A stretch of DNA of 48,103 nucleotides, taken from NCBI GenBank assembly GCA_016874795.1, contig VGTG01000024.1, positions 1 through 48,103 on the forward strand, given 5' to 3'. This DNA comes from Deltaproteobacteria bacterium. Its GTDB lineage: Bacteria; Desulfobacterota; Binatia; UBA12015. Under the pieces are notes generated by a model. The model had not been told where the DNA came from, made no database searches, and was given only the letters and a program-made list of their open reading frames with translations. This document shows, one piece after another, positions 1-48,103 of this stretch. Made by a program: the position numbers and the translations under genes. Each line of letters starts with the position of its first letter. Position 1 is the stretch's first letter.

Positions 1-72
1 AAGATCAAGATGCGGAAGATCGACGGTTGGGAGGAGATGCCGAAGCGAGCGACGAAGCGCGAGGCAGCATAG
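1..72 (+). CDS. C-terminal tail of a truncated ORF, possibly a transposase
   Basis: An open frame enters the window from the left edge and ends at the TAG at 70-72, leaving 23 residues. The tail is basic (it includes IDGWEEMPKR). I cannot assign a family from it. An inverted-repeat-like sequence ending in a gtgtctgtcaagtggtgt motif (minus-strand reading) lies about 20-55 bp downstream. That position fits the 3' end of an insertion-sequence transposase, perhaps of the IS256/Mutator type. This is inferred from layout and a recalled resemblance of the terminus, not from domain evidence. Confidence 0.3.
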   Translation, partial: KIKMRKIDGWEEMPKRATKREAA

Positions 73-91
73 GTAAGGGAAGCGCCGGAGA

Positions 92-128
92 CGTCAATCC
101 ACTTTTACACCACTTGACAGACACTACC
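92..128. repeat. Putative insertion-sequence terminus
   Basis: AT-richer stretch (ccacttttacaccacttga at its core) in otherwise very GC-rich DNA, directly downstream of the truncated ORF. Read on the minus strand it is a gtgtctgtcaagtggtgt-type end, which I associate with IS256-like elements. The other terminus lies outside the window, so the inverted repeat cannot be confirmed. The rest of 129-370 shows no convincing gene; a TTGACA at 243-248 has no good -10 partner. Confidence 0.3.
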
Positions 129-370
129 TTGGCCCGACCGTGAGGGCGGGGGAGTCGAGAGACTGCAGCGGAACCGGGACTGGACGCTTCGCCAAGGGCG
201 TCGCGCGACTCGGGATCAGGTCGAACGACGCGGCGTGCCCTTTTGACACGCTGCGCGCGGCACGGTCAAGCGTTTGTTCGAGGGCGGTCGCCGCGGTCGG
301 TCGTCTCGCTTGCCGAGACGGCCGCGTCCGGGCCCGCGGTCGTCGCAGCCGTGTGGTACGTCCCACGCCG

Positions 371-1602
371 ATGCGTCGACTCGTCCGGACCGCGTTCACG
401 CTGCTCCTGGTCGTCTGCGTGTCGCTCCTTCTGTGCGAGGCGGTCGTGCGCGCGTACTTCGCGATCCTCGTCGGCCCGCGGCTGCTCCTCTACGGAACGC
501 CCTGGCATCGCGATCAGCTCGCCTCCTCGGTCACGGCCGCGGCGCGCGAGCAGAACCTCCTGCAAGTGCATCGGAACGACGTCGGCGGCTACCGCTCCTA
601 CGCGGGCGGCGACAGCGGTGCGTACAGCAAGTACTTCCCGCACGAAGCGAAGGTCGGGCTCGGCCCGGGCGGCGAGCGCTTCGACGTCCGCATCAACAAC
701 CACGGCTTTCGCGGCGGGGACTTCGCGGTCGCGAAGCCGCCGGGCGTGATCCGCGTCGTGACGCTCGGCGCGTCGTCGACGTTCGGCTACTCGAACCGCG
801 ACGACGAGACGTATCCCCATCGCCTCGAGCAGATCCTGAACGAGCGCGGCGGCGGACGGCGCTTCGAGGTGATCAACATCGCGTCCCGCACGCGACGAGC
901 CACAACATCCTGGCACTCCTCCGCGCGGAGGGTCTCGCGCTCGCTCCGGACTGGCTCACCTTCTACGAGGGCGCGAACGACAGCGCGATGGTGCCGCCCG
1001 CGACGGATCCTCTCGGGATCGCGTGGGAGACGGTGCGCGCGCACTCGGTGCTCGGGGAGTTCCTGACCGCGATCGTGCCCGCCGCGCCGGGAGGCGACGC
1101 GGAGATCTGGAGCCCGCGGTTCGCCGAGCGTCGGACGCGCGAGTTTCTCGAGAACCTCGAAGCGATCGCCGACGCGACGCGCGAAGCAGGCGCTCGCTTC
1201 CTCGTGATCACGCAGCAGATCAAGAGCCGCACGATCGAGCCGCAGGCTCTGCGCGGCGTCACCTACGCGGAGGAGGTCGAGCGCGTGCGTGCTTCGCTCG
1301 TCGCGGGCGAGATCGGGCCGGGAAAGCACGGACCGTCGCTCGACGCCGGAGCGCGGCTCGCACGGATTCTCGACACCTCGCGCATTCTCCTGATCCACGA
1401 CCGCCTCGTCGCGGAGGAGATCCGCTGGGCGAAGGAGCGCGGCATTCCGGTTGCGGACGCGCGCGCCGCGCTCGACCAGCGCCGCGATCTCCTGAGCAGC
1501 TGGGTGCACCTCCTGCCCGAGGCGAACGAGATCGTCGCCGAGACCGTCGCGGACGTGATCCTGTCGCAGACGAGCTCCCGCGCGCCGGACGACGCGACTT
1601 GA
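371..1602 (+). pseudogene. Membrane-anchored SGNH/GDSL hydrolase, one frameshift
   Basis: Start ATG at 371 gives MRRLVRTAF followed by one hydrophobic segment (about residues 6-32), an N-terminal membrane anchor or uncleaved signal. SGNH blocks are visible: TLGASSTFGY (nucleophile Ser block), a GVPHATSHN-like block, YEGANDS (block III, Gly/Asn) and WVHLLPEAN (block V His). The reading frame changes at about 881. Up to there the frame reads ...FEVINI; from 883 it continues as VPHATSHNILALL in another frame. Restoring one lost G (atcgcgtc to atcggcgtc) gives an uninterrupted protein of about 410 aa. Coding quality is excellent on both sides, so this is either a very recent mutation or a sequence error. 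Such hydrolases deacetylate or esterify surface glycans, which fits the glycosyltransferase genes downstream; the substrate is unknown. Confidence 0.72.
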
Positions 1603-1634
1603 GCGATCCGGACCCGGCGCATAGGGTGCCGCGC

Positions 1635-2699
1635 ATGGCTCATCGCGTGATCGTGTGGGGAACGGGCAACGTCGGAAAGCCCGCGCTGCGGACGGTCGTC
1701 TCGAATCCGGCGCTCGAGCTCGCGGGCGTGATCGTCTCGAACCCGGCGAAGGTCGGCCGCGACGCGGGCGAGCTCTGCGGCCTCGGACGACTCGGCGTGA
1801 CGGCGACGAACGACGTCGCCGCGGCGCTCGCTTCGGGCGCGGATGCGGTCGCATACTGCGCTTCCGGCGACTTCCGTCCGAACGAGGCTCTCGACGACGT
1901 CGAGCGCGTGCTCCGCGCGGGGCTGAGCGTCGTCTCGACGTCGATCTATCCGCTCTACGATCCGACCTCCGCGCCGCCCGAGATCCGCGAGCGCATGGAG
2001 GCCGCGTGCCGCGCCGGAAGGAGCTCGTGCTTCGTCTCGGGCATCGACCCGGGCTTCATCAACGACATCGTGCCGGTCGTGCTCTCCGGACTCTGCGAGG
2101 AGATCCGCGAGATCCGCGCGTACGAGCTCTTCAACTACGCCTACTACGACCAGCCCGACGCGGTGCGGAACCTCGTCGGCTTCGGCGGGCCGATGGACCA
2201 GGTGCCGCTGATGGTCCTGCCGGGAGTGCCGACGAGCGTGTGGGGCGGTCCGATCCGCTTGATCGCGCGCGGGCTCGGCGTCGAGCTCGAGGAGATCCGC
2301 GAGGTGGTCGAGCGGCGTCCGCTCGAGCGCACCGTCACGAACCGCATGGGCACGTTCGAGGCGGGAACCCAGGGTGCCCTCCGCTTCGAGGTCCAGGGGA
2401 TCGTCGGGGGCGAGCCGCGCATCGTGATCGAGCACGTCACGCGCATCGACGACGACACCGCGCCGGACTGGCCGAAGCCGGAGGAGGGCTCGGGTGCCCA
2501 CGGCGTCAAGCTGATCGGCCGGCCCAACGTCCACGTCCGGATCGAGTCCGAGGACGAGAGCGGCGACCGCGCCGGCGGCGGCAACGCGACGGCGGCGGCG
2601 CGGATCGTCAACGCGATTCCGTTCGTCTGCGCGGCCGAGCCGGGGTTGCTCGACGCCCTCTCCGTACCGCTTCAGGTCGGCCGCGGCCTCCTTCGTTGA
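1635..2699 (+). CDS. NAD(P)-dependent DapB-fold oxidoreductase (diaminopentanoate dehydrogenase-like)
   Basis: A 354-residue protein starting at ATG 1635. The N-terminus VIVWGTGNVGKPALR carries the Gly-rich Rossmann motif (GTGNVG, about residues 8-13), followed by a GVIVSNPAKVGRDAGEL segment. This is the pattern of dihydrodipicolinate-reductase-like and 2,4-diaminopentanoate dehydrogenase-like proteins, often annotated in environmental genomes beside acyl-CoA genes. SGIDPGFIND in the middle is typical of this subfamily. The C-terminal half is presumably the substrate domain. The true substrate cannot be read from sequence. It lies 32 bp after the SGNH gene and ends within a 20-bp tandem repeat. 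Confidence 0.75.
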   Translation: MAHRVIVWGTGNVGKPALRTVVSNPALELAGVIVSNPAKVGRDAGELCGLGRLGVTATNDVAAALASGADAVAYCASGDFRPNEALDDVERVLRAGLSVVSTSIYPLYDPTSAPPEIRERMEAACRAGRSSCFVSGIDPGFINDIVPVVLSGLCEEIREIRAYELFNYAYYDQPDAVRNLVGFGGPMDQVPLMVLPGVPTSVWGGPIRLIARGLGVELEEIREVVERRPLERTVTNRMGTFEAGTQGALRFEVQGIVGGEPRIVIEHVTRIDDDTAPDWPKPEEGSGAHGVKLIGRPNVHVRIESEDESGDRAGGGNATAAARIVNAIPFVCAAEPGLLDALSVPLQVGRGLLR

Positions 2700-2730
2700 G
2701 CTCGAAGCTCCTTCGCTGAGCTCGAAGCTC
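2691..2730. repeat. Two tandem copies of a 20-bp unit across a stop codon
   Basis: cttcgttgagctcgaagctc (2691-2710) is followed directly by a copy with one T-to-C change (2711-2730). The first copy includes the TGA stop (2697-2699) of the upstream gene. The unit contains a small inverted repeat (gagc/gctc). It looks like a slippage duplication; a weak terminator role is possible but there is no T tract. Confidence 0.7.
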
Positions 2731-2782
2731 GTCGGCGGCCGTCGATTCTGGTACTACGGGCGGCCGTAAGGAGGAGGACGTC

Positions 2783-3220
2783 GTGAGCAGCGAGCAGCAC
2801 TGGGAGATCGACCCGGAGTCGATCCTGAGCCAGCGATTCGATGACGAGGTGGTGGCGATCAACCTGAAGGTCGGCGTGTACTACAGCCTGCGCGGGGCGG
2901 CCGCCGTCGTCTGGTCGGCGCTCGAGGCCCGTGCGGATCGGCGCGGCGTGCTCGGCGCGATCCAGGCGAGGTACGAGGGCGACGAGCAGCAGCATGCGCC
3001 CGAGGTCGACCGGTTCCTGGCCGAGCTTTCGTCGGAGGGGCTGATCACGCCGCGACCCGGCGCTGGAGCGGCACCGGTCCCGGATTCCGAGAACGCCGGG
3101 CGCATTGCGTTCGTCGCTCCCGTGCTCGAGAAGTTCAGCGACATGCAGGATCTCCTCCTGCTCGATCCGATCCACGACGTCGACGAGGACGGCCTTCCCT
3201 CCGGACGCAGCGCCGACTGA
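2783..3220 (+). CDS. PqqD-family (RRE-like) protein with conserved-looking C-terminal tail
   Basis: A GTG start at 2783 sits behind a strong ribosome binding site (aaggaggagg, 2768-2777), giving 145 aa. Residues about 14-90 have the PqqD fold pattern: SQRFDDEVVAINLKVGVYYSLRG, then VVWSALE, then a helical wing ending in FLAELSSEGLI. PqqD domains bind leader peptides of ribosomally made peptides and hand them to modifying enzymes. Unusually, a low-complexity linker (91-105) leads to a tail (about 106-138). The tail carries F110-x-x-P113-x-L115, then DMQ (120-122), four leucines and DPIHDVDE (128-135). Its F-x-x-P-x-L start resembles the Y-x-x-P-x-L core of lasso-type leader peptides, so the protein may carry its own substrate-like segment. 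The kinase gene begins 3 bp after the stop, so the two are surely co-transcribed. Confidence 0.85.
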   Translation: MSSEQHWEIDPESILSQRFDDEVVAINLKVGVYYSLRGAAAVVWSALEARADRRGVLGAIQARYEGDEQQHAPEVDRFLAELSSEGLITPRPGAGAAPVPDSENAGRIAFVAPVLEKFSDMQDLLLLDPIHDVDEDGLPSGRSAD

Positions 3221-3223
3221 AGC

Positions 3224-4315
3224 GTGACCGCAGGGAGCCCAGCGCCGGCGACGCTCGCGCCCTCCGCCGAAGAGCTGGTCCGCGCCCTCGCGGTCGCCGA
3301 CGAAGCTCTGGCCGAAGCAGGGCGATCCTGCGGCGAAGCAAGGCACCGTCTGGAGGTCTCCGGCGAGTCGATCGATCTCGTCTTCGCGGGCGAGCGCCTC
3401 GCCGAAGGCGTCGTCCCGAGCTTCGCGCACAAGGAGCGATCGTCGAACGGCGGTGCGCCCGCGCTCACGATCCAGCTATGCGACGCGGCGACGAGCGGAC
3501 GCGCGATCCCGCTGCCGCCGTGCCTCGAGGAGGCGTCCCTTCGTCGCGCCGAGTTCCCGACCTACCGCAGCCGTCGGATCGAGGCGCTCTACGACTGGGA
3601 CCGCCGCGTCCTCCACATGCTCGATCGCGAGCTTCGCCGCGCGATCTACTGGACCGAGGACGCGGCTGCCGTGCCGCTCTGGGAGCACGCGGGCTCGCTG
3701 CGGCAGATCCTCGTGTGGTGGCTTCGCGACGGACCGCTCCAGCTTCTGCACGCCGGTGCGGTCGGGCGCGAGGACGGCGGCGTCCTGCTGGTCGGGCGGA
3801 GCGGCTCGGGGAAATCGACCTCGACCGCGGCGTGCGTCGCCTCGGGGCTCCGCATCGTCGGCGACGACACGGTACTCGCGCGCGCGGATCCGTTCCCCGT
3901 CGCGGAAAGCCTCTACGGGAGCGTCAAGCTCACGCCGGACGGGCTCGAGCGCTTCCCGGCGCTGGGTGCACGCGCGGCGAACGAAGGCCGCGACGCGGAC
4001 GAGAAGGCGATCGTCTACCTGAGCGAAGCTCTCCCGGGAAAGCTCGTCGAAGCGCTTCCGCTGCGCGCTCTTCTGATCCCGAAGATCGTCGCGCGCGCGG
4101 AAGCGCGCCTCTTGCCCGCTCGACCGGCGCAGGGCCTCCTCGCGCTCGCGCCGAGCACTCTCTTCCAGGCGAACGGCGCGCACCGCGGCGCGTTCCGCGT
4201 GCTCGCGCAGATCGTCGAGAAGCTTCCGGCGTACGTCCTCGAGGTCGGGACGGATGCGACGCAGATCCCGCGCGTGATCGAGGCGCTGCTCGACGGCGAG
4301 GTGCCGCGTGGCTGA
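3224..4315 (+). CDS. HprK-related serine kinase (HPr-rel-A type)
   Basis: A 363-residue protein with a GTG start at 3224, three bases after the PqqD gene. The C-terminal half holds an HPr-kinase-like P-loop: GRSGSGKS at about 190-197, preceded by LLHAGAVG, and a VGDDTVLA acidic motif at about 214-221. The N-terminal about 110 residues are less conserved and include IRRAEFPTYRSRRIEAL-like text typical of 'HprK-related kinase A' rather than true HPr kinase. No HPr/PTS gene is near. Homologous kinases in lasso-peptide clusters phosphorylate the precursor peptide, which suggests a peptide or protein substrate here, possibly the PqqD tail. That last point is inference. It overlaps the next gene by 8 bp. 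Confidence 0.85.
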   Translation: MTAGSPAPATLAPSAEELVRALAVADEALAEAGRSCGEARHRLEVSGESIDLVFAGERLAEGVVPSFAHKERSSNGGAPALTIQLCDAATSGRAIPLPPCLEEASLRRAEFPTYRSRRIEALYDWDRRVLHMLDRELRRAIYWTEDAAAVPLWEHAGSLRQILVWWLRDGPLQLLHAGAVGREDGGVLLVGRSGSGKSTSTAACVASGLRIVGDDTVLARADPFPVAESLYGSVKLTPDGLERFPALGARAANEGRDADEKAIVYLSEALPGKLVEALPLRALLIPKIVARAEARLLPARPAQGLLALAPSTLFQANGAHRGAFRVLAQIVEKLPAYVLEVGTDATQIPRVIEALLDGEVPRG

Positions 4316-5060
4316 AGGCGTCGCTCTCGGCTCGCCGACTCTGCCGGGCGTCTCCGTCGTCGTCCCGGCGTACCAGGCAGCGGCGACGCTCGGCGCGGCT
4401 CTCGAGAGCATCCTCGCGCAGGAGCGGGGCGCGGACGAGATCCTCGTCGTCGACGACGGCTCCACGGACGGATCGAGCGACGTCGCGGCGCGGTTCGAGG
4501 GCGTGACCGTCCTCCGGCAGCCGAACCAGGGCGACGCGGCCGCGCGGAACGCCGGCGTCCGCGTGGCGCGCGGAGCTTTTCTCGCGTTCCTCGACGCGGA
4601 CGACGTATGGATGCCGGAGAAGATCCGCGTGCAGCTCGGCTTCCTCGAGGCGCATCCCGAGGCGGACGCGGTCCTCGCCCACCACCGCGAGGTCCTCGCG
4701 CCGGGTGCGGTGCCGCCGCCGGGGTTCCGCCGCGAGCTCCTCGAAGGAGCCCATCCGGGACGTCTCCTGGGAACGCTCGTCGCTCGCCGCCGTGCGTTCG
4801 AGCGCGTCGGGCTGCTCGATCCCTCGTATCGCTCGGGCAGCGACAGCGATTGGTTCTTTCGCGCGAGCGACGCGCGCCTCGTGATGCCGATGCTTCCCGA
4901 CGTCCTCCTGGAGCGGCGCGTGCGCTCCGACAGCCTGACGGCTGGCGCCGCGGTCCGGAACGTCCACGCCGAGCTCCTGCGCGCCGCGCCCGCTTCGCTG
5001 CGCCGCAAGACCGTGGCGAGCGCCGGGCAGGGATCCGGTACGGACGGCACGGGCGCGTGA
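4308..5060 (+). CDS. Family 2 glycosyltransferase
   Basis: A 250-residue GT-A protein with a GTG start at 4308, overlapping the kinase stop. It opens with VSVVVPAYQAAATLGAAL, then EILVVDDGSTDGS (nucleotide-binding Asp), NQGDAAARNAG, and the DADD metal motif (FLDADDVW). The acceptor part contains GSDSDWFFRA, matching the ED/DxD-W position of GT2 enzymes. No membrane segment is visible, so it is cytoplasmic and transfers a sugar from a nucleotide donor. Sequence similarity to the two GT domains of the next gene suggests local duplication. The next gene starts at the GTGA overlap, implying translational coupling. Confidence 0.87.
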   Translation: MAEGVALGSPTLPGVSVVVPAYQAAATLGAALESILAQERGADEILVVDDGSTDGSSDVAARFEGVTVLRQPNQGDAAARNAGVRVARGAFLAFLDADDVWMPEKIRVQLGFLEAHPEADAVLAHHREVLAPGAVPPPGFRRELLEGAHPGRLLGTLVARRRAFERVGLLDPSYRSGSDSDWFFRASDARLVMPMLPDVLLERRVRSDSLTAGAAVRNVHAELLRAAPASLRRKTVASAGQGSGTDGTGA

Positions 5061-6406
5061 ACGCCTCCCGAGCGCTCACCGTCAGCGTGATCGTCCCGGT
5101 GTTCAACGGCGCGGACTACCTCGCGGAGGCGCTCGCGAACATCGCGGCGCAGGATCGCCCGCCGGACGAGGTCGTCGTGATCGACGACGGCTCGACCGAC
5201 GCCTCCGCCGAGATTGCGCGGAGCGCTCCGGGAGTGCGCGTCGTCTCGCAGGCGAACCAGGGGCACGGCGGCGCGCGCAACGCGGGGATCGCGGCCACGT
5301 CCGGAGACGTGATCGCGTTCCTCGATCACGACGACCGCTGGACGCTCGACAAGCTGCGCGTGCAGGTCGGCCACCTCGAGGATCACCCGGAGATCGGTGT
5401 CGTCCTCGCGCGTCAACGCATGCTGCTCGAGGCCGGATTCGAGCGCCCCGCCTGGATGGCGAAGCGTGCTCTCGACGAGCCCGAGGCCGCGCCGATCCCT
5501 TCGGCGCTCGTCGCACGGCGCGCCGTCTTCGACGGGGTCGGTGGCTTCGATCCGACGTTTCGCATGGCGTGCGACACGGACTGGCTCTTCCGCGCGCGCG
5601 ACGCCGGTGTCTCGATCGCCTGGGTGCCGGACGTGCTCGTGCTGCGCCGCGTGCACCGCGGCAACATGAGCAACGCGACCGCCGCCGGGAAGCAGGAGTT
5701 CCTGCGCGTGCTGCACGGGTCCGTCCGGCGGAAGGCGCGCCCACGAGAGACCTCACCGCGCGTCAGCGTCGTGATCCCCGCGTTCAACGCGGAGCGCTTT
5801 CTCGGCGCGGCGATCGAGAGCGCGCTCGCGCAGTCTCCAGCCCCGCTCGAGGTCCTCGTCGTCGACGACGGCTCGACCGACGGGACGGCCGCGGTCGCGC
5901 GATCGCACGACGTGCGCTACGCGCACCAGGAGAACGCCGGTGTCGCCGCCGCGGCGAACCTCGGCGCGTCTCTTGCGCACGGCGATTTCCTGGCGTTCGT
6001 CGACGCGGACGACGTGTGGCTTCCGGGGAAGCTCGCGCGGCAGCTCGCGCGGCTCGAAGCGGAGCCGGGGCTCGAGGCGGTCTTCGGCCGCGTGCGCGAG
6101 GTGGACCTGCGCGCGCCCTCCGGCGCTCCGGCGCGCGAGGAAGCGTTCGTCGCGCGTTTGACGATGCTCATCCGCCGCGACGCTTTCGGGCGCGTCGGGC
6201 CGTTCGATCCGCGTTTCCGGATCGGGGAGTTCGTCGAGTGGTTCGGGCGCGCGGAGGAGAAGGGGCTTCGTCACGCGACTCTACCGGACGTCGTTGCCGA
6301 GCGCAGAATTCACGGAGCCAACATGGGCATCGTCGATCGCGCTCGGCGCGGCGAGTATTTGCTCGCGCTGAAATCCGTTCTCGACCGTCGTCGGCGCGTC
6401 TCCTGA
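5057..6406 (+). CDS. Bifunctional protein with two GT2 glycosyltransferase domains
   Basis: A 449-residue protein starting at GTG 5057 (GTGA overlap with the previous stop). Domain 1 (about 1-225) has VSVIVPVFNGADYL, VVVIDDGSTDAS, NQGHGGARNAG, FLDHDDRW and MACDTDWLFRA. Domain 2 (about 233-449) has VSVVIPAFNAERFL, VLVVDDGSTDGT, FVDADDVW and GEFVEWFGRA. Domain 1 has DHDD where domain 2 and the neighbour have DADD, so donor or acceptor preference may differ. Both keep the key acidic residues. Three related GT2 domains in 2.1 kb suggest assembly of a short oligosaccharide on a shared acceptor. The protein is soluble and cytoplasmic. Confidence 0.88.
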   Translation: MNASRALTVSVIVPVFNGADYLAEALANIAAQDRPPDEVVVIDDGSTDASAEIARSAPGVRVVSQANQGHGGARNAGIAATSGDVIAFLDHDDRWTLDKLRVQVGHLEDHPEIGVVLARQRMLLEAGFERPAWMAKRALDEPEAAPIPSALVARRAVFDGVGGFDPTFRMACDTDWLFRARDAGVSIAWVPDVLVLRRVHRGNMSNATAAGKQEFLRVLHGSVRRKARPRETSPRVSVVIPAFNAERFLGAAIESALAQSPAPLEVLVVDDGSTDGTAAVARSHDVRYAHQENAGVAAAANLGASLAHGDFLAFVDADDVWLPGKLARQLARLEAEPGLEAVFGRVREVDLRAPSGAPAREEAFVARLTMLIRRDAFGRVGPFDPRFRIGEFVEWFGRAEEKGLRHATLPDVVAERRIHGANMGIVDRARRGEYLLALKSVLDRRRRVS

Positions 6407-6423
6407 GACTTCGAAGTCGAGCG

Positions 6424-7940
6424 ATGCCGCTTCGCGAGAACCGCTGCCGTCCGAGCCCGCGGCACGAGCTCATCCTGCGAGCGGCGCTCCTGGCGGGGGA
6501 GCCCACGCGTCGAGCGTACGAGGAGTGGCGTGCGCAGATCGACTTCCAGCAGATCGACCTCGGCACGCAGCCCCTCCTGCCGCTCGTCGCGCACAACCTT
6601 TAGCTCGACGCTTCGGACGCTCTGACGCCGCGCGTGAAGGCGGTGTACCGCTACGCGTGGCTGAAGAACCAGGTGCTCGCGGAGGGGACCGTGGCCCTTC
6701 TCGACGCGTTCGCCGCGGCCGGCATCGCGACGATGCTGCTGAAGGGAGCTGCGCTTCTTCCGTACTACGACGACGACTTCGGCCGCCGTCCGATGGACGA
6801 CTTCGACGTCCTCGTTCCCGCCGATCGCGCGAGCGAGGCGATCGACGTCCTCGTCTCGGCGGGCCTCCGTCCGAGCTTCCGTACGCCGCCCGAGCAGGTG
6901 AAGGAGCTCTACCTGCACCGCGCCTCCGGCTGGGGCTTCGACGACGGGCGCGGGCTCGAGATCGACCTCCACTGGCACATGCTCTACGCTTCGGTCACTC
7001 TCCGCGCCGACGACGACTTCTGGTCGGCTGCACGCGCGACCGAGTTTCGACGGAGGCCGACGCTCGTGCCGCATCCGAGCGATCTTCTGCTGAACGTCTG
7101 CGCGCACGGCTCCTACTGGAACCCGGTCCCGCCGATCCGCTGGGTGGCGGACGCGATGATGCTCCTCCGCCGGCTCGGATCGAGCTTCGACTGGGACCGG
7201 CTCGTCTCGCAGACCGTGAAGCATCGAATTCGCCCGCGATCCGGGATTGCCTCCGGTATCTGCGCGAGCACTTCGAAGCACCGGTGCCGGCCGAGGTCCT
7301 CCGCGCGCTGCGTCCTTCGCGGACGCCGCTCTTCGAGCGGGTCGAGTATCGAGCGCTGACGGTCGCCCCCACGGAGCGGACCTCGGCTCAGCGCGCCGCG
7401 CACGACTACGGCCGCTACCTCCGGCGCACGTTTCCGCCCGGACGGCGGATCGGGCCGTCCGTCCCGATCGAGTACCTGCGGCAGCTCTGGCAGCTTCCAC
7501 ACGCGTGGCAGGTGCCGGTGCAAGCGGCGTACTCCGCCCTCGGCCGGCCGGCGAAGCTCCGGCCGGTCGTCGCACCTCTCCTGCGACGCGGCGCGGACCT
7601 TGCGCGCGAAGCGCCCCGCTACCGGCTGGGAGACGAGCTGACGTTTGCGGCCGGCGGGAACGCGCGGCCGTACGAGAGCCTCGGCTGGTCGCGACCGGAG
7701 GAGACCGGGACGTGGACCACCGCGCGCGAAGCACGCGTGCGGCTTCCGCTGAAGTCGCCGCCGACCGCGCCGTCCGGCTTCGGGAGCGCGGCTTGCTCGG
7801 GACTCGCCATTGCGGTCCCACCGGTTCGTCGATGCGAGCGGGAGAATCAAGCGTTCCGGCGAGGGGCCGCCAGTCCGCGTCCGTCCGAAGGCTCTTCCGA
7901 CCGGCCGGGGCGCACGTTCTGCTCGAGCCCGGGCAGGCGC
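6424..7940 (+). pseudogene. Nucleotidyltransferase (NTP_transf_5-like), broken by in-frame stop and frameshift(s)
   Basis: ATG 6424 opens MPLRENRC... with LILRAALLAGEPTRRAYEEW, the usual N-terminus of this uncharacterised nucleotidyltransferase family. The same frame hits TAG at 6601-6603 after LLPLVAHNL and resumes at once with LDASDALTPRV and VYRYAWLKNQ. The core follows: MLLKGAALLPYY, then RPMDDFDVLVP (the metal-binding acidic pair) and LEIDLHWHM. Near 7228 the frame shifts by one lost base, after TVKHRI; family-like sequence continues as AIRDCLRYLREHFEAPVPAEV and later NARPYESLGWSRPEETGTW, a C-terminal beta-rich domain. Beyond about 7790 no frame reads convincingly, so the end is approximate. 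With the PqqD and HprK-like genes it completes an HPr-rel-A-type set. A GTG or CTG restart near 6634 could still make the catalytic core. Confidence 0.75.
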
Positions 7941-7948
7941 GCCGTACC

Positions 7949-9595
7949 TCAGGCGCGGGCTTCGCCGCCGCGGACTTCCTTCTTGATGCGCTGGATGTGG
8001 CCGCGGCCGAGGCCCTTCACCTCGCAGCCGAGCTCGAAGTAGCGGCGGATCTGGTCGTCGCCGAGGATTCCGAAGCAGTCGATCACCGCGAGCGGGCCGC
8101 CCGCCATCTTCACGACCTCTTCCGGCGTGAGCTTCAGGTAGGGCTCGTGCGGGACCGCAAGAACGAGCGCCTCGACGCCGTCGAGGGCCTTCGCGAGATC
8201 CTGCTCGACGCGGAGCTCCGTCAGGTGCTTCTGGTTCCGGAAGAAGCGCGCGAGCGAATGCCCCGGCGACGGGTAGGTGTCCTGCTGCTCGAATTCGAAC
8301 CAGTGCTCGACGTACGGGTCGTGCACGCGGATGTCGGCGCCCATCTCCGTCAGACGGCGGACGACGACCTCCGATCCGGAGTAACGCGTGTCGCCGACGT
8401 CCTGGCGATAGCTCGCGCCGCAGATCAGCACCTCGGCGCTCGCGATGTAGCGTCCCATGTTGCGGAGCGCGTCGCGCGTCAGCGTCGCGACGTGCAGCCC
8501 GCGTGTGTCGTTGATGTCGATGGCGGTGGTGCTCATCTTGAACACCTCGTCGCCGTCGTCGAACCCGAGGATGTGCTTGTACGCCCAGTAGCCGAGGCCG
8601 CCGTCCTTCGGGAGGCAGTAGCCGCCGATGCCCGGGCCCGGGAAGATGATGTTGCTGTGCGTCGGACGGACCTTGATCGCGCCGATCACTTTCACGAGGT
8701 CGACGCCGTTCCGCTCGCAGAAGAGGCTCCACTCGTTCAGGAACGCGAGCGTCGTCGCCCGGTACGAGTTCTCGACGATCTTCGCGGTCTCCGACTCGAT
8801 CGGACGGTCCATCACGGTCAGCGGGAACTTCTTCGTGTTGAGGACCTCGGTCAGGAACTTGACGACGCGCGTCCGCGCCGTCTCGTCGCAGCCGCTGCAG
8901 ACGCGCCAGAAGTCGCGGATGCTCGCGACGTACTCGCGTCCCGGCATCACGCGCTCGTAGCTGTGCGCGAGGAGCGGCACCGCGTCGATCCCACGGCGCG
9001 CGAATGCCTTCTGCAGGATCGGCCACGCGACGAACTCCGTCGTGCCCGGCGCGACCGTCGTCTCGATCAGCGTCAAGCAGTTCGGGCCGACGCGGTCACC
9101 GATCGTCCGCATCGTCGCCTCGAGGGCGGCCATCTCGACCTCGCCGGAGCGCATGTGGCCGAGATCGTTCTTCGAGTAGTCGCACTGCACGTCGACGACG
9201 ACGCAGTCGGCGAGCTTGAGACAGTCGCTGTTGTAGGTCGCGATGAGCGTCTTCTTCTGAAGGACGCATCGCTCGATCATCGGGTCGACCTCGGGGTCCT
9301 CCGCCTTCACCGGAGAGATCCCGCGGTTCAGCATCGGGATCTTCCAGTAGCTGCGCGTGCTCGGTCTCTGGCACCCGATGACGAACTTGCTCGGGCGGCC
9401 GCTCTCGTCCGTGGTGTCGGCGATGATCGCGGCCATGACCGCGCCGACGAAGCCGACGCCCATGACGACGACGATCTCCTTCCCCTCCTTGCGGGCGGCT
9501 TCGACCAGCTTCTCGATGCGCTGGTACTCGGCGGCGTACTCTCCGTCGGACGGCAGAGGGAAAGACTCTCCTGCTGGGTTGATCGACACTTCCAC
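7949..9595 (-). CDS. Nucleotide-sugar dehydrogenase (UDP-glucose/GDP-mannose dehydrogenase family)
   Basis: 548 aa from a GTG start at 9595, chosen because aggaaggaga lies just upstream; the frame is open further but lacks a better site. An N-terminal extension of about 40 residues precedes the NAD-binding motif GVGFVG (46-51). The family signatures are IETTVAPGTT (about 177-186), a central domain with SETAKIVENSYRA, and the catalytic cysteine in GPGIGGYCLPKD (Cys about 327). The C-terminal domain has CGASYRQDVGDTRYSGS. It oxidises a nucleotide hexose at C6 to a uronate, supplying activated sugar acid. At 548 aa it is about 100 residues longer than usual. Transcribed towards the glycosyltransferases, it probably provides one of their donors; the exact sugar is not determined. 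Confidence 0.87.
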   Translation of the reverse strand: MEVSINPAGESFPLPSDGEYAAEYQRIEKLVEAARKEGKEIVVVMGVGFVGAVMAAIIADTTDESGRPSKFVIGCQRPSTRSYWKIPMLNRGISPVKAEDPEVDPMIERCVLQKKTLIATYNSDCLKLADCVVVDVQCDYSKNDLGHMRSGEVEMAALEATMRTIGDRVGPNCLTLIETTVAPGTTEFVAWPILQKAFARRGIDAVPLLAHSYERVMPGREYVASIRDFWRVCSGCDETARTRVVKFLTEVLNTKKFPLTVMDRPIESETAKIVENSYRATTLAFLNEWSLFCERNGVDLVKVIGAIKVRPTHSNIIFPGPGIGGYCLPKDGGLGYWAYKHILGFDDGDEVFKMSTTAIDINDTRGLHVATLTRDALRNMGRYIASAEVLICGASYRQDVGDTRYSGSEVVVRRLTEMGADIRVHDPYVEHWFEFEQQDTYPSPGHSLARFFRNQKHLTELRVEQDLAKALDGVEALVLAVPHEPYLKLTPEEVVKMAGGPLAVIDCFGILGDDQIRRYFELGCEVKGLGRGHIQRIKKEVRGGEARA

Positions 9596-9750
9596 GGGCA
9601 ATCTCCTTCCTGGGAGCACGTCAGGACGCGGCCGGGACGGGCCGCTGCCCCCCCCGAGCGGGGGCGAGGTCGGGCGCAAATTCTAGGTGGACGCAACGAG
9701 GCCGGTCAAGGAAGAAACCGGCCTCTGTAAGGAGCGGTCGGGTCGGTCCG

Positions 9751-10626
9751 CTAGGCGGTCTGGCCCCGCAGCGCCGCGATGCGCTCGTCGAGCGGCGGAT
9801 GGCTCATGAAGAGGCGGCCCCAGCCGCTCGGCGCTCCCGAGATGCCGAAAGCGGCGAGCGACTCGGGAAGAGGCTCGGGATGGTTCGTCTTCAGGGCCTC
9901 GAGCGCGGCGATCATGCGGTCTCTACCGGCGAGGGTCGCGCCGCCTGCGTCCGCGCGGAACTCGCGCTGCCGCGAGAACCACATCACGATCATGCTCGCG
10001 AGGATGCCGAAGACGATCTGCGCCACGATCACCGTGATGTAGTAGCCGGGGCCCACGTCGCGCTCGGTGCGGAACACGGTCCGGTCGACGACGTAGCCGA
10101 CGACGCGCGCGAGGAACATGACGAACGTGTTCACGACGCCCTGGATCAGCGCGAGCGTCACCATGTCTCCGTTCGCGACGTGCGTGATCTCGTGGCCGAG
10201 CACCGCTTCGATCTCGTCCTTGTCCATCCGGCGAAGGAGGCCCGTACTGACGGCGACGAGCGCGCTGTCGCGCCGGGCACCGGTCGCGAACGCGTTCGGC
10301 TGCGCGGACTCGAAGACCGCGACCTCGGGCATGCCGATGCCGGCGCTGCGCGCGAGCTTCCGCACCGTCTCGACGAGCCACTGTGCAGTCGGGTCGCGGG
10401 AGTCGGTGATGACCTGGGCGCCGGTCGACTTCTTCGCCAGCCACTTCGAGATGGCGAGCGAGAGGAATGAGCCGCCCATGCCGAAGACCGCGCAGAAGAC
10501 CAGGAGCTGGCCCAGGTTCAGGCCTTGCTGCGTGAGATAGCCGTCGACGCCGAGCAGGCTCAGCACGACGCTCAGCACGAGCATGATGGCGATGTTGGTC
10601 GCCAGGAACAGAACGATTCGCTTCAT
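9751..10626 (-). CDS. htpX: Membrane zinc metalloprotease HtpX
   Basis: A 291-residue M48B protease of normal length. Two N-terminal membrane segments (about 4-26 and 36-58) are followed by [11 protein letters not shown], the zinc motif HEITH (145-149), two further hydrophobic segments (about 158-180 and 195-217) and the third ligand in [12 protein letters not shown] (Glu222). It ends with [13 protein letters not shown], characteristic of HtpX. It degrades misfolded membrane proteins at the cytoplasmic face. It is monocistronic; the phosphodiesterase-like gene diverges from it. The stop is TAG. Confidence 0.94.
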
Positions 10627-10716
10627 CGATCCCCTCTAGGATGTCTCTCGGCCGCGGGCCGAGAGGAACAGCCTCCAGAGCTACACGGTTTTCCGAGGCC
10701 GTGCGAGCCGGCCCGG

Positions 10717-12135
10717 ATGTCGTACGATCGTGACGACGGCGGCCTTGAGCAGGCAGGCGATTTCGACGATGAAGCGCGCGTGCGGAAAGGAAGAGCCCTG
10801 GCGGGAACGGCCGTCCTCCTGATCGCGGCGCCGGTCGCGCTGCTCCTCGCGACGGGAGCCGAGCATCCCGCCGAGCACGCCTGGCCGCCGCCCGTCGAGG
10901 CACCGGCCGAGCTCGCTTCGTCGCCGACCGTTGCCCGCTCGGCAGGCAAGAGGACGGTCGTCGTGCTGCTCTTCGACGGCCTCGCTCCCGCGATGGTGGA
11001 GGGAGCCGAGACGCCGACTCTCGATCGCCTCGCGCGCGAGGGTGCCTGGACCGACGCGATGGTGCCGCCGTTCCCGAGCGTCTCGCTGATCGGCGGCTTC
11101 ACGATCAGCACCGGCTGCTGGCCGGAGCGCCACGGCATCGTGACCAATCGATTCTTCGATCCCGGGAAGGGCTTCTACGATCACTCGAAGGACGACGACT
11201 GGGTCGTCGAATGCGAGCAGCTCCACGAAATCGCGGAGCGGCAAGGCGTACGCGCGGCGACGCTCGGCTGGTACGGCGAAGTCTCCGCGAGCCACGGCAA
11301 GCGCGCACGCATCGTCGAGTGGGCGGCGAGTTGGGACGAGTACCCGAGCGACGCCGGCCGTGCGGAGCAGGTTGCGCAGCTCCTCGCCTTGCCGGTGGAA
11401 GAGAGGCCGCAGCTCATCCTCGCCTACTTCAAGGGTCCGGACGGCGCGGCGCACTTCCTCGGGGTGGACGCGCCGGAGACGCGTGCCGCGGTCGAGGAAG
11501 CGGATCGCGCGGTCGGACGCGTCGTCGATGCGCTCGAGAAGAACGGTCTCGCGGGCGAGACGACGCTGATCGTGACGACGGACCACGGCATGGTGCCGAT
11601 CCATCACCTCGTGAACCTCGACTACATTCTCCGCGATCTCGACATCGAAGCGCGGATGCTCGCGACGGGGACGACGGGGTTCGTCTATCTCGACGATCCG
11701 ACGAAGCGCGACGAGGCGATCGCGAGGCTCTCCGCGTACGCCGAGGTCTTCGACGTGTTCCCGACGGATGCGCAGCCCGAGTGGTCGCACCTCGGGAACG
11801 GTCCACGCGTCGGCGACCTCATCGTGTCTGCGAAGCCCGGCTACGCGATCGAGGATCGCGGCCAGTGGCCTTGGTACTTCCGTTGGCTCGCATGGACGGG
11901 CCCTGCGGTCTACGACGCGAGCGCCTCGCTCCGGGCTTCGCACGGCTATCCGCCGGGCACGGCACCCGTGAACGGCGTGCTCTACGCGTGGGGCGACGGA
12001 GTTCGGCCGGGCGAGAAGGTCGAGGAGGTGCGCGCGATCGACGTGCATCCGACGGTCGCAGCCCTCCTCGGCATCGCGCCGGGAGAGCCCGTCGACGGCG
12101 TGGTCGCTCGCGGCCTGCTGGCCGACGACGCGTGA
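10717..12135 (+). CDS. Secreted alkaline-phosphatase-superfamily phosphodiesterase/pyrophosphatase
   Basis: 472 aa from ATG 10717; a GTG at 10780 (MRKGRALAG...) gives a cleaner signal-like N-terminus and is a plausible alternative start, and neither has a strong ribosome site. A hydrophobic segment (about 29-46) suggests export or anchoring. The NPP-type core shows VVVLLFDGL (metal Asp87), FPSVSLIGGFT with a Ser nucleophile position (Thr in many relatives), GCWPERHGIVTN, and later TTDHGMVPIHH with the metal Asp and His. The C-terminus has the AIDVHPTVAALLG wording typical of the family. Likely role: hydrolysis of phosphodiester or pyrophosphate bonds outside the cytoplasm; the substrate is unknown. 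Confidence 0.82.
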   Translation: MSYDRDDGGLEQAGDFDDEARVRKGRALAGTAVLLIAAPVALLLATGAEHPAEHAWPPPVEAPAELASSPTVARSAGKRTVVVLLFDGLAPAMVEGAETPTLDRLAREGAWTDAMVPPFPSVSLIGGFTISTGCWPERHGIVTNRFFDPGKGFYDHSKDDDWVVECEQLHEIAERQGVRAATLGWYGEVSASHGKRARIVEWAASWDEYPSDAGRAEQVAQLLALPVEERPQLILAYFKGPDGAAHFLGVDAPETRAAVEEADRAVGRVVDALEKNGLAGETTLIVTTDHGMVPIHHLVNLDYILRDLDIEARMLATGTTGFVYLDDPTKRDEAIARLSAYAEVFDVFPTDAQPEWSHLGNGPRVGDLIVSAKPGYAIEDRGQWPWYFRWLAWTGPAVYDASASLRASHGYPPGTAPVNGVLYAWGDGVRPGEKVEEVRAIDVHPTVAALLGIAPGEPVDGVVARGLLADDA

Positions 12136-12144
12136 GGCACGCGT

Positions 12145-12482
12145 CTATCGCAGCAGATTCACCGGCTCTTCGATGAACGCTCGAGCGCAGCTCCCCGTTT
12201 GCCCCGGCGTCGGCGTGGGCCCCGGAGCCTCCGGGAGACGAATCTGCGTCCGGAACGAGAACGCGAACGTGACGTCCGCGCAGGCGCCGAAGTCGCTGTC
12301 GACGTGGATCTCGCAGAGACGGTTCGGATCGAACGGGAGGTCGCTCGGCCCGGCTCCCGGATTCAGGGGCATGTCGGCGTCGAGGATCATCGTGACCTTG
12401 GTCGGGTCGTCGTAGCTGACGAACGCGAAGCGTCGGTAATGTCCGCCTTCTGATCGAGCGCCTTCAGCGGCGCCCGTTTCAA
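12145..12482 (-). pseudogene. DUF4331-like remnant, frameshifted and truncated
   Basis: The segment begins at a possible TTG (12482) overlapping the upstream dehydrogenase stop and reads KALDQKADITDA. After one lost base near 12432 it continues as FAFVSYDDPTKVTMILD, LPFDPNRLCEIHVDSD and DVTFAFSFRTQIRLPE. This ADITD-AF-DDP pattern and the later F-x-F-R-T-x-I motif are the start of DUF4331 proteins, secreted proteins of unknown function. Normal members run on well past the R-T-x-I-R-L-P-E motif; here an unrelated proline-rich end stops at 12145. With both a frameshift and a missing C-terminal part I treat it as a remnant. Confidence 0.6.
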
Positions 12483-13483
12483 CTGCTTCCTGCGGTCCGA
12501 TGCACCTCGTTCTCGAGCGGCTCGCCTCGTTCGAGGCGCTCGAGGTTCCGGAAGAAGATCGCCGACTGCCGCCCGACGTTGCCGGCCGAGGGCGACGAGT
12601 CGTGTGGCGACACGACCACGTTCGGCAGCTCCCAGAGCGGCGAATCCGGCGGCAAGGGCTCGACCTCGAACACGTCGAGATAGGCGCCCGCAAGCTTTCC
12701 CAGGCGCAAGGCTTCGATCAGAGCCGCCTGGTCGACGATGCCGCCGCGCGCGACGTTGATCAGGTGCGCTCCGCGCGGAAGGAGCGATAGGCGATCGCGA
12801 TCGATCCACCCGATCGTCTCTTCGGTGAGCGGACAGGCGAGCACCAGCCAATCGGTCTCCGGCAGGAGGGCGGTGAGCTCCGCCGGTGCGCGTACGTCAT
12901 CGACCGGATCCTCGGGCGAGCGCGCGCTCCGGCGGACGCCGACGACACGAAGCCCGATCGCGCGCGCGAGCCGCGCGATCTCCCGGCCGATCGCGCCGAG
13001 ACCGACGACGACCATCGTCTGCCCGGCGAGGTCGGGTGGCGGCGAGCGCAGGTTCGTCGGCTCCCACGCATGTCGACGCTGCGCGTCCCACCACTGCGTC
13101 ATGCCGCGCGCGAGGGCGAGCATTCCTCCGATCGCGCTCTGTGCGATCGGTGCGGCGCTCGCGCCCGAGGACGTCGTCAAGCGCACGCCGCGCTCGAGCA
13201 AGCGGGCGAAGATCGGGGCGTCGGTTCCCGCGTTGGGCAGGTGCATCCAGCGAAGGTTCGGAGCGCGCATCGCGGCGCCGAAGAACGAGCGCGTCAGGAG
13301 AGGGTCCGCGGTGAAGTCGCCCGGGAAGAACGCGATGTCGACGCCGCCGAGCGCTTCCTCCAACAAATGCTCTCCCGGAGCGACCTCGAAGACGTCCCAG
13401 GTGCGGCCGATCGCTCGCCGTCGCCGCGCGAGCTCGGCGCGGAGGTCGGCGGCGAAGCGGCTCGTCGTGAGGAGGCTCGGCAT
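12479..13483 (-). CDS. D-2-hydroxyacid dehydrogenase (NAD-dependent)
   Basis: 334 aa from ATG 13483. The nucleotide domain shows VVVGLGAIGREIA (about 158-170), and the catalytic triad is present: Arg246 in NVARGG, Glu275 in DVFEVEPLP and His294 in SPHDSS. It reduces 2-keto acids to D-2-hydroxy acids or the reverse; members act on glyoxylate, hydroxypyruvate or phosphoglycerate, and the specificity cannot be read here. The length is normal and no regulatory ACT domain is present, so it is not a standard SerA. It is followed by the DUF4331 remnant in the same direction. Confidence 0.88.
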   Translation of the reverse strand: MPSLLTTSRFAADLRAELARRRRAIGRTWDVFEVAPGEHLLEEALGGVDIAFFPGDFTADPLLTRSFFGAAMRAPNLRWMHLPNAGTDAPIFARLLERGVRLTTSSGASAAPIAQSAIGGMLALARGMTQWWDAQRRHAWEPTNLRSPPPDLAGQTMVVVGLGAIGREIARLARAIGLRVVGVRRSARSPEDPVDDVRAPAELTALLPETDWLVLACPLTEETIGWIDRDRLSLLPRGAHLINVARGGIVDQAALIEALRLGKLAGAYLDVFEVEPLPPDSPLWELPNVVVSPHDSSPSAGNVGRQSAIFFRNLERLERGEPLENEVHRTAGSS

Positions 13484-13569
13484 CCTCCCCGCGGGTTCGC
13501 AGACGGCTCGGGGCCGCGCAAACGGCGTCCGCCTCTCGACAGCGGCCGTTCGGGGCGCGAAGGTGCGCC

Positions 13570-13719
13570 ATGAGCAAGGGTGTGGTGCTCCTCGCGATCG
13601 TGACGCTCGTCCTCACGCTCGCGTTCTTCCTGCTGGTGCGGCCGCTCGTCACCGCGGTGCCGCGCTCGGTGCCCCCCTCGGCGCCGCCTAGCGCAGCGGG
13701 AACACCATCGGGATCGTGA
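13570..13719 (+). CDS. Possible small single-pass membrane protein
   Basis: A 49-residue frame, ATG 13570 to TGA 13717-13719, with a weak site (gaagg) 6 bp upstream. MSKGVVLLAIVTLVLTLAFFLLV is one strong hydrophobic helix (about 5-27), followed by a Pro/Ser-rich tail. It overlaps the end of the convergent transporter gene by 32 bp, which lowers confidence. I do not recognise the family. Confidence 0.35.
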   Translation: MSKGVVLLAIVTLVLTLAFFLLVRPLVTAVPRSVPPSAPPSAAGTPSGS

Positions 13720-15481
13720 CCATCGCGATCGCCCAGCAGATCAGGTCCATCGGAATGCCGATCCGGAGGAAATCGGTGAACCGGTAGCCGCCCGGCCCGT
13801 ACACCATCATGTGTGTCTGGTAGCCGAGAGGCGTCGCGAACCCGAGCGATCCGGCGACGGTGACCGCGGCGACGAACGGCATGTAGCCGATGCCGAGATC
13901 CGCCGCGGTGTTGAGCGCGATCGGGAAGAGGAGGGACACCGCGGCGCTGTGCGAGATCAGCTCCGTCAAGAGGAGCGTCCCGCCGTAGATCGCGACGAGG
14001 CTCCACATCGGATCGCCGCCGGCCGCGGACGTCAGCGTCTTCGCGACGACCGCCGCGACGCCGGACTTCTCGACCGCCGCGCCGAGCGCGAACGCCGCCG
14101 CGACGGAGAGGATCACCTTCCACTCGACGCTCCGCCGCGCCATCGTGCTCGTGCAGCAGCGCGTGAGGATCATCGCGCCGGAGGCGAGCATCGCCGCCTT
14201 CAGCATGCCGAGGTCCGTGAAGCTCGCGGCGAGGATCATCCCGAGCAGGATGACCAGCGCCAGGTACGCCTTCTCGTGGCGGACCGGCGCGGAGTCCTCG
14301 ATGCGGCTCACGAGGTAGAAGTGGTGCGAGTTCCGCTGCTGCTCCGCGAACGACGGATCGGCCTCGACGAGCAGCGTGTCGCCGGTCTGCAAGACGATGT
14401 CGCCGATCTTCTTCTTCACGCGCTCGCCGCTTCGCGACACCGCGATCACGACCGCGTTGTAGACGGAGCGGAAGCGCCCGTCGCGGATCGTCTGCCCGAC
14501 GAGCGGGCAGTGGTGCGACACGACCGCTTCGACGAGGCAGCGGCGGGAGCGCGGTGCTTCGAGCTTGAAGATCTGGTTCGTCGCCGGCTGCAAGCCGCGG
14601 ATCTTCTGCAGGTCGACCACGGCCTCGATCACGCCGATGAACACGAGGCGGTCGCCGGCTTGCAGCACCTCGTGGGGCGAAACGGCCGGGATGAGGTCGC
14701 CGTCCCGGTCGATCTCGGCGAGGTACGTGTTCGGGAGCTGCCGCAGGCCGGCGGCCTCGATGGTCTTCCCGGCGAGCGGGCTCTTCGGCTCGACCAGCAT
14801 CTCGATCGAGTACTCGCGCGGGTCGCCGAACTGCTCCATCGCCGGACGGCGGTCCGGCAGGAGCCAGCGATTGAACGCGACGACGAAGAGCACGCCGGCG
14901 ATCGTGATCGGGATGCCCACCCAGGTGAGCTCGAACATGTGCATGCCGTGCCCCTTCGCGGAGATCAGCATGCCGTTCACGAGGAGGTTCGTCGCCGTCG
15001 AGATCATCGTCACGGTGCCGCTCAGCACGGCCGCGTAGCTGAGCGGGATCATCAGCTTGGAGACGGCGATGCGGTACTGCTTCGCCCAGTCGTTCACCGC
15101 GGGAAGGAACATCGCGACGACCGGCGTGTTGTTCATGAACGCGCTGACGAAGGTGACCGGGAACATCATCTTCATCAGAGCGCTCGTGACCGACTTCGGC
15201 CGGCTCAAGAACTTCTCCGTGATCATCGTGTTCGCGCCGGTGCCTTCGAGCCCGGCGACGACGACGTAGAGGACGGCGATGGTGACGATGCCCTCGTTCG
15301 CGAGCCCGGCGAGGGCTTCCTTCGCGTTCAGGACACCCGCGACGAGGAGGACCGTCACGGCGGCGGTCAGGACGACGTCGGTCGCGACGTCACGAACGAT
15401 CAGGATGATGAAGATGGCGCAGATGACGGCGATGGTGAACCAGCCGTCCCATCCGAGAGCCGCCCAGGTTGTAGCGTCCAT
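13688..15481 (-). CDS. SLC13/DASS-type transporter with two central RCK_C (TrkA-C) domains
   Basis: 597 aa from ATG 15481 behind gaggag. About five N-terminal membrane helices include FMNNTPVVAMFLP, the family's Asn-Thr re-entrant motif. The cytoplasmic middle (about 215-390) has two TrkA-C-like modules (PLAGKTIEAAGLRQLPNTYL ... LQAGDRLVFIG, then PLVGQTIRDGRF ... LQTGDTLLVEA). The second membrane half has LTELISHSAAVSLLFP, the matching second motif. Related proteins move anions such as sulfate or dicarboxylates, often with sodium; the RCK_C modules probably sense a small ligand. The substrate is unknown. The gene is preceded by 101 bp and a secreted-protein gene in the same orientation lies upstream. 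Confidence 0.9.
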   Translation of the reverse strand: MDATTWAALGWDGWFTIAVICAIFIILIVRDVATDVVLTAAVTVLLVAGVLNAKEALAGLANEGIVTIAVLYVVVAGLEGTGANTMITEKFLSRPKSVTSALMKMMFPVTFVSAFMNNTPVVAMFLPAVNDWAKQYRIAVSKLMIPLSYAAVLSGTVTMISTATNLLVNGMLISAKGHGMHMFELTWVGIPITIAGVLFVVAFNRWLLPDRRPAMEQFGDPREYSIEMLVEPKSPLAGKTIEAAGLRQLPNTYLAEIDRDGDLIPAVSPHEVLQAGDRLVFIGVIEAVVDLQKIRGLQPATNQIFKLEAPRSRRCLVEAVVSHHCPLVGQTIRDGRFRSVYNAVVIAVSRSGERVKKKIGDIVLQTGDTLLVEADPSFAEQQRNSHHFYLVSRIEDSAPVRHEKAYLALVILLGMILAASFTDLGMLKAAMLASGAMILTRCCTSTMARRSVEWKVILSVAAAFALGAAVEKSGVAAVVAKTLTSAAGGDPMWSLVAIYGGTLLLTELISHSAAVSLLFPIALNTAADLGIGYMPFVAAVTVAGSLGFATPLGYQTHMMVYGPGGYRFTDFLRIGIPMDLICWAIAMVTIPMVFPLR

Positions 15482-15582
15482 GGTGCAGTGACTCCTCGCG
15501 TCGACGCGTCGGAGCGGCGGCGCGGCGTTGCGCGCGCCGGGTTGGAAACCGCCCCGCGGAGGGGCGTTCTACGGAGAAGCGG

Positions 15583-15948
15583 CTAGCTGCTCGGCGTGAG
15601 GTCGCCTCCGAGCGGCGTCTTGACGAACTGCTGCGCCGGGAGCAGGAAGCGATCGCGCGACTCTGGCTCGAGGTCGCCGGGGATCGTGATCGGCAGCGCG
15701 AGTACATAGAAGGCCGTGCCGGCGATCGTCGCCATGAGGAGCGTCGGGCGTCCGATCAGGAGATCGGTGATGATCCCGGCTGCCGTCGGCGACGTCGTCT
15801 CCGTCGTCGTGGCCTCGGCCGATGGAGCGGTCGTCTCCTCGGTGATGATCTCCTCCTGCACGACCTCGTCGGCCCAGGCGGGAGCGGCGGAAGCGGCGAG
15901 AGTCGTGGCGGCGACGGCTGCGGCGAGAGACCTCGGAAGACGCATCAT
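15583..15948 (-). CDS. Small exported or membrane protein, unknown function
   Basis: 121 aa from ATG 15948 (a second ATG follows directly), with ggagaag upstream. The N-terminal signal peptide MMRLPRSLAAAVAATTLAASAAPAWA ends in an A-W-A cleavage motif. A Thr/Glu-rich linker follows (about 28-58). A hydrophobic segment (about 66-88, RPTLLMATIAGTAFYVLALP) leads to a tail ending FVKTPLGGDL. Short proteins with 'RP..L.AT..G...F...LP' and a 'P.GD' tail are common hypothetical proteins in proteobacteria; no function is known to me. Confidence 0.72.
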   Translation of the reverse strand: MMRLPRSLAAAVAATTLAASAAPAWADEVVQEEIITEETTAPSAEATTTETTSPTAAGIITDLLIGRPTLLMATIAGTAFYVLALPITIPGDLEPESRDRFLLPAQQFVKTPLGGDLTPSS

Positions 15949-16029
15949 GAGTGCTTCTCCTCTTCGGAAAACGACACCTGGACGCCGTGTATCCCAGGAA
16001 CGCCCACCTCTCGCAAGACGGAGGCGAGG

Positions 16030-16875
16030 TCATTGCGCGAGGCGGTAGGCGTCTCCGTCGCGAACGATGCGACCGGCGGTGGGCGCCGCGAAGTGGGTCC
16101 CGATCACCAGGACCGGGCGGTCGGCGCAGCCTTCGAGGAAGGCGCGCCGCGTCACGCGGCTCCGGTCGGGATCGGTGTCGGCGGCGCTCGACCAATCCGG
16201 ACGGGCGATCTGGCAGGGGTGGTGGATCATGTCGCCGGTGATCGCCGCCTCCTCGCCGGCGGAGCGGATGCGGACGCTGACGTGTCCGGGAGTGTGGCCC
16301 GGAGTCGGCTCGAGCGAGATCTCGTCGCTCACGCGATGGTCCGTCTCGACGAGGTCGGCGAGCCCGGCGTCGAGGATCGGCCGGACGGAGTCGGTGATCA
16401 CCGGGCCGATCGTCTCCGGCTCGTCCTTCCAATGCTCCCACTCGATCCGAGAGAAGAGGTAGCGGGCGTTCGGGAACGTCGGGACGAACCGGTCCCCCTC
16501 GCGCATCGTGTTCCAGCCCACGTGGTCGACGTGCATGTGCGTGCAGAGGACCGTGTCGATCGACTCGCGCGGGCTCCCGGACGCGGCGAGGTCCGCGAGG
16601 AAGGGCCCGGAGCGGAGGCTCCAGGCGCGGATCGCACGTTCCTTGCCGTTGCCGAGGCAGGTGTCGACGAGGATCCGCCGGCCCGGGGACTCGACGACGA
16701 GCGAGTGGATGCTCAGCACGAGCTCGCCCGCCTCGCCGAGGTAGTGCGGCCGGAGCCAGGGGATGCCGGCGACGGCTTCGGGCGTCGCCATCGGCAGGAC
16801 GAGCGCGCCGATCTTCGTGTCCGTCTCGTCGACGACGCGCGTGATCGTCACGTTCCCGACGCGCCAGCGCAGCAC
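16030..16875 (-). CDS. Metallo-beta-lactamase-fold hydrolase
   Basis: 281 aa from ATG 16875. It has the zinc motif H-x-H-x-D-H (THMHVDHVGW, His113-His118), PTPGHTPGH with the third-metal-ligand His, TGDMIHHP with the bridging Asp, and a final GTHFAAP His. This arrangement is that of the lactonase, arylsulfatase-like and parathion-hydrolase-like MBL proteins, not of true beta-lactamases. No signal peptide is visible, so it acts in the cytoplasm. Catabolic neighbours suggest ester or lactone hydrolysis; the substrate is undefined. It is divergent from the ion-channel gene with only 60 bp between. Confidence 0.88.
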   Translation of the reverse strand: MLRWRVGNVTITRVVDETDTKIGALVLPMATPEAVAGIPWLRPHYLGEAGELVLSIHSLVVESPGRRILVDTCLGNGKERAIRAWSLRSGPFLADLAASGSPRESIDTVLCTHMHVDHVGWNTMREGDRFVPTFPNARYLFSRIEWEHWKDEPETIGPVITDSVRPILDAGLADLVETDHRVSDEISLEPTPGHTPGHVSVRIRSAGEEAAITGDMIHHPCQIARPDWSSAADTDPDRSRVTRRAFLEGCADRPVLVIGTHFAAPTAGRIVRDGDAYRLAQ

Positions 16876-16935
16876 ACGGCCTCCCTACTGCGATCGGTCC
16901 GCGGGCGCCAGGCTTCCCGGAGGTGCTGCGTTCGC

Positions 16936-17955
16936 ATGGACCCGCGGGAGAAGGTAGAGCCGTGGTCCGTGGCTGCGCTGCTGCTCGCCGCCGTGCTCTT
17001 CCTTCCGGCTTCCGTGACGGGGCAGGAGGCCTCGCTTCCGCCCGGCGAGCGCCCCGTGCCCGTCGAGGCGGGCTTCTTTCTCGTCAATCTCTCGGGTGTG
17101 GCCGAGCGCGACGAGACCTTCGACGCGGATCTCTACCTGAGCTTCCGCTGGCGCGATTCGCGTCTCGCCTTCGCGGGCGACGAGCCGCGCCGCTACCTCG
17201 AGGACGCCGCCGTCAACCGCTTGAGGGAGATCTGGTGGCCGCAGCTCGAGTTCGTCAACACGGCCGAGCCCGAGATCACGAACCGCACGCTCAACGTCTC
17301 TCCGGACGGCACGGTCGAGTACATCGTCGGACTCACCTCGAGCTTTCGCGCGGACCTCGACCTGCGCCGCTTTCCCTTCGACAGCCAGAAGCTCGAGGTG
17401 TGGATCGAGTCGTTCCTCTGGACCGACGACCAGATGGTGTTCGTCCCGGACACGAAGCGCGTCGGCTTCAACCGGGAGAGCACCTTCGAGGGCCTCGTCG
17501 TGACGCAGGTCTCCGCGGACGCCCGGCGTCGCGAGCTCTCCGGCTGGGGGACGACGTTCTCGGACTTCATCGCCGTGATCGACGTGCGCCGGCAGGCCGC
17601 GTTCTACCTGTGGACGGTCTTCGCGCCGGTGACCCTGATCTTCCTGATCTCGTGCACGGTCTTCGTCGTGCCGATCGACGGGTTCCACGACCGCGTCGGG
17701 ATCAGCCTCGCGGCGCTCCTCGCGGTGATCGCGACCCAGTTCGCGATGAGCTTCAACCTGCCGCAGATCTCCTACTTGACGGTGATCGATCGCGTCTTCG
17801 TCGTGACGTACTTCTGCGTCGCGGTCGGAGTCCTCGTGAGCACGCTGCAGGCGACGATCCTCGACCGCGGCAACTCGAAGCGCGTCGACCGGTGGGCGGG
17901 GCTCGGTCTGCCGGCGCTCTTCGCGGTGCTTCTCGCGCTCTGCATCGTCTGGTAG
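16936..17955 (+). CDS. Pentameric ligand-gated ion channel (Cys-loop family, prokaryotic type)
   Basis: 339 aa from ATG 16936. It has a signal peptide (about 9-30), then a beta-sandwich ligand domain (about 38-215) with YLSFRWRDSRL and WWPQLEFVN. The hallmark is RFPFDSQKLEV (Phe-Pro-Phe-Asp, 146-149) at the Pro-loop; the flanking cysteines of animal receptors are absent, as usual in bacteria. Four membrane helices follow: M1 (about 222-245), M2 (about 252-272, RVGISLAALLAVIATQF lining the pore), M3 (about 284-306) and M4 (about 319-339). This is the GLIC/ELIC architecture and length. The ligand and ion selectivity are not readable. The kinase gene follows after 9 bp, so they may be co-transcribed, but no functional link is known. 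Confidence 0.88.
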   Translation: MDPREKVEPWSVAALLLAAVLFLPASVTGQEASLPPGERPVPVEAGFFLVNLSGVAERDETFDADLYLSFRWRDSRLAFAGDEPRRYLEDAAVNRLREIWWPQLEFVNTAEPEITNRTLNVSPDGTVEYIVGLTSSFRADLDLRRFPFDSQKLEVWIESFLWTDDQMVFVPDTKRVGFNRESTFEGLVVTQVSADARRRELSGWGTTFSDFIAVIDVRRQAAFYLWTVFAPVTLIFLISCTVFVVPIDGFHDRVGISLAALLAVIATQFAMSFNLPQISYLTVIDRVFVVTYFCVAVGVLVSTLQATILDRGNSKRVDRWAGLGLPALFAVLLALCIVW

Positions 17956-17964
17956 CACCCTCCC

Positions 17965-18993
17965 GTGTCGAACCTCGAAACGCGGCTCGCTGCCTACGTC
18001 GCCTCGCGCGTTCCGGAAGCGCGCGACGTCCGCGTGAGCGGGCTCGACCGCCTCTTCGGCGGCGCTTCGCGCGAGACGTATCGCTTCGTCCTCGACTACG
18101 ACACGGAAGGGGGACGGGTCTCCCGCCGTCTGATCCTGCGCCGCGACCCCGCGGGCAGCTTGATCGAGACGGAGCGCGCCGTCGAGTTCGGCGCGTACCG
18201 TGCCTTCCACGGAACGCCCGTCCCCGTCCCCGAGGCGCTCTGGCTCGAGGAGGACGCGAGCTGGCTCGACCATCCCTTCTTCGTGATGGAGGAGCTCGTC
18301 GGGCTCGAGGCGAGCCCGCAGGCGATCATCGGCTCGCCCTACGCCGAGCACGCGGAGTCGATCGCACGGCAGAAATGGACCATCCTCGGGGAGATCGCGC
18401 GCGCCGATCCGATCGCTCTCGGGCTCGACCGCGTGATGACGCCCGTCGCACCGCAGGAGTGCTGGCAGCGCGAGCTGCTTCGCTGGGAGCGCGTGATCGA
18501 CGACGACGAGCTCTGCCCGCAGCCCGTGATCCGTGCCGCGATCCGCTGGCTCCGCCGCAATCCCCCTCCGCCGCCGGCGCGCGTGAGCGTCGTGCACGCG
18601 GACTACCGGACGGGGAATTTTCTTTGCGACACGGACGGGAACATCCGCGCGATCCTCGATTGGGAGATGGCGCACCTCGGCGACCCGCTGGAGGATCTCG
18701 CCTGGGGACTGAATCCCGTGTGGCGCTGGGCGCGCGACGAGCGCGCCGGCGGCCTCGCGACGCGCGACGTCGCGATCGCGCACTGGGAGCGCGCGAGCGG
18801 TCTTCGCGCGGATCCCGCGGCGCTCCACTGGTGGGAGGTGTTCTCGAGCGTCAAGGGCCAGGGGATCTGGGTCTCCGGCGCGAAGGAGTTCAGCTTCGGT
18901 GCGAACCAGGATCCGATCCTGGCGCTCTCCGGTTGGCTCATGGGCAACAGCCAGGACCGCGCGGCGCTCCTGCAGCTCGGGCACCTCTCGTGA
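17965..18993 (+). CDS. APH-type phosphotransferase (ACAD10/11-like kinase)
   Basis: 342 aa from GTG 17965. The N-lobe has LFGGASRETYRF (glycine-rich) and RRLILRRDP (Lys position occupied by Arg/Leu-rich strand), then FFVMEELVG hinge text. The catalytic loop is SVVHADYRTGNFLC (Asp and Asn), followed by AILDWEMAHLGDPLEDLAW (metal-binding Asp). This is the aminoglycoside-phosphotransferase fold subgroup found next to acyl-CoA dehydrogenases. Its animal counterparts phosphorylate 4-hydroxyacyl-CoA. It overlaps the next gene by GTGA and sits about 1.1 kb ahead of an acyl-CoA dehydrogenase, which supports a lipid-catabolic rather than antibiotic role. Confidence 0.88.
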   Translation: MSNLETRLAAYVASRVPEARDVRVSGLDRLFGGASRETYRFVLDYDTEGGRVSRRLILRRDPAGSLIETERAVEFGAYRAFHGTPVPVPEALWLEEDASWLDHPFFVMEELVGLEASPQAIIGSPYAEHAESIARQKWTILGEIARADPIALGLDRVMTPVAPQECWQRELLRWERVIDDDELCPQPVIRAAIRWLRRNPPPPPARVSVVHADYRTGNFLCDTDGNIRAILDWEMAHLGDPLEDLAWGLNPVWRWARDERAGGLATRDVAIAHWERASGLRADPAALHWWEVFSSVKGQGIWVSGAKEFSFGANQDPILALSGWLMGNSQDRAALLQLGHLS

Positions 18994-19442
18994 AGCCCGA
19001 TCCGCAGCGCATGATCGAGGTGACGGCGGCGCATCTGATGATGCGCACGGCACCCGCTCTCGAGAAGGGCTACGAGCAGTCGAGCGTCGGGCTTCTCGCA
19101 GTCCTGCTGCTGGCCGTGCGGGAGGAGTACGATCGCTCCGCCGCGCGACGCGTCGAGGAGAACCGCGCGCTGCGCGCGATCTTCGCGGACGGCGCGCGCG
19201 TCGTGCGCGAAGGCGCCCCCGAGCTCGCGAAGCGTCTGGAGGCGGCGGCACACGGCGAAGATCCGAGCCTCGTCATCTCCGAGCTCGAGCGCACGAACGC
19301 CGAACTGCGCGGGCTCGTGATCGACCTGCACGCGCGCATCGAGGAGATCGACGCGCCCGAGGCGCGCCGCATCGAGGTCGCGATCTGGGCGGAGCTCGTC
19401 GCCTCCACGGAGCGCCGCCGCCTCTCGCTCGGCACGTTCTGA
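18990..19442 (+). CDS. Small helical protein coupled to APH-type kinase
   Basis: 150 aa from GTG 18990, overlapping the kinase stop by GTGA. The sequence is largely alpha-helical and charged (EEYDRSAARRVEENRALRAIF; LERTNAELRGLVIDLHARIEE), without signal peptide, membrane segment or metal motif. I do not know a named family, but small ORFs of this type directly after APH-like kinase genes are common in actinobacteria and proteobacteria degrading lipids. Translational coupling suggests a subunit or regulator of the kinase; that is inference. Confidence 0.75.
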   Translation: MKPDPQRMIEVTAAHLMMRTAPALEKGYEQSSVGLLAVLLLAVREEYDRSAARRVEENRALRAIFADGARVVREGAPELAKRLEAAAHGEDPSLVISELERTNAELRGLVIDLHARIEEIDAPEARRIEVAIWAELVASTERRRLSLGTF

Positions 19443-19508
19443 GAGAGGGGTCGCGCCGCGACGTCGCGTGCTTCCCGGCGAGCGGCGATTGGGCTAAGAG
19501 GCGCGGGC

Positions 19509-20078
19509 ATGAGAACGACCGCGACCCGAGCCGGCGCCCTCTCGCTGGCGATCCTCTTCGTGGCCTGCGCTCCGCGCATCAAGGTCGCGACCGACTACAA
19601 TCCGCAGGCGAACTTCGCGCGTCTCCACACGTTCTCTTGGCTGCCGCGCGCGCAGCCGAAGAGCGGCAACCTGCGGCTCGACAGCGGCCTCGTCGAGGGC
19701 CGGGTGCGGCGCGCCGTCAACAAGACGCTCACCGCGAAGGGTTTCCGCGAGGTCGCGGCGACCTCGGAGCCGGACTTCTTCGTCGCCTACCAGGCGGCGG
19801 TCCAGAACAAGATCGACGTGCACTCGACGCCGACCTACTATGGATACCGCGGCTGGTGGAGGGGACCGGCCGTGATGGGCACGCAGACGAGCGTCCATCA
19901 GTACGACCTCGGCACGCTCCTGATCGACGTCGTCGATCGCGAGCGCGACGACCTCATCTGGCGCGGCTCGGGGCAGGCGAAGCTCTCGCCCCGCGACTCG
20001 GGATCGCCCGCGGAGAAGCAGGAGCGCATGGACGCGGTCGTCGAGCAGATCCTCGAGGATTTTCCGCCGACCTCGTGA
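19509..20078 (+). CDS. DUF4136-type lipoprotein
   Basis: 189 aa from ATG 19509. The signal peptide ends in a lipobox LFVAC (Cys20), so a lipid-anchored envelope protein. The body follows the DUF4136 pattern: DYNPQANFARLHTFSWLP, then a helix with VRRAVNKTLTAKGFREV, PDFFVAYQAAV, and the strand LGTLLIDVVDRERDDLIWRGSGQ. It ends with a helix that includes VVEQILEDFP. The role of this family is unknown. It has its own 66-bp leader after the kinase partner and is followed 21 bp later by the acyl-CoA dehydrogenase gene. Confidence 0.87.
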   Translation: MRTTATRAGALSLAILFVACAPRIKVATDYNPQANFARLHTFSWLPRAQPKSGNLRLDSGLVEGRVRRAVNKTLTAKGFREVAATSEPDFFVAYQAAVQNKIDVHSTPTYYGYRGWWRGPAVMGTQTSVHQYDLGTLLIDVVDRERDDLIWRGSGQAKLSPRDSGSPAEKQERMDAVVEQILEDFPPTS

Positions 20079-20099
20079 CGTCGCGCCGAAGGCACGCGC

Positions 20100-21311
20100 G
20101 TGGACCTACGCGAGACCGCCGCGTACCGGGAGTTTCGCCGCGAGGTGCGCGCGTTCCTCGCGCAGGAATGGACGGACGCGGACCGCGCGGCGGTGCCCCC
20201 TCGCCCCGGCTTCATGGCGCTCGTCGGACACCCGCTCCGCCGCGACGAAGCCGCAGCTCGCTTTCGCACGCGCGCGATCGAAGCGGGCTACCTCTACCGG
20301 CACGTGCCGCGGCGCTACGGCGGATCCGAGCAGCCGGACGACCTCGTGCGCGAGCGGATCGTCGCGGAGGAGCTCCGTACCGCGGGTGCACCGCTCGAGA
20401 TCGTCGGACAGGGACCGAGCATGCTCGTGCCGACGCTCCTCGAGCACGGGACGGAAGCGCAGAAGGAGCGCTTCATCGCCGACACGCTTCACGGGCGCAT
20501 CGTCTGGTGCCAGGGCTACAGCGAGCCGGGCGCGGGAAGCGACCTCGCTTCGCTCCGCACGCAGGCGACGCTCGACGGCGACGGGTGGGTCGTCCGCGGC
20601 AGCAAGACCTGGACGTCGAACGCGAACGAAGCGGACTGGATGTTCTGTCTCGTGCGGACGGAGCCCGACGCGCCGAAGCATCGCGGCATCAGCTACCTCC
20701 TGATCGAGGTCCGCTCCCCGGGCCTCGACGTGCGGCCGTTCCGCGTCCTCACCGGCGAGGTGCACTTCAACGAGGTCTTCTTCGACGACGTGCGCGTGCC
20801 CGCGGAGAATCTCGTCGGCGAGCGTGGGCGCGGCTGGGAGGTGAGCCGCGCGACGCTCAAGTACGAGCGCGGCATGATGGGCGGGAACAACTTGACGCGG
20901 CGGGCGTTCGATCACCTCGTCGCGCTGTCGCGGACGCTCGAGGTGCGCGGTCGAGCGCCGCTCGCGGATTCGCGGCTGCGCGATCGTCTCGCGGCGCTGG
21001 AAGCGCGTCTCCGGGCGAGCGAGCTGCACGCGGATCGCCTCTTCGCGGCTCGACTGCGCGGCGAGGAAGCGGGCCTCGGCGCGCTCGTGACGAAGCTGCA
21101 GACGAGCGAGCTCTTTCGCGACCTCGTGCACTTCGGGATGGACTTGCTCGCGGATCAGGGTCTGATCGCGCCCGGTGCAGCGGGGGCGACGGACGAAGGG
21201 CGCCTCGCCTACGCGTATCTCTGGTCGATGGGCGTGCTGATCGCGGGCGGGACGAGCAACATCCAGCGGAACATCATCGCCGAGCGCGGCCTGGGCCTGC
21301 CGCGCGGGTGA
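20100..21311 (+). CDS. Acyl-CoA dehydrogenase family protein
   Basis: 403 aa from GTG 20100. It has the three-domain acyl-CoA dehydrogenase layout: an N-terminal helical domain, then WCQGYSEPGAGSDLASLRTQA (flavin and substrate motif) and WTSNANEADWMFCLVRT in the beta domain. The C-terminal helical domain ends in GGTSNIQRNIIAERGLGLPRG. The usual catalytic Glu position falls in the AGGTSNIQRN region, where many environmental ACADs lack it, so the reaction may not be simple beta-oxidation. The protein binds FAD and acts on an acyl-CoA in the cytoplasm. The convergent thioesterase gene ends 7 bp away. Confidence 0.9.
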   Translation: MDLRETAAYREFRREVRAFLAQEWTDADRAAVPPRPGFMALVGHPLRRDEAAARFRTRAIEAGYLYRHVPRRYGGSEQPDDLVRERIVAEELRTAGAPLEIVGQGPSMLVPTLLEHGTEAQKERFIADTLHGRIVWCQGYSEPGAGSDLASLRTQATLDGDGWVVRGSKTWTSNANEADWMFCLVRTEPDAPKHRGISYLLIEVRSPGLDVRPFRVLTGEVHFNEVFFDDVRVPAENLVGERGRGWEVSRATLKYERGMMGGNNLTRRAFDHLVALSRTLEVRGRAPLADSRLRDRLAALEARLRASELHADRLFAARLRGEEAGLGALVTKLQTSELFRDLVHFGMDLLADQGLIAPGAAGATDEGRLAYAYLWSMGVLIAGGTSNIQRNIIAERGLGLPRG

Positions 21312-21318
21312 CGATCGC

Positions 21319-21933
21319 TCAGCGCGCGGCGAGACGCTCCATCGCAGCGGCGTTCTCGTCCTCGCGCTCCGCGGCGCCGAGGAGAGCGCGTCGCGCCTCG
21401 CCGTCCGATTCCGCTTCCGCGAGCGCGCGGTACACCACGGCTCCGCCGCGCTCGAGCTCCGCGAGAAGCGCCTGCTGCTCGCGCGGCGACTTTCCCGCGA
21501 AGAGCGACGCGAGCTGCTCGCCGGGCGAAAGCCGCTTTGGCAGCACGGCCTGCGTCTGGGTGACGAGCGCGCACAGCCGGCCCTCGCACTCGACGCGTGT
21601 CTGCCAGACCATCGTCGTCCGGCCGCGATGCAGCGGCGTCGCGACGGCGCGGATCGCCTTTCCCGGCGTCGCGCGCGCTAAGAAGTTCGTCTTGGACTCG
21701 ATCGTCGTCGTGCCCGCGCCCTGCGGGAGATTGAGAGCGGTCGCGTAGGCGCCCACCGTATCGGCGAGCGCCATCAGCGCTCCGCCGTGGATCGTTCCGG
21801 GAAGGGTGCAGAGCTCGTCCCGGCCGGGCATCTCGGCGGCGACGCGATCCGGCGTCGCCTCGGTCAGCCGGATGCCGAGCAGCTCGGGGAAGAGGCCCCG
21901 CATGGTCGCCTGCAGCGTCTCGATCGTCATCAT
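21319..21933 (-). CDS. Hotdog-fold (PaaI-type) thioesterase with helical C-terminal extension
   Basis: 204 aa from ATG 21933 (a second ATG is next to it). The hotdog core (about 1-135) has LCTLPGTIHGGALMALADTVGAYA, the HGG motif with the catalytic acidic residue on the central helix, and later GRTTMVWQTRVEC. It hydrolyses acyl- or aryl-CoA thioesters. Residues about 140-204 form an added charged helical tail (SPREQQALLAELERGG ... REDENAAAMERL) not found in the simple PaaI enzymes. The promoter region is shared with the MocR regulator, and the inverted repeats between them (21950-22001) suggest both genes are under MocR control. Confidence 0.86.
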   Translation of the reverse strand: MMTIETLQATMRGLFPELLGIRLTEATPDRVAAEMPGRDELCTLPGTIHGGALMALADTVGAYATALNLPQGAGTTTIESKTNFLARATPGKAIRAVATPLHRGRTTMVWQTRVECEGRLCALVTQTQAVLPKRLSPGEQLASLFAGKSPREQQALLAELERGGAVVYRALAEAESDGEARRALLGAAEREDENAAAMERLAAR

Positions 21934-21949
21934 GGCCCTGCTGGTATCG

Positions 21950-22001
21950 GAGAAATTGGACCTTGAGAAGGACCAATTTCTCGGGCAACCATCGGTCCAA
22001 T
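21950..22001. promoter_or_regulatory. Likely MocR operator: inverted repeat plus third half-site
   Basis: Two 13-bp arms, gagaaattggacc (21950-21962) and ggaccaatttctc (21970-21982), form an inverted repeat with a 7-bp spacer and one mismatch. A further half-site GGTCCAAT lies at 21994-22001, running into the regulator's ATG at 22000. The AT-rich ATTGG-T/A-CC half-sites between divergent thioesterase and MocR genes are what one expects for autoregulation by a MocR/GabR-type dimer. Confidence 0.6.
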
Positions 22002-23538
22002 GTGGATCCAGCTCGACGGGGAGGGCCCTCTCGGCGTGCAGCTCTTCCAGGCGCTCCGGGGCGCCATCCTGAGCGGACGGCTGCCGCCCTCGAGCCGGCT
22101 TCCGGCCAGCCGGGCGCTCGCGGGTGAGCTCGGGCTGTCGCGGAACACGGTGATCGTCGCGTACGACCAGCTCCTCGCCGAGGGATATGCGAGCGCGCGC
22201 GTCGGCGCCGGAACGTACGTCGCCTCCGAGCTGCCGGAGGAGAGCATCGCGGTCGCGAAGGCGAAGCCGCGTCCGCGCTCGAACGAGGCCGCAGGTGAGA
22301 AGCGCGTCGAGGCTCTCGCTCTCGGAGACGCCGGCGTCCAACCGAACGCCCCGCGCCTGTCGCGGTTCGCGCAGCGCCTCGCGGAGACGATGGCGCAGGG
22401 ACGCGTCGTCTGGACGCCGCGCCCGCGACCGCTCCTCTGCGACTTCCGCTACGGGCGGCCGAGCTTCGAGGATCTTCCGCACGAGGCGTGGTGCCGCGTC
22501 CTCGCGCGTCGTGCGCGGCGGGCTTCCGTGCGGACGCTCGACTACGGCAGCCCCGAAGGCGTGCCCGAGCTCCGCGAGGAGCTCGCCGCTTACCTGCGTC
22601 GCGCACGCGGCGTCGCGTGCGAGCCGGAGCAGATCGTCATCGTGTCCGGTTCGCAGCAAGCGCTGGATCTCGTCGGCCGCGTGCTCCTCGATCCGGGCGA
22701 CACGGTCGTCGTCGAGGAGCCGCACTATCCCGCCGCGCGCGCCGCGTTCCGCAGCGTCGACGCGGAGGTGCGCGCCGTCCCCGTCGACGAGCGCGGCCTC
22801 GACGTCCGCGGCCTCGCGGGACTCGGACCGGTACGTCTCGCGTACGTCACGCCGGCGCATCAATTCCCGACCGGCGTGACGATGCCGCTCGCGCGCCGTC
22901 TCGAGCTGTTGCGCTGGGCGCGCGACGAAGACGCGCTCGTCGTCGAGGACGACTACGACAGCGAGTACCGCTTCGCCGGCCGCCCCGTGCAGGCATTGCA
23001 AGGGATCGACCGGGACGGCCGCGTTCTCTACGCCGGAACCTTCTCGAAGCTGCTGTTCCCCTCGCTTCGACTCGGCTTCTTCGTGCTGCCCCCGGCGCTC
23101 GTCGACCCGTTCCGTCTCGCGAAGGCCGCAGCCGACACGGGCAGCCCGACGCTGCTGCAGCTCGCGCTCGCGGACTTCATCCGCGAAGGCCTCTTCGAGC
23201 GCCACCTGCGACGCTCGCGGACGCGGAACGCGGCGCGGCGCGCGGCGCTGCTCGGATCGATCGAGAAGCACCTCGGTGACCGCGTCGAGGTCGTCGGCGC
23301 GGACGCCGGCCTGCACGTCATGCTCTGGCTTCGCGGTGCGGACGCGGCGGAAGCGCGTCGCGTGCGGCGGCGCGCCGGTACCGCGGGCGTCGGCGTCTAC
23401 CCGATCGAGCCGTTCTACCTCGACCCGCCGGATCGCGGCGGGCTGCTCCTCGGCTACGCTTCGCTGCAGGAGCGTGACATCGAGCGCGGGATCCGGATCC
23501 TCGCGGAGAGCTGGGACGAGGTCGCGTGCGTCAAGTAG
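22000..23538 (+). CDS. MocR/GabR-family transcriptional regulator with PLP aminotransferase-like domain
   Basis: 512 aa from ATG 22000. The N-terminal GntR winged helix (about 1-75) has GVQLFQALRGAILSGRL, RLPASRALAGELGLSRNTV and YASARVGAGTYVA. A linker (about 80-130) leads to a class I aminotransferase-like domain (about 140-512) with VSGSQQALDLV, VVEEPHYPAAR, VVEDDYDSEYRF and the PLP-binding lysine in YAGTFSKLLFPSLRLGF. MocR proteins sense PLP or an amino compound and usually regulate a divergent gene, here the thioesterase. The stop is TAG. Confidence 0.91.
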   Translation: MWIQLDGEGPLGVQLFQALRGAILSGRLPPSSRLPASRALAGELGLSRNTVIVAYDQLLAEGYASARVGAGTYVASELPEESIAVAKAKPRPRSNEAAGEKRVEALALGDAGVQPNAPRLSRFAQRLAETMAQGRVVWTPRPRPLLCDFRYGRPSFEDLPHEAWCRVLARRARRASVRTLDYGSPEGVPELREELAAYLRRARGVACEPEQIVIVSGSQQALDLVGRVLLDPGDTVVVEEPHYPAARAAFRSVDAEVRAVPVDERGLDVRGLAGLGPVRLAYVTPAHQFPTGVTMPLARRLELLRWARDEDALVVEDDYDSEYRFAGRPVQALQGIDRDGRVLYAGTFSKLLFPSLRLGFFVLPPALVDPFRLAKAAADTGSPTLLQLALADFIREGLFERHLRRSRTRNAARRAALLGSIEKHLGDRVEVVGADAGLHVMLWLRGADAAEARRVRRRAGTAGVGVYPIEPFYLDPPDRGGLLLGYASLQERDIERGIRILAESWDEVACVK

Positions 23539-23746
23539 CGTGTCGACCAAGAATTCAGCCGCTGCTGCCCGAGGCGTGATCGGCGCGCCGGCGCGAGAAC
23601 CGTCCCGGGGAGAAATCGCGAGCCTTTTCGCGCAGCGTCGTTCCGACGCGACGCGAGCCTTGCCGAAACGCGAGCCGGGGGAGCCTCGAAGCAGGACTGC
23701 AGGTCCCTTGCCCGCGTGTCCTCCGGCCCGCAGGGGGCGGCCGGGT

Positions 23747-23778
23747 GCGAGCCGGGCAGCCGCGGCTGCCCGGCTCGC
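23747..23778. terminator. Perfect 32-bp palindrome between convergent genes
   Basis: The sequence starting gcgagccgggcagccg is followed immediately by its exact complement, a 16-bp stem with no designed loop. It lies in the 252-bp gap (23539-23790) between the convergent MocR and CoA-transferase genes. There is no T tract, but a hairpin this stable between two stops is most likely a bidirectional terminator. The remainder of the gap shows no gene. Confidence 0.6.
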
Positions 23779-23790
23779 CTGCTCGCTCCG

Positions 23791-25203
23791 TCAGCCGAAG
23801 CTCATCTCGCCGACGTCCGGGGCGACACGGAGCGGGGCGCCCGTCACGGCACGGACCTCGTCGACGGAGACGCCCGGCGCGACCTCGCGCAGAAGGAATC
23901 CCGCCTCGTCGACGTCGATCACCGCGAGGTCGGTGACGATCGTCCGCACGCAGCCGGCGGCGGTCAACGGGTACGAGCAGCGCTCGACGAGCTTCGGCAT
24001 CCCGTCACGCGTCATGTGGAACATCACGACGACGATGCGCGCGCTGCCGGCGGCGAGGTCCATCGCGCCGCCGATCCCGCCGACGCCCGTCGACGGCACG
24101 TTCCAGTTCGCGAGGTCGCCGTTCGCCGCGACCTGGAAGCCGCCGAGCACGACGGTCGAGACACGGCCACTCCGCACCATCGCGAACGCGGCGCAGCTGT
24201 CCGCGAAGCTCGCGCCGCGCTCGAGGCGGACGAGCTGTCCGCTCGCGTTGTAGTAGTCGGCGTTCATCTCGCCTTCGGCGACGAGCGGGCCGAAGCCGAC
24301 CATTCCGTTCTCGGCGTGCAGCGTGACGCTCTGCTCGGGCTCGACGTAGCTCGAGACGAGGGTCGGGATGCCGAGCCCGAGGTTTACGTACTCTCCGTGC
24401 CGCAAGAGGACGGCGACCTTACGCGCCATCAGATCGGGTGGGATGCCGCGCGGCCCGACCGGCCGCTCGCGCGTGTCGAAGTCCCACTTCTTGCCGAACC
24501 GCATCGAGAGCTGCCGCACGCGCGCGAGGTCGAGCGGCCGCTCGCAGCGCACGATGCGATCGACGAAGACTCCCGGCGTCACGACGGCCTCCGGATCGAT
24601 CGCTCCCGCTTCGACGATCTCGTCGACCTCGGCGATCGTCACGCGCGCGCCCGTCGCGAAGACGGGATTGTAGTTCCGTCCGGCGCCTCGGTAGAGGAGG
24701 TTGCCGTGACGGTCCGCGACCGCGGCGCGGACGAGCGCGAAGTCCGCGGATAGAGCGCGCTCGAACACGTAGGGACGGCCGTCGAGCTCGCGCACCTCTT
24801 TTCCCGCGGCGACGTCGGTGCCGACGCCCGTCGGCGTGTAGAAGCCGGCGAGCCCCGCGCCCGCGGCGCGGACGCGCTCGATCAACGTACCTTGCGGCAC
24901 GAGCTCGACCTTCACGCGGCCGGCGCGGATCTGCTCCTCGAGCACGGTTCGCTGCGTCGGGTAGGCGGCGTAGCTCGCGATCAGCGAGCCGATCTGGCCG
25001 CTCTCGGCGAGCTGCTGCGGCGAGGTCGGCCCGACGCCCGGCGTGTTGCAGACGAGCGTCAAGTCGCGGCTGCCGCGATCACGAAGCGCCTGGATCAGGC
25101 TCGCGGGCCAGCCCTGGATCACGCCGAAGCCCCCGATCATGACGCGGGCGCCGTCTGCAATGTCCGCGACGGCCTCGGCGGCGCTCATCACCTGCTTCTG
25201 CAT
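23791..25203 (-). CDS. Fused A+B subunit CoA-transferase (3-oxoacid/SCOT-like)
   Basis: 470 aa from ATG 25203, preceded by ggaggagc. The N-terminal half is the A subunit (MIGGFGVIQGWPASLIQAL; YTPTGVGTDVAAGKE). The C-terminal half is the B subunit with NLGLGIPTLVSSYVEPE and the catalytic glutamate at about 298 in HAENGMVGFGP. B-subunit text such as VLGGFQVAANGDLANWNVP is clear. It transfers CoA between carboxylic acids, usually from succinyl-CoA to a keto acid. It is the last gene of a five-gene operon with nitroreductase, amidohydrolase, VOC-like and LLM proteins, so it probably activates the acid released by that pathway. Confidence 0.92.
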   Translation of the reverse strand: MQKQVMSAAEAVADIADGARVMIGGFGVIQGWPASLIQALRDRGSRDLTLVCNTPGVGPTSPQQLAESGQIGSLIASYAAYPTQRTVLEEQIRAGRVKVELVPQGTLIERVRAAGAGLAGFYTPTGVGTDVAAGKEVRELDGRPYVFERALSADFALVRAAVADRHGNLLYRGAGRNYNPVFATGARVTIAEVDEIVEAGAIDPEAVVTPGVFVDRIVRCERPLDLARVRQLSMRFGKKWDFDTRERPVGPRGIPPDLMARKVAVLLRHGEYVNLGLGIPTLVSSYVEPEQSVTLHAENGMVGFGPLVAEGEMNADYYNASGQLVRLERGASFADSCAAFAMVRSGRVSTVVLGGFQVAANGDLANWNVPSTGVGGIGGAMDLAAGSARIVVVMFHMTRDGMPKLVERCSYPLTAAGCVRTIVTDLAVIDVDEAGFLLREVAPGVSVDEVRAVTGAPLRVAPDVGEMSFG

Positions 25204-25217
25204 CGAGCTCCTCCGCC

Positions 25218-26117
25218 TCAGGGGGACGCGGCCGTCGCGCGAAGGCCGCCGCGCACGGCGAAGTCTTCGAGGAGATCGATGGCCTCCTCGACCGTCTCCG
25301 ACCAGAAGAGCGCCGGCACGTTGACGATCGTGACGCCGATCCGCTCGAGGCGCGGCAGGAGATCGACGAGCTCCGCGACCGAGCGCGCGCCGCCGCCGCT
25401 CGCGACGCCGATCCGCGTCGGATCGCGTCCCGCACTCTCCGCCTCGCGCCGTACCTCGTCGATCGCGCGCTCGAGCGTCGCGAGATCGCGCGGGGCCGCG
25501 AGCCAGCCGTCGCCGCGCCGGCCCACGCGGCGCAGCGCCTTCGGGCTGTCGCCGCCGATCCAGATCGGCAGCGGACGCTGCGCGGGCTTCGGGGAGAACG
25601 CCGCGTCGCGAAGCCCGTGGAAGCGGCCTTCGAAGTGGACCGTTTCCTCCGTCCAGAGCGCCCGCAAGAGATCGATCGCCTCGTCCGTGCGCGCGCCGCG
25701 CTCGCGGAACGGAACGCCGAGAAGCTCGAACTCCTCGCGTAGCCAGCCGCTCGCGACGCCGAGGAGGACGCGCCCGCCCGAGAGCACGTCGACCGTCGCG
25801 ATCGCCTTCGCGAGCGCCACCGGGTGATGATACGGCAGCACGACTACCGCCGAGCCGAGCCGCACGCGCTTCGTCGCCGCGGCGACGAAGGCGAGCGTCG
25901 CGCCGACGTCGAGCACGGGATCGTTCACGTCGTACGGAAAGCTTCCGCCGTAGGGGTAGGGCGTCTCGATCCGTCGCGGGAACACGAGGTGCTCCGCCGT
26001 CCACACGACGTCGTAGCCGAGCCGGTCGGCGGCGCTCGCCATCGCGCGAATCCGCTCACCGACCTCTGCGCCGCGCGCCTTCGGGCCGAACTGCGGCAGT
26101 GCGACGCCGAACTGCAT
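25218..26117 (-). CDS. LLM-class F420/FMN-dependent oxidoreductase
   Basis: 299 aa from ATG 26117, overlapping the upstream stop as TGATG. It has the luciferase-like TIM barrel text MQFGVALPQFGPKA, VVWTAEHLVFPRR, RVRLGSAVVVLPYHHPVALAKAIATVDVLSGGRVLLGVASGW and LPIWIGGDSPKALRRVGRRGDGW. This subgroup (TIGR03619-like naming in databases) reduces or oxygenates unknown small substrates; choice between F420 and FMN cannot be made from sequence. Operon partners suggest a degradation step. Confidence 0.9.
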   Translation of the reverse strand: MQFGVALPQFGPKARGAEVGERIRAMASAADRLGYDVVWTAEHLVFPRRIETPYPYGGSFPYDVNDPVLDVGATLAFVAAATKRVRLGSAVVVLPYHHPVALAKAIATVDVLSGGRVLLGVASGWLREEFELLGVPFRERGARTDEAIDLLRALWTEETVHFEGRFHGLRDAAFSPKPAQRPLPIWIGGDSPKALRRVGRRGDGWLAAPRDLATLERAIDEVRREAESAGRDPTRIGVASGGGARSVAELVDLLPRLERIGVTIVNVPALFWSETVEEAIDLLEDFAVRGGLRATAASP

Positions 26118-26629
26118 CAAGCAGCGTGCCGCGCCTGCATCTCGAACGTGTTGCGGAACGGACCGAGGAGGCCGATGCGGATGAACGCCTGGTAGAGGTC
26201 CGTCGTCTGCGCTCGACCGTCGCCGGGGCGGAGCACGTCGACGACGCGCACGCCGAGCTCGGGACGCTCGCGCTCGAACCGTCGCGCGCGCTCGAGCCGC
26301 ATCTCCCACTCCTCGAGGGACGACGTCATGAAGCCCGTGTGGTCGGCCCAGTCTCCTTCGATCTTCTCGAGCTCGCCGAGAGCCGCGTCGAGCGCGCCGT
26401 CCGCGTTGCGGAGCCGCGCGAGCGCTTCCGTGAGCGAGCCCGCCGCGGGCACGGGGCGGAAGTAGAGCGCCGCCGCGTGGAAGTCGCCGGTCAGCCGATA
26501 GCCGAGCAGGTACGGCTTCGCGACGAACTTGTCCCACCCGAAGAGCGTGTCGATGCACTCCTCGAGCGAGGGCAGCCGCTCCGGAGGAACGGCGAAGTTG
26601 ACGTGATTCCAGCGATGCTCCGTCGACAT
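26117..26629 (-). CDS. VOC/glyoxalase-like protein
   Basis: 170 aa from ATG 26629 (MSTEHRWNHVNFAVPPERL). The frame is open further upstream but that text is serine-rich shadow sequence. RWNHVNFAVPP with a metal-position His and FHAAALYFRPVP resemble strand 1 and a later strand of vicinal-oxygen-chelate domains, but other typical ligands are not clear. The C-terminal third is helical (GDWADHTGFMTSSLEEWEMR). It ends in a TGATG overlap with the LLM gene, so the two proteins are made together. Function unassigned; a dioxygenase or lyase accessory role is possible. Confidence 0.7.
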   Translation of the reverse strand: MSTEHRWNHVNFAVPPERLPSLEECIDTLFGWDKFVAKPYLLGYRLTGDFHAAALYFRPVPAAGSLTEALARLRNADGALDAALGELEKIEGDWADHTGFMTSSLEEWEMRLERARRFERERPELGVRVVDVLRPGDGRAQTTDLYQAFIRIGLLGPFRNTFEMQARHAA

Positions 26630-26678
26630 CGAGGGCCTACGCTCGCTTCCGCACCATACAAGGCACTCCTCGCGGGAC

Positions 26679-28373
26679 TCAAGACGATCCGGCGGGAGCG
26701 ACGACGGCGCCGGGCCGCTCGTCCGTCGTCTCCCCGGCGACGACGAGCTCGCGTCCGCCGACGAGAACGAGCTCGATCCCATCCGCACGAACGACGTACC
26801 GCTCGGTGTCGGCCGGGAAGTCGCGGACGCGCTCCGGACGGCGCATCGCCACGCGCTCGGGATCGAAGCACGTGACGTCGGCGACGGCGCCGGGCACGAG
26901 GCGCCCGCGGTCCGGGATCCCGTAGATGCGCGCCGGCATCGCGGAGAGCCGTCGTACCGCTTCCTCCCACGAGAAGAGACCGCGCTCGCGCACCCAGTAG
27001 CCGAGGAGGTGCGTCGCGTAGCCCGCGTCGCAGAGGATCGAAACGTGCGCGCCCGCGTCCGAGAGCGCGATCAGCGCCTCGGGCTCGCGCAGGAGCGCGC
27101 CGACGCGCTCCTCGTCGAAGTTGAGGAGCGTCATCGAGAAGCGCGCCTTCAGCTCCTCGGCGCGCGAGAGGTCGAGCAGCGCGTCCGCTTCGTCGCCGCC
27201 GCGCTCCCGCGCGATTTCCGAGAGCGTACGGCCGACGAGCGAAGCGTGCTCGGGCCGCGTTGCGTGCTCGAGCACGGCGGAAGCCCAGCGCTTCGCCGAG
27301 GGCGACTCGGGCCGGCCGAGGGCTTCGCGACGGAAGGTCTCGCGGAACTCGGCTTCGGCGAGGAGTGCCAGGCGCTCCGCAGTCGAACCCGCGCCGCGGA
27401 ACCGTCGCCAGCACGGCAGGACGTCGAGCGAAGCGCAGCCCGTCTCGAGATCGAAGTCGAAGCGCATCGGGCGGCACGAGACCTGCGGGTGCACCTGCGC
27501 GCCGCTCTCACGGCCGCGACGAAGATCCGCGAGCACGCCGTCCCAGACGCCTTCGCGATCGGGGAGGTCGAGGATCGCGCTGAAGCTGACCGGTCGCCTC
27601 GAAGCGCGCGATAGCTCCTGCAGGAACGCGAGCTCGTCGGTCGAGAGCGGAAAGGTCTCCGGCGTGATCTCGAGCACGCCGCGCCCGCTCTCCGCCATCG
27701 CCGCGACGAGCGACGCGAGCTCCGCGCGGTCCGCCCGGCGGCTCGGGACCGGCCGCCCGCCTTCGCCGACGTGTCCGGGCGAACGCGACGTTGCGAGGCC
27801 GAGCGCGCCGGCCGCCATCGCTTGGCGAACCGCGTCCTGCATGCGCGCGATCTCGTCGCCCGTCGCCGTGCGCTCGTACGCGGCGTCGCCGAGGACGTCC
27901 GCGCGGAGCGGCGAGTGACCGAGGAGCACGCCGACGTTCGGTCCGAGCGGACGGCGGCGGAGCGCTTCGAGGTACTGCGGGAACGTCTCCCATTCCCAGA
28001 CGACGCCCGCGCAGAGGCTCGCGTACGGCATGCCCTCGACGTGCTCGAGCATGCGCAGGAGCGAGTCGCGGCGCGAGCTCGGGCAGGGTGCCAGGCCGAA
28101 GCCGCAGTTGCCGAGGACGACGGTCGTGACGCCGTGCCACGGCGACGGCGTGCACAAGCGATCCCACGTCACCTGCGCGTCGTAGTGCGTGTGCACGTCG
28201 ACGAAGCCGGGCGCGACGATGCACCCGGCGACGTCGATCTCGCGGCGCGCCCGACCGTCGAAGAGACCGGTGCCGAGGATGCGACCCTCGTGCACGACGA
28301 CGTCGCCGGTCCGCGAGGGAAGGCCGGTGCCGTCGCAGATGGTTCCGCCGCGCAGCACCAGATCGACGGTCAT
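26679..28373 (-). CDS. D-aminoacylase/N-acyl-D-amino-acid deacylase-type amidohydrolase
   Basis: 564 aa from ATG 28373. The amidohydrolase core begins VDLVLRGGTICDGTGLPSRTGDV, then VAPGFVDVHTHYDAQVTWD (metal His-x-His). Later come TSRSPGHVGEGG, SDAGAHVSILCDAGYATHLLGYWVRERG (metal Asp and His of the family) and the C-terminal beta cap GRLVPGAVADVTCFDPERV. It hydrolyses amide or cyclic imide bonds with zinc. Environmental relatives sit in catabolic operons and are rarely true D-aminoacylases. Its stop is 49 bp from the VOC-like gene and the nitroreductase stop is 9 bp ahead. Confidence 0.9.
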   Translation of the reverse strand: MTVDLVLRGGTICDGTGLPSRTGDVVVHEGRILGTGLFDGRARREIDVAGCIVAPGFVDVHTHYDAQVTWDRLCTPSPWHGVTTVVLGNCGFGLAPCPSSRRDSLLRMLEHVEGMPYASLCAGVVWEWETFPQYLEALRRRPLGPNVGVLLGHSPLRADVLGDAAYERTATGDEIARMQDAVRQAMAAGALGLATSRSPGHVGEGGRPVPSRRADRAELASLVAAMAESGRGVLEITPETFPLSTDELAFLQELSRASRRPVSFSAILDLPDREGVWDGVLADLRRGRESGAQVHPQVSCRPMRFDFDLETGCASLDVLPCWRRFRGAGSTAERLALLAEAEFRETFRREALGRPESPSAKRWASAVLEHATRPEHASLVGRTLSEIARERGGDEADALLDLSRAEELKARFSMTLLNFDEERVGALLREPEALIALSDAGAHVSILCDAGYATHLLGYWVRERGLFSWEEAVRRLSAMPARIYGIPDRGRLVPGAVADVTCFDPERVAMRRPERVRDFPADTERYVVRADGIELVLVGGRELVVAGETTDERPGAVVAPAGSS

Positions 28374-28382
28374 CGCGCCGCT

Positions 28383-29042
28383 CTACTTGAAGCTCTCGCC
28401 CCAGCGGTCCGCGAAAGCGAGCTTCTCGACGGGGCGCCGCGAGATCGGTCCGTGTCCGCGCAGCTGCGGATACCCGATGGGAATCGCGGCGGCCGTGGCC
28501 CACGGCTCGGGGATCTGCAGGAGCGCGCGCACTTCGTCCTCGCAAGCGCAGAGGAGCGTCGTCAGCACGCAGCCGAGCCCTTCCGCCCGGCACGCGAGTA
28601 GCAGGTTCTCGACCGCGGGGTAGATCGACGCGCCGCCGACGACCGAGATCCGGCTCAAGCCCGCGTCCGTGATCGCCATGAGCTCCGGATTGAAGCAGAA
28701 CACGAGGATCGCCGGCGTCTCCGCGAAGTGCGCGGCGAGGTAATCGCCGGCGCGCAGGATGCGCTCTTGCTTCGCCTTCTGCTCCTCCGGCTGTCCCTCG
28801 ATCCGCCGCCGGTGTCCGGTGGAGTAGAGCGTCCAGCGCTCCTCGTAGAGCGCGCCGAGCCGCTCGCGCAGACGCGGCTCGCGGACGATGACGACGCGCC
28901 AGGGTTGCACGTTGCCGCCGGTCGGCGCGTACGAAGCGGCTTGCACGATGCGGTGCAGCACGTCGTCGGGAATCGGGTCGGGACGCAGCCGACGCACCGC
29001 GCGCAGCGTGCTCATGGCCTCGAACAATCCGATCTCCGGCAT
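28383..29042 (-). CDS. Nitroreductase-family FMN protein
   Basis: 219 aa from ATG 29042, with gagaggagg upstream. It has AMSTLRAVRRLRPDPIPDDVLHRIV, then SYAPTGGNVQPWRVVIVRE (FMN phosphate site) and YPAVENLLLACRAEGLGCVLTTLL, ending in AIPIGYPQLRGHGPISRRPVEKL. This is the nitroreductase/dehalogenase fold, a homodimer using FMN and NAD(P)H. It is the first gene of the minus-strand operon leading to the CoA-transferase. The substrate is unknown. Confidence 0.91.
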   Translation of the reverse strand: MPEIGLFEAMSTLRAVRRLRPDPIPDDVLHRIVQAASYAPTGGNVQPWRVVIVREPRLRERLGALYEERWTLYSTGHRRRIEGQPEEQKAKQERILRAGDYLAAHFAETPAILVFCFNPELMAITDAGLSRISVVGGASIYPAVENLLLACRAEGLGCVLTTLLCACEDEVRALLQIPEPWATAAAIPIGYPQLRGHGPISRRPVEKLAFADRWGESFK

Positions 29043-29072
29043 CCGCTTCCTCCTCTCCGTACGATTGCTGGA

Positions 29073-29121
29073 TTTACAGCTCCACGGAACGGGTATACAA
29101 GTCGGCGCAGAACACGTTCCG
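29073..29121. promoter_or_regulatory. Candidate divergent promoter/operator for nitroreductase operon and DUF1329 gene
   Basis: A TATACA (29094-29099) lies 15 bp after TTTACA (29073-29078), a weak -35/-10 pair pointing to the DUF1329 gene. The -10 is flanked by a perfect 7-bp inverted repeat, cggaacg (29085-29091) and cgttccg (29115-29121). The only AT-rich spot in this 120-bp divergent gap. Confidence 0.35.
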
Positions 29122-29162
29122 CGAACTCCCACCTTTCGATTGTCGTTCGGAGGATCCCATCC

Positions 29163-30563
29163 ATGAGAACACGACTCGTTCCGTCCGGAGTCGCGCTCGT
29201 CGTCGCGATCACGGCGGCTCTCCTCGTTCCCTCGCCCGCGCGGGCGACTCTCACCGACGTGCAGGAGGCACCCGAGGGAACGGTCCTCGGCAAGGACAAC
29301 TGGAAGATCGCCGAGGGGCTGCTGCCGCCGGAGATCCTCGAGCTCTACAAGAAGGGCGAGTACTCGAGCCCGATCCGCAAGCTCGAGGGCAAGAAGGGCA
29401 CGATCTACTCGCCCGAGCTGGTCGAGGCATCGAAGAAGAACGCGGGCAAGTTCCGCGTGGACGAGAACGGTACGGTCATCGACGTCGACACGGGCGAACG
29501 TCCCGACGTGATCATCGGCTGGCCGTTCCCCGACATCGACGCGAACGACCCGCAGGCCGGCGCCAAGGTGATGTGGAACTACCTCTACACGCTGTACTGG
29601 GCGGGCTCGTTCCACACGGAATCCCCGATCAACTGGATCTCGCGCGACTCGGGCATCCTCCGGCGCATCAGCGTCGACGTGCACTTCAAGTACTACGACG
29701 GACAGCCGCCGCCGTTCCAGGAGAAGATCGGCGAGAACGACCTGAACATCCTCTCCCGCACGATGGCGCTCGTCCGCGAGCCCGCGGACGTGGAGGGCAT
29801 CGTGAGCCTCAACTGGCGGTATCGCGAGGGCGACAAGCAGGATCAGGCGTGGTCCTACGTGCCCGCCCTTCGCCGCGTGCGACCGATCAATCCCGCGAAC
29901 CGAGCCGACGGCTTCCTCGGCTCGGACATCTCGCAGGACGACGGACCGTACTTCGACGGCAAGCCGGAGGACTTCAACTTCAAGCTGATCGGCGAAGGCT
30001 ACATGCTCGGGACGTTCGAGAACGACGGGCTCGAGGACCCGGGGAAGCCGGTCCCGTTGACGGAGAACACCGAGATCTCCGACCTGATCGACGGCAGCGA
30101 CACCGGCTGGCGCGTCTCGTATCCCAACGTCGACCTGATCGCGTCGCAGGACGAGAGCTGGAAGCCCGGCGAAGGCCTCGTCGCGTGGGCGCCGACGTAC
30201 CTCGCGCTGATCCCGCGGCCCGTGTGGATCGTCGAGGCCGTGCCGAAGAACCCGTACTACCTCTACGGGAAGCAGATCATGTACTTCGACAAGGAGAGCT
30301 TCCGCGGCTACTGGAAGAGCAAGTTCGACTGGAAGGGATCCGTGCTCGCGAACTGGCAGCTTCCCGAGTCGCTCTTCCAGAAGGTCGAAGGCGGACCGAT
30401 CGAGTACATGCGCATGGGCAAGATCGGCGGCGCCGGCGTCATGAACAACTTCAAGCAGGACCGCGCTACGGTGTCCGGCCTGCCGACCGCCGACACCGAG
30501 TGGTACGTCGACCTTCCGGACGAGATCTTCGAGACGTCGCGGATCATCCGGGAAGGGAAGTGA
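29163..30563 (+). CDS. DUF1329 outer-membrane-associated lipid-binding protein
   Basis: 466 aa from ATG 29163 with a cggagga site. The signal peptide (MRTRLVPSGVALVVAITAALLVPSPARA, cleavage after about 28) is followed by the DUF1329 fold: GYSSPI-like region, DVIIGWPFPDIDANDP, GSFHTESPINWISRD, WSYVPALRRVRPINPANRADGFLGSDISQDDGPYF, and RPVWIVEAVPKNPYYLYGKQIMYFD. Members resemble LolB/LppX-type lipid carriers and occur beside steroid, hydrocarbon and RND-transporter genes. Function is inferred as carriage of a hydrophobic molecule in the periplasm. It overlaps the GST-like gene by GTGA. Confidence 0.92.
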   Translation: MRTRLVPSGVALVVAITAALLVPSPARATLTDVQEAPEGTVLGKDNWKIAEGLLPPEILELYKKGEYSSPIRKLEGKKGTIYSPELVEASKKNAGKFRVDENGTVIDVDTGERPDVIIGWPFPDIDANDPQAGAKVMWNYLYTLYWAGSFHTESPINWISRDSGILRRISVDVHFKYYDGQPPPFQEKIGENDLNILSRTMALVREPADVEGIVSLNWRYREGDKQDQAWSYVPALRRVRPINPANRADGFLGSDISQDDGPYFDGKPEDFNFKLIGEGYMLGTFENDGLEDPGKPVPLTENTEISDLIDGSDTGWRVSYPNVDLIASQDESWKPGEGLVAWAPTYLALIPRPVWIVEAVPKNPYYLYGKQIMYFDKESFRGYWKSKFDWKGSVLANWQLPESLFQKVEGGPIEYMRMGKIGGAGVMNNFKQDRATVSGLPTADTEWYVDLPDEIFETSRIIREGK

Positions 30564-31348
30564 GCTCGGGCCCGCCTTCCGTCGTCCTGCATCAGTTCCT
30601 CGCGTCGCACTTCAACGAGAAGGCGCGCTGGGCGTTGGACTGGAAGGGCGTCGTGCATCACCGGCGAACCTATTTGCCGGGGCCCCATGCGCCCGGGCTG
30701 CTCCGCCTGTCGCGACAGACCTCGACGCCCGTGCTGCAGATCGACGGCGAGGTCGTCGCCGGCTCCGCGCGCATCGTGGACGCTCTCGAGCGCCGTGTTC
30801 CGGAGCGTCCGCTCTACCCGGCGGACCCTTCGGCGCGTCGTCAGGCTTTGGAGATTCAGGCGCAGTTCGACGCCGAGGTCGGCCCGGCGGCCCGGACGGC
30901 GGTCTTCTCCGTCCTGCTGAAGGAGCCGGACTACATCTGTCTTCTCTTCTCGCGAAGCAAGCCGAAGCTCGCCCAGGCTTTGTATCGCGGGCTCTTTCCT
31001 GCGACGAAGCGTTTGATGGCCCGTGCCAACGGAGTGACGGGTGCACGAGAGGTCGACCGCGCGTTCCAGCGAAGCGGCCGTGCGCTCGACTTCGTCGCCG
31101 AGACCGCCGGCAGCGCGGGTCCGCTCGTCGGCGATTCGTTCAGCGTCGCCGACCTGACTTGCGCCTCGCTGCTCGCGGTGCTCGTCGATCCTCCGCATCC
31201 GGACATGGCGTTGCCGCGCCCGATGCCGGCGAGGCTCGAAGACTTTCGCGCGCGCTGGGCCGAGCACGAGGGAGCGCGCTGGGTGCTCGGGCAGTACGAG
31301 CGCTTTCGTCCCCCTCGAGCTCTGGACGCGGCGAGCGCCGGCGCGTAG
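30560..31348 (+). CDS. Glutathione S-transferase-like protein
   Basis: 262 aa from GTG 30560, in a GTGA overlap with the DUF1329 stop. The thioredoxin-fold N-terminus reads VVLHQFLASHFNEKARWALDWKGVVHHRRTYLPG, with S/N at the active-site turn. A cis-Pro follows in TSTPVLQIDGEVVAGSARIVDALE, which is the glutathione gamma-Glu binding segment. The helical C-domain has GDSFSVADLTCASLLAVLV. It conjugates or reduces hydrophobic electrophiles. Coupling to DUF1329 suggests handling of the same lipophilic substrate. Confidence 0.86.
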   Translation: MSSGPPSVVLHQFLASHFNEKARWALDWKGVVHHRRTYLPGPHAPGLLRLSRQTSTPVLQIDGEVVAGSARIVDALERRVPERPLYPADPSARRQALEIQAQFDAEVGPAARTAVFSVLLKEPDYICLLFSRSKPKLAQALYRGLFPATKRLMARANGVTGAREVDRAFQRSGRALDFVAETAGSAGPLVGDSFSVADLTCASLLAVLVDPPHPDMALPRPMPARLEDFRARWAEHEGARWVLGQYERFRPPRALDAASAGA

Positions 31349-31363
31349 CCGAGACTTCGTCCA

Positions 31364-31516
31364 TCAGGGAATCACGGGCGGCGTTCCGGCGATCCGGTGC
31401 GCGATGCGGAGCGCGCTCGCGATGATGGTCAGCGTCGGGTCGTCGCCGGAGCTCGTCGGGAACACGCTGCCGTCCGTCGCGTAGAGGTTGTCGAGGTCGT
31501 GGAGGCGGCCGTCGGG
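31364..31516 (-). pseudogene. C-terminal fragment of a GMC oxidoreductase
   Basis: About 50 residues read DGRLHDLDNLYATDGSVFPT, then SGDDPTLTIIASALRIAHRI to a TGA. This is the FAD-proximal C-terminal signature of glucose-methanol-choline oxidoreductases (DNLYVxDGSVFPTS...NPTLTI). Nothing upstream on this strand continues the family; the next gene (LLM) begins about 60 bp away. The rest of a gene of about 1.6 kb has been deleted. Confidence 0.62.
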
Positions 31517-31578
31517 TGCTGCCCGAGAGGCAGATCGCGCATCGCGTTCTCGAGCGGCAGGCCGCGTCGCGCGCCGCG

Positions 31579-32556
31579 TCAGCGCAGCGCGGGCATCACC
31601 TCGGACTCGATCAGCCGCAGGCTCTCCCACGCGAGATCCGGGTCGAGGCCGCCCATCAGCGGATGCAGCACGACCGAGCCCATCGGACCGAGTGCGCGAG
31701 CGCGCAGGGCGAGCTCTTCCGGAGTCAGCACCAGATAGCGGCCCGAGCGACGCAGCTCGTCTGCATCCGAGACGACCGCGTAGGGACTCGCCATTCCGGC
31801 GCCTGCGAGCCACGCGCCGTACGCGTTCGTCTCGTGCAGCGCGTGCGGTGCGATGCGGCGCCACGCGGCGTCGGGATCCTTCGCGACGTGCACGAAGAGG
31901 CCGAGGCTCGGCGCCGCGGGTCCGGGATCGGGCTTGCCGATCTTGCGGCACTCTTCGCGGTACATCTCCTGCGCCTCCGGCGTCGAGGCGACGTAGTAGT
32001 CCGCGAAGCGCGCCGCGCGACGCGCCGCGACGCGCGTCGAGCCGCCCATGAAGAGGGGAGGGCGCGGCTGCCGCACCGGACGCGGCGTCACGCGGACCGT
32101 GCGTCCTCGGTACTCGAAGGGCTCGCCCGTCCACGCCTTCTCGAGGAACGGAATGATCTCGTCCATCGCCGGCCCGCGATCGCGGAGCGTGCGGCCGAAC
32201 GCCGCGAACTCGGACTCGACGTAGCCCGCGGCGAGGACCGGGATGACGCGGCCGTTGCTCAGGATGTCGACCACCGCGAGGTCCTCGGCGAGCCGGATCG
32301 GATCGTGCAACGGCGCGATCAGCGCCGAGAGCATGATCTGCACGCTCTTCGTGCGCGCCGCGATCGCGCCGCACATCACGAGCGGCGAGGGCAGGTAGCC
32401 GTCGGGCGAGCCGTGGTGCTCCGAGACGACGACGGAGGCGAAGCCACGCGCGTCCGCCCAGGCACACTGCTCGAGAGCGGCCGCAGCGAGGTCCGCCGAG
32501 GAAGCCTGTCCGAACGGCGGACAGCGCAGGTCGTAGCGTAGGTGGAACATCGTCAT
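31579..32556 (-). CDS. LLM-class flavin-dependent oxidoreductase
   Basis: 325 aa from ATG 32556 (MTMFHLRYDLRCP). The TIM-barrel text includes WADARGFASVVVSEHHGSPDGYLPSPL, LIAPLHDPIRLAEDLAVVDILSNGRVIPVLAAGY and PRPPLFMGGSTRVAARRAARFADYY. The H-H-G segment is typical of the alkanal monooxygenase/F420 superfamily. The C-terminus ends in a helix. It is a different subgroup from the LLM gene at 25218. The divergent zinc-finger protein starts 105 bp away. Confidence 0.88.
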   Translation of the reverse strand: MTMFHLRYDLRCPPFGQASSADLAAAALEQCAWADARGFASVVVSEHHGSPDGYLPSPLVMCGAIAARTKSVQIMLSALIAPLHDPIRLAEDLAVVDILSNGRVIPVLAAGYVESEFAAFGRTLRDRGPAMDEIIPFLEKAWTGEPFEYRGRTVRVTPRPVRQPRPPLFMGGSTRVAARRAARFADYYVASTPEAQEMYREECRKIGKPDPGPAAPSLGLFVHVAKDPDAAWRRIAPHALHETNAYGAWLAGAGMASPYAVVSDADELRRSGRYLVLTPEELALRARALGPMGSVVLHPLMGGLDPDLAWESLRLIESEVMPALR

Positions 32557-32660
32557 GGCGTGCCCCCCGCCCGCTGCCTTGCGGGTGCACCGAGCCTTGC
32601 AACGAGCGACGCCCGCGTGCAAGCGTTCCTTCGGGGAGCGAGATCGCAGGAGGGTCGATC

Positions 32661-33227
32661 GTGTTCTGGAAGCGCTGCAGCACGTGCAAGAAAGAGATCA
32701 ACTTCGGTGCGCTCCACTACGTCTGCAGCGTGTCCACCTGCAATCGCAAGGGCACGGACTTCATTTTTTGCTCGACCGATTGTTGGGATGCGCACGTGCC
32801 GACGTTCCGGCATCGCGACGCGTGGGCCGAGGAGCGTCGCGCCCCGCGAGCGGGAAGTAGCGAGGCGCCGCCACCACGTCGCGCGCCGCCGGTGGCACCA
32901 CCTCCGAGCGTGAGCGCGCCGCGCCCGTCTTCGCCCGTGCCCGTCGAGCGGCCCCTCTCGACGTCGAGCGGCGGATTCGTCGACCCGGCGCAGCCCGTTG
33001 CGGAGCCGCCCGGGCTGGAGCCGGTGCTGCACGATCGAGCGCGCATTCCCCGTGAGATCCTCGTCGTCGCGAGCAAGCTCAAGGCATACATCCGCGCCCG
33101 CTCGGACATGAACACATCGGACGCCGTCCTCGAGGTCCTGTCGGAGCGCCTGCGCGACCTGTGCGACGGCGCGATCCATCACGCGGCAGCCTCGGGTCGC
33201 AAGACGGTGATGGATCGCGACTTCTGA
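32661..33227 (+). CDS. Zinc-finger protein with a C-terminal histone-fold domain
   Basis: 188 aa from GTG 32661, with aggaggg 6 bp upstream. Residues 1-55 form a zinc-binding module: C6-x2-C9, C22-x4-C27, C37-x3-C41, with H45 and H51 (FCSTDCWDAHVPTFRH), of MYND/HIT-like spacing. A Pro/Ala/Ser-rich linker (about 62-125) is disordered. The C-terminal about 60 residues (PREILVVASKLKAYIRARS ... SDAVLEVLSERLRDLC ... SGRKTVMDRDF) read like a histone fold. They have a short helix, a long central helix, and the R-K-T-V-x-x-x-D end that in archaeal histones is GRKTVKAED. I infer a DNA-associated or nucleoid role; function has not been shown for this architecture as far as I know. Confidence 0.78.
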   Translation: MFWKRCSTCKKEINFGALHYVCSVSTCNRKGTDFIFCSTDCWDAHVPTFRHRDAWAEERRAPRAGSSEAPPPRRAPPVAPPPSVSAPRPSSPVPVERPLSTSSGGFVDPAQPVAEPPGLEPVLHDRARIPREILVVASKLKAYIRARSDMNTSDAVLEVLSERLRDLCDGAIHHAAASGRKTVMDRDF

Positions 33228-33270
33228 GCCGGGCTCGACTCCGGGCTTGACCCGAGCGCGGGTTCGAGGC

Positions 33271-33317
33271 AAAGGATCCTGAGAACGGCGTTCTCGCATC
33301 CGAGAACGAGGATCTTT
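33271..33317. promoter_or_regulatory. Palindromic operator candidate ahead of the acyl-CoA dehydrogenase operon
   Basis: A perfect palindrome gagaacggcgttctc (33281-33295) is followed by another gagaacg (33302-33308). Outer arms aaaggatcct (33271-33280) and aggatcttt (about 33309-33317) are roughly complementary. A TTGACC lies at 33247-33252 without a good -10. The TetR gene in the same operon is the obvious candidate repressor. Confidence 0.42.
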
Positions 33318-33336
33318 CACCGCGAAGGGAGGCCGC

Positions 33337-34641
33337 ATGGCCTGGGATTTCGAGACGGATCCCGAGTTTCAGAAGAAGCTCGACTGGGCGGACGAGTTCG
33401 TGCGCGAGCGGATCGAGCCGCTCGACCTCGTCTACCGCGACGGCGGAGCTCCGTACGACCGGAAGAACCCGGTCTACCGGAAGATCACCGAGCCACTGAA
33501 GGCCGAGGTGCAGAAGCAGGACCTCTGGGCGTGCCATCTCGGCCCCGAGCTCGGCGGCAAGGGCTACGGTCAGGTGAAGCTCGCGCTCCTGAACGAGATC
33601 CTCGGCCGCTCCTACTGGGCGCCGACGATCTTCGGCTGCCAGGCGCCCGACTCCGGCAACGCCGAGATCCTCGCGCACTACGGCACCGAGGCGCAGAAGC
33701 AGAAGTACCTCGAGCCGCTCCTGCGTGGGGACATCGTGTCGTGCTTCTCGATGACCGAGCCCCAGGCCGGCGCCGACCCGAAGGAGTTCAAGTGCGCCGG
33801 TCGGAAGGAAGGCAACGAGTGGGTGATCGACGGGGAGAAGTACTTCTCCTCGAACGCCGAGCTCGCGGAGTTCCTGATCACGATGGTCGTGACCGACCCG
33901 ACGGTGCCGATCCACCAGGGCGCCTCGATGGTGCTGATTCCGCGCGAGACGCCGGGCGTGAACATCGTGCGCCGCGTCGGCCTCGGCGGCGAGCCGCTCG
34001 GCTACGGGCATCACGCCTACATCCGCTACGAGAACGTGCGCGTTCCCGAGGAGAACCTTCTCGGCGGACCGGGCCAAGCGTTCGCAATCGCGCAGACGCG
34101 GCTCGGCGGCGGCCGCATCCATCACGCCATGCGGACCGTCGCGATGGTCAAGCAAGCGCTCCAGATGATGTGCGAGCGCGCTCTCTCGCGTCACACGCAG
34201 GGCGAGCAGCTCGCGCGGAAGCAGATGGTGCAGCAGTACGTCGCCGACTCGTTCATCCAGCTCGAGCAGTTCCGCCTCCTCGTGCTCTACACGGCCTGGC
34301 ACATCGACAAGGGCCACAAGAGCGAGGCGCGGACCTACATCGCCGCGGTGAAGGTGCAGATGGCCGACGTCCTGCACGACGTGCTGCGCCGCGCGATCCA
34401 GGTGCACGGCGCGATGGGCTGCTCGAACGAGCTGCCGCTGATGCGCATGTGGTCCGCCGCTCCCGTGATGGCGATCGCCGACGGACCGACGGAGGTGCAC
34501 AAGGTGACCGTCGCCCGCGCGATCTTCAAGCAGTACCAGCCCTATGAGGGACTCTGGCCGCGCGAGTTCCTTCCCGCGAAGGTCGAGGAGGCGAAGCGGA
34601 AGCTCGGCGACGCGATCGAGCAGGAGGTGCAGAACCTGTGA
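33337..34641 (+). CDS. Acyl-CoA dehydrogenase family protein (ACAD10/11-like)
   Basis: 434 aa from ATG 33337 with gaaggga upstream. It has ACHLGPELGGKGYGQVKLALLNEI, then SCFSMTEPQAGADPKEFKC (flavin motif), YFSSNAELAEFLITMV and LGGEPLGYGHHAYIRYENVRVP in the beta domain. The C-domain has GRIHHAMRTVAMVKQALQMM, QVHGAMGCSNELPL and GPTEVHKVTVARAIF. The length and the QVHGxxG and DGPTEVHK text match the ACAD10/11 subgroup that pairs with APH-type kinases, like the next gene. The stop TGA lies in the first copy of a 21-bp direct repeat. Confidence 0.92.
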   Translation: MAWDFETDPEFQKKLDWADEFVRERIEPLDLVYRDGGAPYDRKNPVYRKITEPLKAEVQKQDLWACHLGPELGGKGYGQVKLALLNEILGRSYWAPTIFGCQAPDSGNAEILAHYGTEAQKQKYLEPLLRGDIVSCFSMTEPQAGADPKEFKCAGRKEGNEWVIDGEKYFSSNAELAEFLITMVVTDPTVPIHQGASMVLIPRETPGVNIVRRVGLGGEPLGYGHHAYIRYENVRVPEENLLGGPGQAFAIAQTRLGGGRIHHAMRTVAMVKQALQMMCERALSRHTQGEQLARKQMVQQYVADSFIQLEQFRLLVLYTAWHIDKGHKSEARTYIAAVKVQMADVLHDVLRRAIQVHGAMGCSNELPLMRMWSAAPVMAIADGPTEVHKVTVARAIFKQYQPYEGLWPREFLPAKVEEAKRKLGDAIEQEVQNL

Positions 34642-34793
34642 ACGGCGACACGAAGAAGGACTCCGCGCGCGAAGCGCGCGGCCGAGCGGAGGGCGAGCGG
34701 GGGAGTGGAGGAGCTGAGGCTTCGCCGCAGCTCCGGCGAGGGGGCGGCGCCCCCTCGCATCCATTGAAGCGTGAGGTGCAGAACCTGTGAACG
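34624..34793. repeat. Hairpin-rich (REP/MITE-like) insertion bounded by 21-bp direct repeats
   Basis: gaggtgcagaacctgtgaac plus one G occurs at 34624-34644 and again at 34773-34793. Between them three perfect hairpins lie in series: 34663-34681 (8-bp stem, gaa loop), 34710-34734 (7-bp stem) and 34738-34756 (8-bp stem). The first repeat carries the stop of the acyl-CoA dehydrogenase gene; the second carries the GTG start (34787) of the kinase gene. Removing one copy with the insert recreates a GTGA stop/start overlap. This is a clean insertion with target duplication or a tandem duplication around a repeat. Confidence 0.75.
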
Positions 34794-35854
34794 AAGAAGC
34801 GAGGAGCGAGGCGGACAGGACGCGCGGGTTGATCGATCCGGAGAAGCTCGCGCGTTGGATGGACGAGCGGGACTTGCCCGGGAAGGGCAGCCCCGTCGAG
34901 ATGAGCTTCATCACCGGCGGCGCCTCGAACGAGCTCTTCGAGATCCGCCGCGGCGACGCGCGTCTCGCGCTACGCCGTCCGCCGCGCAAGGTGCCGAAAG
35001 GGCGGAACGAGACGATGCTCCGCGAGTACCGCGTGCTCGCGGCTCTCCGCGACACCGACGTGCCGCACTCGCGCGTCGTCGCGGTGTGCGAGGATCCGGA
35101 GCTCTTCGGCGCGTGCTTCTACATGATGGAGTTCGTCGACGGCTGGTCGTGCATGAACATCGACGGCTGGCCGGCGCCGTTCGACACGGACCTCGAAGCG
35201 AGGTCGGGGCTCGCGTGGGAGCTCGTCGACGCGATCGGGAAGCTCGCACGGGTCGACTGGCGCGCGCGCGGTCTCGAGGGCTTCGGCAAGCCCGACAACT
35301 TCCACGAGCGGCAGGTCGACCGCTGGTACGCGCATCTCGAGGCGTTCCGCTTCCGCGACCTCCCCGGCCTCGATGAAGCGGGCGCGTGGCTCCGCGCGCA
35401 CAAGCCGCGCACGTACACGCCCGGCATCATCCACGGCGACTACCAGTTCGCGAACGTGATGTTCCGCCACGGCGCGCCCGCGCGCATGGCTGCGATCGTC
35501 GACTGGGAGATGGCGACGGTCGGCGATCCGTTGCTCGATCTCGCCTGGGTCGTGATGGGCTGGCCGAATCCGGACGAGGACCGGTCGAGCAAGACCTACG
35601 TCGACTACACGGGTATGCCGTCGCGCGAGGAGCTCCTCGAGCGCTACGCGAAGACGAGCGGGCTCCCCGTCGACGAGATCGACTACTACGTGATCCTCGC
35701 GCGCTTCAAGATGGCGATCGTTCTCGAAGGCGGGTACGCGCGCTACGTGCAGGGCGGCGCCGACAATCCGAAGATGGCCGCGTTCGGCGACGTCGTGCTC
35801 GACATGGCGCGGCGCGCGGCCGAGCTCGCGCGCACGACGCGGCTCCGTGCCTGA
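34787..35854 (+). CDS. APH-type phosphotransferase (ACAD10/11-associated kinase)
   Basis: 355 aa from GTG 34787, which lies inside the second direct repeat. It has ITGGASNELFEIRRGDARLALRRPP, FYMMEFVDGWSCMN, the catalytic loop GIIHGDYQFANVMFRHG (Asp, Asn), then AAIVDWEMATVGDPLLDLAWV. The N-terminus is charged and variable. Together with the preceding dehydrogenase it forms the kinase/dehydrogenase pair found in catabolism of 4-hydroxy fatty acids. It overlaps the TetR gene by 8 bp. Confidence 0.91.
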   Translation: MNEEARSEADRTRGLIDPEKLARWMDERDLPGKGSPVEMSFITGGASNELFEIRRGDARLALRRPPRKVPKGRNETMLREYRVLAALRDTDVPHSRVVAVCEDPELFGACFYMMEFVDGWSCMNIDGWPAPFDTDLEARSGLAWELVDAIGKLARVDWRARGLEGFGKPDNFHERQVDRWYAHLEAFRFRDLPGLDEAGAWLRAHKPRTYTPGIIHGDYQFANVMFRHGAPARMAAIVDWEMATVGDPLLDLAWVVMGWPNPDEDRSSKTYVDYTGMPSREELLERYAKTSGLPVDEIDYYVILARFKMAIVLEGGYARYVQGGADNPKMAAFGDVVLDMARRAAELARTTRLRA

Positions 35855-36482
35855 GACCCGCTGGCAGGAGCGCTCGCTCGGGCGCTCCCTCCACGCTTCG
35901 ACCGAGCGCTCGCGCGAGCGTGGTCGCCGCTTCGTCGACGCGGCGCGCGAGCTGATGGGATCTTCGCCCGAGCTCGACTTCGGCGTGCAGGAGGTGGTGC
36001 GGCACGCAGGCCTCTCGCTGCGCTCGTTCTACCAGCACTTCTCCGGCAAGGACGATCTCCTCCTCGCACTCTACGAGGAGCTCGTCCGCGAGGCCGTGGA
36101 GCGCGCGGAGAAGCGGGTCGCGAAGATCGCGGATCCGCTCGAGCGCCTCGAGGTGATCGTGCACCGCTTCTACGGCGATCGCGGCGCCTTCTCCTCGCCG
36201 ATGGCGGCCGAGGTGCAATCCCTCGCTCGCGCCCGTCCCGACGAGATCCGCGAGGCGCTCGAGCCGCTTCTCGAACTTCTCGCGCGCGTTCTCGCGGAGG
36301 CGATCGCCGCGGGCCGTGTCCGTCGCGCTGATCCGCGCGAGCTCGCGCTGCAGGTGCTTCTCCTCCTCCTGATCCATACACAGGCCCGTGGGCAGCAGCT
36401 GATGGGCGGCACTTGGCCGGTGCTGTCCCGCAGCCAGGTGTGGGACTTCTGCCGGCGCGCGCTGGCGGGGGAGGAGGGGTGA
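35847..36482 (+). CDS. TetR-family regulator
   Basis: 211 aa from GTG 35847. The N-terminal helix-turn-helix includes RRFVDAARELMGSSPELDFGVQEVVRHAGLSLRSFYQHFSGKDDLLLALYEE, a full TetR signature. The rest is an all-helical ligand and dimer domain. As third gene in the operon it probably represses it, through the palindrome at 33281-33295. The SLC13 gene begins at GTG 36479, overlapping its stop. Confidence 0.89.
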   Translation: MPETRWQERSLGRSLHASTERSRERGRRFVDAARELMGSSPELDFGVQEVVRHAGLSLRSFYQHFSGKDDLLLALYEELVREAVERAEKRVAKIADPLERLEVIVHRFYGDRGAFSSPMAAEVQSLARARPDEIREALEPLLELLARVLAEAIAAGRVRRADPRELALQVLLLLLIHTQARGQQLMGGTWPVLSRSQVWDFCRRALAGEEG

Positions 36483-38014
36483 GCGCAGGAGCGGTGCCGG
36501 AGCGCGAAGCGGAAGGGGAGCCTCCCGAGGGAGGAGCGGAGGAGGGCGGCTTCGAGATCTGGCGCCGGCGCATCGGGCTCGTCGCCGCGCCGATCGTCTT
36601 TGCCCTCGTCTGGTGGGCCGCGTCGGACCTCGATCGGCCGGCGCATCGTCTCGCGGCGGTCCTCGCGACGGTGGTGGTCCTCTGGGTCACCGAAGCGCTG
36701 CCGATGGCGATCACCGCGTTCCTCGGCGTCGCGTTTGCGGTCGTTCTCGGCGTCGCGCCCGCTTCGGAGGCGTTCGCACCGTTCGCGGATCCGCTCGTCT
36801 TCCTCTTCATCGGCACCTTCATCATCGCGCGTGCGATCTTCTTCCATGGGCTCGATCGGCGTTTCGCGTACGCGATCCTCTCGCTGCCCGGCATCGGCGA
36901 CAGCCCGGTGCGCGTCCTCATCGCGTACGCGACCGTGACCGCGTGCATCTCGATGTGGATCAGCAACACGGCGACCACGGCGATGATGTTCCCGATCGGC
37001 GTCTCGCTCCTCGCGGTGCTCGAGGGGAAGAACGCCGGAGTTCGAACGAGCGGCTTCGCGACGGCGCTCCTCCTCTCGAACGCCTTCGCCGCGGCCATCG
37101 GCGGGGTTGCGACGCCCGTCGGGACTCCGCCGAACCTGATCGGCATCGGCTTCATCCGCCGCGAGGCAGGGTTCGACGTCACGTTCTTCGATTGGATGCT
37201 GCTCGGGCTGCCCGTCGTCGCACTGCTGCTCGGCGCGTCGCTCCTCGATCTCGGAAGAAGCCGCGCGAGCGGTCAAGCCGCTCTCGGCGGCGTCGCCGAG
37301 CTCGTGGCGCGGGAGCGGCGAACGCTCGGTCCGTGGACGCGCGGCCAGCGCAACACGCTGATCGCGTTCGGCGCGACCGTGGTGCTGTGGATCCTGCCGG
37401 GCATCGTCGCGCTCGTCGCCGGGCAGCAGCATCCCCTCTACGTCGAGCTCACGCGGGCGTTTCCCGAGGGCGTCGTCGCCGTTCTCGGAGCGAGTCTCCT
37501 CTTCCTCCTGCCCGTGAACCTCGCACGCCACGAGTTCACGCTCCGGTGGGAAGAGGCGATCAAGATCGACTGGTGGATCGTCTTCCTCTACGGCGGCGGT
37601 CTCGCGCTCGGCGTGCTCGCGTTCAAGACTGGTCTCGCGGAGGAGATCGGCCGGGGATTGACGAGCGCGCTCGGGGTCCGGAGCGAGCTCGGCTTGATCG
37701 TGCTCGCGACGGCGATCGCGACGCTCCTGTCGGAGGCGACGAGCAATACTGCGTCTGCGACGATGATCGTGCCGGTCGTGATCGCGATCGCTCGCTCTGC
37801 CGGGGTCGATCCGGTGCTGCCGGCGGTCGCCGCGACGATGGGTGCGTCGCTAGGCTTCATGCTGCCGGTGTCGACGCCGTGCAACGCGATCGTGTACGCC
37901 TCGGGCCGGATCCCGCTCTCCGCGATGATCCGCCACGGCATCGTGCTCGACGTCGCGGGCGTGCTCGTGATCGTCGCGATCGTGTCGCTCCTGGGACCGC
38001 TCTTCCGCGGGTGA
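36479..38014 (+). CDS. SLC13/DASS-family anion transporter
   Basis: 511 aa from GTG 36479. A charged N-terminus precedes about 11-12 hydrophobic segments. The two family Ser-Asn-Thr motifs are present: WISNTATTAMMFP and SEATSNTASATMIVP. VATPVGTPPNLIGIGFIRR and LGFMLPVSTPCNAIVYASGRI match the sodium/dicarboxylate symporter group. It imports di- or tricarboxylates or related anions with sodium. Being in the dehydrogenase/kinase operon, it may bring in the substrate for that pathway. It lacks the RCK modules seen in the other SLC13 gene of this window. Confidence 0.91.
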   Translation: MSAGAVPEREAEGEPPEGGAEEGGFEIWRRRIGLVAAPIVFALVWWAASDLDRPAHRLAAVLATVVVLWVTEALPMAITAFLGVAFAVVLGVAPASEAFAPFADPLVFLFIGTFIIARAIFFHGLDRRFAYAILSLPGIGDSPVRVLIAYATVTACISMWISNTATTAMMFPIGVSLLAVLEGKNAGVRTSGFATALLLSNAFAAAIGGVATPVGTPPNLIGIGFIRREAGFDVTFFDWMLLGLPVVALLLGASLLDLGRSRASGQAALGGVAELVARERRTLGPWTRGQRNTLIAFGATVVLWILPGIVALVAGQQHPLYVELTRAFPEGVVAVLGASLLFLLPVNLARHEFTLRWEEAIKIDWWIVFLYGGGLALGVLAFKTGLAEEIGRGLTSALGVRSELGLIVLATAIATLLSEATSNTASATMIVPVVIAIARSAGVDPVLPAVAATMGASLGFMLPVSTPCNAIVYASGRIPLSAMIRHGIVLDVAGVLVIVAIVSLLGPLFRG

Positions 38015-38017
38015 GGT

Positions 38018-38590
38018 CTACCGGGGTCGCGTTCGAGCGGTCGCGGTTTCCCACTCCCGTCGTAAGCTCAAACGAGCGGCCCAAGTCTCGACGATCCCGA
38101 CATCGATTTGATCACCGCTCGTGTCGAGCATCGCCCGGATGTCTTTCAAGTGCTTGTCGGATCCTCCCTCTCGGAAGTACTCGAGCTTGCGGAGGATCAC
38201 GTATTCCGGCGGGGCGAAGTGAATCGTCTCGCCCTCGTAGGAGATGGCTCTACGTAACGGGAGAGCCCACTCGTGAAGAGGGTCCTGGCCCATCGGATAG
38301 AGGTCGCACTGGAAGCCGGAGGTGGGGTGCAGGGCATTCAGATGCCCGCGTTGCGGTCGAGCGATCTCGATCTCGATGATCTCGTCGGGAGGAAGGTAGT
38401 AGCTTTCCGCCGGGAAGGCTCGGCGGAGGCGGGGGAGATCGGTTTCGAGGAGCTCGATTACCACGTCCAGGTCGTTCGTCGTGCGTGGTTGGCCGTAGAG
38501 GATTGCCGCGGTTGCCCCCGTGACCATGTAGGTCAGTCCGGCGCGCTCGAGAGGCACCGCAAAGAGGACGATCAGGTCAGGTTCGGGCAC
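38018..38590 (-). CDS. Nucleotidyltransferase-fold protein (DUF6036/toxin-like)
   Basis: 190 aa from ATG 38590. It has YMVTGATAAILYGQPRTTNDLDVVIEL, the G-x-A-x-x-x-YG-x-x-R-x-T-x-D-x-D pattern of antitoxin-regulated or stand-alone nucleotidyltransferases, then ISYEGETIHFAPPEYVILRKLEYF. It transfers a nucleotide to an unknown target; relatives act as toxins modifying tRNA or proteins. The 71-aa gene upstream overlaps its start by 14 bp, forming a toxin/antitoxin-like pair. Its stop is 3 bp from the end of the convergent SLC13 gene. Confidence 0.76.
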   Translation of the reverse strand: MPEPDLIVLFAVPLERAGLTYMVTGATAAILYGQPRTTNDLDVVIELLETDLPRLRRAFPAESYYLPPDEIIEIEIARPQRGHLNALHPTSGFQCDLYPMGQDPLHEWALPLRRAISYEGETIHFAPPEYVILRKLEYFREGGSDKHLKDIRAMLDTSGDQIDVGIVETWAARLSLRREWETATARTRPR

Positions 38591-38792
38591 GGCGCGTGCG
38601 CCGGGCGATCTCCTCGAGTCGCTCCTGCATGGAGAGACGCGGGTGCGTTGCCCGCAGGCCGGCGTCCATCAAGGCGCGCGTTTGCCGATTCATGCTCATC
38701 GCCTGGGTGAGCCTCTTCGCCGGCTCCATCTGTCGGTAGACCTCGGCCTGGAGAGCGTCAGCCGACTCGTGAGGCGTGCGGGGCCGTGGCAC
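38577..38792 (-). CDS. Small partner of the nucleotidyltransferase (antitoxin-like)
   Basis: 71 aa from GTG 38792, basic and helical (VYRQMEPAKRLTQAMSMNRQTRALMDAG), ending in RLEEIARRTRRART. There is no obvious DNA-binding motif. Similar short basic proteins precede nucleotidyltransferases of this type; the 14-bp overlap supports a joint unit. Assignment as antitoxin is inference. Confidence 0.6.
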   Translation of the reverse strand: MPRPRTPHESADALQAEVYRQMEPAKRLTQAMSMNRQTRALMDAGLRATHPRLSMQERLEEIARRTRRART

Positions 38793-38840
38793 CCGTCCAG
38801 TATGTCGCGATCGTCGCGGCTCTTCAATCGACGCGTCGGA

Positions 38841-39596
38841 CTACGCGCTGCGGTCGCCGCGGAAGCGCGCGAGCGTTTCGTGGATGCGACGCTCGACCTC
38901 GACGAGGAGCGCGCGCGGATCCTCGCCGGGACGGCGCTCGATCGGATCGCCGATCCACATGCGAAGATGGATGCCGAAGGGAATCGGCTTCATGCCGTGC
39001 CGCATGATCTGCCACGAGTTGTCGATGCAGACGGGCACGACGGGCACGTCCGGAGCCTCCGCGAGGAGGGCGAGCGTTCCGGCGGTCTTGAACGGCGAGA
39101 TCGTGCCGTCCCGGGCGCGCGTGCCTTCCGGGAAGATGACGGCGGACGATCGATTCGCCACGACCGCCCGCGCGAGACGGCTGATCGCCGCCACGGAGCC
39201 TTCGCGGTCCTCGCGATCGATCAGCGCGTGCCCGCCACGGCGGAGGTTGTACGACACCGCGGGGATCCAGCTCCCGAGCGAGCGTTTCGAGATGTACTTC
39301 GGGAAGTTCGTCGGCATCGCCCACGCGAAGAGCGGGATGTCGAACATGCTCTGGTGGTTCGAGACGACGATGTAGGACGTCCGCGGCTCGATCCCCTTCG
39401 AGCGCTCGAGGTCCGGGCGGATTCCTGCGAGGCGGTAGCTCCACACGAGGGTCGTCTGGAGCGCCAGGCCGACGTACTCGACCGCGCGCTGGCCGAACGG
39501 CGTCGCGAGGCGCAGCAGGACGTCGAACGTCCCCAGGATCAAGCCGAAGAAGACGGCGAACAGGATCGTCGCCGGCCACGAGAGGAAGCGGCGCAT
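38841..39596 (-). CDS. 1-acyl-glycerol-3-phosphate acyltransferase (PlsC-like)
   Basis: 251 aa from ATG 39596, chosen because an aaggag site lies just upstream; a longer frame exists but has no such site. One N-terminal membrane segment (about 5-28), then SNHQSMFDIPLFAWAMP (N-H-x-x-x-x-D) and AVIFPEGTRARDGTISPFKTAG. These are the acyltransferase blocks I and III, with PVVPVCIDNSW as block IV. It transfers an acyl chain to lysophosphatidate in the inner membrane during phospholipid synthesis. The length is normal. Confidence 0.89.
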   Translation of the reverse strand: MRRFLSWPATILFAVFFGLILGTFDVLLRLATPFGQRAVEYVGLALQTTLVWSYRLAGIRPDLERSKGIEPRTSYIVVSNHQSMFDIPLFAWAMPTNFPKYISKRSLGSWIPAVSYNLRRGGHALIDREDREGSVAAISRLARAVVANRSSAVIFPEGTRARDGTISPFKTAGTLALLAEAPDVPVVPVCIDNSWQIMRHGMKPIPFGIHLRMWIGDPIERRPGEDPRALLVEVERRIHETLARFRGDRSA

Positions 39597-39655
39597 GGCG
39601 GCTCCTTGCCAGACTTGCTCGAACGGCGCCAGGAACATCAACCGAGTCGCAGGCA

Positions 39656-39775
39656 ATGCGGAGGCGGACGCGCCAACAGCTGCACGCGCGCGTCGCCCAG
39701 GTACTGAACGACCGCTTCCCCGAGCGCGTCGCGGCCGAGCCCGAGGCGATCGCGGTGGTCGAGCGGTGGCAGTGA
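39656..39775 (+). pseudogene. Possible fragment of a TPR/AAA-type signalling protein
   Basis: A 39-residue frame (ATG 39656 to TGA 39775) reads RQQLHARVAQVLNDRFPERVAAEPEAIA. The text HARVAQVLxxRFPExxxxxPE is familiar from the start of the TPR region in large adenylate-cyclase/AAA-type proteins (…RRxLHxRIAxALE). Nothing else of such a protein is visible. The rest of 39597-39948 holds only the palindrome listed next. Confidence 0.35.
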
Positions 39776-39873
39776 GGATCGCGGCGGGACTCACGTAACG
39801 AGCTCTCCGGAGAACCCGGGGCGGTTCAACGTTCCGAAAACCACCGAGACCACGGAGATCCGTGCGCAGATGA

Positions 39874-39903
39874 TACTCTCGCTTAGCGCCTGAAGTGAGA
39901 GTA
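39874..39903. promoter_or_regulatory. Inverted repeat ahead of the Fic gene
   Basis: tactctcgctt (39874-39884) and aagtgagagta (39893-39903) are complementary except one position, with an 8-bp spacer. The repeat ends 46 bp before the chosen GTG of the Fic gene. AT-richer than its surroundings. A TACTCTC/GAGAGTA palindrome is a plausible autoregulatory operator for a Fic protein that has a C-terminal DNA-binding domain. Confidence 0.5.
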
Positions 39904-39948
39904 AGCTTCCTCGATGGCTTCAGGTCGCTCCCGGAAGAATCAGGCAAC

Positions 39949-41142
39949 GTGACGACCGCGTCGTGGCCGGCCGTCAGCTACGAGACCCTACCGTGGCAGA
40001 CTGACGAGCGGCCCGGCATAGCCTCACGTCAGGCCAGGCGGCGACATCGTGGGCCGTATCGCACCGCGGTGCCAGCCAAGATTGCCGAGCGTGGCCTGCA
40101 CTTGCCGGCCGACGTGACCGCCACCGCGGAGGAAGCGTCCAACGAGATCGCGCGCTTCGACGCCGAGATGGGCGGCGAGCTCGCGCCGTTTCACGCGGTG
40201 CTCCTGCGATCCGAGTCCACCTCGAGCTCGAGGATCGAAAATCTCACCGCCTCCGCCCGTGCCATCGCGGAAGCCGAGCTCGGCGACAGCGGGAGGCGAA
40301 ACGCTGGTGAGATCGTCGCCAATACCAACGCCATGAAGGCGGCGATCGCGCTGTCCGACCGCATCGACGCGGACGCGATCTTGGCGATGCATCGGTCGTT
40401 GATGGAGCACACCGATCCGGAGGCCGCGGGCCGGTGGCGTACCCAGCAGGTCTGGATCGGTGGCGGCAACCTCGGTCCGCACGATGCGCTGTTCGTCCCC
40501 CCCCGCCACACGCGCGTCGCGCCCGCCATCGACGACCTCGTCCGCTTCGCCGCTCGCGACGATCTCCCTGTCCTCACCCATGTGGCACTCGCGCATGCGC
40601 AGTTCGAGACGATTCATCCGTTCCCCGACGGCAACGGTCGCACCGGCCGCGCGCTGCTCCACGCGATGCTGCGGGCCAAGGCGCTCACCCGCTCCGTGAC
40701 GGTGCCCGTGTCGGCGGGCCTCCTCACGAACACCGAGAGCTATTTCGCCGCGCTGACCGCGTACCGGGCCGGCGACCCGACCGCGATCGTGATTCGCGTC
40801 GCCGAGGCTTCCTTTGCCGCCATCGCCAACGGACGCCGCCTGGTGCGCGATCTCCGCGCGGTCCGCCAGGAATGGGACCGCCGCATAGCGGCCCGCGGCG
40901 ACTCCGCCGTATGGCGTGTCGCCGATCTGCTTCTCCGCCACCCCGTCGTCAATGCCGCGCTCCTGGCGCGTGAGCTCGGCATCCAGGCCAACAACGCACC
41001 CCGCTACCTCCAGCCACTCGAAAAGGCCGAGGTCCTCGTCGAATCCACCGATCGCAAACGCAACCGCGCGTGGCGAGCGCCCGAGATCCTCGAGGCGCTC
41101 GACGCGTTCGCGGCGCGCGCCGGACGTCGACGAAGCGAATGA
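39949..41142 (+). CDS. Fic-domain AMP-transferase with self-inhibitory N-terminus and winged-helix C-terminus
   Basis: 397 aa from GTG 39949; an earlier GTG (39895) lies inside the palindrome and is less likely. The Fic motif HPFPDGNGRTGR (223-234) contains catalytic His223, the ATP-binding Asp-Gly-Asn-Gly-Arg and final Arg. The N-terminal domain holds SSRIEN (93-98), matching the S/T-x-x-x-E-N inhibitory helix, so it is a class II self-inhibited Fic. LFVPP-type flap text (LFVPPRHTRV) precedes. The C-terminus (about 310-397) has VADLLLRHPVVNAALLARELGIQANNAPRYLQPLEKAEVL, a winged-helix. It AMPylates a target protein; the target is unknown. Confidence 0.91.
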   Translation: MTTASWPAVSYETLPWQTDERPGIASRQARRRHRGPYRTAVPAKIAERGLHLPADVTATAEEASNEIARFDAEMGGELAPFHAVLLRSESTSSSRIENLTASARAIAEAELGDSGRRNAGEIVANTNAMKAAIALSDRIDADAILAMHRSLMEHTDPEAAGRWRTQQVWIGGGNLGPHDALFVPPRHTRVAPAIDDLVRFAARDDLPVLTHVALAHAQFETIHPFPDGNGRTGRALLHAMLRAKALTRSVTVPVSAGLLTNTESYFAALTAYRAGDPTAIVIRVAEASFAAIANGRRLVRDLRAVRQEWDRRIAARGDSAVWRVADLLLRHPVVNAALLARELGIQANNAPRYLQPLEKAEVLVESTDRKRNRAWRAPEILEALDAFAARAGRRRSE

Positions 41143-41354
41143 GGCACGGAGTCCCGTCGAGCTTCCGCTGTCGGAGCCACGCCGCGAATCGACTCCCGCG
41201 GTCCCTCATCGACAACGCCCAGTCGGTCTACGAGCTCTCGCTGCTCGATGTTGCCGCTCACGCTGGCTGATGAGGTTCCGATCCGACTGGATGATGGCCA
41301 TCGCGTGAGTGAGCGGCGGCCGCTGAAGATCGTGATGCGAGGAGTGGCCACGGT

Positions 41355-41573
41355 TCAGAAGTCGGCGTCGGGATCGGCGTCGAGGTTGTAGATGGTAATG
41401 CCGCGACGGCGGGCGCGGGCCTCGAGCTGCTGCATCTCGCGGAGCTCGCGCATCTCGCCGCCGTGGGCGCGCTCGATTGCGGCGATCGCTCGCTCGAGGA
41501 CGGCGACCAGCAAGAGTGCGTCGCGAGCCGAGAGCGGCGGCAGGCGGAGTTGCGCATGGCGGCGCCGCGTCAC
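41355..41573 (-). CDS. Small protein coupled to a transposition-type ATPase
   Basis: 72 aa from GTG 41573, overlapping the ATPase stop by GTGA. It is helical in the middle (SARDALLLVAVLERAIAAIERAHGGEMRELREMQQ) and ends in TIYNLDADPDADF. Small ORFs directly behind ExeA/TniB-type ATPases occur in transposase modules. Family unknown. The 212 bp from here to the Fic stop hold no gene I can support. Confidence 0.48.
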   Translation of the reverse strand: MTRRRHAQLRLPPLSARDALLLVAVLERAIAAIERAHGGEMRELREMQQLEARARRRGITIYNLDADPDADF

Positions 41574-42001
41574 GAGGATTCCCTGACGTCGGCCTCGACG
41601 ACGCGGGCGACGATGTCGCGCTCGGCGAGCTTGCGCTTCTTCGTGGCCGTCTCGCGCAGCGCCGCGGTGGCGAGGCGGTCGATGTCGCGCAGCGCGCCCA
41701 GGGTGGCCTCGTGGAGCATGGCCACCGCGTCGGAGGCGAAGAGCTCGCGGTCGCAGCCGACGCCGTGCAGGCGGATGCGGACGTACTCGGCGGTGTCGTC
41801 GGAGACGAGCGGGTCGAGATGGAGACGTCGGTGAATGCGCGAGTAGAGGGAGCGATTGCGGCGCAGGCCGAGGCGGTCGTGGAGCTCGGGGAGGCCGACC
41901 AGGACGAGGGAGAGGAGTGCCCGGCGATCCCGATCGTAGTTCAGGAGGATGTGGAGGTGGTCGAGCTACAGGGCGTCGGCCCTTGGCAATGTGATCCAGG
42001 A
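41570..42001 (-). pseudogene. ExeA/TniB-like AAA ATPase remnant, 5' truncated
   Basis: The C-terminal about 125 residues are well kept: LDHLHILLNYDRDRRALLSLVLVGLPELHDRL, RRLHLDPLVSDDTAEYVRIRL, LHEATLGALRDIDRLATAAL and a final AERDIVARVVEADV. This is the lid and sensor part of ExeA/TniB-type transposition ATPases. An in-frame TAG (about 41966) splits ADAL from LDHLHIL, and no Walker A or B segment exists upstream before the divergent NTF2-like gene. It is the end of a decayed mobile element. The matching transposase is absent. Confidence 0.62.
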
Positions 42002-42074
42002 AGGGCCACGGTCCGCGTCGCGCTCGGTCCCGGCGCTGTTCGCGGCGGATCACGAAAGGGCGTATAGGTCCGTC

Positions 42075-42464
42075 GTGGTGGATTCGACGAACGGAGAGCT
42101 CGCCCGGGCGGCGTGGAACGCGGTCTCGGAGAGCGACGTCGCGGCGATCGGCCGGCTCGTCGCGGAAGACGTCGTGTGGCACGCGTCCGGACGCGGCTCG
42201 CGCTCCGGAGACGTTTCCGGTCGCGCGGGGATCCTCGACTACCTGGCCGGGATCGGCGAGGACGCCGAACGGTTCGACTCGGAGCTCGAGGACATCCTCG
42301 TCGGCGAGACGCACACGGCGATCCTCTTCCGCGTCTCCGGACAGCGGGGCGGGCGGCGCCTCGAGTCGGGCTTCGTCCTCCTGCTTCGCTTCGAGGACAA
42401 CCGCATCGCCGAGGTCTGGTCGATCGCGCGCGACCAGCACGCCATCGACGAGTTCTGGGCGTAG
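42075..42464 (+). CDS. SnoaL/NTF2-like protein
   Basis: 129 aa from GTG 42075 (another GTG at 42078). It shows the NTF2-like pattern: AAWNAVSESDVAAIGRLVAEDVVWHASGRGSRSGDVSGRAGILDYLA, HTAILFRVSGQRGGRRLESGFVLLLRFEDNRIAEVWSIARD, ending in DEFWA. Conical-fold proteins of this type act as isomerases, cyclases or ligand binders; the reaction is unknown. It is convergent with the SDR gene 15 bp away. Confidence 0.82.
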   Translation: MVDSTNGELARAAWNAVSESDVAAIGRLVAEDVVWHASGRGSRSGDVSGRAGILDYLAGIGEDAERFDSELEDILVGETHTAILFRVSGQRGGRRLESGFVLLLRFEDNRIAEVWSIARDQHAIDEFWA

Positions 42465-42479
42465 CGCGGCGCGCCGCCT

Positions 42480-43328
42480 CTACCTCGACTCGCGCGCCTT
42501 CGCCGCGAACGCGAAGTCGTCGAGCATCCGCTGCTGACGCGCTTCCACCATCGGTCGAGCCTCGGGGTGGGTGAAGACGTGCAGCCGGTTCGCGCGCACC
42601 GCGTCGACGACGACCGGTCCGACCCGCTCCTCCGGCATCATCATCGCGGCGATCTCGGGCGCAGGCGGTGTCGGCTCCGTCATCGCTCCGCCGAAGCGCG
42701 CCGGCCGATTCCGCGCCGACGTCGCGCCGAGGTTCGAGCGGACGAGCCCCGGGCAGAGGACGGAGACCCCGATTCTCTCCGGTTCGAGCTCACCGCGGAG
42801 CATCTCGGAGAAGGCGACCACCGCGTGCTTCGTCGCCGTGTAGATGCCGAGATGCGCCGGCATCATCGGTCCCGACGGCAGAGCGAGGACACCCGCCAGC
42901 GAAGCCGTGCTCACGATGTGCGCTTCGCCGCCGTGCGCACGCAGGTGCGGCAGGAGGGCGCGCACGCCGCGAACGATGCTCAGGAGGTTGAACTCGATGC
43001 CCCAGCCCCAGTCCTCCTCCGTGCAGCGCGTGAGCGGCTTGTCGATGACGACGCCGACGTTGTTCGACAGGACGTGGATCGCACCGAGCTCGCGCGTGGC
43101 CTGCTCCGCGAGGGCTTCGAGAGAGCTCGGGTCGGTCGCATCGGCGCGGATCGCGGCGCTCTTCCCGCCGCGTGCGCGAACCTCCCCGGCGACGCGCTCC
43201 GCGGAGTCGCTCTCGATGTCCGCCACGACGACGCTCATCCCGGCCTCGGCGAAGCCGAGCGAGATGCCGCGGCCGATGCCGCTGCCGCCGCCGATCACGA
43301 CGGCCGTCTTTCCCTGCAGGTCCTGCAT
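42480..43328 (-). CDS. Short-chain dehydrogenase/reductase
   Basis: 282 aa from ATG 43328. It has TAVVIGGGSGIGRGIS (Gly-rich NAD(P) site), ADIESDS (acidic residue favouring NAD), NNVGVV, and catalytic text IVSTASLAG with Y-x-x-x-K in GIYTATKHAVV. The C-terminus contains a longer loop with NRPARFGGAMTEPTPP. This resembles the extended SDRs of actinobacterial and binatal steroid or terpenoid clusters. The substrate is unknown. Confidence 0.88.
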   Translation of the reverse strand: MQDLQGKTAVVIGGGSGIGRGISLGFAEAGMSVVVADIESDSAERVAGEVRARGGKSAAIRADATDPSSLEALAEQATRELGAIHVLSNNVGVVIDKPLTRCTEEDWGWGIEFNLLSIVRGVRALLPHLRAHGGEAHIVSTASLAGVLALPSGPMMPAHLGIYTATKHAVVAFSEMLRGELEPERIGVSVLCPGLVRSNLGATSARNRPARFGGAMTEPTPPAPEIAAMMMPEERVGPVVVDAVRANRLHVFTHPEARPMVEARQQRMLDDFAFAAKARESR

Positions 43329-43434
43329 GCGTCCTCCGCTCGAGGTTCGATTGCCGAGCTTCCCCGGCTGGACTAAACGGAGTCTCCGATCCCGGCGATC
43401 ACGCGTCAAGCTGTCGCCGCGCGTGTGGAGCACG

Positions 43435-44286
43435 ATGAAGCCGACCGATCTGGTGCTGTGTCCGCTGACGCTCCGGAAGGATCTCTTCCGCTGCTCGGTC
43501 GCCGAGTACCGGACCTTCCTCGACGCGGGCGTCGCGGCCGGATACGACGCGGTCAGCCTCGCCTTGATCGACTCCGGCATCGCCGCGGCCGAGGGCGTCG
43601 GCCGCGAAGCGTTCCTCGATCTCTTCCGGTCGCGGGGCCTCGAGACGCCGATCATCGAGGCGGTGACCGTCTGGTCGCAGGGTCAGAGCGAAGCGGAGAT
43701 CGACGCACACCTCGCCCCGGCCTTCGAGATGGCGACCGCGGCGAAGGCCGAGACGGTCGTCGCGATCTGCATGGAGGCGACGGTTCCTTCGATGGACGCC
43801 GCCGCACGGGGCTTCGCGCACGTCTGCCGTCGCGCCGGCGAGCACGGGTTGAAGACGACGATCGAGTTCTTCCCATGGGGCGCGATCGGCGACATCGCCG
43901 CGGCGTGGCAGCTCGTGCAGGCCGCGGGCGAGCCGAACGGCGGCATCCTTCTCGACACCTGGCACTGGGGACGGCGTCGCGCGGGCCCCGACTTCGAGAC
44001 GCTCGCGAGGATTCCCGGCGACCGGATCCACGTCGTGCAGCTGAGCGACACGGCCGAGGTGCCCGGCCCCGAGGTGATGCGCGAGACGCTGAGCTCGCGC
44101 TCGTTGCCGGGGACGGGAACCGCAGGCGTGGTCGACGTGCTGCGCGCGCTTCGCGAGATCGGCGCGAAGCCTCTCTTTGCACCGGAGGTCTTCAGCCACG
44201 AGCTCGTCGATCTCGGCCCCGCGGAGATGACGCGACGGGTCGCCGCGGCGAGCCGCGCCGTCCTCGCGGAAGCGGGCTGGCTCTAG
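43435..44286 (+). CDS. Sugar-phosphate isomerase/epimerase-type TIM-barrel protein
   Basis: 283 aa from ATG 43435, with ggag close by; a GTG at 43423 is an alternative. It reads as an AP-endonuclease-2-like TIM barrel: AGYDAVSLALIDSG, TVVAICMEATVPSMDAAARGFAHVCRRAGEHGLKTTIEFFPWGAI, GGILLDTWHWGRRRAG, RIHVVQLSDTAEVPG and PGTGTAGVVDVLRAL. Metal ligands Glu, Asp, His and Glu are at the expected strand ends. In lipid-degradation clusters this fold often isomerises or hydrolyses non-sugar substrates; specificity is open. The SDR follows 17 bp downstream. Confidence 0.88.
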   Translation: MKPTDLVLCPLTLRKDLFRCSVAEYRTFLDAGVAAGYDAVSLALIDSGIAAAEGVGREAFLDLFRSRGLETPIIEAVTVWSQGQSEAEIDAHLAPAFEMATAAKAETVVAICMEATVPSMDAAARGFAHVCRRAGEHGLKTTIEFFPWGAIGDIAAAWQLVQAAGEPNGGILLDTWHWGRRRAGPDFETLARIPGDRIHVVQLSDTAEVPGPEVMRETLSSRSLPGTGTAGVVDVLRALREIGAKPLFAPEVFSHELVDLGPAEMTRRVAAASRAVLAEAGWL

Positions 44287-44302
44287 ACGGAGGCTGCAAG
44301 AG

Positions 44303-45073
44303 ATGCCGCTCGATCCGCTCGCCGCCTTCCGACTCGATGGACGCACGGCGCTCGTCACAGGAGCCTCGAGCGGCTTCGGCGAGCGCTTCGCGAGAGTTCT
44401 CACCGCTGCGGGCGCGCGCGTGATCCTGGTCGCGCGCCGGCTCGAGCGCCTCGAGCGCCTGGCCGGCGAGCTTCCGGACGCGCGCGCGCTCGCCTGCGAC
44501 GTCGCGGTTCCCGAGCAGGTCGCGGCGCTCGTGACCGCTCTTCTCGAGGAGCACGGCGGCGTCGACGTCCTCGTCAACAACGCCGGTGCGAGCGACGCAC
44601 CGGCGCGTGCCGAGTCCGAGACCCTCGGTGAGTTCGCGCGCGTCGTCGACGTCAATCTGAACGCGGTGTTCGACCTCTCGTGCCGGCTCGCTCCCGCGAT
44701 GATCCAGCGCGGACGCGGCGTGATGGTCAACGTCGCTTCGATCCACGGTCTCGTCGCGAGCGCGCCGAACCGACAGGCGGCGTACGCCGCGACCAAAGGC
44801 GCCGTCGTGGCTCTCACGAAGGAGCTCGCCGTGCAGTGGGCGCGGAAGGGCGTTCGCGTGAACGCGCTCGCTCCCGCGTACTTCGAGACCGAGCTCACCG
44901 CGCCGATGTTCGAGGACGAGAGCTCGCGCGAGTGGATCGTGCGCAACACGCCGCTCGGCCGGCCCGGCGAGCTCCACGAGCTCGACGGCGCGCTCCTCTT
45001 CCTCGCGAGCGACGCGAGCAGCTACGTCACCGGCTCGACCCTCGTCGTCGACGGCGGCTGGACCGCGCGCTGA
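44303..45073 (+). CDS. Short-chain dehydrogenase/reductase (FabG-like)
   Basis: 256 aa from ATG 44303. It has TALVTGASSGFGERFA, NNAGASDAPARAES, VNVASIHGLVASAPNRQAAYAATKGAV (Ser, Tyr, Lys triad) and ASDASSYVTGSTLVVDGGW at the end. A classical SDR of normal length. It oxidises or reduces a hydroxyl/keto group, probably on an acyl-CoA intermediate given the thiolase-like gene that follows after 32 bp. Confidence 0.91.
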   Translation: MPLDPLAAFRLDGRTALVTGASSGFGERFARVLTAAGARVILVARRLERLERLAGELPDARALACDVAVPEQVAALVTALLEEHGGVDVLVNNAGASDAPARAESETLGEFARVVDVNLNAVFDLSCRLAPAMIQRGRGVMVNVASIHGLVASAPNRQAAYAATKGAVVALTKELAVQWARKGVRVNALAPAYFETELTAPMFEDESSREWIVRNTPLGRPGELHELDGALLFLASDASSYVTGSTLVVDGGWTAR

Positions 45074-45105
45074 GGCGCTCTGCGGGCGAAGCGAGAGCCG
45101 TCGAC

Positions 45106-46299
45106 GTGATCTCCGAGCCGAGCATCCGGGACAAGGCCGCGATCGCGGGCATCGGGCACACGCGCTTCTCGCGCGCGCTCGGCATGACCGAGGTCGAGAT
45201 GGCGGTCGAGGCGATCTGGAGCGCCTGCGACGACGCCGGCATCTCGCCGCGCGAGATCGACGGCCTCGTCCGCTACGACCTCGAGCAGACGGACGAGGAG
45301 CAGCTCCTCGCGATCCTCGGCAACCCGCATTTGCGCTTCTTCGCGGGGACGCCGTTCGGCGGTGGCGGCTCGGCCGCGGTCCTCGTCGTCGCGGCCGCGG
45401 CGATCACCTCCGGCCTCGCGCGGCACGTGCTCGTGTTCCGCTCGCGCGCGCGCGGCAAGCACTCCGGCTACGGTCGCGGCGGCGCGCAGGGTGGACGCTA
45501 CTGGGAGAAGGTCGGGACGGAGCTCCCCGCGCTGAACCAGTGGCACATCCCGCAGGGGCTCGTCAGCGCGTTCCAGGAGATGGCGATGATCAGCATGCGC
45601 CATCGCATCGACTACGGGACGACGGACGACCAGTACGCGGACGTCGCGATCGCGTTCCGCGAGCACGCGGCGCGCAACCCGAACGCCGTGCTCCGGCAGC
45701 CGATCACGCGCGAGGAGCACCACGCCTCGCGCATGATCTCCGATCCGTTGCGTCTCTTCGACTGCAACATCGAGACGGACGGCGCCGTCGCGATGATCGT
45801 CACGTCGACGGAGCGCGCGCGCGACCTGCGGCAGCGGCCGGCGGTGATCCGCGCGGGTGCGATGGCCGCGGGCTCGCACCACATCCGTCTCTCGAACCTC
45901 TTCGCGCGTCCGTGGGAGGAGGAGTCCCCGGTGCGTGTCGGGCGAGAGCTCTTCGCGATGGCGGAGTGCACGCCGGCGGACGTCGACGTCGCGTTCTTCT
46001 ACGACTTCTTCACGTCGCTCGTGATCATCGCGCTCGAGCAGTACGGTTTCGCGCCGCGCGGGGAGGGCGGTCCCTTCGTCGAGAGCGGCGGGCTCGCGTG
46101 GCCGAACGGGCGGCTCGTCGCGAACACGAACGGCGGGCAGCTCTGCGAAGCCTTCGTCCATGGTTTCAACAACACGATCGAGGCGGTGCGGCAGATCCGC
46201 GGCACATCGACGTCGCAGGTCGAGGGCTGCGAGCTCGCGCTCGTCGCCGGCGCGAACACCGATCCGACGGGGGCGGTTCTGCTGCGGAGGGATCGATGA
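45106..46299 (+). CDS. Thiolase-like protein (lipid-transfer/SCP2-thiolase type)
   Basis: 397 aa from GTG 45106. It starts AAIAGIGHTRFSRALGMTEVEMAVEAI, then GGGGSAAVLVVAAAAITSGLARHVLVFRSR and ends NTNGGQLCEAFVHGFNNTIEAVRQIRG plus CELALVAGANTDPTGAVLL. The GH motif position is replaced by G-G-Q-L-C-E-A. The nucleophile Cys of degradative thiolases is not at its usual place (TPFGGGGSA instead of C-x-S). Such proteins pair with an OB-fold partner and act as retro-aldolases in steroid side-chain removal. The partner gene follows with an ATGA overlap. Confidence 0.89.
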   Translation: MISEPSIRDKAAIAGIGHTRFSRALGMTEVEMAVEAIWSACDDAGISPREIDGLVRYDLEQTDEEQLLAILGNPHLRFFAGTPFGGGGSAAVLVVAAAAITSGLARHVLVFRSRARGKHSGYGRGGAQGGRYWEKVGTELPALNQWHIPQGLVSAFQEMAMISMRHRIDYGTTDDQYADVAIAFREHAARNPNAVLRQPITREEHHASRMISDPLRLFDCNIETDGAVAMIVTSTERARDLRQRPAVIRAGAMAAGSHHIRLSNLFARPWEEESPVRVGRELFAMAECTPADVDVAFFYDFFTSLVIIALEQYGFAPRGEGGPFVESGGLAWPNGRLVANTNGGQLCEAFVHGFNNTIEAVRQIRGTSTSQVEGCELALVAGANTDPTGAVLLRRDR

Positions 46300-46733
46300 G
46301 CTCGGCGCGCGATGCCCACCTCACGCGCGGCTTGCCGCTGCCGGTCCCGAGCGCGGACAGCGCGGAGTTCTACGAGGCGGCGCGCCGCGGCGAGCTCCGC
46401 TTCCAGAGGTGCTCCGCCTGCGGGCTCTTCCGCCACTATCCGAGGCCGGTCTGCCCGCGTTGCCTCGCGCGCGAGTACTCGTGGGAGCTCTCGAGCGGCC
46501 GCGGCACCGTCTACACGTGGACGATCGTGCGCGGGCCGACGCTTCCCGCCTTCGAGGAGAAGCTTCCCTACAACGTCGTCGACGTCCTCCTCGACGAGGG
46601 CGTCCACTTCGTGAGCGAGGTCCTCGACTGTCCTCCGGGGGAGATCCGCGCGGGCATGCCCGTCGAGGCGACGTTCGTGCCCGTCAGCGACGACGTCACG
46701 CTCGTCAAGTTCCGCCGCGTACGGCAGGGCTAG
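46296..46733 (+). CDS. OB-fold/zinc-ribbon (DUF35) partner of the thiolase-like protein
   Basis: 145 aa from ATG 46296, overlapping the thiolase-like gene by ATGA. The zinc ribbon has C-x2-C (CSACG, about 39-42) and C-x2-C (CPRC, about 53-56), followed by the OB fold: GRGTVYTWTIVRGPTLPAFEE, PYNVVDVLLDEGVHFVSEV and GMPVEATFVPVSDDVTLVKF. It forms the small subunit that shapes the thiolase/aldolase active site. Its TAG stop (46731-46733) is supplied by the left end of the MITE-like element. Confidence 0.91.
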   Translation: MSSARDAHLTRGLPLPVPSADSAEFYEAARRGELRFQRCSACGLFRHYPRPVCPRCLAREYSWELSSGRGTVYTWTIVRGPTLPAFEEKLPYNVVDVLLDEGVHFVSEVLDCPPGEIRAGMPVEATFVPVSDDVTLVKFRRVRQG

Positions 46734-46915
46734 CCTGCATTTCTCACCAGATCCCTACTGCGGCGGCCGATAGCACCGAATCTTCGCGAGCTTCTCCCTC
46801 CGGGCTCCTCGACGTACTGTTCAAGTACGCCTGCGTCGCCCTCCGGTCCGAGGCTCGCGAATCTTCGGCACTCTCGACCGCCTCGCGACGTGATCTGGTG
46901 AGAAATGCAGGCTAG
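46730..46915. mobile_element. MITE-like element with 24-bp perfect terminal inverted repeats
   Basis: ctagcctgcatttctcacca plus gatc (46730-46753) is the exact reverse complement of 46892-46915. The interior is also largely self-complementary: ccgaatcttcgcgagc pairs with gctcgcgaatcttcgg, gcggcggccgatag with ctctcgaccgcctc, and cgtact with agtacg around a short loop. The 186-bp element could fold as one long hairpin. It contains no ORF of its own. The outer CTAG may be a target duplication. It separates the convergent OB-fold and SDR genes and supplies the stop codon of the former. Confidence 0.88.
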
Positions 46916-46916
46916 G

Positions 46917-47747
46917 CTACAGGCCGACGTTGTCGCCGCGAGGCGGATTCTCTCCGGCGACGATCCGCGCGAACCGCGCCTCGGCGAGGGGCGAGAGCTG
47001 GTCGTGCGGGACGAGGAGGTACAGCCGGTCTGCGAGGATGCCCTGGACGACCGCCTCCGCGACCTCGCTCGGCTCGATGCCGATCGCACCGATCATCAGC
47101 TCGCCGTTCTTCTGGGTCTCGCCGTAGGAGGTCGGTCCGCCGTCCGCGGGACGGTTCCGCTCGCTGCGGAAGATCTGTGTCTTGACGAGGAGAGGGCAGA
47201 GGACGGAAGCGCCGACGCCCGTCCCGTCGAGCTCGTAGTAGAGCGTCTCCGTCAGGCCGAGGAGCGCGTGCTTCGTCGCCGCGTACGGGCCGAGGCCGGG
47301 AGGGCCGAGGAGCGCCGCGGCCGAAGCGGTGTTCACGATGTGGCCTTCGCCGGCCGCGACGAGAAGCGGTCCGAAGACCGAGATCCCGTGCACGACGCCC
47401 ATCAGGTTCACCTCGACGAGCCAGCGCCAGTCCTCCGCCGACGTCTGGAGGATCGGGCCCATCGGCGCGACACCCGCGTTGTTGCAGAGGACGTGCACCG
47501 CGCCGAAGCGCGCGAGCGTCTGATCCGCGAGGCTCTGCACGGCCGCGCGGTCGGAGACGTCGGTCCGCACCGCGAGCACCTCGGCGCCGCCCGAAGCGAC
47601 CTTCGCGGCCGCTGCTTCGAGCGCCTTCGGCTCGACGTCGGCGAGCACGACCTTCATCTTCTCCGCGGCGAAGGCGTCGCAGAGTGCGAGTCCGATGCCG
47701 CTCGCCGCGCCCGTGACGACCGCGACCTTGCCTGCGAGCTCCCGCAT
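46917..47747 (-). CDS. Short-chain dehydrogenase/reductase
   Basis: 276 aa from ATG 47747, with gggagga upstream. It has VAVVTGAASGIGLALCDAFA, ADVEPK (NAD-preferring acid), NNAGVAPMGPI, IVNTASAAALLGPPGLGPYAATKHALL (Ser, Tyr, Lys) and SRFARIVAGENPP at the end. It belongs to the same long-loop SDR group as the gene at 42480 (both have the RNRPA text before a disordered loop), suggesting paralogues within one pathway. Its TAG stop lies 1 bp outside the MITE. Confidence 0.9.
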   Translation of the reverse strand: MRELAGKVAVVTGAASGIGLALCDAFAAEKMKVVLADVEPKALEAAAAKVASGGAEVLAVRTDVSDRAAVQSLADQTLARFGAVHVLCNNAGVAPMGPILQTSAEDWRWLVEVNLMGVVHGISVFGPLLVAAGEGHIVNTASAAALLGPPGLGPYAATKHALLGLTETLYYELDGTGVGASVLCPLLVKTQIFRSERNRPADGGPTSYGETQKNGELMIGAIGIEPSEVAEAVVQGILADRLYLLVPHDQLSPLAEARFARIVAGENPPRGDNVGL

Positions 47748-47793
47748 GCTGTCCTCCCGGCGCGGGCTTCGCTTCGCCGCGCCGAGAGGTCGG

Positions 47794-48060
47794 CTATCGG
47801 TTCGTGCTTCTCCCGACAAGCGTCGCAGAGGTCCTTGGGCTCGGCGGCGGCGGCGCCGAGGAGGAGCGCGCCGGAGCAGCGCGCCGGAGGAGCGTGCCGG
47901 AGCAGCCCCCCGGAGCAGCGTGCCGGAGCAGCGCGCCGGAGGAGCGTGCCGGAGCAGCCCCCCGGAGCAGCGTGCCGGAGCAGCGTGCCGGAGCAGCGCG
48001 CCGGAGCAGCGCGCCGAGGAGCGCCCCGGTGAGGGCGGTCGTGATCGCGAGCGAACGCAT
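47794..48060 (-). CDS. Small exported-protein ORF carrying a 13-bp minisatellite
   Basis: 88 aa from ATG 48060 with a good ribosome site (gaagggag at about 48069-48076). MRSLAITTALTGALLGALL is a signal-peptide-like start. The body is a repeated Arg/Ala/Ser/Gly-rich sequence produced by the minisatellite, then PPPPSPRTSATLVG. Because the repeat unit is 13 bp, the protein repeats every 13 residues over three units. Whether the protein is made, or the minisatellite has disrupted an older gene, is unclear. Confidence 0.42.
   Translation of the reverse strand: MRSLAITTALTGALLGALLRRAAPARCSGTLLRGAAPARSSGALLRHAAPGGCSGTLLRRAAPARSSSAPPPPSPRTSATLVGRSTNR
47860..48027. repeat. 13-bp minisatellite, about 13 copies
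   Basis: Thirteen near-identical units of ggagcagcgcgcc, in variants ggaggagcgtgcc, ggagcagccccccc-like and ggagcagcgtgcc, run without gaps. A 52-bp higher-order unit of four variants is present twice in a row (47873-47924, 47925-47976), showing duplication of blocks after the single units had diverged. Confidence 0.92.
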
Positions 48061-48103
48061 GGTGGTCTCCCTTCCCGGTCGACCCGGGACGGCCGGAATT
48101 GGC

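Follow-up and report, generated by a model that had tools for sequence, protein, structure and literature searches.

Our analysis of a gene block around a PqqD-family protein suggests a pathway that modifies its product on a peptide scaffold, with the sequence recognized by the RRE protein built into that same protein, a reading to which we give a probability of about 0.4. The candidate recognition sequence lies in a C-terminal tail of the PqqD-family protein that is more conserved than the RRE domain itself, and the block hints at an undescribed route to a sugar- or phosphate-decorated product.

The gene block and its distribution

The window, meaning the whole stretch of 48,103 nucleotides that was analyzed, is one entire contig of a genome assembly in 360 contigs, and the context of the block starts at base 1. 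The contig DNA is 70% GC. The genes run in one direction, in the order PqqD-family RRE, HprK-like kinase, GT2, double GT2 and NTP_transf_5, just as the sequence-only reading described them. Its junction lengths are also borne out by the gene coordinates, with a gap of 3 bp between PqqD (end 3220) and HprK (start 3224), an overlap of 8 bp between the kinase and the first glycosyltransferase (4308-4315), and an overlap of 4 bp between the two glycosyltransferase genes (5057-5060).

2783..3220, + strand: PqqD-family protein, 145 aa, with RRE, variable linker and conserved tail (PF05402, 5.3e-11; AlphaFold2 model)
2783-3058, + strand: RRE domain of the PqqD protein, residues 1-92 (Pfam PF05402)
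3107..3139, + strand: front part of the tail, resembling a leader (AFVAPVLEKFS, residues 109-119) (conservation, AlphaFold2 model, leader motif class)
3140..3199, + strand: constant segment of the tail, resembling a core (DMQDLLLLDPIHDVDEDGLP, residues 120-139) (conservation, AlphaFold2 model)
3224..4315, + strand: HprK-like kinase, 363 aa (alignments, AlphaFold2 model, structure matches)
4308..5060, + strand: GT2 glycosyltransferase, one domain (PF00535, 6.3e-33)
5057..6406, + strand: GT2 glycosyltransferase, two tandem domains (PF00535 in two stretches, 5.1e-68)
6424..7556, + strand: NTP_transf_5 nucleotidyltransferase-superfamily gene, broken (PF14907; tblastn with the L031 homologue)

The domains named from the sequence stand for PqqD, the three GT2 domains and NTP_transf_5, except that the NTP_transf_5 gene is not intact. 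The kinase falls under the Pfam cut-off (Hpr_kinase_C, only 22.9 bits versus 33.3) and is clear by structure. Its AlphaFold2 model (pLDDT 92.3) matches PEPCK with Z 18.1 over residues 15-363 and HPrK/P with Z 14.5 over residues 171-363. The alignments place His176, the P-loop at 191-199 (bases 3794-3820) and Asp214-Asp215 (bases 3863-3868), and the kinase keeps His176, Lys197, Asp214 and Asp215; a catalytic set of this His-Lys-Asp-Asp kind is needed by lasso kinases (PMC9266682).

The PqqD domain is, according to its AlphaFold2 model (mean pLDDT 84.7), a wHTH RRE fold of the lasso B1 type. The top structural match in the PDB is TbiB1 with its leader (VIA Z 13.3, rmsd 2.1, 88 residues), and TfuB1 also aligns (Z 10.7, rmsd 1.9, 85 aligned residues). 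Sequence searches match TbiB1, PbaB1 (9x90), TfuB1 and LppB (9x8z), and the top NCBIfam matches are lasso models, all below cut-off.

The block is present in nine further genomes of the same class; in one genome, G006, the kinase and PqqD lie on two separate contigs, and the block at L037 was read by tblastn. Of 148 class genomes, 12 encode a full-length tailed PqqD, at 15 loci that score 120-190 bits; the untailed PqqDs of the 148 score apart, at 50-83 bits with matches that end at residue 128 or earlier. Scanning GTDB with the PqqD tail pattern gave 163 matches, 152 of which encode relatives, and the 11 unconfirmed matches were left out. When the kinase was used by itself to search GTDB contigs, 118 pattern matches came up, none confirmed as a relative. 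We describe neighborhoods for 81 loci, the best 80 of the 152 relatives plus Crinalium, all found via PqqD alone. Cultured strains with an intact block include Oscillatoria sp. PCC 10802 and Crinalium epipsammum PCC 9333. In this set HprK is present in 77 loci, GT2 in 76 and NTP_transf_5 in 61, and all four genes are found together in 58, contig ends included. An ABC exporter accompanies 32 of the same 81 loci in one count and 39, as MsbA-like ABC, in another, and GT4 accompanies 19; the median number of GT2 domains per locus is two, and HprK-GT2 fusions occur in 11.

In the genome of this contig a search at E 1e-3 gives a single match to the kinase, yet the block recurs in nine other class genomes and the kinase is found at 77 of the 81 loci that were picked by PqqD, which makes the block more than a chance arrangement. 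The conserved block that had been proposed from one sequence thus holds, and its co-occurrence is not confined to a single genome, as the bearers fall under sixteen phylum labels. Protein distances among PqqD, HprK and the NTase are correlated (Mantel r 0.64-0.72), as would be expected either of proteins that work together or of proteins inherited together.

The conserved tail of the PqqD-family protein

The tail has the consensus FxxPxL-x4-DMQDLLLLDPIHEVDExGWP (bases 3107-3199 in the window), and its conservation exceeds that of the RRE domain (2.08 bits) and the linker (0.84 bits). The sequence-only reading did not mention it. Its leader-like part (residues 109-119, consensus FxxPxLxKYT) has a mean of 2.38 bits, with Pro113 at 99% and an aromatic residue at 110 (F 0.85, Y 0.13, W 0.03). 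The core-like part (residues 120-139, consensus DMQDLLLLDPIHEVDExGWP) reaches a mean of 3.77 bits, and residues 129-139, which lie beyond the search pattern, still reach 3.52 bits. W138 is conserved at 97% and is Leu in the PqqD of this contig. The conservation profile contains no invariant Ser, Thr or Tyr in the tail; residue 119 is Thr or Ser in only 82% (weighted).

Lasso B1 RREs bind YxxPxL leaders, and the FxxPxL of the tail belongs to the same motif class as [Y/W]xxPx[L/V] leaders (PMC13381572). In the AlphaFold2 model, residues 111-120 have a pLDDT of 95 and form a strand at 115-118, which would occupy the cleft of the RRE as leaders of lasso and LPP systems do, a caveat being that AlphaFold2 may have learned RRE-leader complexes. 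Residues 121-127 are modeled as a helix with a pLDDT of 50-59. The FxxPxL part of the tail seems to be the peptide recognized by the protein's own RRE domain. The substrate, which had been read as a partner bound by PqqD, instead looks fused to PqqD as its tail.

The tail is present in all 11 aligned PqqDs from kinase-linked loci, including that of this contig, and falls into two types with a common front part, an arrangement that fits a leader plus a variable core. Scanning 47 genomes (this one and 46 picked for a tailed PqqD) gave 53 tail matches, every one in an open frame of at least 141 codons, with a single match in 43 genomes and no stand-alone tail in a short frame. Near PqqD in the 81 loci, other small ORFs bearing YxxPxL show no excess (238 of 4642 versus 272 in shuffles), which speaks against a separate precursor there, and no small ORF is widely common to these neighborhoods.

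Lasso, LPP and HPr-related systems

The absence of a cyclase and a leader protease had been taken to set this locus apart from lasso pathways, and this distinction stands. The B2 leader peptidase PF13471 is near the block in none of 10 genomes (this one and the nine of its class), a search limited by short contigs; in G020 it shares the block contig at a distance of 275 kb. Across the 47 genomes, again limited by short contigs, a 15-kb search around the tail finds it in two, within about 10.5 kb and each time beside a second PqqD. The AsnB-type synthetase PF00733 has no match at E 1e-3 on the block contigs of the same 10 genomes, and an Asn_synthase-like neighbor in L040 is sub-threshold (18.3 bits versus a cut-off of 21). 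Filing the block as a lasso cluster was rejected because neither enzyme was found linked as a part of it in the genomes covered. The paeninodin and pseudomycoidin lasso clusters (PadeK, PsmK, PsmN) share with the block a B1-type RRE and an HprK-like kinase with His-Lys-Asp-Asp, and the block has a nucleotidyltransferase family homologous to that of PsmN, which transfers a hexose onto phosphorylated Ser (PMC9266682). In contrast to these clusters, no B2 peptidase, AsnB-type cyclase or precursor gene was found for the block, and its tail has no invariant Ser.

The closest described system is that of the linear polyphosphorylated peptides (LPP), RiPPs from the lpp cluster of Paenibacillus alginolyticus (Nat Commun 2026, PMC13381572). 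As described there, LPP clusters resemble the block in having a discrete RRE, an HprK-like kinase, an uncharacterized NTP transferase, an MsbA-like exporter, a YxxPx[L/V] recognition motif and polysaccharide surroundings, and in lacking a cyclase. The LPP-type trio of RRE, kinase and NTP transferase occurs with GT2 in the 58 complete loci, its NTase being broken on this contig. LPP clusters further contain a separate precursor, LppA, with the motif YxxPxVLxHQxIxFETxxS and the acceptor Ser3, and a SipW-like signal peptidase, LppS, whereas the block has its motif fused to the RRE and GT2 enzymes among its members. LPP is predominantly found in Bacillota according to the same paper, while the block extends over many phyla. 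The LPP-type signal peptidase TIGR02228 matches in 20 of the 47 genomes (5 over cut-off) and never on the contig of a tailed PqqD, and filing the block as LPP was rejected on this basis. The locus had also been called largely undescribed. This is true insofar as we found no paper in the open-access PMC literature that describes a PqqD of the tailed kind together with a kinase and GT2 enzymes, but a sibling system, LPP, was published in 2026 (PMC13381572).

The name HPr-rel-A, first attached to this locus, is not borne out. That system comprises an HprK-related kinase and a PqqD-family protein, and the block is like it in both but unlike it in score: TIGR04352 (HprK-related kinase A) reaches 42.5 bits on our kinase and 32.6, 34.2 and 39.6 bits on those of three relatives, versus a cut-off of 200, so membership was rejected. 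For one HprK-GT2 fusion relative, HprK_rel_A is absent among the matches listed (25 of 31 families). TIGR00679 (HPr kinase/phosphatase) reaches 23.2 bits versus 240. HPr is on a different contig from the kinase in 12 of 14 genomes and apart from it in the other two (about 11 kb in G020, about 2.5 Mb in G084), and in four genomes (G004, G006, G010, G020) it is another, weaker kinase match that lies within 2 kb of HPr. A role in HPr/PTS was rejected because the two are unlinked or apart in all 14.

Borosins have their precursor fused to the modifying enzyme, an N-methyltransferase. The block shares with them a peptide that is the C-terminal extension of a pathway protein, but the fused partner here is the RRE.

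A proposed peptide-scaffolded pathway and its rivals

In the proposed pathway, the FxxPxL part of the tail would dock in its own RRE cleft, as a lasso or LPP leader does, and would thereby bring the constant segment within reach of kinase, NTase and GT2 enzymes. These would build a phosphate/sugar chain on the segment, their acceptor or carrier, and the finished product would then be exported. An MsbA-type exporter is among the genes found with the block. Phosphorylation may come first and hexose transfer next, by analogy with pseudomycoidin, in which PsmK acts before PsmN (PMC9266682). A bolder form of this reading, which we hold only tentatively, is that the block represents a RiPP-like class under sixteen phylum labels, with the precursor fused to the RRE and the constant tail serving as a ribosomal carrier for a phosphorylated, glycosylated structure such as a cofactor, a signal or a cell-surface primer.

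Several observations weigh against this reading. Most RiPP cores vary, but the constant segment hardly does between phyla, and it could equally be a docking helix. The tail has no invariant Ser, Thr or Tyr, whereas the described HprK-like RiPP kinases use a conserved Ser (PMC9266682, PMC13381572). No leader peptidase was found, which leaves release of a core unexplained, and the copy on this contig combines a broken NTase with Leu in place of W138.

A docking arm is a realistic possibility. Here the tail would fill the RRE cleft and its constant segment would draw in the three kinds of enzyme, and the kinase and NTase would give phosphate or sugar-phosphate to the real target, a saccharide or lipid-linked glycan of a capsule or exopolysaccharide. 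A constant, leucine-rich, acidic segment without an invariant hydroxyl residue fits such an arm, as do the median of two GT2 domains per locus and the HprK-GT2 fusions, GT4 and MsbA-like ABC genes of the 81 loci and the LPP clusters noticed inside capsular polysaccharide loci (PMC13381572). However, known RRE domains bind peptides that are substrates themselves, and the two tail types with a common front part resemble a leader and core.

It is unlikely that the true partner of the RRE is another peptide or protein, with its gene elsewhere, and that the tail is an autoinhibitory pseudo-leader which this partner displaces. Where lasso and LPP systems have a discrete RRE, it does serve a separate precursor (PMC13381572), and a neighborhood search would miss a remote gene. 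However, the loci show neither a widely common small ORF nor an excess of leader motifs, and an inhibitory arm is not expected to out-conserve the RRE over 20 residues. Still less probable, and disfavored, is the origin of the block in a lasso or LPP cluster whose cyclase and protease were lost, leaving a remnant or a tailoring arm. The shared kinase and NTase families, the two nearby lasso-type peptidases, the weak synthetase-like neighbor in L040 and the broken NTase would suit a remnant, but in both peptidase cases there is a further PqqD in surroundings of its own, TIGR02228 is never on the contig of the block in the 47 genomes, and the tail and enzyme set are stable across many phyla. That the kinase regulates HPr/PTS, or that the system is NCBI's HPr-rel-A, is scarcely credible, as the weak matches to both kinase models are outweighed by the scores and separation given above.

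If the peptide-scaffolded reading is right, there are consequences for genome mining, which seeks a RiPP precursor gene near an RRE. None was found for this block, perhaps because the RRE protein bears the precursor as its tail, and mining of this kind would overlook or discard such clusters. Because the tail is so constant across many phyla, the product is more likely to have a general role than to be an antibiotic. The block also raises the questions of whether an HprK-like kinase acts on a peptide that is tethered to the domain recognizing it, and which group NTP_transf_5 transfers.

The copy of the block on this contig may be decaying or mis-assembled. PF14907 scores 114 bits on the ORF at 6634-7359, and the NTase profile has no match among PDB sequences. 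With the intact L031 homologue as tblastn query, homology stops near 7556, and the gene is broken twice, by a TAG stop (6601-6603) and by a shift of frame that falls between 7230 and 7239. The long branch of this PqqD (1.46 versus a median of 0.61) and its W138L change favor decay. An SGNH gene at 140-1602 on the same contig, judged by eye, also appears to have a frame shift, which favors assembly error as the source of the NTase breaks.

The gene block in the window and in relatives

The window is one entire contig of a 6.27-Mb, 360-contig genome. Its five genes are laid out as the sequence-only reading had described, and the three junctions given there (3 bp, -8 bp and -4 bp) are exact:

2783-3220, forward strand, PqqD-family RiPP recognition element (RRE; Pfam 5.3e-11)
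3224-4315, forward strand, HprK-like kinase
4308-5060, forward strand, GT2 glycosyltransferase (Pfam 6.3e-33)
5057-6406, forward strand, double GT2 glycosyltransferase (Pfam 5.1e-68, two stretches)
from 6424, forward strand, NTP_transf_5 nucleotidyltransferase (NTase; Pfam 9.1e-33)

The kinase, which is the genome's only kinase match at E 1e-3, scores just 22.9 bits against Hpr_kinase_C in Pfam, below the cut-off. The NTase belongs to the proposed family, but its gene is not intact: the frame from 6424 meets a TAG at 6601-6603, same-frame homology continues past it, and the homology changes frame between 7230 and 7239. A tblastn query from L031, where the homologue is intact, traces it over 6445-7556. 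By eye, an SGNH/GDSL-hydrolase-like gene (140-1602) likewise changes frame, near base 880, and both breaks are possibly assembly errors at this contig end. Past the broken NTase, a reading of 7560-7950 with GDELTFAAGGNARPYESLGWSRPEETGTWT resembles another degraded gene or domain, for which Pfam gave no match; a UDP-glucose/GDP-mannose dehydrogenase gene (7949-9595, reverse strand) is convergent with the block.

A kinase search at E 1e-3 over 78 genomes, among them the window's, matched 45, mostly as weak P-loop hits. Below 1e-25 there are eleven hits in nine genomes besides the window's (G004, G006, G010, G016, G020, G031, G051 twice, G070 twice and G077), and the surrounding DNA was examined at all eleven. 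The co-occurrence that the sequence-only reading had proposed to look for is present: PqqD and GT2 genes stand beside the kinase in ten loci outside the window's genome, that is, in all those where no contig end adjoins the kinase. NTP_transf_5 accompanies six of these ten, with a weak match (25% identity) in a seventh, L040. At the cut locus, L041 in G006, NTP_transf_5 adjoins the kinase, and the tailed PqqD of this genome is on a different contig.

A conserved tail on the PqqD proteins

In alignment, the PqqD proteins have a common C-terminal tail, which the sequence-only reading does not mention. It follows the RRE domain (residues 1-92) and a variable linker, and consists of a leader-like FxxPxL part (residues 109-119) and a constant part (residues 120-139). 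The PqqD profile at 1e-12 matches 45 of 148 class genomes. Full-length matches that take in the tail and score at least 120 bits occur at 15 loci. These belong to 12 genomes, one of them the window's own, and two others, G162 and G163, are absent from the kinase-search results. The remaining matches score at most 83 bits and end at residue 128 or earlier.

A plasmid collection gave one good match, in Crinalium epipsammum (order PqqD, NTP_transf_5, HPr kinase, FkbM methyltransferase, GT2), and four more records at E 0.5 only. Scanning GTDB contigs with a nine-residue tail pattern returned 163 stretches, 152 of which encode PqqD relatives. The examined set of 81 loci comprises Crinalium and the best 80 of these 152, including four loci from known genomes (L045 and L084 from G070, L106 from G031, L116 from G004). 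HprK is found at 77 loci, GT2 at 76 and NTP_transf_5 at 61 (all three at 58), MsbA-like ABC at 32 or 39 depending on the method, and an HprK-GT2 fusion at 11, all lower bounds because many contigs stop inside the flank. HprK is absent at L067, L109, L121 and L124, three of which have a contig end less than 2.6 kb from the PqqD gene; at L109 there is no kinase in the 9.5 kb available around that gene.

Per alignment column, the weighted information amounts to 2.08 bits in the RRE, 0.84 in the linker, 2.38 in the FxxPxL part and 3.77 in the constant part, where conservation of residues 120-128 arises partly from pattern-based selection of the set; residues 129-139, outside the pattern, hold 3.52 bits. 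A second tail type within the class has a similar front part, with DPPxPG replacing DPIHEV (ALDPPxPG versus LLDPIHEV). It is carried by PqqDs of L036, L037, L040, L135 and L136, and less clearly by that of L038; at L036, L037, L038 and L040 this PqqD adjoins the same kinase and GT2s as in the block.

The AlphaFold2 model of the window PqqD (81 input sequences, mean pLDDT 84.7) predicts a strand at residues 115-118, within a segment (111-120) averaging pLDDT 95; pLDDT is 72-80 in the linker and drops to 50-59 for residues 121-145. The predicted fold resembles the lasso-type TbiB1-leader complex (VIA Z 13.3, 88 residues, rmsd 2.1) and TfuB1 (Z 10.7), and the sequence also matches PDB 9x90 and 9x8z, which are PbaB1 and LppB, the RRE of linear polyphosphorylated peptides (LPP), in PMC13381572. 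There, the leader occupies the RRE cleft and adds a strand to the sheet. By this comparison, strand 115-118 would sit in the equivalent cleft.

In its C-terminal half, the kinase model (pLDDT 92.3) resembles HPr kinase/phosphatase (171-363, Z 14.5, rmsd 3.1, 135 aligned), and over nearly its full length it resembles PEP carboxykinase (15-363, Z 18.1, rmsd 4.3, 308 aligned). The latter likeness covers the N-terminal half too, beyond the HPr kinase matches (model m55ce4078d603, window 3224-4312). Across 36 sequences, His176, the P-loop and Asp214-Asp215 vary little or not at all; lasso kinases need a His-Lys-Asp-Asp set, according to PMC9266682.

Substrate or docking arm

We hypothesize, with a probability of about 0.4, that the tail is itself the substrate of the block enzymes: the FxxPxL part would occupy the cleft of its own RRE, and the constant segment would be offered to the kinase, NTase and GT2s. 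The leader-then-core order within the tail favors this model, as does the second tail type, in which the front part is similar and DPPxPG replaces DPIHEV. So do the kinds of enzyme in the block. In PMC9266682, the C-terminal Ser of pseudomycoidin is phosphorylated by the kinase and a hexose is added by an NTase homologue; for LPP, PMC13381572 reports phosphorylation of Ser3 by the kinase and no detectable change on deletion of the NTase gene.

The searches made also turned up no other precursor. A tail profile searched against 47 genomes, 46 of them picked for having a tailed PqqD and the other being the window's, gave 53 hits: a single hit in 43 genomes, and none in a short frame, every open frame having at least 141 codons. 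Extra hits lie on G114 contig C70, G116 contigs C140 and C163 and G102 contig C33, one inside a 655-codon open frame. YxxPxL-like motifs in small ORFs within 6 kb of 81 PqqD genes show no excess (238 of 4642, versus 272 when shuffled). No small ORF is shared by more than four loci, and those found at four resemble shadows of other genes.

However, the tail has no invariant hydroxyl residue (residue 119 is Thr or Ser in 82%), a peptidase is lacking, and the constant segment hardly varies. Given these points for and against, we hold nearly level with the substrate model the possible, slightly less favored alternative that the tail docks without being modified.

Related systems and inheritance

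Filing the block with LPP, the nearest published system (2026), fails on the signal peptidase: TIGR02228 matches 20 of 47 genomes, never on the contig of the block's tailed PqqD. A lasso assignment fares similarly, bearing in mind that linkage past the ends of the many short contigs is invisible to all these searches. As the sequence-only reading had it, neither protease nor cyclase accompanies the block: no leader peptidase is near it in the window's genome and nine class genomes with the block (in G020 one is 275 kb away), and no asparagine synthetase matches on block contigs in these ten genomes, save a sub-threshold one in L040. Across the 47 genomes, a leader peptidase lies within 15 kb in two (G084, G113), and each of the loci concerned, L051 and L098, has an additional PqqD. 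The L040 match (12568-14373, in G051), downstream of the block, is a divergent asparagine-synthetase-like protein at 18.3 bits.

Only distant kinases, accompanied by a leader peptidase, occur at L042 (G003) and L043 (G038), which belong with lasso-type clusters. L042 (C318, 8360-14619), whose genome is from the same genus as the window's, holds NTase-like, PqqD, leader peptidase, asparagine-synthetase cyclase and, by eye, radical-SAM-like genes. L043 (C14, 8998-13920) is another hybrid, with PqqD-like (by eye), HprK-like, two GT2, lasso-type leader peptidase and NTP_transf_5-like genes in a row and no cyclase seen.

An HPr/PTS role for the kinase, one of the outcomes that would have contradicted the sequence-only reading, is not borne out: HPr, single-copy in each of 14 genomes, lies apart from the kinase in all 14, on a different contig in 12 and at about 11 kb in G020 and 2.5 Mb in G084. 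The kinase hit found within 2 kb of HPr in G004, G006, G010 and G020 is a different and weaker one. The HPr-rel-A label is not supported, the window kinase scoring 42.5 bits and three relatives 32.6 to 39.6 against a cut-off of 200.

Our search of open-access PMC literature found no description of a tailed PqqD with kinase and GT2; what is new among RRE-guided pathways is an RRE that apparently carries its own recognition sequence.

On a tree of the 81 PqqD proteins, 16 phylum labels need 34 changes (minimum 15; 51.8 on average when shuffled), so the family tracks phyla only partly. The tree is weakly supported, nine of its rows are unlabelled and bins may carry wrong labels. One such bin is L116, titled Klebsiella pneumoniae, which is contig C3 of G004, from the window's own family. 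PqqD, HprK and NTase distances correlate (Mantel r 0.64 for 76 loci, 0.64 for 59 and 0.72 for 56; 0 of 2000 permutations each), which is compatible with inheritance as a unit, although shared descent would give the same. The window PqqD sits on a long end branch (1.46, versus a median of 0.61).
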